Of a DNA stretch of 56,370 nt, positions 1 to 56,370 are shown piece by piece. This DNA comes from Candidatus Peribacteria bacterium (lineage in GTDB: Bacteria; Patescibacteriota; Gracilibacteria; Peribacterales; Peribacteraceae): contig VGKY01000006.1 of NCBI GenBank assembly GCA_016866875.1, positions 1-56,370 of the forward strand. The letters are read 5' to 3'. Made by a program: the position numbers and the translations under genes. The notes beneath the pieces are model-generated. The model had not been told where the DNA came from. It ran no database searches and saw nothing but the letters and a program-made list of their open reading frames with translations. How positions within the stretch are numbered: the stretch's first letter is position 1; each line of letters opens with the position of its first letter.

Positions 1-3000
1 GTGGTTCCAATGCTCCCCAAGCAGGACAAGGCTTGACTCTCAATGGCAGCAACTTCTTCTCTTTGAGCACTTCCTTCTCCGGCACCTCTCTCGAAATCCT
101 CGGTACCTCCTCCGGCCGCATCCTCTATGCCGCGGACAAGATCCTCGGCTCGGGAACCCTCCTGACGGACGGCGCTATTTCCACCAAAGCCAACCTCACG
201 ATCAATGCCGATAACGGCGCTGCAGACGCCATTCTCACCTTTGGCAATGACGGAGGAGCTGAGACATTCCGCTTCAGTGACACGAGTAATGATTTTGAAC
301 TGAGTGATGATCTTGAAGTACAAGGCATTCTCTCCGGCTCCACTCTCTATGCCACGAACTCCCTCCGTTCCAGTGGCTCCCTCGTCTGGGAAGGAGCAGC
401 ATCCGGAGCAACACTCTACCTCGGTGGTAGCTTCAAGGGAGTCGGTCTCACCGACTGTGACGACGCCACCAATAGCAAGCTCCTCTGGGATGCCACCACC
501 GGCCGCTTCTCCTGCGGCTCGGATCAATCCGGTGGATCCGGAGGCTCCTTCTCCGGCACCGGCTCCCTCCAGACCTTCTTCGACAATCGCTACGTTCGCA
601 CCGCAGGAGACACGATGACCGGCGGTCTTCTCATCCACAGCACCAACAACGCTACTGCCACCCTCGACACCGGTCTCCTCCTCGAAGTTGCTGGCGCCAT
701 GTCCGGTCGCACGCTCTTCACCCAAGATGGCATCGCCTCCTCTGGATCCATCCTCACACGCACCTCCCTCCGCTCCTCGGGCACCCTCGCCATCGACGGC
801 ATCGCCTACCTCAATGACGATCTCCAGGTTGGCGGAGGGAACATCAACTTCACCCAAAACACCACGATCGGTGACGGCGGTGACCAGATCACCATCGACT
901 CCAATGGCACCTTGGTCATCAACGACACAACATGGACGCTCTCCAACCAGTCCGTTGCTGTATCTCTGAACAATGCCGCCAATGCCCTCTCCTTCGATAC
1001 GAGTACCCTCTCTATCGATGCTCTCAACAATCGCATCGGTATCCTGACGACTGCTCCTGACACAGAGCTTGAAATCATCGGTACTGCTTCCGGAAGAACA
1101 CTCTTTGCGATGGATACGCTTTCCTCCTCCGGCAATCTTATTGTTGAGTCGCTCTTCAAGCGCGGCTCCGGAGCCATTTCGGTTATTTCCGCCGAGTACC
1201 AGACTGGAGCATATCTTTTCTCTTCTGGCGCTTCCGTTCTTGCTCTTGAAAGCTACACCCAGGATCGCTTTGGCAGGAAGCCGCTTGCACCAAATATCCT
1301 CTTCGGTTACCAGGGTGTCTTCGACACCAATCTCTACCGCACTTCCGGAAGTACATTGCGTACGGATGCGCAGTTCCTCATTACGACGAGCGGCTCAAAC
1401 GTGAATAGACCTTCATTCATGATCGACACGGAAACGGCCACGGGATCGCAAACAGTGTTCCTTATCAAATCCAATGCCACCACGGTCGACAACCGCGTCT
1501 TCCGCATCAATGCCTCTGGTGCAACCTTCGCCAACCAGCCCTACAGTAGCGCCGGAGCTGACTACGCCGAGTGGTTCTACGACAGCGGATCGACCTATGG
1601 TAATCAAAAGCTCAAGGCAGGGGAGATCGTCTGTATCGATCTGCTCAAGAATAATGCGGTGAAGCGCTGTGAACGTGACGGCGACAGCAACATCATGGGC
1701 ATCGTATCCACAAACCCTGCATTCATCGGTAACCATATCGGTGGAGCGGATGGTGTGATCCCTCCAGGGTATGCCCTCATCGGACTCATCGGACAGCTGC
1801 CTGCCAAAGCGTTCATCGAGAGCGGTGCAGTGATCCGCCCGGGTGACGCGCTCACAGCAGCCTCCATTCCAGGCTATGCACGCAAGGCACGAGCAGGGGA
1901 GCCGACCGTTGGTGTTGCGCTTGAAGCACTCAAGGAGGGAGAAGGAGTGATCAATGTCCTTGTAGCCCGAAGCAATTCCTCTCTCACGGTCGATGCCGTT
2001 GAAGACAAAATCATGCAGACCGTTGCCGCTATGGAGATCGAAGACGAAGTGGAAAGCATGGTCAGCAATGCCATGGACGAACTGGATCTAGAGTCTGCAG
2101 TCGCCGAGGAATTCCGTTCGCAGTTCTCGGCGTTCAATCTCCGGTCACAGGTGGCGGCAATGGTCGGAAGCTTGCAGACTTCAGCAGATCGTGAAGCATC
2201 CGTGAACTTGGCGGAATTTACTGCCTTGGAGGATGCGGTCGGCAGGATTTCCGGTGCACTGCTCTCTCTTGCTGCCGATGTCACTGCATCGCAACAGCTC
2301 GCAGCAACACATGCCAGTGCTCCGGCAAGCCTGAGCGGTGGCACGCTGCGTGGCCGTACAGTGATCGAGGGTGAGCTCATCATCAATGGCATTCCGTACG
2401 CTGCCGCTGATCCGATCGCTGTAGGAGAGAACGATGCGCTGCAGTACGTGCGCATTGGTACCGGAGGAATCGTCGCTATCAGCGACTTGACCGTCAGAGA
2501 AGCACTCTACGTGCTTGGCGACGTCACCATCGAGGGCATGGCGGCATTCAAGGGTGATGTGATGATCGATGGCAGCCTCGTCCTTTCCGGGTCCCTCATC
2601 GTGCATCACAATCAGGCAGGATTTGCCCTTATCCCGCAGGGCGGTACCGGCGTGGTCGTAGCCTTCGATCCGCCGTTTGCCTCAGGCTGGACTCCGGTCA
2701 TCACGGTGAGCAGCGATAGTTTCTTGCCCCACCGACTGCGCGCATCTTCTGCGACCGGCTTTACGATCGAGGTGCAGCATCCCGCCATCGAGCCGATGAT
2801 CTTCTCCTGGCATGCTCTCGTGACGGGCAATGCCATCACCCATGCCGGAGCACCCATAGTCGCATTCCGCCGCGTTCCATTCCCTGTCGATCGTGCTGGT
2901 GTTCCGCTCTCCAGTAACACCGTCTGGAACGCTTGCATCCGCAATCAAGTGCAGCTTGATAGCGAAGGCAAGCCCTTCAGCTGCGGTCGCTACCACGTAG

Positions 3001-3398
3001 ATAACACCTGGACCCACCCGGATCTCACTGTCGAATTCCTCTGGAGGCCGGATCTCACACCGTCCCTCGTGCTTCCGGAAGGATTTGAAGCTGTGGTGAC
3101 GAAAGAGGAAGTAGATGGGGGGGTGGAGACCAGCAACGAGGGTACTGATGCCCCAGATCGTTCCTCAGATGAAGGGCTGCACACGCAGAGCACACAGGAG
3201 TCGGTAGATGTGACAGGAGAAGCCGTCAACGATGTTGTGGAAGTCCCGACGGATGCCTTTTTCATAGAGAGTGAAGCCGTATCTTCTCAAGCCAGCACCG
3301 AAGAAGCAGGCACCGTGGAGAATGTGACGGATCTTGTAGAGGGATCAGACATGGTGGAAAAAGCCTCCACAGCGGGTGATGCCATCCTCGAAGAGTAG
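1..3398 (+). CDS. Large fibre-like surface protein, 5' end outside the window
   Basis: The frame is open to the left edge, so the N-terminus is missing; about 1,130 residues are visible. The first ~400 residues carry a loose repeat built around SGRTLYA/SGSTLYA and RSSGSL-type motifs, as in beta-structured fibre or adhesin stalks. Around residues 500-640 a segment beginning ADYAEWF and containing GEIVCID and IMGIVSTNPAFIGNH resembles the tail-fibre/neck-appendage C-terminal domain group (Peptidase_G2-like). A coiled, acidic helical stretch follows, then a beta domain with FSWHAL, and a low-complexity acidic Glu/Val/Thr tail. Such giant proteins are common in CPR genomes and are presumed cell-surface. 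Exact function is unknown; the family link rests on motif memory only. Confidence 0.75.
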   Translation, partial: GSNAPQAGQGLTLNGSNFFSLSTSFSGTSLEILGTSSGRILYAADKILGSGTLLTDGAISTKANLTINADNGAADAILTFGNDGGAETFRFSDTSNDFELSDDLEVQGILSGSTLYATNSLRSSGSLVWEGAASGATLYLGGSFKGVGLTDCDDATNSKLLWDATTGRFSCGSDQSGGSGGSFSGTGSLQTFFDNRYVRTAGDTMTGGLLIHSTNNATATLDTGLLLEVAGAMSGRTLFTQDGIASSGSILTRTSLRSSGTLAIDGIAYLNDDLQVGGGNINFTQNTTIGDGGDQITIDSNGTLVINDTTWTLSNQSVAVSLNNAANALSFDTSTLSIDALNNRIGILTTAPDTELEIIGTASGRTLFAMDTLSSSGNLIVESLFKRGSGAISVISAEYQTGAYLFSSGASVLALESYTQDRFGRKPLAPNILFGYQGVFDTNLYRTSGSTLRTDAQFLITTSGSNVNRPSFMIDTETATGSQTVFLIKSNATTVDNRVFRINASGATFANQPYSSAGADYAEWFYDSGSTYGNQKLKAGEIVCIDLLKNNAVKRCERDGDSNIMGIVSTNPAFIGNHIGGADGVIPPGYALIGLIGQLPAKAFIESGAVIRPGDALTAASIPGYARKARAGEPTVGVALEALKEGEGVINVLVARSNSSLTVDAVEDKIMQTVAAMEIEDEVESMVSNAMDELDLESAVAEEFRSQFSAFNLRSQVAAMVGSLQTSADREASVNLAEFTALEDAVGRISGALLSLAADVTASQQLAATHASAPASLSGGTLRGRTVIEGELIINGIPYAAADPIAVGENDALQYVRIGTGGIVAISDLTVREALYVLGDVTIEGMAAFKGDVMIDGSLVLSGSLIVHHNQAGFALIPQGGTGVVVAFDPPFASGWTPVITVSSDSFLPHRLRASSATGFTIEVQHPAIEPMIFSWHALVTGNAITHAGAPIVAFRRVPFPVDRAGVPLSSNTVWNACIRNQVQLDSEGKPFSCGRYHVDNTWTHPDLTVEFLWRPDLTPSLVLPEGFEAVVTKEEVDGGVETSNEGTDAPDRSSDEGLHTQSTQESVDVTGEAVNDVVEVPTDAFFIESEAVSSQASTEEAGTVENVTDLVEGSDMVEKASTAGDAILEE

Positions 3399-3493
3399 TA
3401 CATCATCGATATGGCTTCTGACAAGAAATGCGAACTTGCCTGTACGATGAAATTTTCGTTAGTCTAATGCCGTACTCTTACTTCTTTTCTCAT

Positions 3494-3910
3494 ATGTCCA
3501 TGCGCAAGCTTCTCTCCCTTGCCTTCGTTATCGCTCTTATCGGTCTGGTGTTTACGCTGGAAACGCAGCGCCAGGAGGCTCAGAAGCAACTCGAACGCCT
3601 CACGGTTCGCTTGGAGCAGTTGCAGGGGGGCAACAGTCAGAATCGCGAGGCTGCGAAGAAGGTGATTGAACGCGTACGAAAGCATATGGTTATTTCCACG
3701 GATGTGGAGCCGACGGTTGCGACGATTGTGAATGTCGAAGAGCTTCGCAGGCAGAATCCCTTCTACAACAAAGCGGAGAACGGCAATCACTTGGTGGTCA
3801 CGACCGATCGGGCGATTCTCTATGATACCGACCGAGACATCATTCTCGACGTCATTCCGGTACAGCTCCAACCCGCCGCCCCAGCCGGGAGCCCTGCCGG
3901 GAACTCCTAA
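3494..3910 (+). CDS. Small membrane-anchored coiled-coil protein, unknown function
   Basis: About 138 aa from the ATG at 3494; a second ATG at 3500 is equally possible. In-frame upstream codons back to 3428 add a sequence unlike a signal peptide, so I prefer the later start. A basic MRKLLS start leads into one hydrophobic segment (about residues 4-20). A Gln/Glu/Arg-rich predicted coiled coil (about 22-60) comes next, then a compact domain with VEPTVATIVNVEELRRQNPF and a Pro/Ala-rich tail. The layout suggests an inner-membrane-anchored protein facing outward. I do not recognise the family. Confidence 0.6.
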   Translation: MSMRKLLSLAFVIALIGLVFTLETQRQEAQKQLERLTVRLEQLQGGNSQNREAAKKVIERVRKHMVISTDVEPTVATIVNVEELRRQNPFYNKAENGNHLVVTTDRAILYDTDRDIILDVIPVQLQPAAPAGSPAGNS

Positions 3911-4029
3911 GGTTCCCTTGAGGAGCGGAACGCCTCGTACCGCTTTGCTCAGCGAATCTTTCACTGTCTGTAGCGTCATCTGAGGCACTAGGCATTTCGT
4001 GGATATCGGCAAGCGGGAACAATCGTCCT

Positions 4030-4452
4030 ATGCGTATGATGTGGCCTCTCACTGTTGTGGGGATGGGTGTCCTTTTGAGTAATTTCCTGAGGCAATCGGA
4101 TGAGCCCCTGGAAGGCGTACAGCTTGTGGCAGATCATCGTCCTGCGGTGTGTACCGTTTCCATTGGGAGCATCGCCGGCGGTCGTGTCACTGGTGAGATC
4201 CATGGTGATGTGCGCGTCTTCATTGGTGATGCACAGGTGATTCCCAACGGAAGCGGATCATTCGCTATGTCTCTACGCATGCCGAGCTCGGCGGTGGCGA
4301 TCGCGAGTCCTGCGGGCGATATGCGCTTCGTCGCTTCTCGGAGAGGCAAGCGGTACTACCCCATAGGTTCTGTGCAGGGGCAGAAGCTTGCGCCTGCCAA
4401 TCGCATCTACTTCCGTTCCGAGCAGGAGGCGCAAGCGGCAGGATTCCGGTAG
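4030..4452 (+). CDS. Exported small protein with cysteine-less Ada/MTTC-like C-terminal domain
   Basis: 140 aa. The N-terminus MRMMWPLTVVGMGVLLSNFL is a signal anchor or signal peptide. The middle (about 40-95) reads as a small beta domain. The C-terminus (about 100-140) contains FVASRRGKRYYPIGS and NRIYFRSEQEAQAAGFR. It matches the pattern of the short domain that in many bacteria reads F-V-x-S-x-x-x-x-x-Y-H-x-x-x-C and ends AxxxGYxPCxxC (related to the Ada metal-binding fold). Here all the metal-binding cysteines are replaced or missing. Function is unknown; possibly a structural or ligand-binding version of that fold outside the membrane. Confidence 0.6.
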   Translation: MRMMWPLTVVGMGVLLSNFLRQSDEPLEGVQLVADHRPAVCTVSIGSIAGGRVTGEIHGDVRVFIGDAQVIPNGSGSFAMSLRMPSSAVAIASPAGDMRFVASRRGKRYYPIGSVQGQKLAPANRIYFRSEQEAQAAGFR

Positions 4453-4541
4453 CTCGTGTGTACTGCGCAGCACGCTTGTTTTCCATGCAATGGAAAACGA
4501 CATGAGTCTGTCGTAGGATTCGAGCATTCTTCCCCCCAGCT

Positions 4542-5984
4542 ATGAAGTACATCCGTCTCTCGCACATTGTCTGTACCCTTGCAGGAGTCGCTTTGGGCAC
4601 CGCAGCGACGGTGGGAGCCGCGAGCATCGCTGGGAGCAGTGTCTTTCGCGATGTCCCTGCAGGCTCGTACTACGACAATGCCATCGGAGTGATGTTTCAG
4701 AAGGGGATCATCAAAGGGTACGCCGACGGGCGCTTCGGTCCTGACGAATACGTCACACGCGGGCAGCTTGCCGTGATGTTCGAACGCTTGCGCGCCGATC
4801 TTACGGGTCAAGTGATCGATCAAAGCAGCAGCGTCCGTTCCCGTTCTTCTCGCAGCAGCTCGAGCGACGCATCGGATGCGACGTCTACTTCTCGAAGTGC
4901 ATCTTCTTCCACTTCCAATTCCCTCAATCCCTACGGCACCATCCGCTTCACCTCAACCGCGTACAACGTCAATGAAAAGGATGGCACAGCGACGATCAGC
5001 GTCGTTCGTACCGGGGGGAACCAGGGTACGGTCTCTTTTGACTACGCTCTAGAGGCTGGCTCAGCAACTACGGACGATTTTGAGATTGCAACGGGAACTC
5101 TGACATTCCAAGGGAAGGCGACGAGCACGACCTTTACCGTGAAGATCAAGAATGATGCTCTCACCGAGGGGCTGGAAACGTTGAAGATGATCCTCAGCAA
5201 CCCCACCAATAATGCAAGCCTGGGGGCGCCTGCGACTGCTGAGCTCAAGATCACCGATGATGAGACCGTGGTCAGTAGTTCTACAGCGTCGAGTGCGAGT
5301 AGCGCCACGCCTTCGGTGGGATTGAGTGCCACGGAGTATGCAGCAGCCGATGCGGGAGGCTCTCTGACGGTCACGGTTGTTCGTGCGGGAGGCACTGCTG
5401 GTGCGGTGACAGTGCAGTACGCAACCGCCGATGGAACAGCCAAATCCAGTGCCGACTACACGTCGACGAGCGGCACGGTGAGTTTTGCGTCGGGCGAAGC
5501 GACGAAGACCTTTACGATCGCCATTGCTGCCAATACCAGCATCACTGGCAATAAGAATTTTAAGATCGTTCTGAGCAATCCCACAGGCGGGGTGACCCTC
5601 GCTCCGGGGACGGCGACGGTCGTGATTCATGATGACGAGGTTGCAGCCTTTGGCTCGGGATCCTTGAAGTTCTCACGATCTGCCTACGACGGATTTGAGT
5701 CGCAGGGCAAAGTGGAGATCACGGTCCAGCGCACCGGAGGAGCGCGCGGCAAAGTGACCGTACAGTACTCCACGAGTAACGGAACGGCCGCCGCAGGACG
5801 CGACTATACGGCAGCGTCCGGCACCCTCACCTTTGAGGCAGGAGAGTCGCTGAAGACCTTTATCGTGCCAATCACGTACGATACCGAGTCCGATGGCGAG
5901 GAGACGGTGAATCTCTTGCTAAGCTCACCCACGAGCGGTGCCGAGCTCATCACGCCGTCGACGGCGACCTTGAGGATTTATTAG
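4542..5984 (+). CDS. SLH-domain protein with three Calx-beta repeats
   Basis: 480 aa. A signal peptide (about 1-30) is followed by one S-layer homology domain (about 33-85; FRDVP, GIIKGYADGRFGPDEYVTR, AVMFERL). Next is a Ser-rich linker (about 95-125). Three Calx-beta-type domains follow (about 130-245, 255-365 and 370-480), each with the signature DYxxxxGTLxFxxG and a closing ITDDE/IHDDE or equivalent. SLH domains bind secondary cell-wall polymer or pyruvylated glycan. Calx-beta domains are Ca2+-binding beta sandwiches typical of adhesins. The single SLH copy is fewer than the usual three, so anchoring may need oligomerisation. Likely a surface adhesin or S-layer-associated protein. Confidence 0.85.
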   Translation: MKYIRLSHIVCTLAGVALGTAATVGAASIAGSSVFRDVPAGSYYDNAIGVMFQKGIIKGYADGRFGPDEYVTRGQLAVMFERLRADLTGQVIDQSSSVRSRSSRSSSSDASDATSTSRSASSSTSNSLNPYGTIRFTSTAYNVNEKDGTATISVVRTGGNQGTVSFDYALEAGSATTDDFEIATGTLTFQGKATSTTFTVKIKNDALTEGLETLKMILSNPTNNASLGAPATAELKITDDETVVSSSTASSASSATPSVGLSATEYAAADAGGSLTVTVVRAGGTAGAVTVQYATADGTAKSSADYTSTSGTVSFASGEATKTFTIAIAANTSITGNKNFKIVLSNPTGGVTLAPGTATVVIHDDEVAAFGSGSLKFSRSAYDGFESQGKVEITVQRTGGARGKVTVQYSTSNGTAAAGRDYTAASGTLTFEAGESLKTFIVPITYDTESDGEETVNLLLSSPTSGAELITPSTATLRIY

Positions 5985-6015
5985 TCTTTTTTATAACTTT
6001 CCGTATGCTCGGTCC

Positions 6016-6732
6016 ATGCAACTCTCGATAGCGTTGCCATGCTTTAATGAAGAGGCGAACGTGCCATACACGCTTGCGGATGTCGATGCATGGATGCAGA
6101 GTCGTGGCATCGAGGGGCAGATTATTGCCGTGGATGACGGTTCAAAGGATGGGACAGCGCGCGTGCTGCAGGAGCTTGCCCAAAAGTATCCGCGCTTGCG
6201 CGTCGTGAAGCACGAAACCAACCGTGGCTACGGCGCCGCAGTGCGTTCGGGGTGCGATGCTGCTACGACAGAATGGATTGGATTCATGGACAGCGACGGG
6301 CAGTTCCATGCTGAGGACTTCGATCATCTCGTCGCGCTCAGCGCATCCGTCCCCCTTGTCGTTGGTCGTCGCAGGCATCGTGCGGATCCCTTTATGCGTA
6401 AAGTGAATGCCAAGTGCTTCGGACTACTCACGTGGGTCGTGCTTGGGGTATGGGTACGCGATGTGAACTGCGCGATGAAGATGTTTCGACGGGATCTCTG
6501 GCAGCGCATCCGACCAACACTGGCGACGGGGGCACTCTTCAATGCCGAGCTCTTCGCACGCGCCAGAAAGGCTGGAGCACGCTGGAAGCAGGAGGATGTG
6601 TCGCACTACCCACGTATACGCGGAGTGCAGACGGGAGCTAACCCTTTGGTGATTCTGCGGATGTTTAAGGAGTTGTGGAAATTGTGGTGGTTGATGCGCT
6701 CATCCCACGCACTTACTCCCTCTGTGCGATGA
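6016..6732 (+). CDS. Family 2 glycosyltransferase (dolichol-phosphate-mannose-synthase-like)
   Basis: 238 aa, GT-A fold. It starts MQLSIALPCFNEEANVPYTL with the usual PCFNEEANV opening. The nucleotide/metal-binding DDGSKDGT lies at about 40-47 and the DxD-like MDSDGQF at about 94-100. No clear C-terminal transmembrane pair is present, so it resembles the soluble DPM1-type enzymes that transfer a sugar from an NDP donor to a polyprenyl phosphate. It converges on the next gene with a 20-base overlap. In context it could charge the lipid carrier used by the GT-C enzymes nearby. Donor sugar cannot be read from sequence. Confidence 0.85.
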   Translation: MQLSIALPCFNEEANVPYTLADVDAWMQSRGIEGQIIAVDDGSKDGTARVLQELAQKYPRLRVVKHETNRGYGAAVRSGCDAATTEWIGFMDSDGQFHAEDFDHLVALSASVPLVVGRRRHRADPFMRKVNAKCFGLLTWVVLGVWVRDVNCAMKMFRRDLWQRIRPTLATGALFNAELFARARKAGARWKQEDVSHYPRIRGVQTGANPLVILRMFKELWKLWWLMRSSHALTPSVR

Positions 6733-8695
6733 ACTCATAGACGATTGTATCGTTGAATTCAGCAACTTGTGCAATGACTCCTTGTGATGCCCATGTATCG
6801 ACCTGGGAGCTGATATTCGATTCTGGCGAGTACACAATCCACCGTGCACCTTCGTTCATATATTCGCGATGATTATCCGCAGTGATGTTTGCGAGCATTT
6901 GCGTTCTCCTTTCGATGTTTTCCGAGGGGAATCCGAGTGTGTAATCTCCCCATCCTGGGAGCAGAACCGGTAGGCCTGCCAGGATTGCTGCGTCGTATGT
7001 CCTTTCCTCGGTGGGTAACAGGGTAATCTCACCTGCTTGCACTCTTTGCCTCAGCCAGCTCAGGGCACTGATGAGGTTTCGTGGGATGTTTTTCTGGGGA
7101 AATTCCATCCAAAGAGCCGTGTGCTCACCAACATTTGCCCCGTTTTTCCAAGCCTGAAATCCTTCCGTGCTGAATTGCCAGAGAAAACCCATGCTGGCTA
7201 TGACGAGAGAGACCGCCGGAACGATGGAGACGAGCTGCACAGAACGCCGACGATGTGTGAGTGTATGAGCGATGAAGCCTGCGGCAAAGATGGAGAGTGG
7301 GATCCATGCGACTTGGGTGAATTTCACGATGTCCCACGAGTAAAGGTACTCATAAAAGTTGAACACGAACATGGCACTGAAGGCCATCATCAACGAAGGT
7401 ATGTACATTCTTCTCGTTCGTACCATTCCTGCGATGCCAGCGAGGAGTGGAATGGAGAAGCATTGAATGTTCCACAGAGTCATTTGCGACCAACTACCAT
7501 GCAGTACACCTCCGCGGGGAACGAGGGATTCTGAAACTGCCCTTGCAATGAGTGCAGTGGTATCGGAAACAAGAAATGCTAGGAATGCTCCGGCGGCAAC
7601 CGCACATGCAATATCCATGAGATGACGAGGGCGTTCGGTAGACTTTTCACGGGTATCTCGTGCTATGGAGATCAACCACGTGAGGGCTGCCCATCCGAGG
7701 ACAGAGGCCACGAAAATGCCGTAAAGAGCCGTCTGAGCTATGCCTAGAACAGTGGTGACTACTGTGACGGCGAGTAAGGACCAAGGATCTGTCTTCTTCT
7801 CGGCGTCAATATTGGTCAGTATCAGAAAGAGGGTGAGGCAGAGGGGAATCCCTAGTGTCCAGGGATGCTGGAACCAGTTATTGGCGACAGACGGAGGCAT
7901 ATCATTGAAAAATCCCCAAGACAACGTGGAAGGAAAACCACTGGTGAACGCCCCGAGGAATCCGGCGATGGGGCCAACGCGTTTCCCGAACAGACGGGAG
8001 GCAATGTGACCATAGAGCAGGATGGTGTAGAAAAAGTGGACAGTGGTCACAAGGTCGATTGCGACATCAAACCGTACCCGGAATATCACTCGTACCATCG
8101 CGAATAGCGTGTCTATCCCGTAGTGATAGGGTAGGAGAACATTTGCAAATGTGAGGTGACGGGGGGGATAGATGCCGTTGACGATCTGCTCGGTGATGGA
8201 GAAGTGCCCAGTGATAATTCCCAATTTGTCCCAGTTGTCCTTCAGGATTACCGTGGGAAGAAGGATGAGTGTGCCGATGATAGCGCTCCACCAAAGCATT
8301 GCCGGGTAGGTAAAGGCCTGTGTTCGGGAAGCGCTGCCTTTGCCGCTTATGATGTAACCAAGCAATCCCAGCAGAGAGGTACTGACGGTGATGCCAAGAT
8401 AGAAATCGTGGAAGAACAAACCGCAGATGTGCGTCGACAGTAGCCAGAGTGCCAGTGCCAATCCGGGCGTGATGCCTATGGTGTCTTTCCGCAGGGAACT
8501 GCGAGAAACGATGCACCGCGCAAGAAGCCAGATGCCCGGGAGAAACACTAGGAGTGAAACCAGAATCTTCGGCGATGGATTACTCACAAATTCATCCGGC
8601 AGAAGGGAGAGCGCACACAGTGCGATCGTACCCAGTATGGCCAAACATGCATGCACGACGGAGAGGCGCTGACTTCCTACAAAGATGCCTTTCAT
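6713..8695 (-). CDS. Polytopic membrane protein, GT-C glycosyltransferase-like
   Basis: About 660 aa with roughly a dozen hydrophobic segments, starting MKGIFVGSQRL. I chose the ATG at 8695 because the longer reading to 8779 runs into the start of the divergent epimerase gene and adds a His-rich, non-membrane stretch. The first large loop after about residue 150 and the soluble C-terminal 130 residues fit the general GT-C architecture (PMT_2/ArnT-like or DUF2298-like). No diagnostic DE/DD motif was found with certainty. Likely transfers a lipid-linked sugar at the outer membrane face or works on envelope glycans, by neighbourhood. Confidence 0.7.
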   Translation of the reverse strand: MKGIFVGSQRLSVVHACLAILGTIALCALSLLPDEFVSNPSPKILVSLLVFLPGIWLLARCIVSRSSLRKDTIGITPGLALALWLLSTHICGLFFHDFYLGITVSTSLLGLLGYIISGKGSASRTQAFTYPAMLWWSAIIGTLILLPTVILKDNWDKLGIITGHFSITEQIVNGIYPPRHLTFANVLLPYHYGIDTLFAMVRVIFRVRFDVAIDLVTTVHFFYTILLYGHIASRLFGKRVGPIAGFLGAFTSGFPSTLSWGFFNDMPPSVANNWFQHPWTLGIPLCLTLFLILTNIDAEKKTDPWSLLAVTVVTTVLGIAQTALYGIFVASVLGWAALTWLISIARDTREKSTERPRHLMDIACAVAAGAFLAFLVSDTTALIARAVSESLVPRGGVLHGSWSQMTLWNIQCFSIPLLAGIAGMVRTRRMYIPSLMMAFSAMFVFNFYEYLYSWDIVKFTQVAWIPLSIFAAGFIAHTLTHRRRSVQLVSIVPAVSLVIASMGFLWQFSTEGFQAWKNGANVGEHTALWMEFPQKNIPRNLISALSWLRQRVQAGEITLLPTEERTYDAAILAGLPVLLPGWGDYTLGFPSENIERRTQMLANITADNHREYMNEGARWIVYSPESNISSQVDTWASQGVIAQVAEFNDTIVYEFIAQRE

Positions 8696-8750
8696 GGAAG
8701 ACAGTATACGTGAAAGTATTGCAAAATCATGGTGGTGATCATGGAGAGAG

Positions 8751-9761
8751 ATGCAGTGCGGTGCGTACATGAGCGCCATGGATTGTTGCCGATCTTTGCC
8801 TATACTGGACAGTGTGGACTCTTTTCAGGGGAAAACATGTCTCGTGACAGGCGGTGCTGGGTTTATCGGCACGCACCTAGTGCGGGCACTCCTCGCGCAT
8901 GCGCCCAAACGCATTGTTGTACTCGACAGTCTGAAGTATGGAAGAGTTTCCCAGGACATCATCGCTGACAGCCGCGTGACTTTTTTGCAGAAGGATTTTT
9001 CCTCTGAATCCTCGGAGTCTCTCCGCTCTATGCTCGCGGGCGTCGATGTGCTTTTCCACCTCGCTGCGGAAAAGCACAACCAGTCCATCGACGACCCGAT
9101 GCTGGTCTACAGCGTCAATATTCTGGGAACATCTCGCCTGTTTGAGGCTGCGTGCGCATCGGGCGTTCGCCGCATTGTCTTCACGTCATCGCTCTACGCC
9201 TATGGCACTATGCAGCCGCCTGCCATGCAGGAGTCCGATACCCCCTGTCCGCGGACACCCTACGGGATTTCCAAGCTGGCAGGGGAGCACATTCTCGCTG
9301 CTTGCTGCAAGACTCATGGCGTCGAGTACGCGATTCTCCGGCTATTTTTCGTTTATGGCCCCGGCCAGTTCCCTGGCATGGGGTACAAGTCCGTGATTGT
9401 AAAGAATGCTGAGCGCATCCGTAACAATGAACCGCCTGTCATTGTCGGCGACGGTACACAGGCACTGGATTATGTGTACGTGAGTGATGTCGTCGATGGC
9501 ATTCTCAAGGTGTGCCTTCTTGCGCCCTCCGGCACGCTCCTCAATCTCTCGTCCGGCGTTCCCACTACCATTCTATCCCTTACCAGGCTGATGCTGGATA
9601 TCGCGCAATCGCCTCTCAAACCGGTGTTTGTTGCGCCGGACTGGACAAGCGGTACCTCGCGTACCGGTAGGAACGAAGAAGCAGGGAGAATAGTTGGATG
9701 GAAAGTCACCACTGACATTGAAACCGGACTGCGGCACGTGTATCAATCCCTACTCGTCTAA
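8751..9761 (+). CDS. NAD-dependent epimerase/dehydratase (UDP-glucose 4-epimerase type)
   Basis: About 336 aa or slightly less. Alternative ATGs lie at 8769 and 8778, and none has an obvious well-spaced ribosome site. Rossmann glycine motif GGAGFIG near the N-terminus, LFHLAAEKHNQSIDDP typical of extended SDRs, catalytic SS...YGISK (Ser/Thr plus YxxxK), and RLFFVYGPGQ further on. Extended SDRs of this type interconvert or dehydrate nucleotide sugars. The gene ends 12 bases before the GT2-PaaK fusion gene, so they are probably co-transcribed, giving a donor-sugar supply role. The exact substrate is not assignable. Confidence 0.88.
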   Translation: MQCGAYMSAMDCCRSLPILDSVDSFQGKTCLVTGGAGFIGTHLVRALLAHAPKRIVVLDSLKYGRVSQDIIADSRVTFLQKDFSSESSESLRSMLAGVDVLFHLAAEKHNQSIDDPMLVYSVNILGTSRLFEAACASGVRRIVFTSSLYAYGTMQPPAMQESDTPCPRTPYGISKLAGEHILAACCKTHGVEYAILRLFFVYGPGQFPGMGYKSVIVKNAERIRNNEPPVIVGDGTQALDYVYVSDVVDGILKVCLLAPSGTLLNLSSGVPTTILSLTRLMLDIAQSPLKPVFVAPDWTSGTSRTGRNEEAGRIVGWKVTTDIETGLRHVYQSLLV

Positions 9762-9773
9762 TCCCTAGAGCAC

Positions 9774-11945
9774 ATGCTCCAGTTGTCCGTCATTGCTCCG
9801 TGTTACAACGAAGAAAACAACATTCGGCAGCTAGCCGAGCGGCTCTTGATGTTGTTTGAAAAGCACTCGATTAGCGGAGAGGTGGTGCTCATCAACGATG
9901 CGAGCACGGACAGGACGCAGGAGATCGGCGACATGCTCGTGGCACAGTACTCGAATGTGCACTGTATCCGTCATGATCGTAATCAGGGCATTGCGGGCGG
10001 ATGGATGACCGGAGTGGAAGCGGCAAAAGGGCAGCTCGTGTGCTTCATCGATGCCGATCTTCAAAATCCGCCGGAAGAGGTCTGGCGGCTCTATAGGGAA
10101 ATGCAATGGTCGCTTGCGGATATGATCCAGGGGACCCGTAGCTCCATCGGTCGCATGCGCGACAGTCGCTACTTTCTGAGCAGGACGCTGAACGTCATCT
10201 TGAACCTTCTCTTCGGCATGAAGGCAGTGGACAATAAATCTGGCTTCGTCATCGCTCACCGTGAAGTGTTGCAGGATATTCTGGCGAGCCATGCTCGCTA
10301 TCATTACTACCAAACATTCATTCGCGTGGCTGCAGAGGCCAAGGGATACTCCGTGAAGGAGGTCGAAACGCTTTTCCAGGAGAGGAAAGTGGGAAAATCC
10401 TTCATCAAAAAATTCCCTCTGATGCTCATCGCGAAGGTGATAGGGGACTGCATGAGAGCGTTTTTTGAATTCCGGATGGGGTCCCAGAGGCACGATGTGC
10501 TGCAGCAGTTCCTTGCATCGCATACTCCCGTCCGCAAGCCATCGATATACCGCGGCTGGAGAAAACTGTGGTACGAACTGTATTTTTTGACGATGCCGCT
10601 CCATGCCTGGGTGATCACGCGGCGGGCGAAGTTCTATCATCAGCTGCTGTGCTCGTCTCAGTACCTGTCTTCCAAAGACATGCGGGAGCTGCAGGAAGTG
10701 AAATTACGCCGCCTCATCCGAGATGCCTATCGTCATGTTCCGTATTACCGGCAGATGATGGAGAATCTCGGGCTGGGGCCGAAGGACATCGCATCCCTCG
10801 ATGACCTGCGAAAGCTCCCAATGCTCTCGAAGAAACAGCTGCGGGAGAACCTCTATTTCGACCTTTTTTCCGCTACGCACAACAAGAAAGAGATGATCAG
10901 GATCTGCACGAGCGGATCCACGGGCGAACCGCTCGTCACCTATGCGGAGAGAAGGCAGCTCGAAATGCGTTGGGCCTCCACGCTCCGCGCGTATGAATGG
11001 ACCGGCTGGAAGTTCGGGGATCGCCAGGTCCGGCTATGGCACCAGACCATTGGCATGTCCTTCTTACAGGTAGTGCGCGAAAAGACCGACGCCTGGTTCA
11101 TGAATCGGCTCTTCATTCCTGCCTATGAGATCCGTGAAGACAACATCGAAGATTTCCTCAGGAAGATCAGGCGCCATAGGCCGGTGCTCATGGATGGGTA
11201 TGCGGAGTCGTTTAATTTCCTTGCCCACTACTCGCAGCAGGCCCAGAAGTCCGGCATACGGCCCAAAGCCATCATGAGCTCAGCACAAGTGATGCCGGAC
11301 CATGTGCGCGCAAAAATCCAAAACACATTCTCCACCGAAGTTTTCGACAAATACGGCAGTCGCGAATTCTCCGGCATTGCTTACGAATGCGAAGCGCACG
11401 ACGGTCACCATGTGATAGCGGAAAGTTACATCGTGGAAGTACTGGTGGATAACAGGCCGGCGAAGCCTGGCGAAATCGGTGAAATCGTGATTACCGATCT
11501 CAACAATTTCTCGGTGCCGCTGATTCGCTATCGCATTGGCGACCTGGCCACCGTGATGGAGGACCGACCGTGCGCTTGTGGAAGGGGCATGCCGAAACTA
11601 GGGAGGATTGAAGGGCGCGCCCAGGCGATTATTTTGGGCGCCAACGGCGCCTGGGTTCCGGGTACGTTCTTCAGCCATTATTTCAAGGAATATGAATTTG
11701 CCCTACGGCAGTACCAGATCGTGCAGACGAGTAGGGATTCTCTCACGGTGAAGATCATCAAAAATGAAAGTTTCTCCGCGGATGTGGAGCAGGAGATCCT
11801 CTCGGGGCTGCGGAAATTTCTGGGGGAAACCATGGATATCACTATGGAGTTCGTGGAGTCCATCCCCATGGTGAAGACGGGCAAGAGGACGTCGGTGGTT
11901 TCTATGGTGGACTATGACTTCCAGGATGTTTCAGGTACACCCTGA
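9774..11945 (+). CDS. Fusion of a family 2 glycosyltransferase with a PaaK/CapK-like adenylate-forming domain
   Basis: 723 aa without an internal break. Residues 1-235 are a GT2 domain (APCYNEENN at 8-16, NDASTDRT at 41-48, DADLQNPPEE at 94-103, conserved NKSGFVI at 154-160). After a linker, residues about 295-715 match the phenylacetate-CoA ligase/CapK family. Evidence there: the opening LRRLIRDAYRHVPYYR, the P-loop-like TSGSTGEP at 379-386, DKYGSREFSG and YRIGDLA, then a CACGRG segment and the small C-terminal domain. CapK-type proteins occur in capsule and exopolysaccharide loci. The fusion suggests that glycosyl transfer and activation or transfer of an acyl group are coupled on one polymer. 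The acyl substrate is unknown. Confidence 0.88.
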   Translation: MLQLSVIAPCYNEENNIRQLAERLLMLFEKHSISGEVVLINDASTDRTQEIGDMLVAQYSNVHCIRHDRNQGIAGGWMTGVEAAKGQLVCFIDADLQNPPEEVWRLYREMQWSLADMIQGTRSSIGRMRDSRYFLSRTLNVILNLLFGMKAVDNKSGFVIAHREVLQDILASHARYHYYQTFIRVAAEAKGYSVKEVETLFQERKVGKSFIKKFPLMLIAKVIGDCMRAFFEFRMGSQRHDVLQQFLASHTPVRKPSIYRGWRKLWYELYFLTMPLHAWVITRRAKFYHQLLCSSQYLSSKDMRELQEVKLRRLIRDAYRHVPYYRQMMENLGLGPKDIASLDDLRKLPMLSKKQLRENLYFDLFSATHNKKEMIRICTSGSTGEPLVTYAERRQLEMRWASTLRAYEWTGWKFGDRQVRLWHQTIGMSFLQVVREKTDAWFMNRLFIPAYEIREDNIEDFLRKIRRHRPVLMDGYAESFNFLAHYSQQAQKSGIRPKAIMSSAQVMPDHVRAKIQNTFSTEVFDKYGSREFSGIAYECEAHDGHHVIAESYIVEVLVDNRPAKPGEIGEIVITDLNNFSVPLIRYRIGDLATVMEDRPCACGRGMPKLGRIEGRAQAIILGANGAWVPGTFFSHYFKEYEFALRQYQIVQTSRDSLTVKIIKNESFSADVEQEILSGLRKFLGETMDITMEFVESIPMVKTGKRTSVVSMVDYDFQDVSGTP

Positions 11946-12373
11946 TATGTAGTCAGTGGAGGGTCGCAAGATATGTTTTTGCGGAAGATGAAGGTATGGG
12001 AGAGGGAGTAGTTCCACAAGACGACGGTGCCGATAGCGAACACTTTCGCCATGAAGTAGTGCATTCCGTGTACCAGGAGGAAGGAAGTGACGGAGATGTT
12101 GAAGATGTAAGCGAGACCGTAGACCAGTGAGAATTTCAGGATTTGCACTCCATGGTTCCTATCCTTATTGCGGAAGGTGAAGTACTTGTTTGCAAGAAAG
12201 ATAAAGAGGACGGAGAGCAGGGAAGAAGCGGCGGATGCAGCATGTTCATTGACCCCACTCCGTACGAAAAATGTGAGAGTGGAGAGGTCAATCGTTGCAC
12301 CCGTACCACCGCACAGGATGAATCGCATGCCCTGCTGGTAATGCCGGTGCAGGAATGATCGAAAAGAGAACAT
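11912..12373 (-). CDS. GtrA-like four-helix membrane protein
   Basis: About 153 aa from the ATG at 12373 (MFSFRSFLHRHYQQG); the upstream in-frame extension to 12424 is not membrane-like. Four hydrophobic segments, with FILCGGTGATIDLSTL at the start of helix 1, NKYFTFRNKD between helices 2 and 3, and WNYSLSHTFIFRK near the end, are the GtrA (PF04138) pattern. GtrA-like proteins are thought to move or assist polyprenyl-phosphate sugars across the membrane. It converges on and overlaps the fusion gene by 34 bases and is transcribed towards it. Fits a glycosylation role with the surrounding GT2 and GT-C genes. Confidence 0.85.
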   Translation of the reverse strand: MFSFRSFLHRHYQQGMRFILCGGTGATIDLSTLTFFVRSGVNEHAASAASSLLSVLFIFLANKYFTFRNKDRNHGVQILKFSLVYGLAYIFNISVTSFLLVHGMHYFMAKVFAIGTVVLWNYSLSHTFIFRKNISCDPPLTTYQGVPETSWKS

Positions 12374-12473
12374 GGGGGATCGTGCAGAACAAGTCTGCTG
12401 ATCTCTGTGTCCATCTGCAAGCAAGCTCTTTTCCTCAATCAGGCTTCTGCGGTACGCGGAATTGGCAGTGTGC

Positions 12474-13982
12474 TCACGAATCCGTCTTTCCCGGGACCAC
12501 GAAGGGGCTGAACCGCGGACAGTTCACGCAGTGGAGCTCCCAGATATCGACAAGTGCCCGATCCATGAAGGCACCGTCGCTGATGGGCTCGTAGTTGCTG
12601 AGCGGTCGATAGTATTCGTACGAAATGAAGATAGCGGCGACCAATGCGAGTGCTGCACCTACACGACCGCTCGTCGAAAGCACCCACGGTCCCAGGCGTC
12701 TGCACTCGGTCCAGACGAGCGCGAGGATGCAGAAGCTGAAGATGAGCGGCAGGAAGTAGTGGTAGAGGTACATGACGCGCGGAATCTGCGAGATCACCGT
12801 CATGTAGCCGCCGTAGAGGGCGCAGAACGTCAGGAGGAGGGGGCGATCCTGTAGAGGTGTGCGCATATCCAGCACAAAGGACGCGAGCAGCAGACCGCCA
12901 GCGGCGACTATTCCTGCAAGCGCGATCCACCAGATGGCGGGGTTCACCTGGAGATAGAGGTATTGGTACAAACCTCCATCCGGCGTTTCCCAACGGTAGT
13001 TGATCGAGCGTCCCCCGACCGGCCAGAGAAACCACGGACTGCCGTTCTCCTCATCCTTGCACATATCCAGTCGCGGCACGCCGCCGTTGTAGTGCCCGAC
13101 GAAGGCGAGGGAATCCTTGAGCATCACCGGAAACCACCGCACGGAGTGCGTAAGATTCGCGGCGAGAACGGCTTTGTAGGAGTCGGATGCTTGGTAGTAG
13201 CCTTGATCGGGAAGGGCTGGGTTGATGGTCTTGCCTAGGGCGAAGTGGATTTGCCATACGCCGATGTACACGCAGAGCAATGCCATACCTCCCGCTCCAG
13301 CGAGGCGCTGGAGGGAGGGCGAGTTTCGTCGCAGGTGCCACACGAGAGCCGGAATGAGGAGAATGAGCACCAGGCCCACAACCTTCGTCGTGAGGACGCA
13401 GCCAAAGGCACCGCCGAAGAGGATGGCGTACCAGGTGAATCTGCGGGGATCCTTTTCCTCCCGTAGGTGCAAGAACGCGAGAATGGTGAGCACGGAAAAA
13501 AATAGAAGCGCAGGCTCCAGCATGGCGCCGCGCAAGTGCACGATGAGCGCGTTGTCGAACAGATACAGCGATGTCAGCAGCGCTCCTAAGAGGTCGGATC
13601 GCGTGAGCTTGCGCAGGACCAGAAAGAGCAAGGGGGCCGTAAGCCAAGCAAGGAGGACGGGGAACAAGCGATATCCGGAAAAGGAGAATCCCTCGGGGAT
13701 CTGGGTTCCGTAGTCTGTGCCAAGAAACTGATTGTCGAGGGGGTTCTGGTTGATGATCGCCTCGCCGGCCGCGATGAGGAGTTTGCCGAGCGGTGGGTGC
13801 TGCTCCATGAAGTACACACCATTGAGGTACTTCTGCGCGCTCGCGATGTGATAGTTCTCGTCCCAGAAGAATGCCGGCGGATTACTAAATCCGTGGACGT
13901 AGGTGAAGTACCCGATGGCGGTGATGAGACCGAGGAGTGTCCATAGACGCTTACTCTCCTCCGTCGCTGGCATGCGAAGCAT
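12474..13982 (-). CDS. PMT-family GT-C mannosyltransferase-like protein
   Basis: About 503 aa (ATG at 13982, alternative at 13973). The first luminal loop carries FFWDENYHIASAQKYLNG (DE at 41-42) and EQHPPLGKLLIA, which is the protein O-mannosyltransferase (PF02366) active-site loop. It is followed by about ten transmembrane helices and PRVMYLYHYFLP, another PMT hallmark. PMT enzymes transfer mannose from polyprenyl-phosphate-mannose to Ser/Thr of exported proteins. The exported Ser/Thr-rich proteins at 1-6 kb are possible targets. In-frame sequence upstream of 13982 is not protein-like and was excluded. Confidence 0.85.
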   Translation of the reverse strand: MLRMPATEESKRLWTLLGLITAIGYFTYVHGFSNPPAFFWDENYHIASAQKYLNGVYFMEQHPPLGKLLIAAGEAIINQNPLDNQFLGTDYGTQIPEGFSFSGYRLFPVLLAWLTAPLLFLVLRKLTRSDLLGALLTSLYLFDNALIVHLRGAMLEPALLFFSVLTILAFLHLREEKDPRRFTWYAILFGGAFGCVLTTKVVGLVLILLIPALVWHLRRNSPSLQRLAGAGGMALLCVYIGVWQIHFALGKTINPALPDQGYYQASDSYKAVLAANLTHSVRWFPVMLKDSLAFVGHYNGGVPRLDMCKDEENGSPWFLWPVGGRSINYRWETPDGGLYQYLYLQVNPAIWWIALAGIVAAGGLLLASFVLDMRTPLQDRPLLLTFCALYGGYMTVISQIPRVMYLYHYFLPLIFSFCILALVWTECRRLGPWVLSTSGRVGAALALVAAIFISYEYYRPLSNYEPISDGAFMDRALVDIWELHCVNCPRFSPFVVPGKTDS

Positions 13983-14041
13983 GCGACTAGCGTAAAGAGC
14001 CAAGGGCAAAGAGGAAAGGGGAAAGATTGCACGCCCCCTTT

Positions 14042-15397
14042 TTAGTATGCCGGGATCGCGTGGTTGACGATGACAAAGGCCGCGACAGCACACATGCATG
14101 CGTGCTGCAGGAGAGGAATATGATGCTGGAATATTCGGGGAATGAGCCGTTGATCCTGGAATGCCGATACCACCAAATACGCAATGCCCCAAATAGTTGG
14201 CAGGATGTAGATCCCCTTGGCCGGACCGTACCCTGCGAAGGGGATGCGATAAATGTATTGGATGAGAGCCACGAGTTGCACTGCCGAGAATGCAAGCAAT
14301 ACCCATCCTAGGCGGATCCAGAGTGTGCTGCGGCGATCGCTTCTCAGGAACATAAGGATTCCCATTGCCATGAGCCATGGAACACCTGCTGAGTAGGCGA
14401 GGCCGACTTTGAGGGCTGCATGATGTGTTTCGCCTGTCCACCCATCGCGAATCCATAGATCTCGCCAAGCATCGGAGAGGCGGTTTACTTCGGCATCGGA
14501 AGATGTTGGTCCCTGTTGGGCGTATACCATTGTAGGCTTGAAGAGTTCGACGTAGAACCGCAAGACATCCTCATTGCGTTTTGCAATCGATTGTTCCACA
14601 CCCTCCTTTGCTGCCCACTCCGTGTTGAGCGGAAAGAACTTCCCCTCGGGAATGTAGTAACGACTGTAGTAGTACGGAAAAACCAAACTTAGAGCAGCGA
14701 TGCAGGACACGGCTGCAATGGTACCGCGACACAGCCAGCCGCGTGTGCGCGGCGCTGCAAGCAAGACGAGTGGAGGAATGGATATGAGAAGCAATCCTGA
14801 AAATTTAATCAGGAGTGCGCCTGCAACTGCCATAGCCATTGTGAAAGCAGCCAGGAGTGTGTCATGTCTATGCTTGCACGCGTGTGTGTCTCCACTACCA
14901 AAGGAGAGCGGCAACGGTTCTGTCGGAAGATGTGTATCGTGGAAGGCAATCGATGGCCAGAGCAGTCGTATTGCGCATGCAAGCGTGACGGTGCTCATGG
15001 CAAGCACGAGAATATCAAGATTGATACTTGTACTTACGGATATTTGAATGGGCATGCTTGCCGAAAAGTATAGGAATGCCATGCCTGATGGTCGGTACAA
15101 CAGGTGTAGCCACTGCAGGATTCCGCGCATAGTGAAGAAGACGACGAGTGATGCTATGAAGGATACGATCTGGATACTCACTTCTGGACTGGGTCCGAGC
15201 AGGTGGATAGTGCGTGCTATGAGAAATCCAATAGGGGGGTGATAGCCGTAGAATGTTTCGCGGATAGGTATGTCGGGAACGCCCCACGTGAGCCTTTGCA
15301 CCATCTCGATCTGTGCGCCAGGATCAAAGCCGATGACTTCACCCATTCTCCGGATGAACAGGGAGATGCGGCCGCCGAGGAAGATGAGAAGGAGCAC
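14042..15397 (-). CDS. GT-C type membrane glycosyltransferase, start uncertain
   Basis: About 451 aa if translated from the GTG at 15397. Many transmembrane helices; the first loop holds FDPGAQIEMVQRLTWG and FYGYHPPIGFLIARTIHLLG, similar to ArnT/PMT_2 enzymes (acidic residue, then YHPPxGF). Open sequence continues upstream in frame as KNRWQRWEA, a typical basic lead-in to a first helix, but there is no standard start codon before the stop. An ATG at 15457 lies in another frame. Either a rare start (ATT) is used or one base was lost or gained near 15400-15450. It lies in the same orientation as the PMT gene, 59 bases upstream of it. Confidence 0.75.
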   Translation of the reverse strand: MLLLIFLGGRISLFIRRMGEVIGFDPGAQIEMVQRLTWGVPDIPIRETFYGYHPPIGFLIARTIHLLGPSPEVSIQIVSFIASLVVFFTMRGILQWLHLLYRPSGMAFLYFSASMPIQISVSTSINLDILVLAMSTVTLACAIRLLWPSIAFHDTHLPTEPLPLSFGSGDTHACKHRHDTLLAAFTMAMAVAGALLIKFSGLLLISIPPLVLLAAPRTRGWLCRGTIAAVSCIAALSLVFPYYYSRYYIPEGKFFPLNTEWAAKEGVEQSIAKRNEDVLRFYVELFKPTMVYAQQGPTSSDAEVNRLSDAWRDLWIRDGWTGETHHAALKVGLAYSAGVPWLMAMGILMFLRSDRRSTLWIRLGWVLLAFSAVQLVALIQYIYRIPFAGYGPAKGIYILPTIWGIAYLVVSAFQDQRLIPRIFQHHIPLLQHACMCAVAAFVIVNHAIPAY

Positions 15398-15530
15398 GGC
15401 TTCCCAGCGTTGCCAGCGGTTCTTTGCCGGTGTTTGTGTATGTGTGTAAATCCCATAATTATATCATATTGAAGCCAAAAACACCATACAGCTTCTCTTG
15501 CTGAACTTCCATCGCTATCCTCTGTAGCAC

Positions 15531-17423
<1,893 letters not shown>

Positions 17424-17443
17424 CATTCTGCTATACTCGGTGT

Positions 17444-18751
17444 GTGCAGCATGCCCTTTGCCCCCTCGACGGCCGCTACGCATCTGTCGTCGATGCATTG
17501 CGACCGTTCTTCAGCGAGGACGCATTGATGTTCGCTCGGGTAGAGGTGGAGATCTCCTACTTCATTGCGCTTGCTGAGCTCAAGGAGGTTCGTGAACTCC
17601 GCTTGAATGCGACCCAGAAGAAAGCACTTTGGACGGTGCTTGAGCGTTTCGGGGAGCGCGATATTGCTGAGATCAAGAAGATCGAGTTGCGCACGCGCCA
17701 TGACGTGAAGGCGGTTGAGTATTACCTTCAGGAGCGCTTTGCGCGCATTGCGGGGCTGAAGGAAGCGATTCCCTTCATCCACTTCGGGCTCACGAGTGAG
17801 GACGTGAACAACCTGGCCTACGGCATCCTCATCCATCGCGCTCTTTCTGGGGTGCTCCGCCCTGCTCTACGGTCTCTGCAGGTGGAACTCGCGCGCATGG
17901 GCAAGCGCTGGTCCAAGGTGCGCATGCTTAGCCTCACCCACGGTCAACCCGCGACTCCCACCACTGTTGGAAAGGAATTCCAGGTCTTCGCCGATCGCCT
18001 GCAGCGCCAGATCGATCAGCTCAAAGGCTTTCGCATGCAGGGCAAACTCGGTGGCGCCGTCGGCACGTTCTCAGCACACATCGCAGCGTATCCCGACGTC
18101 GACTGGCCAAAGTTCGGCGCGCGTTTCGTACGGTCATTGGGATTGCAACCCCTCTCGCACACGACGCAGATCAATCCGCACGATGACGTCGCGGAGCTGT
18201 CGCATCTGCTCTGTCGCATCAACACCATCCTCCTCGGCTTCTCCCGCGACTGCTGGCTCTACATCTCACGCGGTGTCTTCAAGCAGAAGGTGGTTGCCGG
18301 CGAAGTCGGTTCCTCGACCATGCCCCACAAGGTCAATCCCATCGATTTTGAAAACGCGGAAGGGAATCTTGGTCTTTCCTCGGCGCTCTTCACGCACTTC
18401 GCCGAGAAGCTTCCAGTGAGTCGCCTTCAGCGTGATCTCTCGGATTCCACCGTCCAGCGCAATATTGGTGTGGCATTCGGGTATCACTTATTGGCGTTAC
18501 GATCTCTCAATAAGGGGATGTCCAAAGTGACATTGGATCTCAAAGTCGTTCGCAAAGAACTGGATGCGCACCCCGAGGTGATCGCCGAGGCGATCCAGAC
18601 GGTGCTTCGTAAGCACGGTGTCTCCGGAGCATATGAAAAGCTCAAGAAGCTCACGCGAGGGGAGAAGGTCACCAAGGAGATGCTCGGGGATTTCATCGAA
18701 GAGCTGCCGATCCCGAAAGGGGAGAGGGAGAGGCTCCTGAAGATGCTGTAG
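17444..18751 (+). CDS. purB: Adenylosuccinate lyase
   Basis: 435 aa. N-terminus reads LCPLDGRYASVVDALRPFFSE, as in the PurB branch of the fumarase/aspartase superfamily. The signature GSSTMPHKVNPIDFENAEGN is present, together with LTHGQPATPTT (active-site His) and TSEDVNNLAYG. The enzyme removes fumarate from SAICAR in purine synthesis and from adenylosuccinate to give AMP. In a CPR genome with few biosynthetic genes it probably serves IMP-to-AMP conversion; other purine genes are not in the window. Directly follows ftsH. Confidence 0.95.
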   Translation: MQHALCPLDGRYASVVDALRPFFSEDALMFARVEVEISYFIALAELKEVRELRLNATQKKALWTVLERFGERDIAEIKKIELRTRHDVKAVEYYLQERFARIAGLKEAIPFIHFGLTSEDVNNLAYGILIHRALSGVLRPALRSLQVELARMGKRWSKVRMLSLTHGQPATPTTVGKEFQVFADRLQRQIDQLKGFRMQGKLGGAVGTFSAHIAAYPDVDWPKFGARFVRSLGLQPLSHTTQINPHDDVAELSHLLCRINTILLGFSRDCWLYISRGVFKQKVVAGEVGSSTMPHKVNPIDFENAEGNLGLSSALFTHFAEKLPVSRLQRDLSDSTVQRNIGVAFGYHLLALRSLNKGMSKVTLDLKVVRKELDAHPEVIAEAIQTVLRKHGVSGAYEKLKKLTRGEKVTKEMLGDFIEELPIPKGERERLLKML

Positions 18752-18760
18752 ATGTTGTTT

Positions 18761-18962
18761 GGTGCACTAAACTGTACGAAGTGAGAACCATGGTGAGGTC
18801 TCGATCAATGTTTTGTTGGGCCCTTCGATTCGTTTTTGCTCCGCAAAATCTCACTCAGGGTCATTCGATTCGCTCAAAGCAGCACTCGTGGTTCATCATG
18901 AGTGAGCAGTTCGCGCACGAACTGCGAATCGAATGGTGCGCCAAACTGTACGAAGTGAGAAC
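18761..18962. repeat. REPIN-like inverted repeat pair flanked by 28-bp direct repeats
   Basis: The gap between purB and the amidohydrolase (about 260 bases) is filled by a structured repeat. Direct repeats at 18761-18788 and 18935-18962 share GGTGC-C-AAACTGTACG and GTGAGAAC, with two differences over 28 bases. Between them lie two related hairpin units in opposite orientation. One is at 18824-18857 (TTCGATTCG, stem TTTTGC/GCAAAA, then TCTCACTCA). The other is at 18899-18935 (TGAGTGAG, stem GCAGTTCG/CGAACTGC, then CGAATCGAATG). CATTCGATTCGC at 18862-18873 also pairs with 18924-18935. No coding sequence is supported here. It looks like a non-autonomous element or recombination residue. Confidence 0.7.
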
Positions 18963-19011
18963 TTTTCTGGGGGTTCTTCCGCCTAGGAGGTTGTGTCCAT
19001 GAATGGCTGAA

Positions 19012-20439
19012 TCACTTTCGCAATTTTTCCGTTGTTCTCTGCTGATTGCTGATAATGGTTTCCTCATCAGCGGTTCGTAGCTCCCCATTCATGACAACGG
19101 TCTTTCCATTGATCATAACGTGCCAAGCGCGAAGTGGTGAGCAGGAGAAGAGACTACCGGGGCGGAAGAACGCCCCTGCATGACTTATGGCATGATCATC
19201 GAAGATCGCGATATCGGCGAGCTTTCCGGCTTCTAAACTTCCGATGACATTCTCTCTGCCGAGCGCCTTTGCACCATGCAAAGTGCCAACCTCGAAGAGC
19301 CGATCAATGTTGAGATAAGAGGTGCCTTTCAGTTCAGCAGCTATCGTGCAACGCGTCTTCGGGTCTTGATCGATGAGGTAGCTGTTCAGTACGCCCTCCC
19401 GTGCACCCTGTAACGTGCGGAGCATCCTCAGTTCAGATTGGATGTTCGACGTGTCGTTCCCTGCTGCACCATCGACACCAACACCGACAGGAATCCCCGC
19501 CTGCAAATACTCCGTGACCTTGGCGATGCCTGCACCCCTAGAGTTTGCGGAAGGACAGGATGCGATTGCTGTGTTTGTAGCAGCAAGGATTTCAATGTCC
19601 CTTCGTGTCAAAAAAATGCAGTGTGCCAACCACACATCCTGTCCCAGACAGCCGATGCTCTCCAAGTACCCAATGGGTGTCTTTCCTGTCTTTTGCACGG
19701 TATAGTCGAACTCATCAATCTCTTCGGCAGCATGGGTGTGCATACGGACGCCATTCACCCTGCACAGTCGCATTACCTCTTTCATTTCCTCTTCACTGGA
19801 AGATACAGGGAAGACAGGGAAGCACGGACCTGCAGCCACGTGGCACATAGAATCGGAAGACGGGTCATGGTGAGTATCAATCACCCTCTGAATCTCGCGT
19901 ATCACCATGTCGAGAGATTGACAGATGTGCGGAGGGAAGATCGTCCCTTCGTTTGCAGAAAGCGTCATGCTGCCCCTCACAGGATGGAAACGCACGCCAA
20001 GGTCTTTTGCAGCGCGAACTTCCTGATCGAAGAAGTCATTACGATCATGAGGAATCAAATAGCAGTGGTCTGCTGTTGTCGTGCAGCCGGAGAGCACAAG
20101 TTCAGCCAAGGACGTAGCCGAACAGTTGTACCAATCCTGCTCATTGAAGTTTTTGGACCGTTCACCGAGGATTTTCACCCACTGGCCGAGCGGTGCACTT
20201 TGCATTTCGGGTACAAAGCGGAAGCCCGTCTGAAAGAAGTGGTGGTGCGTGTTCACAAAGCCGGGGAACACGAGCTTGTGTGTAGCATCAATGATCTCAT
20301 CAGCTTCCGTTACCTGTGTCGGACATTCCACTATGCGGTTGCCGCTTATGAGCAGCGACGTATTTTCGAGAATCTCTCGGTTGTCGTTCATTGTTATCAC
20401 GTAGTCCGCGTTCTTGATGAGGGTGGTCTTTTCTGACAT
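19012..20439 (-). CDS. ATZ/TRZ-family amidohydrolase, 8-oxoguanine deaminase-like
   Basis: About 475 aa from the ATG at 20439 (MSEKTTLIKNADYVITMND); the in-frame extension upstream runs back into the carbamoyltransferase gene and is not homologous. Metal-binding motifs of the amidohydrolase superfamily are complete: GFVNTHHHFFQTGF (H65, H67), MHTHAAEE, WLAHCIFL and GVGVDGAAGND. The wording of these motifs is closest to the 8-oxoguanine deaminase/hydroxyatrazine ethylaminohydrolase group, which hydrolyse an amino group from a heterocycle. It starts 19 bases after the carbamoyltransferase stop, so the two form an operon. Physiological substrate unknown; purine salvage/detoxification or nucleoside-like metabolite modification are options. 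Confidence 0.88.
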   Translation of the reverse strand: MSEKTTLIKNADYVITMNDNREILENTSLLISGNRIVECPTQVTEADEIIDATHKLVFPGFVNTHHHFFQTGFRFVPEMQSAPLGQWVKILGERSKNFNEQDWYNCSATSLAELVLSGCTTTADHCYLIPHDRNDFFDQEVRAAKDLGVRFHPVRGSMTLSANEGTIFPPHICQSLDMVIREIQRVIDTHHDPSSDSMCHVAAGPCFPVFPVSSSEEEMKEVMRLCRVNGVRMHTHAAEEIDEFDYTVQKTGKTPIGYLESIGCLGQDVWLAHCIFLTRRDIEILAATNTAIASCPSANSRGAGIAKVTEYLQAGIPVGVGVDGAAGNDTSNIQSELRMLRTLQGAREGVLNSYLIDQDPKTRCTIAAELKGTSYLNIDRLFEVGTLHGAKALGRENVIGSLEAGKLADIAIFDDHAISHAGAFFRPGSLFSCSPLRAWHVMINGKTVVMNGELRTADEETIISNQQRTTEKLRK

Positions 20440-20458
20440 GGAATAGGAGAGAATAGAG

Positions 20459-22210
20459 TTAATGGGAAGTCTGGTCATCGTTCTTCCGAGTGCAGAGGTA
20501 GTTTTCCAGCACCAGATAGTCCATTTTCGAATCCAAGAAGGTCTTAATGGCATCTTCTGGAGAGCAGACAATCGGCTCTTGGACATTGAGAGACGTATTG
20601 AGAACCATCGGAATCCCCGTCAGCTTTCGGAACTCTTCGATCAATTGCCAGTATTCAGGCGAAGTCTCTTTGCTCACTGATTGGATGCGGCTCGTGTCAT
20701 CGACGTGAACCACGGCAGGAATCAAGTGTTTCTTATTGGCCTTCGTTTTGAAGGCCATGAGCATGTACTTCGCCGGGTCAGGAATTGTGCGTCCAGTCTC
20801 AAACCACCGCTGCACATGCTCTTCAAGGACGCTTGGAGCCAACGGACGGAAGTCCTCACGCCTCTTCACTTTACTATTGATCCAATCCATCGCTTCTCTA
20901 TGTCTTGGGTCCGCAAGAAGGCTCCTGTGACCAAGTGCACGGGGACCGGCTTCCATTTTCCCTTGGAACCATGCAATGAGCTTTCCATCCGCAAGTAGTT
21001 TGGCAGTTGCTTCTGCCATTTTTTCGACAAACCTGTATTCCACGGCATCGCCATGCGCTGCCAATACTTCTGCGATATTTTCGTTTGCATACTGCGGTCC
21101 TTGGTAGGCATGAGGCACGGGTGTAGGTCTGTCGAGACCCAAAACATCTGTGTGAATCTGGAAAGCTGCACCCACTGCACCTCCTGCATCGTTCGCCGCA
21201 GGTTGGATGTAGATTTCATCGAACAATCCTTCCTCGGCCAATCTCGCATTCGATGCGACGTTGAGAGCAGTGCCTCCCGCCATACACAGTCTGCGTTCAC
21301 CCGTTTGCTCTTTGACCTCTTTGGCAAGGTTTAACACAACTTCTTCCGTGACACGCTGCAAGGCAGCGGCGATGTTCTTGTGCTTCTGCGTCAGCGGTTC
21401 TTCCTTCTTGCGACGAGCAATACTGAAGAGTTGTTCTATTTTGGTGAAGTCTCCTGTGCGGAACAGCATAATTTCGTTATTGACCTTGAAGGTTCCGGGC
21501 AGAGAGGAATCAACGATCATCCGGATACCCGGAAGTTCGTTATCAGCATCTCCGCAGGACGCTAAACCCATCACCTTCTCTGCGTCGTACTCGCTGAACC
21601 CAAGGAATTCCGACATCTTTTCCCAAAGGAAACCAATGGAGTTCGGATAATCAATTTCGCTCAGCTCACTGATCTCTTTTCCTTTGCCTGCGCCAATCCA
21701 CGTACTCTTCGATTCCCCAATTCCATCGACGATCAGGATGGCAGCGGAAGGGAAACCCGAAGAATGATATGCGCCAGCGGCATGAGCGACGTGGTGCTTC
21801 ACGTAATGGAAGATCGATGAAATATCTCTGTGGAAGAGTTCATTCAGCTTCTGCACCGCTCGCTGATTGCTTTCGAAGAACGCCTGTTCGCCTTCCGGTG
21901 TTCCCCAGCTGCCCGCCGCAATGTCGTGACCATTATCTGCACCGACCTGTTGGCGCAGACGTTCCTCCGGTTGGAAGTTGTAGGCAATCGCATCGATTTT
22001 ATCGAGATCGATTCCAGCAGCCTCAACACAGTAACGAATGGAGGCGACAGGAAGGTCATCCGCATTATCGACTCGCGCAGGCTTGGAGTGCTTCTTCCTA
22101 TTCAATCGCTCTTCCTCAATGAAAGAGATCAGTTCTCCGTTCTTCACAATGCAGGCGGAGCTTTCATGGTAGGCGCTATTGATGCCGAGGATGTGTACTG
22201 GTCTATTCAT
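20459..22210 (-). CDS. NodU/TobZ-type O-carbamoyltransferase
   Basis: 583 aa from the ATG at 22210 (MNRPVHILGINSAYHESSAC). The N-terminal Kae1-like domain has the metal-binding KHHVAHAAGAYHSSGF around 138-153 and VDGIGE. The C-terminal YrdC-like domain has FQGKMEAGPRALGHRSLLAD and NTSLNVQEPIV. The family transfers a carbamoyl group from carbamoyl phosphate, via carbamoyl-adenylate, to a hydroxyl of a sugar, antibiotic or nodulation factor. First gene of an operon with the amidohydrolase and divergent from a TrmB-like regulator 123 bases away. The substrate may be a sugar or nucleoside; nothing in the window identifies it. Confidence 0.92.
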   Translation of the reverse strand: MNRPVHILGINSAYHESSACIVKNGELISFIEEERLNRKKHSKPARVDNADDLPVASIRYCVEAAGIDLDKIDAIAYNFQPEERLRQQVGADNGHDIAAGSWGTPEGEQAFFESNQRAVQKLNELFHRDISSIFHYVKHHVAHAAGAYHSSGFPSAAILIVDGIGESKSTWIGAGKGKEISELSEIDYPNSIGFLWEKMSEFLGFSEYDAEKVMGLASCGDADNELPGIRMIVDSSLPGTFKVNNEIMLFRTGDFTKIEQLFSIARRKKEEPLTQKHKNIAAALQRVTEEVVLNLAKEVKEQTGERRLCMAGGTALNVASNARLAEEGLFDEIYIQPAANDAGGAVGAAFQIHTDVLGLDRPTPVPHAYQGPQYANENIAEVLAAHGDAVEYRFVEKMAEATAKLLADGKLIAWFQGKMEAGPRALGHRSLLADPRHREAMDWINSKVKRREDFRPLAPSVLEEHVQRWFETGRTIPDPAKYMLMAFKTKANKKHLIPAVVHVDDTSRIQSVSKETSPEYWQLIEEFRKLTGIPMVLNTSLNVQEPIVCSPEDAIKTFLDSKMDYLVLENYLCTRKNDDQTSH

Positions 22211-22230
22211 GAAAATTATTATATTATATA

Positions 22231-22290
22231 CTATCAATTTTCCTAATTCTTACTCATATTGATAGTTATTTTTGGCTTATATAAGCCAAA
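22231..22290. promoter_or_regulatory. Divergent control region with two inverted repeats (putative TrmB operator)
   Basis: The AT-rich 123-base gap between the carbamoyltransferase and the TrmB-like regulator contains two palindromes. One is CTATCAAT (22231-22238) facing ATTGATAG (22258-22265). The other is a perfect 20-base palindrome, TTTGGCTTATATAAGCCAAA, at 22271-22290. TrmB-family regulators bind palindromic operators in divergent promoters, so these are likely autoregulatory and operon operators. The palindrome could instead form an RNA hairpin. Which promoter each site overlaps was not resolved. Confidence 0.65.
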
Positions 22291-22333
22291 ATATAGTGTC
22301 GATTTTTTCGGCAAATCTAGATATACTGGTTCT

Positions 22334-23080
22334 ATGATAGAACAAATCCTCACCCAGAACGGTTTCACGGACAAGGAAGCCAAGGTCTATTTGGCTGCTC
22401 TCGAAATAGGGGAAGCTACAGTCGGCAGCATTGCTACGAAAACGCGCCTCAAACGCAGCACGGTCTACAGCCTTGTGGAGGAACTGCTCAGTAATGGCAT
22501 CCTCTCAATGCAGAAGCGCAGGGGAATCAAAAGAATCTCCGCCTTGTCACCACAGGTCCTTATTGAGCGTCTTCGCCATTCCCTGGCCTTGGCAGAGGGT
22601 GCGTTACCCGCTTTGCTCGACATGGCGTATTCATCACCTTTGAAACCGCGTGTGCGCTTCTATGAGGGCGTCGAAGGCATCAAGGAAGTCCTCCTAGAAG
22701 TGAATAATGCAGCCAAAGTCGAACCCGGCATGATCTTCACCGATTATGAACTCATGCCAAAGGAGGTTTTCGATTTCATTCGCCAGCTTGTCCCTAACCG
22801 AAAATCCACACAAAACTTTCTTCGCATTATTGTTCCACCCAATGCAAGAAACATTGCTGTTCAGGAAGAAGAGGATCAACTGCACTACGCAGAGCATCGC
22901 ATCGCCAACTTCCCACTTGAAAATAATCCTATCGAACTGACACTCTTCGGCAATACGAAGGTAGGCTTTCTTTCTTATACGAATAATGAATTCTTTGCTG
23001 TGGTAGTTGATTCAAAAGCTGTCTACCACACACTGAAAAACCTATTCTTGCTTGTGTGGGCTAATGCGAAGGCAAAATAA
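22334..23080 (+). CDS. TrmB-like transcriptional regulator
   Basis: About 248 aa from the ATG at 22334 (MIEQILTQNGFTDKEAKVYL). N-terminal winged helix of the TrmB type (about 1-70: LTQNGFTDKEAKVYLAALE, TRLKRSTVYSLVEELLSNG). A helical linker and a C-terminal alpha/beta effector domain follow (about 90-245; RVRFYEGVEGIKEVLLEVNN, LTLFGNTKVGFLSY). TrmB proteins sense sugars or related metabolites and bind palindromic operators. The divergent layout with the carbamoyltransferase/amidohydrolase operon argues that it controls that operon and itself. The in-frame extension to 22259 crosses the palindrome and was rejected. Confidence 0.88.
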   Translation: MIEQILTQNGFTDKEAKVYLAALEIGEATVGSIATKTRLKRSTVYSLVEELLSNGILSMQKRRGIKRISALSPQVLIERLRHSLALAEGALPALLDMAYSSPLKPRVRFYEGVEGIKEVLLEVNNAAKVEPGMIFTDYELMPKEVFDFIRQLVPNRKSTQNFLRIIVPPNARNIAVQEEEDQLHYAEHRIANFPLENNPIELTLFGNTKVGFLSYTNNEFFAVVVDSKAVYHTLKNLFLLVWANAKAK

Positions 23081-23121
23081 CAAACTTCGTAACGCTCCTC
23101 AGTTTTGCTGTCCAAGAGTAG

Positions 23122-23150
23122 CCTCCTAAGGATTTCGATAAAATAGGAGG
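23122..23150 (+). promoter_or_regulatory. Hairpin that would sequester a Shine-Dalgarno sequence
   Basis: CCTCCTA at 23122-23128 is the exact complement of TAGGAGG at 23144-23150, with a 15-base loop. TAGGAGG is a perfect Shine-Dalgarno core but abuts the ATG at 23151 with no spacer. It may therefore be an RNA structure of another kind, or the real start may lie elsewhere. Seen in sequence; function is inference. Confidence 0.35.
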
Positions 23151-23465
23151 ATGCAAAATACGACATCGCTCCAAAAAGTTCCGCAGGGATTCGCCTCACT
23201 ACACTCCATAGACGATGGTGAAGAGAAGGCCTATTGGAAGCTCAAGGAGAAGAAGAAACGTACAAAGAAAGAGCAGGAAAACCTCGTGAGGCTTGAGAGG
23301 AAAATGCACGATGAAACACAGGCAGACCGACAATATGCGCCTGTACTTTCACTATGGTGCCCAGGAGAGGACTCGAACCTCCACAGGATTGCTCCCACAC
23401 GCCCCTCAAGCGTGCGCGTCTACCAGTTTCGCCACCTGGGCATTGGATACAGAAAGATCGTCTGA
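23151..23465 (+). CDS. Doubtful short ORF running antisense into tRNA-Leu
   Basis: The first ~65 residues look protein-like: a strongly charged helix with EEKAYWKLKEKKKRTKKEQE and NLVRLERKMHDE. The last ~35 residues are only the complement of the tRNA-Leu gene, so the frame stays open there for RNA, not protein, reasons. The ATG directly follows AGGAGG without spacing. I list it because the N-terminal part could be a real small protein whose end was lost. No family recognised. Confidence 0.25.
   Translation: MQNTTSLQKVPQGFASLHSIDDGEEKAYWKLKEKKKRTKKEQENLVRLERKMHDETQADRQYAPVLSLWCPGEDSNLHRIAPTRPSSVRVYQFRHLGIGYRKIV
23355..23441 (-). tRNA. tRNA-Leu (anticodon GAG)
   Basis: On the minus strand the acceptor GCCCAGG (23441-23435) pairs with CCTGGGC (23365-23359). 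The D arm contains TGGCGAAACTGGTAGACG. The anticodon stem CACGC/GCGTG encloses the loop TTGAGGG, giving anticodon GAG for CUC/CUU leucine codons. A long type II variable arm and the T loop GGTTCGAGTCC follow. Discriminator A and an encoded CCA (23357-23355) complete it. Isolated, not in a tRNA cluster. Confidence 0.95.
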
Positions 23466-23586
23466 GTCTGACTGAGAAATATGAGCTTTGAGCCACTCTT
23501 TTCCACAACCTGACTTCGAGTATTTTTCCCTATCCCTAGCCTCCTGTCGAGTCTTGAACGGGCAAACATTGCCCAAAAAGCCCCTC

Positions 23587-24192
23587 TTAGGGCATGGGGG
23601 GCATTTGAACCTCCTGCAGCTTCCGTACGAGACCGCTGGTTATTTCTTGGAATGTTCCGCGGATTTCGGCGTGGAGCGTGAGGAGTGCCTGCTCCATACC
23701 CCCCATATCGGAGATGCCGATGAGTGCGTGTGGCAATATTCCTGCGTTGTGTCGCAAGAACCCCTCTCGGACACTGTTGCAGAGCACCTCGACAGTCGCA
23801 CACTTACCGCGACATGCCAGATTGTGGATGTGCTTTCTCGTCGCACGGATGCTGTGATCGATGCCGACCAGTCGTTGTCGTAGAGCACGATACGCCAATA
23901 TTTCTTCTCTGAAAGAGTGTCCGTGGTGTCTTCCAAGAACAACGTATGCTTCCTCAATGGGGTCGTTCCCTTCACGCGCATCGTTGAAGTGGGGACAGGC
24001 GGGCCTGCCGAGCTTCACGTCAGCAGAGCAGAGGGGGTTGAGGTGACGTGTGCTGATCACGGGAAGGAGTACGGTTGTCTGCCGTACTTCCAGTTTCAAT
24101 TGTTCGTGGCGCAATCCACAGTCGGGAAAGGAAAAGGACTGCAACTCGGCGATGAGTCTTGACTCCTCACACATATGCACGAGCGTAGACAT
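23587..24192 (-). CDS. Hypothetical protein with conserved-looking Cys/His
   Basis: About 201 aa from the ATG at 24192 (MSTLVHMCEESRLIAEL). In-frame sequence further upstream to 24483 is poor and overlaps the opposite-strand lipoprotein candidate. Features visible: RPACPHFNDAREGNDPIEEA, then a helical stretch (REEILAYRALRQRLVGIDHSI), NLACRGKCATVEVLCNSV, and a helical C-terminus. The Cys/His spacing could bind a metal, but no known motif is matched. No transmembrane segment or signal peptide. Divergent from the 24.4-24.8 kb lipoprotein gene. Family not recognised. Confidence 0.5.
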   Translation of the reverse strand: MSTLVHMCEESRLIAELQSFSFPDCGLRHEQLKLEVRQTTVLLPVISTRHLNPLCSADVKLGRPACPHFNDAREGNDPIEEAYVVLGRHHGHSFREEILAYRALRQRLVGIDHSIRATRKHIHNLACRGKCATVEVLCNSVREGFLRHNAGILPHALIGISDMGGMEQALLTLHAEIRGTFQEITSGLVRKLQEVQMPPMP

Positions 24193-24744
24193 TTTGGCTT
24201 TCCAGACAAGAGATTTCACCCTGCAATCGTCGTCAGCCCAAGGACAAAGAGGATCGTAGAGGCCACAAAGGTCCATTTGCAGGGCTTGCCACAGGACTTG
24301 CATACGGGGGAGTACACTGTAGGTATCGGGAGACTTGAGCACGCGCCATCCGGCCTGCACGCTTCTCCGACTGCGACACTGCAGCCTAAGGACTCCAGCC
24401 GTCTTTTCCGTTTGACACTCGCTGGTGGGTTGGTGCTTCCTGGATGTGAGCCACCGCGCAAACCTGCTCCTCCCATGGCGCATAAGCCGGCCGAGGTGAA
24501 CCCACAGTCATTTCCAGATACAGAGGAAGGTGAGGAGCTTCTTGCCCTTGTCGATACCTCTATTCTACCGATCCCGCAAACCGTCCCTGAAGTTCTTCAG
24601 CAGATCCAGCCCGATATCCGCGAGGAAGGGGACAGGCCGCTGACGCTCGGTGAGGGCGCCTGGGTGAAGCTCCCAGACGGCCGCCAGATCAAGAAGGTGT
24701 ACTCAGCGGACGGCGCCTTCTTGTTCGCCGACGGTACTCGCTGA
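24175..24744 (+). CDS. Probable small lipoprotein, start uncertain, likely frameshifted at its 3' end
   Basis: The reliable part begins near 24380. RLFRLTLAGGLVLPGC (Cys codon at 24445) looks like a lipoprotein signal with an LxxC lipobox. A Pro-rich linker, an acidic stretch and a C-terminal WVKLPDGRQIKKVYSADGAF segment follow. The only ATG for the full signal is at 24175, which adds ~65 unlikely residues; a rare CTG at 24379 or ATG 24475 (no signal) are alternatives. After the TGA at 24742-24744, a +1 frame continues as DGEIPKFPVSTPATVGFIV and ends ...EPEEP at a TAA at 24821-24823. This suggests a one-base indel near 24741. Function unknown. Confidence 0.5.
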   Translation: MHERRHFGFPDKRFHPAIVVSPRTKRIVEATKVHLQGLPQDLHTGEYTVGIGRLEHAPSGLHASPTATLQPKDSSRLFRLTLAGGLVLPGCEPPRKPAPPMAHKPAEVNPQSFPDTEEGEELLALVDTSILPIPQTVPEVLQQIQPDIREEGDRPLTLGEGAWVKLPDGRQIKKVYSADGAFLFADGTR

Positions 24745-24863
24745 TGGTGAGATTCCCAAATTTCCTGTGAGCACCCCGGCAACGGTCGGGTTCATCGTCA
24801 AGGATGAACCGGAAGAGCCGTAATGCATTGTCGGACGGGAGTTATTTTGCGACAATCGGCGCT

Positions 24864-27566
24864 ATGAAGCCCCAAATCCCCACCTCTCCGAAGCCCTTTT
24901 TCGACACCGTTTTCCATGCCGTGAGCTCTGCGGAGGCATGTAGAGTGCTCGGAGCCGATCCCCACCGGGGGCTTTCCCCTGAGCAGGCGCGGCATCGTAG
25001 TGAAATCTATGGGGTCAATGCTCTTCTGGTGACGAAGAAGGCATCGCCGTTCAAAATTTTATTTGCACAGTTCTGCAATGTCCTCACGGTGATCCTGCTC
25101 CTCGGTGCCGGAGTCTCGGCTGCGCTGGGGCATGCGGTAGAAGCAGTCACGATTGCCGTGATTGTTGTTTTTTCTGTGCTGCTTGGATTCATCCAGGAAT
25201 TTCGGGCCGAGAAAGCCATCGATGCCCTCAAACGGATGGCGGCGCCTTCCGCAATCATCCTTCGCGATGGTGAAGAAATGGACGTTCCCGCCGAGGAGAT
25301 CGTCCCCGGAGATATGGTCATTCTTACGACAGGAGACCGTGTTCCAGCGGATGGGCGTGTAGTCCTTTCGGTGAATATGCAGACCGATGAGGCTGCGATG
25401 ACAGGGGAGTCCCTTCCCGTGGAGAAAGATGCTCACGCAACGATCTCTGAAAAAGCGTCGCTCGGCGATCGCAGGACGATGGTATATGCGGGAACTTCCG
25501 TGAGCTACGGTCGCGGAACGGCCGTTGTCACGGCGACCGGAATGCACACCGAGTTTGGGGCCATCGCCGGGATGCTTTCTACGGTGGAGACCGCCGAGAC
25601 ACCGCTTCAAAAAAGTCTCGATCGCATGGGACATCATCTTGCGCGCGCGGCGTTTGTCATCATCGCGATCATCGCTGGCCTCGGACTCATGCGCGGCCAG
25701 CCCATCATCGAGGTGCTGCTCTTTGGCATCGCACTCGCCGTTGCGGTCGTTCCGGAAGCGCTTCCCGCTGTGGTCACCATCTCTCTCGCTATCGGTGTAC
25801 AGCGTATGGTGCGGCGCCACGCGCTCATCCGCAGGCTTCCCGCCGTGGAGACGCTTGGGTGTACGTCGGTGATTTGCTCGGATAAGACCGGAACGCTCAC
25901 GAAGGACCAGATGACGGTGCGCAAGGTATTTGTAGGAGACAACTTTATCGACGTGACTGGCGCAGGGTACGAACCACACGGTTCCTTCTTGCTTGGCGAG
26001 AAAGAAATCACGCCAGATGCATTGCTCATCGAGCTCCTGCAGGCCGGCGCTCTCGCGAGCGATGCCCGCCTTACACATATCGAGGGGGATGGTTGGACGG
26101 TGCGGGGTGACCCCACCGAGGGTGCGCTGATTGCCGTTGCGGCAAAAGCCGGTCTTAAAAAAGAAGCTCTCGATGAGCGCTTTCCCCGCATCGCGGAAAT
26201 TCCCTTCACGTCTGAAAGCAAGCGGATGACCACGATCCACAGTGTCGATGGACCGGACATTGCCTACACCAAGGGCGCGCCGGAGATCGTGCTTTCAGCG
26301 TGTACGGGCATCCGCACAGAAAAGGGCTACGCGATGCTCAGTCCAGATGATCGAGAACGCATTCTCTCCGCTGCGCAAACGATGGCGGGCAAGGCTCTTC
26401 GGGTACTCGCCGTTGCGTCCAAAGAGGGGGATGACGTCGCGACCGCACAAAAGGATATGACGTTTCTCGGTCTTCTCGGCATGATCGATCCTCCGCGTCC
26501 CGACGCCGCTGATGCCGTGATGCGCTGCAAGAGCGCGGGGATCTCCGTCATCATGATCACCGGCGACCATCCCGTGACTGCGCAGGCGATCGCGAAGGAG
26601 CTTGGGATTCTCGATGGTGGACGCGCCGTGACGGGATCGGATCTTGATGCCATGGACGATGCAGAGCTTGCCGGCAGCGTTATGGACATCGATGTCTTCG
26701 CGCGTGTGTCCCCCAGTCATAAGCTGAGGATTGTCAGTAGTCTCCAAGGTCTCGGGCACACCGTTGCCATGACGGGCGACGGGGTCAACGATGCTCCAGC
26801 GCTCAAGAAAGCGGACATCGGTGTGGCGATGGGCATCAACGGCACGGACGTCACGCGCGAAGCCGCCGCGATGACGCTCACAGACGACAACTTCGCCTCC
26901 ATCGTCGCAGCCGTGGAGGAAGGGCGGCAGATCTTTGCCAATATCCACAAGTATCTGCTCTACCTCCTCTCGTCCAATACCGGGGAGATCGTTCTCATGA
27001 CCGCGGCGACGCTCGCGGGTGTTCCGCTGCCGCTCACCGCGGCACAGATCCTCTACGTGAACCTCGCAACGGATGGGCTTCCCGCGCTTGCGCTCTCTGT
27101 GGAGCCACCTGAGGAAGACCTCATGCGCAAGCCGCCGCGATCGAGTCGCTCGGGCATCTTCTCCCGTCGCACCCTTACACTCATGGTGCTCGGCGGCGCG
27201 TGGTCTGCGACCGTGAACCTCGGTCTCTTCCTCTGGGCGCTCTCTTCGGGACGGCCTCTTCCCGAAGCTATGACGATGGTGTTTGCTTCACTCTGCATGA
27301 TCGAGTTTCTGAAGGCCTACTGCTTCCGCTCCGACCGTTCGTCGATCTTCCGCAGGCCCTTTGCAAATCGCTGGCTGAACCTCGCGACACTTTCATCGAT
27401 GCTGCTTCTCGCCTGCGTGATGTACGTGCCTTTCTTCCAGGGTCCGTTCAAGACCGTGGCCCTGCCCGCAGATGATCTCCTCTTCATCACGCTCGCAGCT
27501 CTCTCCGTCGTTCCGGTACTGGAAATCGGCAAGATCCTCACGTGCCGGTGGATGCCGGAGCGGTAG
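24864..27566 (+). CDS. P-type cation-transporting ATPase (P2A/Ca2+-type)
   Basis: 900 aa from the ATG at 24864 (MKPQIPTSPKPFFDTV). N-terminal cation-ATPase domain, actuator TGES (180-183), transmembrane VVPEALPAVVTISLAIG (PEALP at 297-301, the P2 type), phosphorylation site DKTGTLT (D340), nucleotide-domain KGAPE, hinge MTGDGVNDAPALKKADIG, and about ten helices. PExLP plus the SDKTGTLT context fit SERCA/PMR1-like Ca2+ (or Mn2+) pumps rather than heavy-metal P1B pumps, since there is no CPx. It would export Ca2+ from the cytoplasm. Metal specificity is inference. Confidence 0.93.
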   Translation: MKPQIPTSPKPFFDTVFHAVSSAEACRVLGADPHRGLSPEQARHRSEIYGVNALLVTKKASPFKILFAQFCNVLTVILLLGAGVSAALGHAVEAVTIAVIVVFSVLLGFIQEFRAEKAIDALKRMAAPSAIILRDGEEMDVPAEEIVPGDMVILTTGDRVPADGRVVLSVNMQTDEAAMTGESLPVEKDAHATISEKASLGDRRTMVYAGTSVSYGRGTAVVTATGMHTEFGAIAGMLSTVETAETPLQKSLDRMGHHLARAAFVIIAIIAGLGLMRGQPIIEVLLFGIALAVAVVPEALPAVVTISLAIGVQRMVRRHALIRRLPAVETLGCTSVICSDKTGTLTKDQMTVRKVFVGDNFIDVTGAGYEPHGSFLLGEKEITPDALLIELLQAGALASDARLTHIEGDGWTVRGDPTEGALIAVAAKAGLKKEALDERFPRIAEIPFTSESKRMTTIHSVDGPDIAYTKGAPEIVLSACTGIRTEKGYAMLSPDDRERILSAAQTMAGKALRVLAVASKEGDDVATAQKDMTFLGLLGMIDPPRPDAADAVMRCKSAGISVIMITGDHPVTAQAIAKELGILDGGRAVTGSDLDAMDDAELAGSVMDIDVFARVSPSHKLRIVSSLQGLGHTVAMTGDGVNDAPALKKADIGVAMGINGTDVTREAAAMTLTDDNFASIVAAVEEGRQIFANIHKYLLYLLSSNTGEIVLMTAATLAGVPLPLTAAQILYVNLATDGLPALALSVEPPEEDLMRKPPRSSRSGIFSRRTLTLMVLGGAWSATVNLGLFLWALSSGRPLPEAMTMVFASLCMIEFLKAYCFRSDRSSIFRRPFANRWLNLATLSSMLLLACVMYVPFFQGPFKTVALPADDLLFITLAALSVVPVLEIGKILTCRWMPER

Positions 27567-27583
27567 GTGAGGTATACGAGCGG

Positions 27584-27769
27584 TTACTTCCTGCCCTTTG
27601 CCGAAGCGACGAACTGTTCCTCGGTCATGGCGGGCGACACGCGGCGCACTTTCGAGAGGATCTGCTCCCTCGCCATGCCCGTCATCGAGGCGTACTGGGC
27701 TCGGAGCTTTTCCAGTTTCGCCTGTCGCTTGCGGCGTGCGTGGATTTCGCGTTGTCGGATGCGGGACAT
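27584..27769 (-). CDS. Small basic protein, DUF6800-like
   Basis: 61 aa: a very basic first half (MSRIRQREIHARRKRQAKLE, KLRAQYASM) and a short second domain (REQILSKVRRVSPAMTEEQF). This layout, a basic helix followed by ILxKVxxVSP, matches a short conserved protein common in Patescibacteria, possibly nucleic-acid or ribosome associated. It converges on the P-type ATPase gene, 17 bases from its stop. The family name is from memory of the pattern and unverified. Confidence 0.6.
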   Translation of the reverse strand: MSRIRQREIHARRKRQAKLEKLRAQYASMTGMAREQILSKVRRVSPAMTEEQFVASAKGRK

Positions 27770-27865
27770 GGAGGGGAGGAAGGAGACCGGACAGTATTAT
27801 CCGATAGAGGGTGGGAAGGGAAGCGGGGAAAGGGAAGAAATGGCAAGCACATAGGTACCGAGTGA

Positions 27866-27893
27866 TTGACATAAATATATTTTTCAATATATT
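27866..27893 (+). promoter_or_regulatory. Sigma-70 type promoter of mini-unit 1
   Basis: -35 TTGACA at 27866-27871, 16-base spacer, -10 TATATT at 27888-27893. The same hexamer spacing recurs in units 2 and 3. Transcription would start near 27900, just before the structured leader. Confidence 0.7.
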
Positions 27894-27899
27894 TTTTCC

Positions 27900-28003
27900 G
27901 TTCTTTTACAGCTTGCGTTGGGGTGTTTGCAGCAAATCGCCTGACATGTATCGCTTGGCGGAGTGCCGGGCAGGTCAGACACTGTTTGTTGCAATGGACC
28001 CCA
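27900..28003 (+). promoter_or_regulatory. Structured 5' leader of mini-unit 1 (candidate cis-acting RNA)
   Basis: Nested helices are visible. Outer helix TGGGGT (27919-27924) with ACCCCA (27998-28003). Second helix GCAGCAAA (27929-27936) with TTTGTTGC (27985-27992), one G-U pair. Inner CTGAC (27941-27945) with GTCAG (27974-27978), enclosing a small GGC/GCC hairpin. The leader ends about 17 bases before the ATG of the small ORF; its ribosome site AAAGGAG lies just outside the outer helix. Nearly identical to leader 2 from the CTTTTACAG box to the outer helix. No known riboswitch class recognised. Confidence 0.7.
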
Positions 28004-28020
28004 GAAAAGGAGCATCGAAG

Positions 28021-28182
28021 ATGACGAACGTCATGGATGACCGGGAACGTGTCTTGTGGCGTCTGGAGCAGATGGAAAAGGAAGGCACCATCGACAAGTT
28101 TGATTTTGCCGTCCTACACATTCTGCGAGTGTCGCTTTTGACACTCTCAGATGCCATTAGACTGGCGGATATTCTGGTCTAG
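28021..28182 (+). CDS. Small ORF of mini-unit 1, paralogous to unit 2 ORF
   Basis: 53 aa, starting MTNVMDDRERVLWRLEQMEK. The ribosome site AAAGGAG is about 9 bases upstream of the ATG at 28021. All-helical prediction. RLEQMEKEGTIDKFDFAVLH aligns with RLRKRRESGEIDEFNHVVLS of the unit 2 ORF, so these are paralogs. The frame is also open through the leader, but the promoter position argues that the leader is untranslated. No domain recognised. Confidence 0.6.
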   Translation: MTNVMDDRERVLWRLEQMEKEGTIDKFDFAVLHILRVSLLTLSDAIRLADILV

Positions 28183-28193
28183 TCTGGGAGCCC

Positions 28194-28220
28194 GACCCGG
28201 CGACCGCAAGTCGCCGGGTC
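28194..28220 (+). terminator. GC-rich hairpin ending mini-unit 1
   Basis: Perfect 11-bp stem GACCCGGCGAC/GTCGCCGGGTC with a 5-base loop, 11 bases after the ORF stop. There is no good U tract after it, so it is a terminator-like or 3'-protective hairpin. Unit 2 has a related stem. Confidence 0.6.
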
Positions 28221-28264
28221 AACCTTTCGCGCCTACGGACGCTGTGTCGTAAGGGCAAAGGGAC

Positions 28265-28292
28265 TTGACATTTATCACATAATCAATAGAAT
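28265..28292 (+). promoter_or_regulatory. Sigma-70 type promoter of mini-unit 2
   Basis: -35 TTGACA at 28265-28270, 16-base spacer, -10 TAGAAT at 28287-28292. The whole stretch through ACGGCTCTTTTACA is shared with unit 3 with few changes. Confidence 0.75.
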
Positions 28293-28298
28293 GTTACG

Positions 28299-28402
28299 GC
28301 TCTTTTACAGCTTGCGTTGGGGTGTTTGCAGCAAACCGCCTGACATGTATCGCTTGGCGGAGTGCCGGGCAGGTCAGACACTGTTTGTTGCAATGGACCC
28401 CA
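28299..28402 (+). promoter_or_regulatory. Structured 5' leader of mini-unit 2 (candidate cis-acting RNA)
   Basis: Outer helix TGGGGT (28318-28323) with ACCCCA (28397-28402). Second helix GCAGCAAA (28328-28335) with TTTGTTGC (28384-28391). The inner region is as in leader 1. It precedes the ribosome site GAGGAGA and the ATG at 28420. About 100 of the leader bases are identical to unit 1 although the surrounding ORFs have diverged, which points to selection or recent copying of the leader itself. Confidence 0.7.
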
Positions 28403-28419
28403 GATCGAGGAGAGTTCGT

Positions 28420-28587
28420 ATGGAAAGTCGTAGTGATACGATCGCTAGGCTGCGAAAGCGGCGAGAATCCGGTGAGATTGATGAGTTTAATCATGTGGTA
28501 CTCAGTTTTCTCGAGGGCTCAGAGATTAGTATCGAGAGGGCCTTTGAAGAAGCGGACCGATTGGCCAGCGAATCTTCATTGGATTGA
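28420..28587 (+). CDS. Small ORF of mini-unit 2, paralogous to unit 1 ORF
   Basis: 55 aa, starting MESRSDTIARLRKRRESGEI, with ribosome site GAGGAGA about 7 bases before the ATG. Charged and helical. Related to the unit 1 ORF across most of its length (IDxF...VVLxxL then a helix ending EADRLA). No domain recognised; possible small regulator or one half of a protein-protein pair. Confidence 0.6.
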   Translation: MESRSDTIARLRKRRESGEIDEFNHVVLSFLEGSEISIERAFEEADRLASESSLD

Positions 28588-28600
28588 TCTGGGGGGCGAA

Positions 28601-28623
28601 CCCGGCGGCTTTCAGCCGCCGGG
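28601..28623 (+). terminator. GC-rich hairpin ending mini-unit 2
   Basis: Perfect 9-bp stem CCCGGCGGC/GCCGCCGGG with loop TTTCA, 13 bases after the stop. It shares the CCCGGCG core with the unit 1 hairpin while the paired bases next to the loop differ. No U tract. Confidence 0.6.
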
Positions 28624-28653
28624 ATCTCCCTTATGGAGGTAGACAGGGGAGTC

Positions 28654-28681
28654 TTGACATTTATCAACTAATCAATAGAAT
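28654..28681 (+). promoter_or_regulatory. Sigma-70 type promoter of mini-unit 3
   Basis: -35 TTGACA at 28654-28659, 16-base spacer, -10 TAGAAT at 28676-28681, the same geometry as units 1 and 2. Confidence 0.75.
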
Positions 28682-28687
28682 GTCACG

Positions 28688-28773
28688 GCTCTTTTACATG
28701 ACACTGTGGGGTATTTGCAGCGCATTTGGCAGTTGGTGGAGTTGCCAAACGGAATGCACTGCAATGGACCCCA
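28688..28773 (+). promoter_or_regulatory. Structured 5' leader of mini-unit 3, diverged but with the same helices
   Basis: Shorter than leaders 1 and 2 by 18 bases between the flanking boxes. The outer helix is unchanged: TGGGGT (28707-28712) with ACCCCA (28768-28773). The second helix has different bases but still pairs: GCAG and GCA (28717-28720, 28722-28724) with TGC and CTGC (28755-28757, 28759-28762). The inner hairpin is replaced by TTTGGCA (28725-28731) with TGCCAAA (28743-28749). Pairing kept while the sequence changes on both strands supports a functional RNA fold. Ribosome site GGAGGAG and ATG 28791 follow. Confidence 0.7.
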
Positions 28774-28790
28774 AACGGAGGAGTTGTAGA

Positions 28791-29174
28791 ATGAGATTAC
28801 GTCAGCATAGGGAGGATGCGCTGACCGAGCGCTTGCTCTCGCATCTCGCGAGCGCCGACGCTCGCAATTGGAAGCTGAGTCTCTACGAGACGAAGCTGCT
28901 CAATGCTCTACGCGCGGGCATGCGGTTTGTGCAAGCGGACCTTTGGGTACGGTTCGCAACTCTGACCCCAGAGGAGCGTGAGCTTCTCAAACACCTTTCG
29001 ATGGGGTTTGGGCAGCTGCGCATGCTCCTGCACCGCTTGGAGGATATCGGTCGCCTGACCGATCCCCGCCAGCGCGTGACCCTCGCGGCTATCCGCGAGG
29101 GATGCAAAGACCCCTACCAGATTCAGTGGTATCTGGAGCTCTTCGGGCCGCCGATCGTTACTGAGGCTGCGTAG
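28791..29174 (+). CDS. ORF of mini-unit 3, helical protein of unknown function
   Basis: 127 aa from the ATG at 28791, preceded by GGAGGAG at 28777-28783. Predicted all-helical: LTERLLSHLAS, ETKLLNALRAGMRFVQADLW, LTPEERELLKHLSMGFGQLR, MLLHRLEDIGRL, and a C-terminal half resembling a small winged-helix or HTH (VTLAAIREGCKDPYQIQWYL). The in-frame extension back to 28584 reads through the promoter and leader and was rejected. No family recognised. Its leader and promoter tie it to units 1 and 2. Confidence 0.65.
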   Translation: MRLRQHREDALTERLLSHLASADARNWKLSLYETKLLNALRAGMRFVQADLWVRFATLTPEERELLKHLSMGFGQLRMLLHRLEDIGRLTDPRQRVTLAAIREGCKDPYQIQWYLELFGPPIVTEAA

Positions 29175-29197
29175 GGGAGGGGGAGTTTGGGTCTCAC

Positions 29198-29226
29198 GCC
29201 GGCGTGCTTGCACGCCGGCTCTTTTA
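29198..29226 (+). terminator. Rho-independent terminator of mini-unit 3
   Basis: Perfect 9-bp stem GCCGGCGTG/CACGCCGGC (29198-29206, 29211-29219), loop CTTG, followed by TCTTTTAT. It ends the plus-strand array directly before the stop of the convergent HTH gene. Confidence 0.8.
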
Positions 29227-29229
29227 TGA

Positions 29230-31452
29230 TCAGAGGTTTTTTTGAAGGATTGCAATGTCTTGCGTAGTCAGTCCCGGGAGGTTCCAGGGTGTCATTGCGG
29301 CTTGTGGGAATCTCTGCTTCCACGCGCGAAATGCCGCGCGCTTCCGGCCGCGATTGTTGAGAAGGAGATGCACCCATCCCCATTGCAGTGTTCCCTTCCC
29401 AATATCTGCGGCAAGGAGGATCTCGGGCAGCGTGCAGGGCAATTTCTCCGGAGCCACCGTGGTCGATGAGTCGATGAGTTTGATCATCTGTGTGAGACTA
29501 TCAGCTGCACTCGAAGCGGGCATACGGTCTCTTGCGAAGCGCGACATCGACGTGCCGACCCGCCCGATGCAGTGCAGGATCGCAGCCGAGAGCGGTGCGT
29601 GCTTGCGTGGTTGCATGATCCACTTGGGGATTGGGTGGAGTGCCGGGTACTGCGCTTCGATCTCCGGTGGCACGACGAGCTTTCCCTGAAGCTGCAGGGC
29701 GAATCTTTCCGCCCAGTCTTTTTCGAGAGCCTTGCATGCGCGCTTGTCGACAACTCCTCCGGAGCCTAGGAGATGTTGCAGCACTGGGAGAGAAGGGACT
29801 TCTATGCCATCCGCGTAGCGACGGATGTGGAAAGCTGTGCAGTACGCTCGGATACTTGGATCTGCGATCACACTTTGCTCTTTCGCAAGGCGATGCAGCG
29901 GTCCGAATTCACGGGGCTTATGCGCTCTTCTCGCATCCGCCGCATCTTCTGCCATGCGAACCATTGCTTCTGTAATGCTACGTGGCGCGGTGTAACTGTC
30001 GCGATGTTCAATGGCAGTACGAGCCCTCTGCATTCCAAGATGATTGATCACTGTACGCAGATGCCCCTGCAGGATTTCCTCTCGCCGTGTGTTGTGCGGT
30101 GAAGTGCAACTTAGATGTGACTGTTCGTTTTCTGCGCGCATCAGAATTTGTTGTGGCCAATGCTTGCGCTCTTTGCGCAGGGCGGTGATTGCAGGAAGGG
30201 CATCACCCCATATTTCAGCATCGTTCTTCGCTGGTTTGCTATTGAGAGTCCTGGAAAGAACCCCGTTCGTTATTCCCCATTGTTCGCGCTCCAGACGTAC
30301 GGGGTTATCAAACGTCGGGTAGCCCATCCGCCTGCGCCAGAGGGAGCGGTTTTCCCTAAAGGTCCGGATGAGTGCTCGTATCTCGCCTTGCGTGCTTCCG
30401 ACGATATGTGCGAGAACCGCTGGAGGGGCTTCTGTATTCGTATCGGACTTTCCTTCGATGATGGGGTCGCGCATCAGCATGGAAGGACTCGTTCCCTCGG
30501 CGCCGAGGATACGTTTCATTTTTAGATCTGAGAATCCACGATGATGTTGCATGCGCAGGAGTTCCGTATGGAAATCGGGACGCCCTGATTCCTTCGCAAA
30601 ATCCCTTGTCCACTGTTCCCGAAAATCCGCCAGATCATCTGCGTTGATGAAGGATCTCGCGATGCCCTGTGCATCTTCCCACGGCGTCATTTTGAATCTA
30701 CTGATGAGCGTTGCTGGAGTTGGTTTTGTGTTGCGGAGCATTTTGCGGCTACTCAAGAGGTCGGATTGCTGTAGCTCTGCCTGTACATGCAGTTCTGCGA
30801 GTGATGGGGGAACACCCCGTTTCTCTGTGAGAATGCTTCGTGCTTCACTTGCCCAAACACTTTGCAAACGTTCGATGGTGAATGTTTCATCGCAATTCTC
30901 TTTAGCTACAGCAATACGTAGCAGAGGTGCAAATGGCGGGATGTAGGGCTTGTCTCGGTACGCACGTACGGCATCGAGCGTGGTGCCCCTGTTGGATTCC
31001 ACGGCGCCCTTGCCGTAGCGATATTCGTATTCCATATACAACCCCTCGATGGTTCCCTTGCGTCTGCCGAGGATGGCATCGATCGCCGTTTGGACGTGCT
31101 CTTTGGTGACGATAGCATGGTGTTGCCGCCAGTAATCCAGCAGCGCATGCACCGTCGTGTAGCGCCAGTCGAGAGTGTGCGCATGCGAGGCTCTCTCCAT
31201 GACTTTGATCGTGCTGCGGTCGATGCCCGTCTCCTGCGAATACTGCTTGCGGCCGAGGTGCAGGAGCTTCCAGCGGATAGCGGCAAGGAGTGAACAGACA
31301 GTGCTTCCTTGTTGGACAACATCGTTGAAAATCGTGTTGTTGCGGATTACCCGATCGGGGCGGTCATTGGATCCAACGAGAAATTCCTTCTCTTCCACCG
31401 GTGCGATGAGTGCATGGAGTTCTTTCGTTGAGAGCGTGCTGGGATTCAGCAT
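29230..31452 (-). CDS. Large multi-helical protein with XRE-like HTH, paralog of the 33.9-36.0 kb gene
   Basis: About 740 aa from the ATG at 31452 (MLNPSTLSTKELHALIAPVE); upstream codons to 31521 overlap the divergent promoter region. Residues about 55-110 (AAIRWKLLHLGRKQYSQETG, IDRSTIKVMERA, HALLDYW) read as a lambda-repressor/XRE-type helix-turn-helix. Further Arg-rich helical repeats may be degenerate copies. The C-terminal part contains LSAAILHCIGR and LPEILLAADIGKGTLQWGWV. Both ends align with the downstream gene at 33924: RWSLLHL near residue 52, and AILLAADI near the end. No signal or membrane segment. Likely a nucleic-acid-binding protein working with the helicase-like ATPase; family unknown. 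Confidence 0.75.
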   Translation of the reverse strand: MLNPSTLSTKELHALIAPVEEKEFLVGSNDRPDRVIRNNTIFNDVVQQGSTVCSLLAAIRWKLLHLGRKQYSQETGIDRSTIKVMERASHAHTLDWRYTTVHALLDYWRQHHAIVTKEHVQTAIDAILGRRKGTIEGLYMEYEYRYGKGAVESNRGTTLDAVRAYRDKPYIPPFAPLLRIAVAKENCDETFTIERLQSVWASEARSILTEKRGVPPSLAELHVQAELQQSDLLSSRKMLRNTKPTPATLISRFKMTPWEDAQGIARSFINADDLADFREQWTRDFAKESGRPDFHTELLRMQHHRGFSDLKMKRILGAEGTSPSMLMRDPIIEGKSDTNTEAPPAVLAHIVGSTQGEIRALIRTFRENRSLWRRRMGYPTFDNPVRLEREQWGITNGVLSRTLNSKPAKNDAEIWGDALPAITALRKERKHWPQQILMRAENEQSHLSCTSPHNTRREEILQGHLRTVINHLGMQRARTAIEHRDSYTAPRSITEAMVRMAEDAADARRAHKPREFGPLHRLAKEQSVIADPSIRAYCTAFHIRRYADGIEVPSLPVLQHLLGSGGVVDKRACKALEKDWAERFALQLQGKLVVPPEIEAQYPALHPIPKWIMQPRKHAPLSAAILHCIGRVGTSMSRFARDRMPASSAADSLTQMIKLIDSSTTVAPEKLPCTLPEILLAADIGKGTLQWGWVHLLLNNRGRKRAAFRAWKQRFPQAAMTPWNLPGLTTQDIAILQKNL

Positions 31453-31527
31453 AAAGGGGGCTATCCTCCCACAGTGTTGCGCCGTGTCAATTATTCTTCT
31501 CCTACGATCACACACTGACATCTTTTC

Positions 31528-31556
31528 TTGTCATACCCTGCGATTCTGCGTAGCAT
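31528..31556 (+). promoter_or_regulatory. Putative promoter of the helicase/HTH operon
   Basis: -35 TTGTCA at 31528-31533, 17-base spacer, -10 TAGCAT at 31551-31556, 13 bases before the ATG at 31570. The 117-base divergent gap must also hold the promoter for the minus-strand HTH gene. Such a short untranslated region would be nearly leaderless. Confidence 0.45.
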
Positions 31557-31569
31557 CTGCCGCCTCACT

Positions 31570-33918
31570 ATGGATATCGATCGTCTGCCACAGCCTCCCA
31601 AGCTTCTCACGTTTGCACGGAATGCAAACTTCGATCCTACGGAGGAATTTGGAAGGCAATACCGTGCGTTGTACGCGGAAATGCTCGGAGCATTCCCTTT
31701 GGAGAGCGATGCCTGGAGTGGGCCCACGGGCAGGAAGCCGTATCTTCCTCTTCATGATCCCGCGGAGTTTCTTAAGAAACAGTATGCCCTAGCAGATCCA
31801 CCAACGCAGTTACGGACACAGGAGTACTTCTCCGGCGTCGTGGATTTGAAGCTGCGCAAGTGGGAGGCTAACGGGCTGACGCTCCGGGGTTACCAAAAGA
31901 GCATCCTCTCCTGGCAGCCGATGGCGTGGTGTGCCGAAGGGAGTAAGCGCTCTTCACTGTTTATTGATGTTACCTACGGGGCAGGGAAGTCGATCATGGG
32001 CGGCGTCAATATGAAGTTTGAGCGCAACATGCAGACGCGGATGCTGAAGGACGGAGTTCAACCCGAGGATGTACCGATGGCGGGGTACATGGTGATGCGC
32101 AAGGAGCATGCACTCCAAAATGCTCTCGGAGAGCAGTGCATCGTCCAAAATCCTCCCTACACCTTCGAGCGCACGCACATCAATCAGTACTACAGCGATT
32201 TGACTCTCCTCTATGGCGCTGCGTTCACAGGTTGTGTGGACCGCAAGGCATGGACAGCACTCTTTGCCGATGAGTACGCTTCCTACGCAGCCGCTGCCAA
32301 GGCGGCCCGCGGCGTTGCCGGAGGAGGGAAGACATCCCGGGATGAGGAGATGATTGACGCTATCGCCGGCGTCCTTACCGGAAAGATCATCTATGTTCCG
32401 GGCCCCGGAAATCGTCCCGTGCCGAAGTCTCCTCCGCCGCGGGCAGGAGACATAGATACCGATACATACAAGGGTGATGCGCTCTACGGCACTCCACCGA
32501 TCGATGTCTACCCCGTAAAGGCATCACACAAAGACCTTCTCCCGGGTCGCAAGCTCGCGCTTCCGGAAGATGAGGGCAGAGAGCTTCTGTACGTGATGGG
32601 AAGTAGCGTGATCACCGGTACGCGTACGCGCACACGAGAGAGCATTCGCCAGGCTCTTCAGCGCATTGGCAATGGCGGGGCACTTATCGGTGATGAGATG
32701 GGCAGATTCAGCTCCGAGCAAATCCTTCATCCGTTCACCGAGCGCAGTGAGATCGGCGCCTCGGCCCGGCCACACCTGGTTGGTCTGGCAGCGGATGACA
32801 GCGGGCGCCCCGGCTGGACACGCTCTCCCCGGCTCACCAAGGAACGTGGCGTGGAGCTCGGGGTATTGCCCCGCGTGGGGTATGAGTACATCGTGCCGAA
32901 AAGCGGCAAGCTCGTTTCGCCGGGGACCGAGGAAGCCTTTGAGCAATTCCTCGAAGCCCGCCTTGCAGATGTGCCGCTGGCAAGCGCGCTCAAGCTCAAG
33001 CAGCCCCGCGAAAGAAATACCATTGTCGCCGTTTCTTCCGCCCGGGAAGCAGTCGAATACATGGAGCGCTATGCCATTCACTGTGACAAGAAAAAAATTC
33101 CGTGGGATGTGTCGGCCTACTGCGGATCACATCGCCGGTACAAGGAAGCGATTCGCGCATGGTTCACCGGTCCCGGAGGAGGAAAGACACTTTTCTCAAC
33201 CCTCTCAGACATCAGCCATGCCATGCACCTGCCCACGTTGGAAAACATCGAAGTCGTGGGGCCGGCCAATGTCCAGCTCCTCGGGCGCTTACTTCACAAT
33301 GCAACGATGATTCCTGGGCAGGCAGGTTCTGCCGCCGCCCGCCGCGTCACGTTCCGGGAGCATGCCCTCCTTGGCGTGAAGCCTATCTTGCGGCAGGTTG
33401 CTGATGAGCAGGGAATTGCACTTCCCGCAGAGGGTCTTACCTGGGTTCCGCTAGAGGTACTCGTCGACAAATCGGGATACGGACAAGACGAGAAAAGGCC
33501 GCAGGTGCAGAAGTTAAAAAAGAGTGCACCTGACATTCCAGATGCCTCCGCTCCGCGCCCTTTCACACGCGTAGGTACCCCACTGAAGTTTACCAATCCC
33601 TTCACTCAAGAGCAGCAACGTAAGAAGGAGGGGAAGGTGCCGCGCACGTACGACTATACGCCGGATCGCGACGGACTTATTTCAGAATTCACGATAGCTA
33701 CGTGGCTTTCCAATGAGAAGCTTGGCACGGCTTGGGTCGGTTCCGTGCGCATGGCTGTGCGTGACGCGTTTAGGAACGATAGGCGCGGCAAAGACCTTGC
33801 CCTTGCCGCGTATGCAAAGATCGATTCTTTGCTGGAGAAGCAGGGGGACAGGAGCACGAATGGTAACAATGGTACCCACGAAGACCGCGGACCTGCTGTC
33901 TACAGATTACGTTCATAA
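31570..33918 (+). CDS. SF2 helicase-like ATPase, strongly diverged
   Basis: About 782 aa from the ATG at 31570 (MDIDRLPQPPKLLTFARNAN). Order of helicase-like motifs: LTLRGYQKSIL (103-113, Q/I-motif region), DVTYGAGKSIMGG (Walker A, GAGKS at 137-141), LFADEYASY (231-239), ALIGDEMGRF (371-380, DExx), LVGLAADD (403-410, motif III-like), NTIVAVSSAREAVEYM (motif IV region), TLFSTLSDISHAMHLPTLEN (motif V-like), NVQLLGRLLHNATMIPGQ (motif VI-like, second Arg missing). The fold assignment is my reading; family membership is not obvious. It starts the operon with the HTH gene 5 bases downstream. Likely an ATP-dependent nucleic-acid remodeller. Confidence 0.7.
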   Translation: MDIDRLPQPPKLLTFARNANFDPTEEFGRQYRALYAEMLGAFPLESDAWSGPTGRKPYLPLHDPAEFLKKQYALADPPTQLRTQEYFSGVVDLKLRKWEANGLTLRGYQKSILSWQPMAWCAEGSKRSSLFIDVTYGAGKSIMGGVNMKFERNMQTRMLKDGVQPEDVPMAGYMVMRKEHALQNALGEQCIVQNPPYTFERTHINQYYSDLTLLYGAAFTGCVDRKAWTALFADEYASYAAAAKAARGVAGGGKTSRDEEMIDAIAGVLTGKIIYVPGPGNRPVPKSPPPRAGDIDTDTYKGDALYGTPPIDVYPVKASHKDLLPGRKLALPEDEGRELLYVMGSSVITGTRTRTRESIRQALQRIGNGGALIGDEMGRFSSEQILHPFTERSEIGASARPHLVGLAADDSGRPGWTRSPRLTKERGVELGVLPRVGYEYIVPKSGKLVSPGTEEAFEQFLEARLADVPLASALKLKQPRERNTIVAVSSAREAVEYMERYAIHCDKKKIPWDVSAYCGSHRRYKEAIRAWFTGPGGGKTLFSTLSDISHAMHLPTLENIEVVGPANVQLLGRLLHNATMIPGQAGSAAARRVTFREHALLGVKPILRQVADEQGIALPAEGLTWVPLEVLVDKSGYGQDEKRPQVQKLKKSAPDIPDASAPRPFTRVGTPLKFTNPFTQEQQRKKEGKVPRTYDYTPDRDGLISEFTIATWLSNEKLGTAWVGSVRMAVRDAFRNDRRGKDLALAAYAKIDSLLEKQGDRSTNGNNGTHEDRGPAVYRLRS

Positions 33919-33923
33919 TCCCT

Positions 33924-36035
33924 ATGCCACCCATCGATCTTCGTCAGCCTGCACTTGTGGACATAGAAAGTTTTCCACCCGGTCATGATCGACGCCTTGC
34001 CGGAGTCAATAACCGTGTGATCGGCGAAGTGTTTTTACAAACGCGCACAGACGCTCCCAAGGTGCTCGCGGCGATCCGGTGGAGCCTCCTCCATCTCTTC
34101 CGCTCACACTTTGCTGCCAACGTGGGCATTGGCAAAGCAACAGCTGCTCAGATAGAGAAAGATCGTCCTGATGGCTCCAGACCACAGAGAGATGTGTATA
34201 CAAAAGTTATTCAGTACTTAACGCCTGAGCGTATAGGTCACGATATCCGCGAGCAACTGCTGAAGGCAGTTGTCCCCGGAGAGGGTACGCTGGATTTCGA
34301 GGAGCGCGTCGGGTACGAAGTCGGTTTTACCAGGATGCTGGAAATCATCGGCATCGGTGACAAGGCGTGGTACCAGAGGCGCAAGATGAATGTGATTGCC
34401 GACCCCGGCGAACTTCTACATCTTGTCGGGAAGGCATACGCAGGCACAAAAAAGGGACGGCCGAAATTGCGCGAATTACGGATGCAGCAGGCGATGCTGA
34501 CATGGAAAGATGAAACTGTAGGAAGATACCGCGCGCGTACTCTCGAGGAGCCTCTCGCACGATTACTTACTGACTTGGAACTTCTCTGTGTCCGTGATCA
34601 TAATGCTTCGTTTTGTGTACGCACGATATGCGATCTGACCCGCTGTACGGAGGACACAGCGGCGGATCTGCTCAATGCCCGTCTCGTGCCGTGGGAGCGC
34701 GTGGAGCCGGTTGCTGATGCGCTCTACGGTGGAGATTGTGAAGTCCACTCGGCTTGGATGGGAGCAGAAGAAGGCGACAGTTATCGCGAGCGTTTTGCAA
34801 CGATGTTCACGGACATCCGTGATCATCATGGCATCAGAAATCCCGATCTTACTGCCTGCCTCGGTATCGTAGCGCCCGAGCATCGCATTGAAGGTTATAC
34901 AGCAAATCGTACCGAGGGGTACCGGCCGTCAGCAGAGGTGCGTCGTGCCATCCAGCTCAGCAGCTTCTTTGGTCAGGTGCAGATGCGTGCGCTTGTCGGC
35001 CTCGTGTCACAGACAGCAGCTGAAGGTGTTGATCTTGAACGAATATTTCGCCTGGAGCGCGAGCGGCACTACCGGCGCACAGGCAGTGCGTTGGCAGGAG
35101 AGAGGTTGCAACTGCGTATTGATCGTGAGTGGAATGGCGTAACGCTCGAAGCTCTTGCCTGCGCGCAATCTGAGCACACGTTGCATGACAATCAGGTTGC
35201 CGATGAAGCAAAGGCTCTGACCAATATTGAAATCGCTCACGGCGCCGGAGGCGAGGCATCGGATCACCTGCTTCCCGCACTCCGCAGCGCGGTGGACTGT
35301 CTCGGTCAGCAGCATCTGGAGGAGGTATTGCAGCAACAACGCATACGTAGGGGGGAGGTGGCATCCACTGCCTGTGCGCAGGCAACAACGGTGAAGGGAT
35401 TTGTTCTTGCGCTCCGGGATTGGCTTGGTTCTTTCCGTAAAGTGCAGCAGAGAATATCTGACAATACGACCGATCGTTCACTCAAGCTCTCGCAGCCGCG
35501 TATGAAGCGAATATTGAGCGGTGAAACCATGCCAACCCTTCCGATTTTGATGAACATGTCCCAAGCTCTACTCAGTACTGATCTGCCCGAGAGAGTGAGG
35601 CAGGACTGGTATGATCAATTTGCCGAACGTGGATCATTTCGTGGAGATACCATTGTTGAGTCTCCCGTGGAGCGTGCGCTTGCTACGGTTGTCGCCTCAT
35701 GTGCACTGTCCCCTGCCGTATTTGCTGAGCAGCGCATGGCCATGAGTGCGCAGCTGTTCTGGTCGACGCTGCATCCCAATAGTCGATGCCCGAAGCTGCA
35801 ATGGCAGAATGTGGAAGCGATTCTTCTTGCTGCAGATATCACTTCATCAAAACCGACGTGGGGGCTTCTGCGAAAGGTGGTGAACGAGGGCATGCAATTC
35901 CGGTCGGCTCTTCAGTCGACGGTAGCGCAAATGAATAACAAAAGGATGAGAGTTACTCCGCATTCTCTGATTGGAGTTTCATGGGAACAGCTGAAAACCG
36001 TCGGAGTGAAAAAACCGAAAGATAAGGAGGAGTAA
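33924..36035 (+). CDS. Large multi-helical protein with XRE-like HTH, paralog of the 29.2-31.5 kb gene
   Basis: 703 aa. Residues about 46-100 (VLAAIRWSLLHLFRSHFAAN, VGIGKATAAQIEKD) correspond to the HTH of the minus-strand paralog. A second HTH-like segment, SQPRMKRILSGETMPTLPIL, lies about residues 525-550. The C-terminus has AILLAADITSSKPTWGLLRK, shared with the paralog. Soluble, helical, rich in Arg and Glu. It begins 5 bases after the helicase stop, so the two are translationally linked. Divergence between the paralogs is large, implying separate roles rather than a recent duplication. No known family recognised. Confidence 0.75.
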   Translation: MPPIDLRQPALVDIESFPPGHDRRLAGVNNRVIGEVFLQTRTDAPKVLAAIRWSLLHLFRSHFAANVGIGKATAAQIEKDRPDGSRPQRDVYTKVIQYLTPERIGHDIREQLLKAVVPGEGTLDFEERVGYEVGFTRMLEIIGIGDKAWYQRRKMNVIADPGELLHLVGKAYAGTKKGRPKLRELRMQQAMLTWKDETVGRYRARTLEEPLARLLTDLELLCVRDHNASFCVRTICDLTRCTEDTAADLLNARLVPWERVEPVADALYGGDCEVHSAWMGAEEGDSYRERFATMFTDIRDHHGIRNPDLTACLGIVAPEHRIEGYTANRTEGYRPSAEVRRAIQLSSFFGQVQMRALVGLVSQTAAEGVDLERIFRLERERHYRRTGSALAGERLQLRIDREWNGVTLEALACAQSEHTLHDNQVADEAKALTNIEIAHGAGGEASDHLLPALRSAVDCLGQQHLEEVLQQQRIRRGEVASTACAQATTVKGFVLALRDWLGSFRKVQQRISDNTTDRSLKLSQPRMKRILSGETMPTLPILMNMSQALLSTDLPERVRQDWYDQFAERGSFRGDTIVESPVERALATVVASCALSPAVFAEQRMAMSAQLFWSTLHPNSRCPKLQWQNVEAILLAADITSSKPTWGLLRKVVNEGMQFRSALQSTVAQMNNKRMRVTPHSLIGVSWEQLKTVGVKKPKDKEE

Positions 36036-37802
36036 TTATTTTTTCAGCAAGCTCTGGATCCTCCGCAGATGCTCCGCTGATTTTTCATACTCGGGGTTTC
36101 GCGAAACAACGATGGCGAGATTCTTTTGAGCCTCTGAGAGTAGTCCAAGCTCCGCCTCCATCGCCGCAAGTCGGTAGCGCCCTTCGATGTCGTGGGGACG
36201 GAGATCGAGGTAGGCGAGGAGCTCTCGCCGCGCATCCTCCCGTCGCCCGTACTTCTGGAGCATCACGCCGTAGTTGTAGTGTGCGTCGGGGGACTTTGGC
36301 GCGTGCTCTGCGCCCTTGGCAAAGGCCGCCAGGGCATCATCGATATTGCCCTGCTCGTCGAGGAGCGTCCCGAGGAGGGACCAGGCGGTTACCTCTTCTT
36401 CGAGCGCTGGGCGGTGCGGTGGTATCTGTGCGATGCCCGTGCGTAGCATCTTCAGAGCTCCTGCCCTGTCTCCTTGTTTGCGCAGGTGCAGGGCGATATT
36501 GATCGATGCGGAGGTCAGCGAAGGGTCACTCTCTAGGGCTTTGCGCTGTAGGGCAAGCGAACGCTCCTCATCGCCCGCTGCGTAGAATGCAGCGCCAAGG
36601 TTGTTGAGCACCGGAGCGAAGTTTGGGTCGAGCGCGAGTGCTCGCTCGTAGAGGGCGATGCTACTGTTCCATGTCGCTGATTGCACGAAGGAGAGCGAGG
36701 CAAGGACCAAGGCCAGCCCCACTCCGGTGCTCTGAGCAATCCGCTTGGGCAGGCGCTCAGAGGCGCGCAGCAGCACCGATCCGAGAGCGACGGAAAGCCC
36801 GATGATCCCGAGGTATCCATAGCGATCCGTGGTCACGTACAGAGTGCCCTTCTTCCAGAAGTTCATGAAGCTCGGAGTCATCATGAGGGCAAAAAATGCC
36901 ATGCCCCATGCTGCAACCGGCAGGCGGCGCCTCTGTGTCCATGCCAGAACTCCCATGAGCGTCACTGCAGCTGCGACAGTGAGAAATTCCCCGTTTATGC
37001 CGATAGGTGTGCGCTGCGGATAATACGGGTTGAGCCCTATGGGAAGCAGAAATCTCGATACTGTAACTGTGAGAGCCTTCAGGGAAAGCAGCAGCTGATC
37101 GCCTGGCCTCATCACTTCTATCTGCGTTGTTTTCCCGAAGAGTGCGATCGCACCGAAGAGGAGCATCAGGCCGAAGAAGGGAGCGTAATCCTTCCAGCGC
37201 TTCTGTGTGTTCTCTCTGCCCTCCAGAAGCATCCATGCAACGGGCAAAAGGATCACGGATACTTTTGCGAGGAGTGCCAGAGCGAACGTCGCGATGCTCG
37301 TGTGGTACCACTTCCGGTCTCCCTCTTGTCGGAATCGTAGAAAGCTCCAGAAGGAGAGGAGAGCGAAGAACCCCGAGAGTACGTCTTTGCGTGCCGCAGC
37401 CCAGGACACCGCTTCGACGTTGAGGGGGTGGAGAGCGAAGAGCATCGCACAGAGTAGCCCCAAGCTCTCGCTCGCGGAGATCCGCTTCACACATGCGTAC
37501 ACGAGTACCACGCTTCCGAGGTGCAGCAGGAGATTGTCGATGTGGTAGAGCACGGGGTGTAGTCCTGTGATGCTGAATTCCACCTGGTATGTGAAGAGCG
37601 TCAGCGGCACGTAGAGCTCGGGATCGTAACTGGTGAATGCACGCCAGAGGAGCGTGGGAGAAAGCCCGTGCACCGTTTCATTTTGGACGATGAGGAGGAG
37701 GTCATCGAGCGAGACGAAGTCATGGGTGAAGACCCCGCGCAGGTACACGAGTGCAGTGATGGTGAGGATGCCGAGAAGGATTCTACAATGACGTTGTATC
37801 AT
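36036..37802 (-). CDS. TMTC-like membrane protein: GT-C domain plus TPR repeats
   Basis: 588 aa. Residues 1-385 have about ten transmembrane helices with the first-loop acidic pair SLDDLLLIVQNETVHG and FALHPLNVEAVSWAAARKDV, the hallmark of the TMTC/DUF1736 group. The last ~200 residues are TPR repeats (YERALALDPNFAPVLNNLGA, NYGVMLQKYGRREDARREL). Eukaryotic TMTCs O-mannosylate cadherins, and bacterial homologues are presumed glycosyltransferases. The stop codon directly abuts that of the convergent HTH gene, with no bases between. Could modify the Calx-beta or fibre proteins; that is speculation. Confidence 0.85.
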   Translation of the reverse strand: MIQRHCRILLGILTITALVYLRGVFTHDFVSLDDLLLIVQNETVHGLSPTLLWRAFTSYDPELYVPLTLFTYQVEFSITGLHPVLYHIDNLLLHLGSVVLVYACVKRISASESLGLLCAMLFALHPLNVEAVSWAAARKDVLSGFFALLSFWSFLRFRQEGDRKWYHTSIATFALALLAKVSVILLPVAWMLLEGRENTQKRWKDYAPFFGLMLLFGAIALFGKTTQIEVMRPGDQLLLSLKALTVTVSRFLLPIGLNPYYPQRTPIGINGEFLTVAAAVTLMGVLAWTQRRRLPVAAWGMAFFALMMTPSFMNFWKKGTLYVTTDRYGYLGIIGLSVALGSVLLRASERLPKRIAQSTGVGLALVLASLSFVQSATWNSSIALYERALALDPNFAPVLNNLGAAFYAAGDEERSLALQRKALESDPSLTSASINIALHLRKQGDRAGALKMLRTGIAQIPPHRPALEEEVTAWSLLGTLLDEQGNIDDALAAFAKGAEHAPKSPDAHYNYGVMLQKYGRREDARRELLAYLDLRPHDIEGRYRLAAMEAELGLLSEAQKNLAIVVSRNPEYEKSAEHLRRIQSLLKK

Positions 37803-37832
37803 CGCGGTCGTTGGCAGAGATGAAGTGTCACG

Positions 37833-38004
37833 CTGAGCGTAGTCGAAGCGTGATACGAATGCATGTGTCTATCCTTCGACTACGCTCAGGATGACACATG
37901 TGGAATGCTCAGGATGACACATGTGGAATGCTCAGGATGACACATGTGGAATGCTCAGGATGACACATGTGGAATGCTCAGGATGACACATATGGAATTC
38001 TCAG
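37833..38004. repeat. Inverted repeat followed by a 23-bp tandem array
   Basis: The 220-base gap between the TMTC-like gene and ligA holds a perfect 16-base inverted repeat, CTGAGCGTAGTCGAAG (37833-37848) and its complement (37874-37889). This belongs to a dispersed CTTCGACTACGCTCAGG-type repeat seen in many environmental genomes. The second arm overlaps five tandem 23-base units beginning CTCAGGATGACACATGTGG at 37885, 37908, 37931, 37954 and 37977. The last unit is diverged and a partial CTCAG follows at 38000-38004. No gene is visible in this gap. Confidence 0.9.
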
Positions 38005-38022
38005 CATTATTCATACATTCCT

Positions 38023-40212
<2,190 letters not shown>

Positions 40213-40282
40213 TCATTGAAGAATACGTAGAATTATAACATAATATATTTGAGATCATCACAGACTCCATTCTTCATTTTTT

Positions 40283-40897
40283 ATGCCCTCCGGTCTCCAC
40301 CAGCTCTTTGCCGCAGACGCTAGGTTGGCGCATCCGACATCCATCTTACCGCAGGAAGCCCATCGTCTTTTGCATGGACGGAGAGCTGCAGGAGTAGGGA
40401 AAGACGAGGCTCACGTCCGGAGACGTTGAGCGTGCTGTGAAGGCAGTACTTGGTGCCGAACGCTTCAAGCTATGTGAAAAAAACACGCGAGATGGATAGT
40501 GCGAACAGCGTCGGCGATATGCGTTTCCACGTGAATTGTCATTTTCAGAAGGATGCTCCGGTTCTTGCGGCTCGCAGCGTTCCGCAGACGATTCCAAGCA
40601 TCGAAGAGCTTGGGTTTCAGGAGTCAGCTCCGTGAGTGTGTGTGTTGCCTCCAAGACGGGCTCGTACTCTTTACCGGTCCTACAGGATCGGGAAAATCCA
40701 CATCGCTTGCGGCGCTCATTCACAAGATCAACGCCGAGCGTGCCGAGCACATCATCCGCAATCACCGCGCTGCAAAGCTGAAGTTCGTTCTCCAGACAGT
40801 GAGTCCCGTCGGCATGGTGACCGTCGAAGCGGATGCCAAGAGGCTCCTCAAAGAAAGAAAGATCAGTAAGGAGACGTTTGCCTGGGCGAGGTTGTAG
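40283..40897 (+). pseudogene. pilT: Decayed pilT-like twitching ATPase
   Basis: PilT-type pieces appear in order but in different frames. MPSGLHQLFAADARLAHP comes from the ATG at 40283. A GDVERAVKAVLGAERFKLCE piece follows in a shifted frame. Then VGDMRFHVNCHFQKDAPVLA and PQTIPSIEELGF (40510-40625), then after another shift GLVLFTGPTGSGKSTSLAAL with an intact Walker A. The frame then jumps from AEHII to a C-terminal-like KFVLQTV...ADAKRLL piece without the Walker B or His box. So there are at least two or three indels plus an internal deletion. The intact gene would power type IV pilus retraction; other pil genes are not in the window. Confidence 0.85.
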
Positions 40898-41202
40898 CGA
40901 ATGTGAACTGTACCAAGCCCCCTAGCCCCAACGAAGGGGGAAATCAAAATATTCCCTCTCCCTACGGGAGAGCCTGCCTGCCAGCAGGCAAGGGCTAGGG
41001 TGGGTCTTAGACGAATGGCAGGGGTTAGGGTGAGGGGTCAGACCACAGAAAAGGTTAGGGTAAGGGGGGGGGTTCTATCATCCTATAGAACGCCTTCAAT
41101 CGGCTTTCCATCGCAGAATTACCGTGCCAATCTGTGAAGTGCATTTATCACCACATCACCTTCTTGATTCTTGTAAAGAACAGCGTAGCATAGGGAGTTG
41201 TC
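40898..41202. repeat. Non-coding repeat-rich spacer with GGGTTAGGGTGAGGGG-type repeats
   Basis: No gene is visible. The segment has several degenerate GGGCTAGGGTGGG/GGGGTTAGGGTGAGGGG units (about 40990-41070). It also has a near-palindrome, CCTGCCTGCCAGCAGGCA, at 40973-40990, which recurs as a perfect palindrome at 51816-51835. These are typical dispersed intergenic repeats. The promoter of the following regulator should lie near the right end. Confidence 0.6.
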
Positions 41203-42024
41203 GTGACTACGTTGCCTGCATCCGTCGAGCAGTATCTCTCCGAGTCCGGGTTTTCCGGCACGGAGATCCTCATCTTAAAGCACCTGCTTGAAGGAGGCGC
41301 GATGACCCTGCGCGAGCTTGCTGCGAAAACCGGTAAATCGACCGGCGTTCTCGACTCGGCGAGCAAGAAACTTCTTTCCAAGGGTATTCTTGCAAAGGGC
41401 ATCATCAACGATACTCCGAAGCTCAAGCTCTCTTCATCCGAAGCAATCGTGGAGTGGGTGCGTGAAGATAGGAAGCAGAAGCAGGCGGTATACGAGCGCA
41501 GAGAGAAGGATCTGGAGTCTTTTATGGCCTCTCTTTCCGTCGATGTCAGCCGTGCGGACATCCAGCACTACGAGGGGTTGAGCGGTCTGGAAAAGGCCTA
41601 CAGGAAACTGCTGGAGGAGTGTGGCGGCGTGATGTGTCACTTTTTGCCGGTGCGTCACATAGAGACCGAGGATCCACTCAGGGATTTCCTCATGCAGTTC
41701 TTCTGTCTACGCTACCGCCAGAAGGTGATCACCCGCGTCATCGCTCACGACACGCCGCTCGGGAGGCGCTACCAGAGTCGCGATCCCTTCGAGCATCGCC
41801 AGACAGTGCTGGTTCCCGAGGAGGTGTATGCGTTTAATACGGAGAAAGTCGTTGCAGGTGATTGGGTTGGGACATTCAATCATGCGGAGCAGAAAGCGTT
41901 TCTGATTCGCAGCAAAGAAATGGCACAAACAGAGAAAGTGATGTTTGAGGCGGTATGGAAGCAGGAGATGAAGAAGACGGTTCAGAGTGGTGCTGCGGTG
42001 GCATGCGCGCCGGCCGGTTGTTAG
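41203..42024 (+). CDS. TrmB-like transcriptional regulator
   Basis: 273 aa starting at a GTG (41203) preceded by GGGAG. N-terminal winged HTH (about 1-70: LSESGFSGTEILILKHLLEG, LAAKTGKSTGVLDSASKKLL), a coiled linker (EDRKQKQAVYERREKDLES), and an effector-like domain (YEGLSGLEKAYRKLLEE onwards). Layout matches the TrmB-like regulator at 22334, but the two are distant. Its target is unknown; the downstream sensor remnant at 42061 is the nearest same-strand gene. The Cys-rich end AVACAPAGC is unusual. Confidence 0.8.
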   Translation: MTTLPASVEQYLSESGFSGTEILILKHLLEGGAMTLRELAAKTGKSTGVLDSASKKLLSKGILAKGIINDTPKLKLSSSEAIVEWVREDRKQKQAVYERREKDLESFMASLSVDVSRADIQHYEGLSGLEKAYRKLLEECGGVMCHFLPVRHIETEDPLRDFLMQFFCLRYRQKVITRVIAHDTPLGRRYQSRDPFEHRQTVLVPEEVYAFNTEKVVAGDWVGTFNHAEQKAFLIRSKEMAQTEKVMFEAVWKQEMKKTVQSGAAVACAPAGC

Positions 42025-42060
42025 AGAAATGGAAGTACGAACGAAGATGGTATCTTCTGC

Positions 42061-42771
42061 GTGGGAGTGTTCTTGAGCCGGAGGAGCGTAATGGTGTTTG
42101 CGATTTGCGCGGTGCTTGCAGCAAGTCTGACATGGGGGATGTACAGGCATACGTATCATCTGAATCTTGAGCGACTGCGCGAGCGTGCCATGGGTATAGC
42201 TGCTACTGTCGCCTTGCAGTTTGATGCAAGCGATCTTGAGGAGCTGAAGACCTACAGAGACGTTTCCAAGCCTGTCTACAAAAAGGTTGTGGACATGCTC
42301 AACGATATCCGGGAGCAGAACCCATGCGTGAAGTACGCATACATCATGCGGCCCACCGAGAATCCGTACTATTGGAAGTTGGTAACGGACGCGGATTCAT
42401 ATCCCTTATTACCTTTTGTTGATCTCGATGGCGATGGCCTTTTGAACGATCAGATTGCTCCGGGACATATGTGGTTGGATGAAAGGCCGAAAGAATCAGC
42501 AAAAGTGCATGGCTTACTCAAGCCAACAGCCGATCAACATGCTCATTAAGATCCTTGGGGCGTATGGATTGGGGGAGTAGCACCAATTACGAAAGACAGT
42601 AAGCCATTTGCAATTATTGGGATAGACTTCAACGCCAGTGATGTAACTGACATGACATGGTCTGCGATTACCCCCTCAGTGCTGATAGCTTTCTTCTTGG
42701 CAACCTTAGTAATGTTTAGGCTATTGGCACATAACTTGTTTACATTTAGGGCACTGCTTACTCAGCACTAA
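42061..42771 (+). pseudogene. Membrane sensor protein with an in-frame stop and no kinase domain
   Basis: Starts MGVFLSRRSVMVFAICAVLA with TM1, then an extracellular sensor domain (LNDIREQNPCVKYAYIMRPT, VDLDGDGLLNDQ). It hits TAA at 42547-42549. The same frame continues without further breaks as DPWGVWIGGVAPITKDSKPF and AIIGIDFNASDV, then a second transmembrane segment, ending at TAA 42769-42771. The continuation aligns with the end of the sensor domain of the kinase at 43322 (YWGLLYSAYAPIKKKNGD, AIDIDISDY). So one nonsense codon interrupts a sensor, and the kinase module after TM2 is absent. Probably a broken relic; a truncated sensor or read-through product is less likely. Confidence 0.8.
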
Positions 42772-43285
42772 ACTTTAGTTTTTGCTCCAAATACCAAGAC
42801 AGATATTCCTTATTTTTTGCAATAAACTCGGGATTCTTCCATGCTGTTCCGTCAATATTTTTTCTACAGGTGATACTGTTGCACTTGCATACAAACATCA
42901 AACCGATTCCACTCGTCTCAGCTGTCTCGTAATCGAAACAGATTTCTTCTCCCACGGCGATATCACGTCTCGCAACGAGAATGATTTGCCCCTTTATTCC
43001 AGCATTTGGGCTGCATGAATGATTAAATCTTTCAGAATCCTCTATGGGATCCTGTGGTCTTATAGGACCCATATAATATCCCCAGTAAACACCGAATGGA
43101 TTTAATAGCATTTTTGGATACTTCTTTGCCAGATTTACCATATCCTTCTCGGCATAAATTTTCCCACCCCAAATCGCAATAACTTCGTCCTTTTCTATCT
43201 TCTCTGAAGCGAAAACACCAAAGTTGTCCAATAATGAACTGCCTATAACACACTTTTTACTCAATGCGGAGTGGCTGTTCGGCAT
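42758..43285 (-). CDS. SET-domain protein (putative lysine methyltransferase)
   Basis: 175 aa from the ATG at 43285 (MPNSHSALSKKCVIGSSLLD); the in-frame upstream extension to 43336 overlaps the start of the divergent kinase gene. SET hallmarks are complete: GVFASEKIEKDEVIAIWGG, RFNHSCSPNA (NHSCSPNA at 88-95) and GEEICFDYE (112-120), then a post-SET-like Cys cluster CKCNSITC (133-140). These form the SAM and substrate-lysine site of protein lysine methyltransferases. Bacterial SET proteins are sporadic and often transferred; the gene is AT-rich compared with flanking genes. Substrate unknown. It overlaps the tail of the broken sensor by 14 bases. Confidence 0.88.
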   Translation of the reverse strand: MPNSHSALSKKCVIGSSLLDNFGVFASEKIEKDEVIAIWGGKIYAEKDMVNLAKKYPKMLLNPFGVYWGYYMGPIRPQDPIEDSERFNHSCSPNAGIKGQIILVARRDIAVGEEICFDYETAETSGIGLMFVCKCNSITCRKNIDGTAWKNPEFIAKNKEYLSWYLEQKLKFSAE

Positions 43286-43321
43286 TGCCGCGTAGCGGGT
43301 AAAATGGTATCTTAGTACGAT

Positions 43322-44743
43322 ATGCGTGAACCACAAGAGCTAGCAGTGGGTAGGTTGCGTAATGCAAGCGTCATTGTTGCACTCATAACATCTGCTGCTG
43401 CTCTGATTCTTATCATCGGCATGTATTGGTATACAAAGTCTCTGCTGAATAAGCGGTTGGATGCACGCATGGTTTCTATGGTCTCAACAGCATCACTGTT
43501 ATTCTCCGGAGAGGATATTGGGGCATTTTTAGCACATCCAGTAGAGTCCAGGCTAAAACTGCCCTTTCATCGCTCATTGGTACTGCAATTGAGGAGCATC
43601 AAAAGAGCCAATCCAGATATAACTTTTGCCTATCTCCTTGAGCCCACCCAAGAAGCGGATTCAATGTTGTTCATTGCGGATGCAGATGTATTGGCTCTTA
43701 AGCCGGAACTCAACTTTAATAAAGATGAAGTTACAGACGAAGGATTTCCTGGTTCCGAGTACGATGTATCAGAAATCGAAGCTATACAAAGTGGTAAGGC
43801 TTTTGGTGAGGCAACAACGAGTCCTGAGATTTACGAGGATTACTGGGGACTTTTGTATTCTGCATATGCGCCAATCAAAAAAAAGAATGGAGATGTAGTC
43901 GCGATGTTAGCGATCGATATTGATATTTCTGATTACAATCGTCTGATAAAAGCAACTTTTCTGCCATTTGGACTAATTTCCATTGTCATGATTGCTCTGA
44001 TATCCGGCCTTGCATTTGGACTCTTAAAGTTGTGGGGAAGCCGCATGGAGCTCATGCAAGAGCTCGATCGTCAAAAAGATGAACTCCTTGGCATCGTCAG
44101 CCATCAACTTGCTACACCGATCTCCGCATTGAAGTGGGACTTTGAAATGCTCCTTGATGGAGACTTTGGAAAATTCAATAAAGAGCAGGAGGAATTCTTT
44201 GGAAAATTGCAGGGGGTCGCAAAGCATCTAGCCGATCTCGCTTCGATGATTCTCGATGTATCGCGCATCCAGCTCGGACGCGTCAAAGTGGATCGCACGG
44301 ATCTAGATCTCAAGGAGTTCTTCGGCGAGATCATGACGATCATGGAGGCCAAGGCGCAGGAGCGGAAGGTACACCTCACGTCGACGATTTCCGACAAGGT
44401 CGGCATCGCCTCGCTCGATAAGCGCCTCATGCGCATGATCGTGGAGAACCTGATGAGCAATGCCATCAAGTACACGCCGGAAGGGGGCAAGGTGAAGCTG
44501 GATGTCTCCTCAACACACCAAGAGCTCAAGATCGTTGTGAGCGACACGGGATGTGGTATTCCAAAGCAGGATCAAGACAAGATCTTCGGCAAGCTTTTCC
44601 GTGCGAGCAACGCCTGCAATGTCGACGGTAATGGATTCGGGTTGTATGTGGTGAAGGGTGCCGTGGAGGCGCAGGGCGGCACTAGTCGTTTTGAAAGCGC
44701 AGAAGGCAAAGGAAGTACCTTCATTGTAACACTGCCAATTTAG
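43322..44743 (+). CDS. Sensor histidine kinase, orphan
   Basis: 473 aa. TM1 about 15-37, extracellular Cache-like sensor 38-210, TM2 about 213-238. HisKA phosphoacceptor GIVSHQLATPISALK (H261). HATPase_c with N box NLMSNAIKY (N378), G1 DTGCGIP (406-412) and G2 GNGFGLYVV (434-442). Signals by phosphorylating a response regulator, but none is encoded nearby. The sensor half is AT-rich while the catalytic half from about 44230 on is GC-rich like the genome. This suggests the sensor half was swapped in by recombination. Related to the broken sensor at 42061. Confidence 0.92.
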   Translation: MREPQELAVGRLRNASVIVALITSAAALILIIGMYWYTKSLLNKRLDARMVSMVSTASLLFSGEDIGAFLAHPVESRLKLPFHRSLVLQLRSIKRANPDITFAYLLEPTQEADSMLFIADADVLALKPELNFNKDEVTDEGFPGSEYDVSEIEAIQSGKAFGEATTSPEIYEDYWGLLYSAYAPIKKKNGDVVAMLAIDIDISDYNRLIKATFLPFGLISIVMIALISGLAFGLLKLWGSRMELMQELDRQKDELLGIVSHQLATPISALKWDFEMLLDGDFGKFNKEQEEFFGKLQGVAKHLADLASMILDVSRIQLGRVKVDRTDLDLKEFFGEIMTIMEAKAQERKVHLTSTISDKVGIASLDKRLMRMIVENLMSNAIKYTPEGGKVKLDVSSTHQELKIVVSDTGCGIPKQDQDKIFGKLFRASNACNVDGNGFGLYVVKGAVEAQGGTSRFESAEGKGSTFIVTLPI

Positions 44744-44746
44744 AAG

Positions 44747-45643
44747 TTAGGAAACCATCCAAACCCCCAGAACCATCACGCAGATATTCGTTAATCGCAA
44801 GAATAGTGTTTGATAGTGCTTTGAGGCGATATTTCGGACTTTATTTTTGAAAAATAGCATGGAAAAGATAAAGGCAAATCCCGGAGCGGTGCCATCTATA
44901 GCGGCAACGAGAGACGGTTCACCGCTCAGGTGAATGGATTTTTGTAACGATCCGTATGCAACTAGGTTCATGATTTCCACACCTATAAATATGTTGATCG
45001 ACGAAGAAAGTTTTTGGTAATTTTGAGAGAATGACCTTCTCACACTTGGCATGAGTAATGGAAAAACACCTGCCACAATCATTCCAGTAGTTATACTTAA
45101 AAATCCGCTATGAAAATCTACTCTCTTAAATATGTATGCCATGAGTAATAACGCTGTCACTTGTAGAACCACAGCAACAAGCATGAGTAAAAGGGCAAAG
45201 ATGTTTTCTGTTGATTTGGTATCCAATGCACTGAGTCCGATTGACGCAAGAACAATGAGATATATTCCTCTGTATTGATCAAGCTCAAGTACACTTCCGA
45301 GGAATAAGTAACTCAGTATGGGCAACAGCGCAGGCACCATATTCCAATATCCAGCGATAGTGCCGGCAGTGCTGTATGAAAGTGCCTTAAAATAGAGCCC
45401 TTGGTTTATCTGTATTATTACACCAACTATCAGGCATAGAAGAAGATCCGCATTTTCTGGAAAATGTATTACTTTGACAATTGGTAAAGTGAAAGGTATT
45501 GCAAAAAAGATGGATATTGATGCTAGGGCGCTAGTTATGACACCCATGTAAGGTTTTTGTAAAATGTTATCTACGCAGTATTCATCCACTACATATACCG
45601 TTGCAAAACAGATCGCCGAAAATAGAGCAACTGCCAGCCACAC
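44747..45643 (-). CDS. EamA/DMT-superfamily permease
   Basis: 298 aa with ten predicted transmembrane helices in two five-helix halves, short loops and MWLAVALFSAICFATVYVVD at the start. IDGTAPGFAFIFSMLFFKNK in the second half fits the EamA pattern of drug/metabolite exporters. Strongly AT-rich compared with its neighbours. The stop is 3 bases from that of the convergent histidine kinase. Substrate unknown; lying in the same orientation after agmatine deiminase, transport of a polyamine or amino acid is conceivable but unsupported. Confidence 0.75.
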   Translation of the reverse strand: MWLAVALFSAICFATVYVVDEYCVDNILQKPYMGVITSALASISIFFAIPFTLPIVKVIHFPENADLLLCLIVGVIIQINQGLYFKALSYSTAGTIAGYWNMVPALLPILSYLFLGSVLELDQYRGIYLIVLASIGLSALDTKSTENIFALLLMLVAVVLQVTALLLMAYIFKRVDFHSGFLSITTGMIVAGVFPLLMPSVRRSFSQNYQKLSSSINIFIGVEIMNLVAYGSLQKSIHLSGEPSLVAAIDGTAPGFAFIFSMLFFKNKVRNIASKHYQTLFLRLTNICVMVLGVWMVS

Positions 45644-45668
45644 AATATTTATTTATAATATAAATATA

Positions 45669-46733
45669 TTATTTAGTCAAAATATATTGCTGTGTTGCAC
45701 AATGCACCGACCCATATCCCCAAATCAGCTCCCGACAGTCGATTCCCACTACCCTACGATCTGGGAAGCACTTTTGAAGGGTGTCTAGGGTCTCGGAATC
45801 GGCATTTTGGGAATAGATAGGCACTATAACAACGCTATTGGCGATATAGAAGTTGGCATAGCTCGCCGCCATGCGTCGGCCATCCACGATACACGGGCGA
45901 GGCATGGGGAGGGAGACCACGGTGAGCGGAGTGCCGTCTTCGTCGCGCATGGTTTGCAGGCGGTGCAGATTTTCCTGGAGTGGGGCATAGTTTTCATCCT
46001 GTGGGTCGTCCTCCACCACCGTCACGACAGTGCTTTTTCCGGTGAAGCGCGTGATGTCATCGATGTGCCCTGTGGTGTCGTCTCCCGCGATGCCTTCTTT
46101 CAGCCAGAGCACGTTGGTGACGCCGAGGTAGTCGCGGAGTTTCTGCTCGATTTGTTCTTTGGTGAGCCCGGGGTTGCGGTCAGGACTGAGGAGGCAGCTC
46201 TCTGTGGTGATCACGCTTCCCGTGCCGTTGACGTCGATGGATCCTCCTTCGAGGACGATGCCAGCGTCGAAGCGCTCACTGCTTTGCAGTGGCATCTTGT
46301 CGGGAACGTCGTTACCGATGAGGAGGTCTTGGTACTTGTTGCCGTAGGCGTTGTATTTCCATTTGCTGTAGCCCACCTCTCTTTTTCCGTCCCTTTCTCG
46401 CACGAGAAAGGTGGGGCCGAAGTCACGAAACCACACATCGCCGGTTTCGATGCGGTGGAGAACGAGGTTGTCAGGTTTTCCCTGTAGCGCCTTCAGCGCA
46501 CGCGCTTCCACATCGGCATTGGCAACGGCGAGATGCACCGTTTCATGAGGTGTGAGTGCAGCGATCATCTGTGCAAACGCTTTCTCGGCTCCCTCGAGGT
46601 GCCCTTCCCATGTCTCCATATTGTACGGCCAACTCAGCCACGTCCCCTCGTGTCGCTCCCACTCCGCAGGCATGCGGTATCCGAGATCTGCGGGCGATCC
46701 GGTCGTAAACGGCGATTCACGAAAGCGTGCCAT
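45669..46733 (-). CDS. aguA: Agmatine deiminase
   Basis: 354 aa from the ATG at 46733 (MARFRESPFTTGSPADLGYR). Guanidino-group-modifying family with catalytic residues present: ETGDVWFRDFGPTFL, LEGGSIDVNG, TTGHIDD (H223) and the nucleophile in GSVHCATQQ (C345). It converts agmatine to N-carbamoylputrescine plus ammonia. The normally more common GGGNIHCITQQ reads YGSVHCATQQ here. With the amidase at 51890 and the PLP decarboxylase at 52900 it completes a route from arginine to putrescine. AguA is 5 kb away from these, separated by an exported giant protein and a lipoprotein. Confidence 0.93.
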   Translation of the reverse strand: MARFRESPFTTGSPADLGYRMPAEWERHEGTWLSWPYNMETWEGHLEGAEKAFAQMIAALTPHETVHLAVANADVEARALKALQGKPDNLVLHRIETGDVWFRDFGPTFLVRERDGKREVGYSKWKYNAYGNKYQDLLIGNDVPDKMPLQSSERFDAGIVLEGGSIDVNGTGSVITTESCLLSPDRNPGLTKEQIEQKLRDYLGVTNVLWLKEGIAGDDTTGHIDDITRFTGKSTVVTVVEDDPQDENYAPLQENLHRLQTMRDEDGTPLTVVSLPMPRPCIVDGRRMAASYANFYIANSVVIVPIYSQNADSETLDTLQKCFPDRRVVGIDCRELIWGYGSVHCATQQYILTK

Positions 46734-46758
46734 TGCGGGGGGAGTGTAGGGGGGATTG

Positions 46759-47280
46759 TTAGTCGATGGAAAATGAATCAAGGATTTTATTGGCAATACC
46801 TCCCTCAGGATTTCTTTCTGTTACGCGGAGATAGATATCAATGCCAGGTTTTTGAATACAAAGTGCAAAGGAAGTTCCACTTGATTCATATACATCTTCG
46901 ATTCCTCGATGGCCGATAATTCTCGAAAATTCAACTGACTTTTTCTGAGTTAATTTATCTGAGCATGATGTGTAAATCACACTATTTTCAATACGTGCAT
47001 ATTTTTTTCCCTGTGTGTGATCCCAGATAAATAATTCCAGATGATATTCGCCTTTGGAGAGTTGGCCGTGAGAATCTTCAGAGACATAATTCTGAATTCT
47101 CGCCCCTTTAAAATTACGATCATCTTTTGATGTAACTACAGAATTTTTTTCTGGATAACAGAACGAAAAATTATATGCATCTAGCTTATAGGTAGTCCAA
47201 TCCAGAGGGCATGTAGCCTCAGATAACTGCGTAGTGCATGCACTTAGAACCATTGCCAAGATAATAGTAGCGGTACGCAT
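46759..47280 (-). CDS. Small lipoprotein of unknown function
   Basis: 173 aa with a clear lipoprotein signal MRTATIILAMVLSAC (Cys15). The mature part contains NFSFCYPEKNSVVTS and ERNPEGGIANKILDSF. This beta-rich layout is like the PsbP/DUF-type lipoproteins that begin with a FxYPxxW-like phrase and end with a ILxSF motif. Several Cys may form disulfides. It starts 2 bases after the giant M23 protein gene, so the two are co-transcribed. AT-rich like the 3' end of that gene. Confidence 0.75.
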   Translation of the reverse strand: MRTATIILAMVLSACTTQLSEATCPLDWTTYKLDAYNFSFCYPEKNSVVTSKDDRNFKGARIQNYVSEDSHGQLSKGEYHLELFIWDHTQGKKYARIENSVIYTSCSDKLTQKKSVEFSRIIGHRGIEDVYESSGTSFALCIQKPGIDIYLRVTERNPEGGIANKILDSFSID

Positions 47281-47282
47281 GA

Positions 47283-50200
47283 CTAGGATTTGTAGGGTGA
47301 GGTGCCAGTTGCTCGCTCATTTGCATCTTTGATGCCATGCAATTGCAATAATTTTGAAATGTCGACTGCAACACCGTTACTTCGCACAACAAAGTGCAAA
47401 TGTGCACCGCTGGCTTTACCCTCTTTGCCTACATTACCGATGAGTGTACCACTCGTAATCAGGGCTTCTGATTCATTGGAGGGGATGAGAATGTTATTCA
47501 TATGTCGGTATTCTGTGTACCAGACCATTGTCTGTAGTTGACCATTAATGGTGATGTCATTTCTATGTTCAATTTTGATAAAGCCAGTAGTGATATCCCA
47601 ATCCACAATCTTTCCGCCTGCTGCAGCAGTGACTTCCGCACCTAGGTCACTGCTTCCAGGAATATTCAGATCAACAGCAAAGTACTCAGTATTATTGTGG
47701 TAGGTAGATCCCAAATTGTTCGTCCATTCCCCAGCTTCCTGACTCACGGGTAAATGCAGTCTTTGTAGAATCGCATTCTCGATGTGCCACTGTTGTGACC
47801 CCACTTCAGCCGTGGACAAGTTTTCATTGTTAACGATTTCTCCCTTACTCCACATCACCCCCTCCGATTTCGTGAAGATCCGTGTTGCATCACCTTCTCC
47901 TTTGAACCATGCGACGAGCTTCACCTGCAGGTGCGCGCTCTCCTGCGTGCCGATGCGCTCGCTGATGACAGCAGCTGGGATCTTTACGGACAAACCATTC
48001 ACAGTGACCGGAAGAGCATCGCCGATTTGCCCCTCGTGTCCCTCCAGATAGACAAACACATGATCAATCTCTTTGCCTGCGGTCGCGAGGTCGAAGCGTA
48101 CGAGCATGTCCTCCCCACGGTATTCCGATTTATGGTTATACGTCGAGAGGAATTGTGGCGCCGTGGCGGTTGCCGGTTCCTGTAAATGCCGGAATCCCGC
48201 GTCATCGAATAACCTGAGGAGATTCCCCGCGAGGACGCCACTGTCGCCATTGGCGCTCTGGGCTGCCTGAGCGATCTTCCACCACGGGATGGCCGTGGGG
48301 ATCTCGGCGGATTTGGCGACCGCTGCTATGTCTGCAGATGCCGTCGGTGCGATGCCCTGCAGGCTATGGATGATTCCCAGGAGTGCCTTTCCTGCCGTGC
48401 TGTCATTGCGGATACCTTCCGGGCTCTCTCCGGTGTACCCAAGGGTGGCGGATGCTTCGGCGAGGAGGACGCGCTTTTCGATCATTGCTCCGAGCGTTCT
48501 TCTTTCTTGTGCAATCCGTGCGGCAACCGTCGCCATCGTTTTGCCCATCGCTGAAAGCGTCTCTTGGAGCCCTGCTGCGGCTTGCCCCGCATAGACGGGG
48601 CTACTGCGTGCGAGATCTGCCCAGTACTGCGTAGTGCGCACAAATGCTCCCTGTTGAGCCTCTTCGTACTCCTTGTCGCGTTCGGTGATTTCCTTTGGCG
48701 AAGGTCGATCGGGATTGCGTCCGACGTGTCCTGCACCTTCTTCCGCGATTACCGTACCATCCGGTCCGATGATTTTGACGTACGCGTACGAAGAGCGGTC
48801 TCTCTTCGGGAGATCTGCACGGAAGCGCAGCGTGAGTACATCGGAAGCGGAGATATTGCCTTCGATGGTTTTCTGCAAGACGCGCTCGGGGTGGATATCT
48901 GAAGACACATAGATCTCGGCGCGGATCGCTCCTCCAAAGCTTCCTGAGTTTTTCACACGCATGGTGGTGACGATAGCGCTGCTCTCCGGCGATGGGTGGC
49001 TGACGACGCCCGGCGTGAGCGCCTCACGGAAGAATCCTTCCCGTGTTCCTTCTCCGGCGCTCACGGTATCCAACCAGTCCACTCGCATATCCATGCCTTC
49101 TTTTGGCACGAGATCGAGGATATTGGCTGACTGTTTTTTCTCGAGGAGGATGCCGCCGTTTTGACCTTTCCTCGTGCCGACGATCGTGCCGTCACCGACA
49201 TTCACGTAGAGGGCGGCGGGGTATCCAGGCAGGAGGATGGCCGTGCTCGTATCGATACGGATGAACGCGGATTCGGGAAGTGCCGATCGCGCGAGAGATT
49301 TTGTAAACCCGGATCTGTAGTGGACATTGGTGTGGTAGGTAAAGCCATAGAGCGTTCCTCCCGTGGCGCGCACGAGCATGGGGAGCTTTGGGTCACCTTC
49401 CACGGCTGCCATCTGTGAGCGATAGTCCAGCCATTTGTCGTCCCACACCTCATCGGTATCCGCCCACGTTTGTGCGAAGAGATCATTGGAAAGAAGCCCC
49501 AGCTCCTTACTGTCGGCAGGAGCCGCACTTGCGAGCGTCGAGACATCCATTTGTGCAAGGGCAATAGGGCCGTTCCACCCTACGCCCTGTACGGCTACGG
49601 CAGATATACCCTCGGCGTTGGACACAAAAACCACTTCGCCTGCATTTGCCGATTGCGATGCGAGGCGTCGCGTTCCCATAAACGGCGTCACGGTGAACTG
49701 CGTGCCTGCAGGAGCGCCCGTGATGCGAAACTGCCCTTGTGTGACAAGCTCATGGACTGTGGAGTAGTCGAGCCAGACGGTGCCATCACCTTTCCCTTCT
49801 ACTGCGGGCACTTGTTCTCCGTTGGTGACAATGGCAGGAAGCCCCGATGCGCGCAGGGATACAGAGCCTCTGTCGGTGCGGCTGGTGATGTACCCGGGTG
49901 CTCCTGGGTGGGCGAGGATGGAGTCGCGCGTGTCGTAGGTGCGCTGCACCAACGGTTCGGTATTGCCATTGCGAAGACTGTCTACGGAGAACTCACGCAG
50001 TTTGCCCGTGTTGTCTGTGATGATGATGAGCGAACCGTTATGGCCGAACTGTGCGCGTGCATCACGGGTTCCTGCGGTCGGAGTTATCGTGGTGATCTTT
50101 TGTCGAGAGGTGATATCCCAGATATGCACGATGCCTCCTCTGTCCCATGTCAGCAGGGTTTTTCCATCGGGACTGATGGCGAGATCGCGGACGGCATTGC

Positions 50201-51404
50201 CTGTAGCGAGAGCAGGCAGCCTTCGCTCCTGTTGGAAATCGTAGAGCTCCACGGTATCTCCGGGGTCAAAGCGACCTCTTCCAAGATTTACGATGCGTGG
50301 TGCTGCCGCGATGGATTCACTCACGGCGAAGCGTGGCCAGACTTCCTCGAAGATCCGGTCGCCACCTCCATCGACTTTATTCCAAGAAACAAACTGACCA
50401 TATTCGGTGGCGTACAGAAGATCAGGTGCATTGCCAGGTCGAAACGCCATCTGGGTGACGTACTCCGGTTTCTGCGTTGGTCCGATTTGTCTACCGGTTG
50501 CGGTGTCCCAGATGCGCATGCTGTTGCTGCTTCCTGCGCCGCTGATTGCGGTGACCGCCCGTGATCCGTCTGGGCTCAGCACAATGTCCGCACTCCCCCG
50601 AATTCTCCCTCCTAAGTCGCGTATCCCACCTGTCGCAAGGTCGTGCACTATCGGCATGCTGAATCCGTCGTTGTATACGACGCCCCCAATGTTCTTTCCG
50701 TTTGTATCAACAGATGTCATACTGAAGGATTCGATTTTTTTTGTTCTCCAGTTGATGACGGAGGAGGGGATGGTGCTTTGCGATGCTGCAAATCCATGAT
50801 CTGGGTTGGTCACCAGTGTCGGTGGTTGCGTCCATCGGATTTCTTCCTGCAGGGATGCAGTGGATGATTTTCCACGGGGAACCACGATGGTGATATCGCC
50901 TTTCGTAGGATCGCTGAGGGGAACGGTTCCTCTTGCCGTACGATTTCCTTCACTCGGAGACAAGGCCGTGAGATCGACGGATGATGTTTCCTGCGTCAGC
51001 AGATCATGGATGGATGATCGCATGGCACCTTCGAGGGATTGCGTAGCATCGATGGCGTGTTCCAGTGAGCGCATCGTTTCCATGAGTTGTTCTTCCAGTG
51101 CCTGCTGTCCTGCGATGTTTTCAGTGCTCATCTGGTTTAGGGCGCTTGTGAGCTGCTCGCCGTATGTTGCAAGTGCAGAGATTTCCTCAAGAACTGTCTC
51201 GGTTTCAGAGAGATTGTCGAAGCTGCCATCCCATGCCGGTGCGGATGGTTGTGAGCCGGAAAGAAGCTGTGCCAGAGAGGATGTATCACTCATGAGAGCA
51301 TCGATCTGTGCGGTTTCTAGAGTGGAGCTAGAAAGCAGTTGCTTTTGCTCTAGTAGTTCGATGTCTGCTGCGACAGGGGAAAGGGGTGCATGTCTGCGTG
51401 TCAT
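47283..51404 (-). CDS. Giant protein: WD40-like beta-propeller with C-terminal M23 peptidase-like domain
   Basis: 1,373 aa. The N-terminus has no classical signal peptide but has ADIELLEQKQLLSSS, reminiscent of the LEPR-xLL motif at the start of large exported proteins of Planctomycetes. A coiled region (about 50-150) is followed by a WD40-like propeller (about 220-520; VLSPDGSRAVTAISG, AISPDGKTLLTWDRGGIVHI), beta domains and helical stretches. The C-terminal ~150 residues are LytM/M23-like: YFAVDLNIPGSSDLGAEVTA, WYTEYRHMNN, SGAHLHFVV (HxH). The usual HxxxD histidine is shifted or replaced, so activity is uncertain. Probably a surface protein acting on or binding peptidoglycan. Confidence 0.8.
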   Translation of the reverse strand: MTRRHAPLSPVAADIELLEQKQLLSSSTLETAQIDALMSDTSSLAQLLSGSQPSAPAWDGSFDNLSETETVLEEISALATYGEQLTSALNQMSTENIAGQQALEEQLMETMRSLEHAIDATQSLEGAMRSSIHDLLTQETSSVDLTALSPSEGNRTARGTVPLSDPTKGDITIVVPRGKSSTASLQEEIRWTQPPTLVTNPDHGFAASQSTIPSSVINWRTKKIESFSMTSVDTNGKNIGGVVYNDGFSMPIVHDLATGGIRDLGGRIRGSADIVLSPDGSRAVTAISGAGSSNSMRIWDTATGRQIGPTQKPEYVTQMAFRPGNAPDLLYATEYGQFVSWNKVDGGGDRIFEEVWPRFAVSESIAAAPRIVNLGRGRFDPGDTVELYDFQQERRLPALATGNAVRDLAISPDGKTLLTWDRGGIVHIWDITSRQKITTITPTAGTRDARAQFGHNGSLIIITDNTGKLREFSVDSLRNGNTEPLVQRTYDTRDSILAHPGAPGYITSRTDRGSVSLRASGLPAIVTNGEQVPAVEGKGDGTVWLDYSTVHELVTQGQFRITGAPAGTQFTVTPFMGTRRLASQSANAGEVVFVSNAEGISAVAVQGVGWNGPIALAQMDVSTLASAAPADSKELGLLSNDLFAQTWADTDEVWDDKWLDYRSQMAAVEGDPKLPMLVRATGGTLYGFTYHTNVHYRSGFTKSLARSALPESAFIRIDTSTAILLPGYPAALYVNVGDGTIVGTRKGQNGGILLEKKQSANILDLVPKEGMDMRVDWLDTVSAGEGTREGFFREALTPGVVSHPSPESSAIVTTMRVKNSGSFGGAIRAEIYVSSDIHPERVLQKTIEGNISASDVLTLRFRADLPKRDRSSYAYVKIIGPDGTVIAEEGAGHVGRNPDRPSPKEITERDKEYEEAQQGAFVRTTQYWADLARSSPVYAGQAAAGLQETLSAMGKTMATVAARIAQERRTLGAMIEKRVLLAEASATLGYTGESPEGIRNDSTAGKALLGIIHSLQGIAPTASADIAAVAKSAEIPTAIPWWKIAQAAQSANGDSGVLAGNLLRLFDDAGFRHLQEPATATAPQFLSTYNHKSEYRGEDMLVRFDLATAGKEIDHVFVYLEGHEGQIGDALPVTVNGLSVKIPAAVISERIGTQESAHLQVKLVAWFKGEGDATRIFTKSEGVMWSKGEIVNNENLSTAEVGSQQWHIENAILQRLHLPVSQEAGEWTNNLGSTYHNNTEYFAVDLNIPGSSDLGAEVTAAAGGKIVDWDITTGFIKIEHRNDITINGQLQTMVWYTEYRHMNNILIPSNESEALITSGTLIGNVGKEGKASGAHLHFVVRSNGVAVDISKLLQLHGIKDANERATGTSPYKS

Positions 51405-51889
51405 GGGGATGGGGGGAAAGATTCGGCATCAGTGCAGCGGAGAGAAGGGATTGCCGAGAGAGCATCCAAATCTTCTGAAGATGTGCATGGCCTGTATTTG
51501 TTTTCAGATTGCCGAAATATGGGTTCTCTCTGGGTAGGGAACGAAAGGGGGAATAGTGTGATGGCGAAAGAGATTCTCGGAAGTGTCTGTGGAGGAGGCT
51601 TTACTTTTGGATTTTCACTTTCTTTGCTTGTGAAAGCCTTCCAGCTTTGTCCGGCGACAAAGGTGGAGCTAAAACGTGGTTCGACAAGCTCGCCACAAGC
51701 CCGGCGCGCCAACCACCTCTCCGCTCGGCTCTGTGTCTTGCTGGAAACGCCTCCAAGGCTTCGGCGTTTCCATCCCGACTGCGCTGCGGCGCATAGCAGA
51801 GCCTTCCCCTTCACCCCTGCCTGCCGGCAGGCAGGCCCCGTGGCGCGCCACCCACCCACGGCACCTATCCAACGCGACAGATTACCTCT
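51405..51889. repeat. Non-coding spacer with dispersed repeats
   Basis: No gene is clearly supported in these 485 bases. They contain GTGGTTCGACAAGCTCGCCA (51679-51698), a member of a widespread intergenic repeat class, and the perfect 20-base palindrome CCTGCCTGCCGGCAGGCAGG at 51816-51835. A plus-strand ORF from the ATG at 51562, with GGGGG about 10 bases upstream (MAKEILGSVCGGGFTFGFSL), encodes one hydrophobic stretch and runs into the repeats. It is too weak to call. Confidence 0.6.
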
Positions 51890-52846
51890 TTACTTCGTCA
51901 GACCACCGTACATGTCGGGTCTTCGTTCTGCGAGAAACCGCCATGCTTCCTGCATTTTTTTTGGATATGCGAGATCGATGTCCGCGAGGAGGATCTGCTC
52001 GGTATCGTCCCCCCGCGCAAGCAGGCGCGCGTTGGGATCAGCCACGAACGATCCGCCGAAGAAGTGCGTCGCACTCGGCTTTCCGCTGTCTTCGGGCGGC
52101 TGCCCCTCGTGTCCGACGCGGTTCACTGCAGCGACGTAGAGGTCATTGCTTGCCGCGTGTCCTACCTGCGCAGCTCGCCACTTCTCTTCCCAGTTCTCGG
52201 GAATTGCTTCGTCCACGGGCGGTACGTCTGCGGTACCGATGGCCGTCGGGTACACGAGGAGCTCTGCGCCCTGGAGTGCCGCTAGCCGAGCGAACTCCGG
52301 AAACCACTGGTCGTAGCAGATGCCGACGCCGATCCTTCCATGCGGTGTATCGACGACGAGTGGTGGCTCGTTGCCACTGGCAAAGTAGTGCTGCTCGAAG
52401 AATCCGGGGTCGTGCGGGATGTGCAGCTTGCGGTACGTACCGAGGATGCCTCCATCGGGACCGAAGATGCAGCACGTGTTGTACCGTGTCTTTCCGGCAA
52501 ACTCGTAGATCGATCCGCCGACGAGAACGATGCGACATTCCTTCGCGAGAGAGGCCAGGGCTTCAGTAGAGGTGCCAGGAATCTTCTCTGCGCGTTCGAA
52601 CGCGGCAGCATTGTTCGCCTCGACGCAGAAGTACGGGCCGAGGAAGAGCTCGGGGAGGGCGACGATCTTTGCGCCCCTGCCGGCGGCGTCGCGGCTCATG
52701 GCGATCGCCTTCTCCATGTTGCGCTCCGTGGCATCCTCCATGGACATCTGCACGAGGCCGAGGGTGACATTGCGGTGCTCGCTCACCAGCGCATCGTAGG
52801 GCTGCCTTTCTTCGTGCGCCAGACGGATCGGAGAAAATTGTTGCAT
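51890..52846 (-). CDS. aguB: N-carbamoylputrescine amidase (nitrilase superfamily)
   Basis: 318 aa from the ATG at 52846 (MQQFSPIRLAHEERQPYDAL); in-frame sequence upstream overlaps the divergent decarboxylase start and is not conserved-looking. The carbon-nitrogen hydrolase triad is present: E66 in ALPELFLG, K140 in YRKLHIPHDPGF, and C177 in GICYDQWFPE. FLGPYFC and HIPHDPGFFEQHYF are characteristic of the AguB branch. It hydrolyses N-carbamoylputrescine to putrescine, CO2 and NH3. Divergent from the PLP decarboxylase with about 50 bases between starts, so the two are probably co-regulated. Confidence 0.93.
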   Translation of the reverse strand: MQQFSPIRLAHEERQPYDALVSEHRNVTLGLVQMSMEDATERNMEKAIAMSRDAAGRGAKIVALPELFLGPYFCVEANNAAAFERAEKIPGTSTEALASLAKECRIVLVGGSIYEFAGKTRYNTCCIFGPDGGILGTYRKLHIPHDPGFFEQHYFASGNEPPLVVDTPHGRIGVGICYDQWFPEFARLAALQGAELLVYPTAIGTADVPPVDEAIPENWEEKWRAAQVGHAASNDLYVAAVNRVGHEGQPPEDSGKPSATHFFGGSFVADPNARLLARGDDTEQILLADIDLAYPKKMQEAWRFLAERRPDMYGGLTK

Positions 52847-52899
52847 TCCAACGTAGCAGTCGTACACTCCGCGCTGTTTTCCATGCGAAAGCCTCCGCA

Positions 52900-54354
52900 A
52901 TGATCGCAGTATCGATGGAACACCCTCATGTTCCCCATTTTTCGCGCCGGCGCAGGCACGCGGAGAAACGCTACATCCGGGATCGTTGGGCGCACTTCCT
53001 CTCGGTGGATCACCGGGGATTTTTGACCGTCGAAGGAGTGCCTGTCGACCGGATCGTGCGCAAGTTCGGCACACCCATCTACGTCATGGTGGAGCGCGAG
53101 ATTCGCAGGAACTTCCGCAGGTTCAAGAAGGTTTTCGGCAATGACATCAAGCTTCAGTACGCGGTGAAGTGCAACAGCAACCTCGAGATCCTCCGCATGG
53201 CCCGCGAAGAGGGGTTTGAACTCGACTGCGCGAGCGTCGGGGAGCTGATCTTAGGACTCCTCGCGGACCTCAAGCCCCGCCAGCTTTCGTACACCAATCT
53301 CTACAAAACGGATCAGGATCTCCACTTCGCCACGAAAGTCGGCGTGCAGAGCATCACCGCGGACAGCGTTGAGGATCTGGAGCACATCGCGGCCACTGCC
53401 AAGAAGCTTCGCACCCAGGTGCGCACGGTGATCCGCGTGAACCCCATGATCGACATCCGCAACTACTCCACGAAGGGTAACAAATATGGCATTCCCTTGA
53501 AGCAGGTGCTCAAAGCGGTCGACATCGCGGCCAAAAGCCCCTTCGTAGACTTCCGCGGGTTCCACTTCATGGGGGGGTACATCTCGAGCCCCTGGACGCT
53601 TCGCGCCGCTGCCCGTGTGCTCACCAAGATCATCCGCGATTGTCAGGACAAGAGGATCCCCATCAAGACGCTCTCGCTCGGTGGAGGATTCCCCGCAGCC
53701 ATCGGCGACCAGACGGCGTTTCCCATCGAGGATCTTCGGTCTTTTCCCAAGTATTTCCGCCGCCTCCTCGAGGGGGCGAGAGTGACGATGCCGATCCAGC
53801 TCATCTTTGAGCCGGGCAAGTCCATCGTCCTCAATGCCGGTATCGGCCTGATGCACGTCGTCGCCAACAAGGAGATCCACCACTTCAATCGTATGATTAT
53901 CGCGGACGGATCGACCTACAATTTCATCCCCGATGCTCTCGTCCAAAGCAACATCCACTACGACATCTTGCCTGCGAGCAAGATGTTCTCGCCGCGCGTT
54001 CACAAGGTCACCGTCGGTGGCAACACCTGCGACTGCTGGGATCTCATCACCAAGGGCATCACGATGCCCAAGCTCGAGGCAGGGGACATCCTCGCGGCGA
54101 TGGACGTGGGCGCCTACGCACAGGTGCTCGCCAACAACTTCAATACGATCAAGCGCGCGGCGGTCGTGCTCATCCATGAGGACGGGACTTTCAAGCAGAT
54201 TCGTCGCCGCGACCGCTACAGTGAGATGTTTGCTCCGGAGCTCGACGTGCTGAAGATGGCCGACCCCAACGAGCTTGAGCGCTACAACAACCTCTACCGC
54301 GTCAACATCGACAAGATCTGGAAGGGGCAGAGCCGGAAGAATGGAAAAAAGTGA
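52900..54354 (+). CDS. Fold-type III PLP decarboxylase (Orn/Lys/Arg/DAP family), probable arginine decarboxylase
   Basis: 484 aa. PLP lysine in YAVKCNSN (K90); HFMGGYIS, LSLGGGFPA and EPGKSIV bind cofactor and substrate. The second-subunit catalytic Cys lies in GGNTCDCWD (C377), with D381 following. The family includes ornithine, diaminopimelate and group IV arginine decarboxylases. Because agmatine deiminase and N-carbamoylputrescine amidase are encoded beside it and no ornithine-forming gene is present, arginine decarboxylation to agmatine is the best guess. An unusual N-terminal extension of about 50 residues (Arg/His-rich) precedes the barrel. Substrate specificity is inference. Confidence 0.88.
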   Translation: MIAVSMEHPHVPHFSRRRRHAEKRYIRDRWAHFLSVDHRGFLTVEGVPVDRIVRKFGTPIYVMVEREIRRNFRRFKKVFGNDIKLQYAVKCNSNLEILRMAREEGFELDCASVGELILGLLADLKPRQLSYTNLYKTDQDLHFATKVGVQSITADSVEDLEHIAATAKKLRTQVRTVIRVNPMIDIRNYSTKGNKYGIPLKQVLKAVDIAAKSPFVDFRGFHFMGGYISSPWTLRAAARVLTKIIRDCQDKRIPIKTLSLGGGFPAAIGDQTAFPIEDLRSFPKYFRRLLEGARVTMPIQLIFEPGKSIVLNAGIGLMHVVANKEIHHFNRMIIADGSTYNFIPDALVQSNIHYDILPASKMFSPRVHKVTVGGNTCDCWDLITKGITMPKLEAGDILAAMDVGAYAQVLANNFNTIKRAAVVLIHEDGTFKQIRRRDRYSEMFAPELDVLKMADPNELERYNNLYRVNIDKIWKGQSRKNGKK

Positions 54355-54404
54355 GCCGTGCCACTGAGGAGTCAGCCGTGAGCGGTACTGCCGTTTGGGT
54401 GCTG

Positions 54405-54995
54405 CTATCCCTTCGCCATTCTTTCCTGGAAGCACCGCGCTCCTTTGTGCGCGTGCTCCAGGGCTCCTTCTAGACCACGCAGTAGCACGGTGCATGCACA
54501 TTGGAGCTCGATGGGCAACATCCTCTGCATGGATCGAAAGAAAGGCGCGTAGTGACGCTGGGTCGTGTCGATCAGGCGTGCTCTGCGTGGGCGGGCGAGT
54601 GTGTGCGCCGTCTGCAGATTATGGATGCGGTCGGCGAGCTTGATGAGTAAAAGCCCCGGCGCGAAGGGAAAGACGATGCGCATTTGGGCGATGTAGCGCT
54701 CTTCCCATACTTCCGACGATTCGCCTGCGACGCGCTGCGGACGCGTGAGGCCCAGCACCATCGTCGCAGCCTCCCGTCCTACACGCGCAGCGAGTTCCGC
54801 GTAGCTGAGGTGCGCGTCCTCCATCACGTCATGGAGCATCGCGGCGGAGTAGACGGCGGTCGGGAGATGGGTACTGCTTCCCATGAGGATCCGCGCGACC
54901 GCCATCGGGTGCTCGATGTAGTCTCTCCCGTCAGCGCGCTTCTGGCCGCTATGGGCGCGCACGGCTATGGCGGTGGCGACGGAGAGGGGAGGCAT
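54405..54995 (-). CDS. Stand-alone HD hydrolase, (p)ppGpp-hydrolase-like
   Basis: About 196 aa from the ATG at 54995 (MPPLSVATAIAVRAHSGQKR). The RelA/SpoT-type HD motifs are present: AHSGQKRADGRDYIEHPMAV (H15, H29), AAMLHDVMED (H55, D56) and LLIKLADRIHNLQTA. The synthetase and regulatory domains of long RelA/SpoT are absent, so this resembles small alarmone hydrolases (SAH/MESH1). It would remove pyrophosphate from (p)ppGpp using Mn2+. Other nucleotide pyrophosphate substrates are possible. Converges with the decarboxylase gene. Confidence 0.87.
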   Translation of the reverse strand: MPPLSVATAIAVRAHSGQKRADGRDYIEHPMAVARILMGSSTHLPTAVYSAAMLHDVMEDAHLSYAELAARVGREAATMVLGLTRPQRVAGESSEVWEERYIAQMRIVFPFAPGLLLIKLADRIHNLQTAHTLARPRRARLIDTTQRHYAPFFRSMQRMLPIELQCACTVLLRGLEGALEHAHKGARCFQERMAKG

Positions 54996-55442
54996 GGATG
55001 AAGGAGCAAGGAGCAAGGAGGAAGGAGGGAGTAGGGAGTAGGAAGGAGAAGGCAGGAGCGTGTGTCAGGGCAGTGTGTGCTGAGAGAGGGTAATGTGTGG
55101 TAGGAGCGTGCCCGATTGGCGCTCTTGGGCGACGGCGAGCACGGTGGCAATATGGAGTGCGAGCAGGAGCGCGAAGGCGAGAGCTGGTGGGGCGTTGCGG
55201 TGCATGGCTCCAGAAAACCATGAGAGGGAGACAGAGAGCAGAGGGCAGAAGGTAGATCATGCTTGAAACATATGTAAATGTCTTACATAAGCCAAAAAAT
55301 GAGTTCTCTGCGTGTGTGGAACACGGGGAAATTTCGCCTGTCGATCCGAAGTGGATCACCGGGGACGACCCGGCAGAAGTCATCTTGCATCGTCTGCGAT
55401 CTCCATCGGGAAAATCCCGAAGTAAACGACGACAACCACTTC
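54996..55442. other. Spacer with purine-rich repeats; no well-supported gene
   Basis: About 55008-55060 is a run of AAGGAGCAAGGAG-like purine repeats. The rest has no family-matching ORF. A plus-strand reading from the ATG at 55259 (MLETYVNVLHKPKNEFSACV) stays plausible for about 55 codons, then overlaps ogt in another frame. It could be a small gene or a remnant; I cannot decide. Confidence 0.5.
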
Positions 55443-55913
55443 ATGCTCACACAGATCACCACAGCATTCCTGACGACCGATCTCGGCACACTGCGCATCA
55501 CGGGGACCGATCGCGGCATCGATTCCGTTACCTTTGCTTCTCCACCCCATACAAAACCTGTGCAGACAACGGATATTTTGGAGCGCGCACTGCAGGAGCT
55601 CCGTGGATATTTTCTCGGAGATCTTCACCGCTTTTCCGTTCCCCTCGTTATGCGAGACACCGATTTTCAGCAGCGCGTGTGGGATGCGCTCCTCACCATC
55701 CCCTTCGGCAGCACCATAACGTACGGAGACCTTGCGAAGGAGATCGGCAAGCCGGACGCCGTGCGCGCCGTCGGTACTGCCGTTGGTGACAATCCACTCA
55801 CCATCGTCATCCTGTGTCATCGCGTGCTTCCCGCAAGCGGTGGCATCGGCAACTACGCCTCCGGCAGCGATAAAAAGGAGTGGCTGCTGAAGCACGAGGG
55901 GGTGGTGTGCTAG
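55443..55913 (+). CDS. ogt: Methylated-DNA-protein-cysteine methyltransferase
   Basis: 156 aa from the ATG at 55443 (MLTQITTAFLTTDLGTLRIT). The C-terminal DNA-binding/active domain begins QQRVWDALLTIPFGSTITYG. The methyl-accepting cysteine is in VILCHRVLP (C125), and KEWLLKHEG ends the protein. It removes the alkyl group from O6-alkylguanine by suicide transfer. The conserved Pro before CHR is Leu here, which is unusual. In-frame codons upstream to 55278 have no similarity to the short N-terminal domain and were excluded. Confidence 0.92.
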   Translation: MLTQITTAFLTTDLGTLRITGTDRGIDSVTFASPPHTKPVQTTDILERALQELRGYFLGDLHRFSVPLVMRDTDFQQRVWDALLTIPFGSTITYGDLAKEIGKPDAVRAVGTAVGDNPLTIVILCHRVLPASGGIGNYASGSDKKEWLLKHEGVVC

Positions 55914-55923
55914 GTGAAGGGTT

Positions 55924-56313
55924 TTATGTTGCAAAGAACGGATCGTCACCCGTGCCTTCCGGGGTGTTCTCCCAATCTGCATCATACGCATTGTTCCTCC
56001 ACTCATCGCCGTCGACGTAGTCTTCGAGGAGGTCGCCTTCATCGTCGGAGACATCTATCCCTGCTTCAGAGAGAGCTGCCCGGATCGTCTGGTGGTCTGC
56101 CGGAGAAACACCGGAGATGCCGATGGAAAATTCTATGACTTCATCGTCGCTTGCACCGCGCTCAGCGACGACCTCGGGCTGCGTATCGAGGACATTGGCG
56201 AGTTGTGCGCGGATATCGGTGGCGATGGCATTTTCCCACGTATCTTCCGCAAGGCACTCCAGGTGCGAGGTGGAGATGCCGATGGAGCAGCGAAAGCGAC
56301 CGAAATCTTCCAT
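55924..56313 (-). CDS. Acidic hypothetical protein
   Basis: 129 aa, starting MEDFGRFRCSIGISTSHLEC. Two repeats of the phrase SIGIS (about 10-14 and 63-67) introduce two similar alpha/beta halves: HLECLAEDTWENAIATDIRA and SPADHQTIRAALSEAGID. The tail is very acidic (DDEGDLLEDYVDGDEW). No signal or membrane segment. Composition is unlike random sequence, so I accept it as a gene, but I recognise no family. It converges on ogt. Confidence 0.65.
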   Translation of the reverse strand: MEDFGRFRCSIGISTSHLECLAEDTWENAIATDIRAQLANVLDTQPEVVAERGASDDEVIEFSIGISGVSPADHQTIRAALSEAGIDVSDDEGDLLEDYVDGDEWRNNAYDADWENTPEGTGDDPFFAT

Positions 56314-56370
56314 GGCCAGGCAGTATGGAGACCCCCCTTCTCTGGTTCAACAGTTTTCCCTAGGAAGTGT

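What the first reader, a model, noticed from the sequence alone, without database searches (positions are those of the whole stretch)
27866..28791. Three tandem mini-units share a structured 5' leader with compensatory base changes: candidate new cis-acting RNA
Each unit has a TTGACA/TAtaaT-like promoter with a 16-base spacer, a leader that keeps the outer helix TGGGGT/ACCCCA, and a ribosome site just outside that helix. The second helix is GCAGCAAA/TTTGTTGC in units 1 and 2 but GCAG-GCA/TGC-CTGC in unit 3. The inner hairpin is also replaced by TTTGGCA/TGCCAAA. Sequence changes on both strands while pairing is kept. The ORFs behind the leaders differ more than leaders 1 and 2 do. This looks like a regulatory RNA, or a leader that is recognised by the adjacent HTH/helicase proteins. 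Counter-evidence: the leader frame is open in all three copies and its spacer length differs by 18, a multiple of three, so a coding leader is not fully excluded.
Basis: partly seen in the sequence, partly recalled or inferred. Interest (0 to 1): 0.88.

Follow-up and report, generated by a model that had tools for sequence, protein, structure and literature searches.

The report
Structured mRNA units encoding tiny proteins
A group of uncultured, very small bacteria (Peribacteria) carries compact mini-genes whose messenger RNAs fold into a conserved hairpin in front of a tiny new protein and can also pair their front with their tail, an arrangement known from toxin mRNAs that control when they are translated; here the encoded protein is of a different, unknown kind.

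Summary
Three tandem units (27866-28220, 28265-28623, 28654-29219) each have a TTGACA-16-TANNNT promoter, structured leader, ribosome site and small ORF. I found four more units in three related genomes: two at the syntenic locus of Greene1014_49, one elsewhere in a third congener, one in another genus (Peribacteria nzgw387). Across seven leaders, 14 of 22 pairs change on both sides with 95.5% paired (0/500 column shuffles). Three leaders have stops in all frames, so a coding leader is rejected. The stated helices are mostly right, but unit 3's TTTGGCA/TGCCAAA hairpin is not conserved; a GGA-loop hairpin is. The ORFs form one new family (predicted three-helix bundle, pLDDT 93). No Rfam, Pfam, PHROG or NCBIfam family fits; genome searches found it only in these four genomes. 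Best reading: an mRNA that switches translation by alternative and end-to-end pairing, working like hok/AapA mRNAs but not shown to be a toxin system. The link to adjacent helicase/HTH genes is not supported.

The parts
27866..27893 (+). unit 1 promoter TTGACA-16-TATATT
27902..27910 (+). unit 1 conserved 5'-end CU-rich motif TCTTTTACA, able to pair with the ribosome site (P0)
27919..28003 (+). unit 1 structured leader: P1 27919-27924/27998-28003, P2 27927-27936/27985-27994, GGA-loop hairpin 27954-27969
28005..28012 (+). unit 1 ribosome site AAAAGGAG
28021..28182 (+). unit 1 ORF, 53 aa, predicted three-helix bundle
28183..28188 (+). unit 1 post-stop strand TCTGGG of the long-range helix (partner CCCAGA 28000-28005)
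28194..28220 (+). unit 1 terminator-like hairpin (T-poor tail)
   Evidence: sequence
28265..28292 (+). unit 2 promoter TTGACA-16-TAGAAT
28301..28309 (+). unit 2 CU-rich 5'-end motif
28318..28402 (+). unit 2 structured leader: P1 28318-28323/28397-28402, P2 28326-28335/28384-28393, GGA-loop hairpin 28353-28368
28407..28412 (+). unit 2 ribosome site GAGGAG
28420..28587 (+). unit 2 ORF, 55 aa, same family
28586..28594 (+). unit 2 post-stop strand GATCTGGGG of the long-range helix (partner CCCCAGATC 28398-28406)
28601..28623 (+). unit 2 terminator-like hairpin
28654..28681 (+). unit 3 promoter TTGACA-16-TAGAAT
28690..28698 (+). unit 3 CU-rich 5'-end motif
28707..28773 (+). unit 3 structured leader: P1 28707-28712/28768-28773, P2 28715-28727/28752-28764, GGA-loop hairpin 28733-28748
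28777..28783 (+). unit 3 ribosome site GGAGGAG
28791..29174 (+). unit 3 ORF, 127 aa, longer all-helical version; its N-terminal part aligns weakly with the small ORFs
29185..29193 (+). unit 3 post-stop strand GTTTGGGTC of the long-range helix (partner CCCAAAC 28770-28776, one bulge)
29198..29219 (+). unit 3 intrinsic terminator

Best explanation
Each unit is a self-contained, roughly 390-base mini-gene: promoter, short mRNA with a structured leader, ribosome site, small three-helix protein, terminator-like hairpin. The leader RNA is a translational switch. The 3' strand of its outer helix (ACCCCA) and the bases up to the ribosome site can pair either with TGGGGT at the start of the leader (P1, open state) or with TGGGGTC-like bases just after the stop codon (long-range helix LR, closed state, ending close before the ribosome site). 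[quoted passage not shown] Translation is thus held off on new and full-length mRNA and allowed when P1 wins, by 3'-end trimming, by a protein bound at the P1/P2 internal loop or GGA hairpin, or by a ribosome ending at the stop. Shown: P1 and P2, the LR complementarity, the promoter pattern, the protein family and its narrow range. Inferred: which state is on, the trigger, and what the protein does.
For: Seven homologous units in four genomes of two genera. Leader covariation: 95.5% of cells paired, 14 of 22 pairs with changes on both sides, 0/500 shuffles as good; sliding the partner drops pairing to 29-43% (the alignment was fitted to the structure). An independent arm-swap test of hand-paired P2 arms gives 5/720. 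G-U pairs are frequent and the minus strand scores only 20.9 bits against 102.8, so the + strand RNA is what is kept. LR: total duplex energy -117.5 against -77.4 for shuffles (0/1000) and 2/5040 arm swaps; best of 735 leader/downstream window pairs in an anchor-only scan; five columns change on both sides. LR and P1 share the ACCCCA strand, which would explain why P1 is nearly invariant. LR folds lie 0.4-2.7 kcal/mol from the optimum in u2, A, B and C. P0 complementarity exceeds shuffles (4/1000 and 2/1000). One-to-one pairing of leader and ORF family.
Against: Computed full-length folds prefer P1 over LR in most units, so LR needs kinetics or a factor. LR is short in u1 (6 bp) and weak in D. 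P0 has no covariation (2966/5040 swaps) and is weak in B and D. Only seven sequences, two nearly identical; LR was noticed by eye before it was tested. No expression data.
Confidence: 0.5

Rival explanations
1. Protein-bound leader of the CsrA kind: CsrA binds the GGA hairpin loop and the GGA of the ribosome site and represses translation.
For: Every one of the seven leaders has GGA in the apical loop although the stem under it changes; the ribosome site is GGAG in all; CsrA genes occur in 51 of 74 family genomes, in all four carriers at least as a weak hit. Upstream GGA plus ribosome-site GGA is the described CsrA arrangement (PMC4005645).
Against: The high-affinity loop is ANGGAX (PMC4005645); these loops have G where the A is expected. 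CsrA is far more widespread than the element and is weak in the two genomes with most copies (33.7 bits in G000; 24.6, below cut-off, in G009).
Confidence: 0.15
2. Autoregulation: the small three-helix protein binds its own leader and shuts off its translation.
For: Leader and ORF family occur only together, 7 of 7; the protein is small, helical and predicted with high confidence.
Against: No RNA-binding fold found by Foldseek (best E 5.5); the proteins are acidic to neutral in most units (pI 4.2-7.8, u3 9.4) and diverge more than the leader.
Confidence: 0.15
3. Type I toxin-antitoxin module: the small protein is toxic and an antisense RNA silences it.
For: Architecture like hok and AapA3 mRNAs: tiny ORF, CU-rich stretch facing the ribosome site, 5'-3' long-distance pairing, several copies per genome (PMC6733600).
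Against: The products look like soluble three-helix proteins with low 19-residue hydropathy (at most 1.8), not membrane peptides; no minus-strand promoter match except one 9/12 match in unit C.
Confidence: 0.12
4. The inverted repeats are DNA features of a mobile cassette (recombination sites), not RNA.
For: The unit is present or absent at the same site: G008 has 386 extra bases between RelA-like and TPR genes relative to G007; copies lie in three different surroundings.
Against: G-U pairs and the strong strand asymmetry favour RNA; no integrase, terminal repeats or target duplications seen; promoter and ribosome site sit at nearly fixed distances from the helices.
Confidence: 0.05
5. Coding leader: the open frame through the leader is an N-terminal extension.
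For: Frame open and in phase with the ORF in u1, u2, u3 and A.
Against: Stops in all three frames in B, C and D; the promoter lies directly upstream of the leader in all seven.
Confidence: 0.02

Closest known systems
AapA/IsoA type I toxin mRNAs of Helicobacter (PMC6733600)
   Same: Small monocistronic ORF, several copies per genome, CU-rich elements that can mask the ribosome site, and a 5'-3' long-distance interaction in the full-length mRNA.
   Different: Product is a soluble-looking three-helix protein of 53-127 aa rather than a 30-aa toxic peptide; no antisense RNA found; the long-range helix here abuts the ribosome site instead of covering it and competes with a covarying leader helix.
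hok/sok family mRNAs
   Same: Covarying alternative pairings between the 5' region and the mRNA 3' end; about 50-aa ORF; multiple copies.
   Different: No membrane peptide, no conserved mok-like leader ORF, no antisense promoter found; no sequence similarity (no Rfam match).
CsrA/RsmE-regulated leaders such as hcnA (PMC4005645)
   Same: GGA in a hairpin loop upstream and GGA in the ribosome site.
   Different: Loop lacks the A of ANGGAX; the near-invariant outer helix and the long-range helix are not part of that class.
Narrow candidate structured RNA motifs found by comparative genomics (as in PMC8632094, PMC11109978)
   Same: Leader RNA with covariation in front of one gene family, not in Rfam.
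   Different: Only four genomes; the gene behind it is itself unknown.

Membership tests
Any Rfam family | Covariance-model match at gathering score | tested here: not met
   no family match; best chance hits E 0.28 and above.
hok/sok or AapA/IsoA type I toxin-antitoxin | 5'-3' long-distance pairing in the toxin mRNA | tested here: met
   (complementarity and covariation only; pairing itself not shown).
hok/sok or AapA/IsoA type I toxin-antitoxin | Small hydrophobic membrane-active peptide | tested here: not met
   three-helix bundle, maximum 19-residue hydropathy 0.5-1.8.
hok/sok or AapA/IsoA type I toxin-antitoxin | Antisense RNA from an opposing promoter | tested here: inconclusive
   no consistent minus-strand promoter, but this is a consensus scan only.
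hok/sok or AapA/IsoA type I toxin-antitoxin | Toxicity of the product | not testable with these tools
CsrA-regulated mRNA | GGA in a hairpin loop and in the ribosome site | tested here: met
CsrA-regulated mRNA | ANGGAX loop consensus | tested here: not met
   Loops read G[UC]GGA[GC]; consensus from PMC4005645.
CsrA-regulated mRNA | CsrA present in the carriers | tested here: inconclusive
   present in G000, G008, G042; below cut-off and partial in G009.
Known small-protein family | Profile or fold match of the ORF products | tested here: not met
   nothing above a curated cut-off; weak SHOCT, AbiEi and NarL hints only. Foldseek PDB best E 5.5.
Coding leader | Open frame conserved in homologues | tested here: not met
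   stops in all frames in units B, C, D.

The most novel reading that the evidence does not exclude
A new class of bistable mRNA in Peribacteria: the same leader strand switches between a leader helix and a helix with the 3' end, closing the whole ORF into a loop, to time production of a new family of soluble three-helix proteins, that is, an end-to-end mRNA switch that is not part of a toxin gene.
Probability: 0.3. Interest if true: 0.75.

Novelty: new variant of a known kind. Interest (0 to 1): 0.55.

Why it matters
Little seems to be described about RNA-based regulation in Patescibacteria (a search for Peribacteria with riboswitch found no paper). This element gives a compact, portable test case: a leader RNA with strong covariation, a competing end-to-end helix, and a new small protein family found only with it. 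If the switch is real, fold-back control of mRNA is not restricted to toxins, and could be looked for in other small-ORF genes by scanning for covarying pre-ribosome-site and post-stop segments.

Tried and rejected
P0 (5' CU-rich end with ribosome site): complementary beyond shuffles but without covariation, kept only as an inference. Unit 3 hairpin TTTGGCA/TGCCAAA: not conserved. Weak CM hits in G068 and G067 judged false: no unit promoter or small ORF. Pattern hits in Desulfobacterales, Deferribacteraceae, Croceitalea, Chryseobacterium and a gammaproteobacterium did not hold up to the model. No viral-contig pattern match, no phage DNA match. Integron cassettes (attC) considered: no GTTRRRY/RYYYAAC boxes at the helix ends, so dropped on sequence reading. 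Link to the 763-aa/780-aa neighbours: only at one of the loci, and these two proteins share just one stretch of about 120 residues. The unit 3 structure model is of low confidence (pLDDT 70) and was not searched.

Full report
What is there. The window lies in a 1.12-Mb genome (G000:C6). In the window three tandem units start at 27866, 28265 and 28654, spaced 399 and 389 bases. Each has TTGACA, a 16-base spacer, TATATT or TAGAAT, then after about 7 bases a conserved YTCTTTTACA, the leader helices, GGAG 7-8 bases before ATG, a small ORF and a terminator-like hairpin (one passes the terminator scan).

Homologues. A first model from unit 3 and the two units of G009 (R1) found unit C in G008; a model from six leaders (R2) found unit D in another genus (G042, E = 1.4e-6). 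All four additional units have the same 16-base promoter spacing and a small ORF. Units A and B (G009, L007 2300-2996) are syntenic with the window: by sequence, a homologue of the DUF6800 gene lies on the left in both. Unit C (G008, L015 3278-3599) lies between a RelA-like and a TPR gene; in G007 and G010 those two genes are adjacent without it, G008 having 386 more bases there than G007, one unit length. Unit D (L031 5042-5386) lies between ftsH and a tRNA-Leu-like sequence. Searches of 353 genomes of the class, 380 drawn from the phylum and 40 of the family with lax filters found no other unit; the collection of 84,980 species genomes gave only two known carriers as true pattern matches (the pattern would miss variants such as B and C).

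Is the leader an RNA? On the seven-sequence alignment 95.5% of cells are paired, 14 of 22 pairs have changes on both sides, and no shuffle reaches this. That alignment was fitted to the structure, so I also paired the second helix by hand: swapping 3' arms among units does as well in 5 of 720 permutations. The most telling change is in unit D, where TTTGCAG...TTGCAA has become TTTGGAG...TTCCAA. G-U pairs are common on the + strand, and the reverse strand scores 20.9 bits against 102.8, so RNA of the + strand is what is conserved. The reading frame is not: three units have stops in all frames. Rfam holds nothing like it.

The helix that was missed. Just after each stop codon lies a TGGGG-like stretch complementary to the 3' strand of the outer helix and to the unit-specific bases between it and the ribosome site: CCCCAGATC/GATCTGGGG in unit 2, AGACCCCAGTT/AACTGGGGTCT in A, GACCCCAGTCTG/TAGATTGGGGTC in C, CCCAAAC/GTTTGGG in unit 3. 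Total duplex energy is -117.5 kcal/mol against a shuffled mean of -77.4 (0 of 1000 as good) and 2 of 5040 arm swaps. I saw this by eye, so I repeated it blind to the motif: of 735 pairs of windows anchored only on start and stop codons, this pair had the largest excess over mismatched units, and near-identical window positions had the lowest total energy. Five columns change on both sides; the column two bases after CCCCA is A-U in u1-u3, U-A in A and C, C-G in B. The same ACCCCA strand serves both helices, so they exclude each other, and this would explain why the outer helix hardly varies. Computed energies put the long-range fold 0.4-2.7 kcal/mol above the optimum in u2, A, B and C, about 5-6 in u1 and u3, 15 in D.

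The proteins. The ORFs of u1, u2, A, B, C and D align over their whole length and give a confident three-helix bundle (pLDDT 92.7) without a convincing match in the PDB or in Pfam, PHROGs, PADLOC or NCBIfam. A profile finds them only behind these leaders. Unit 3 encodes a 127-residue all-helical protein whose N-terminal part aligns weakly with them; its weak hits to AbiEi and to a NarL model fit a helix-turn-helix-like repeat, no more. Leaders 1 and 2 are about 95-99% identical while their ORFs share a third of residues, which suggests gene conversion of the leader.

How it may work. Described mRNAs with this plan are those of type I toxins: in AapA3 mRNA CU-rich elements mask the ribosome site during transcription and a long-distance 5'-3' interaction keeps the full-length mRNA silent until its 3' end is trimmed, as in hok (PMC6733600). 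Here the 5'-terminal CTCTTTT is complementary to the ribosome site beyond shuffles although it shows no covariation, and the long-range helix ends close before the ribosome site. I therefore propose translational control by alternative pairing. That it works like hok or AapA is an inference from anatomy; membership is not claimed, because the products are not membrane peptides and no consistent antisense promoter was found. A protein trigger is open: the GGA loop suggests CsrA, which most genomes of the family have, but the loop lacks the A of the ANGGAX consensus (PMC4005645). The 1:1 link of leader and ORF would also fit autoregulation.

Verdict. A real, new, narrowly distributed cis-acting RNA with a second covarying long-range helix and its own protein family; mechanism inferred, function of the protein unknown.

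Noticed in passing
window 27902-28013 and 28301-28413: Leaders 1 and 2 are nearly identical while their ORFs are only about 33% identical in amino acids: probable gene conversion or recent copying of the leader.
   Followed up: partly
window 29230-31521 (-), L007 3052-5394 (-): Large proteins (763 and 780 aa) without any Pfam or PHROG match flank the units at the shared locus; they are alike over only about 120 residues.
   Followed up: partly
G000:C1:98736-98903 (L017), G009:C44:7039-7134: CsrA is unusually divergent in the two genomes with most units (33.7 and 24.6 bits) against about 70 bits or more in congeners.
   Followed up: no
window 21497-21583 (-): ARAGORN calls a tRNA-Arg (gcg) inside a long ORF that Rfam's tRNA model does not report; probably false.
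   Followed up: no
L015 3637-3655: A run of N masks the 3' end of unit C, so its terminator cannot be read.
   Followed up: no
window 27584-27769 (-): DUF6800 gene beside the units, with a homologue at the syntenic locus of Greene1014_49.
   Followed up: no
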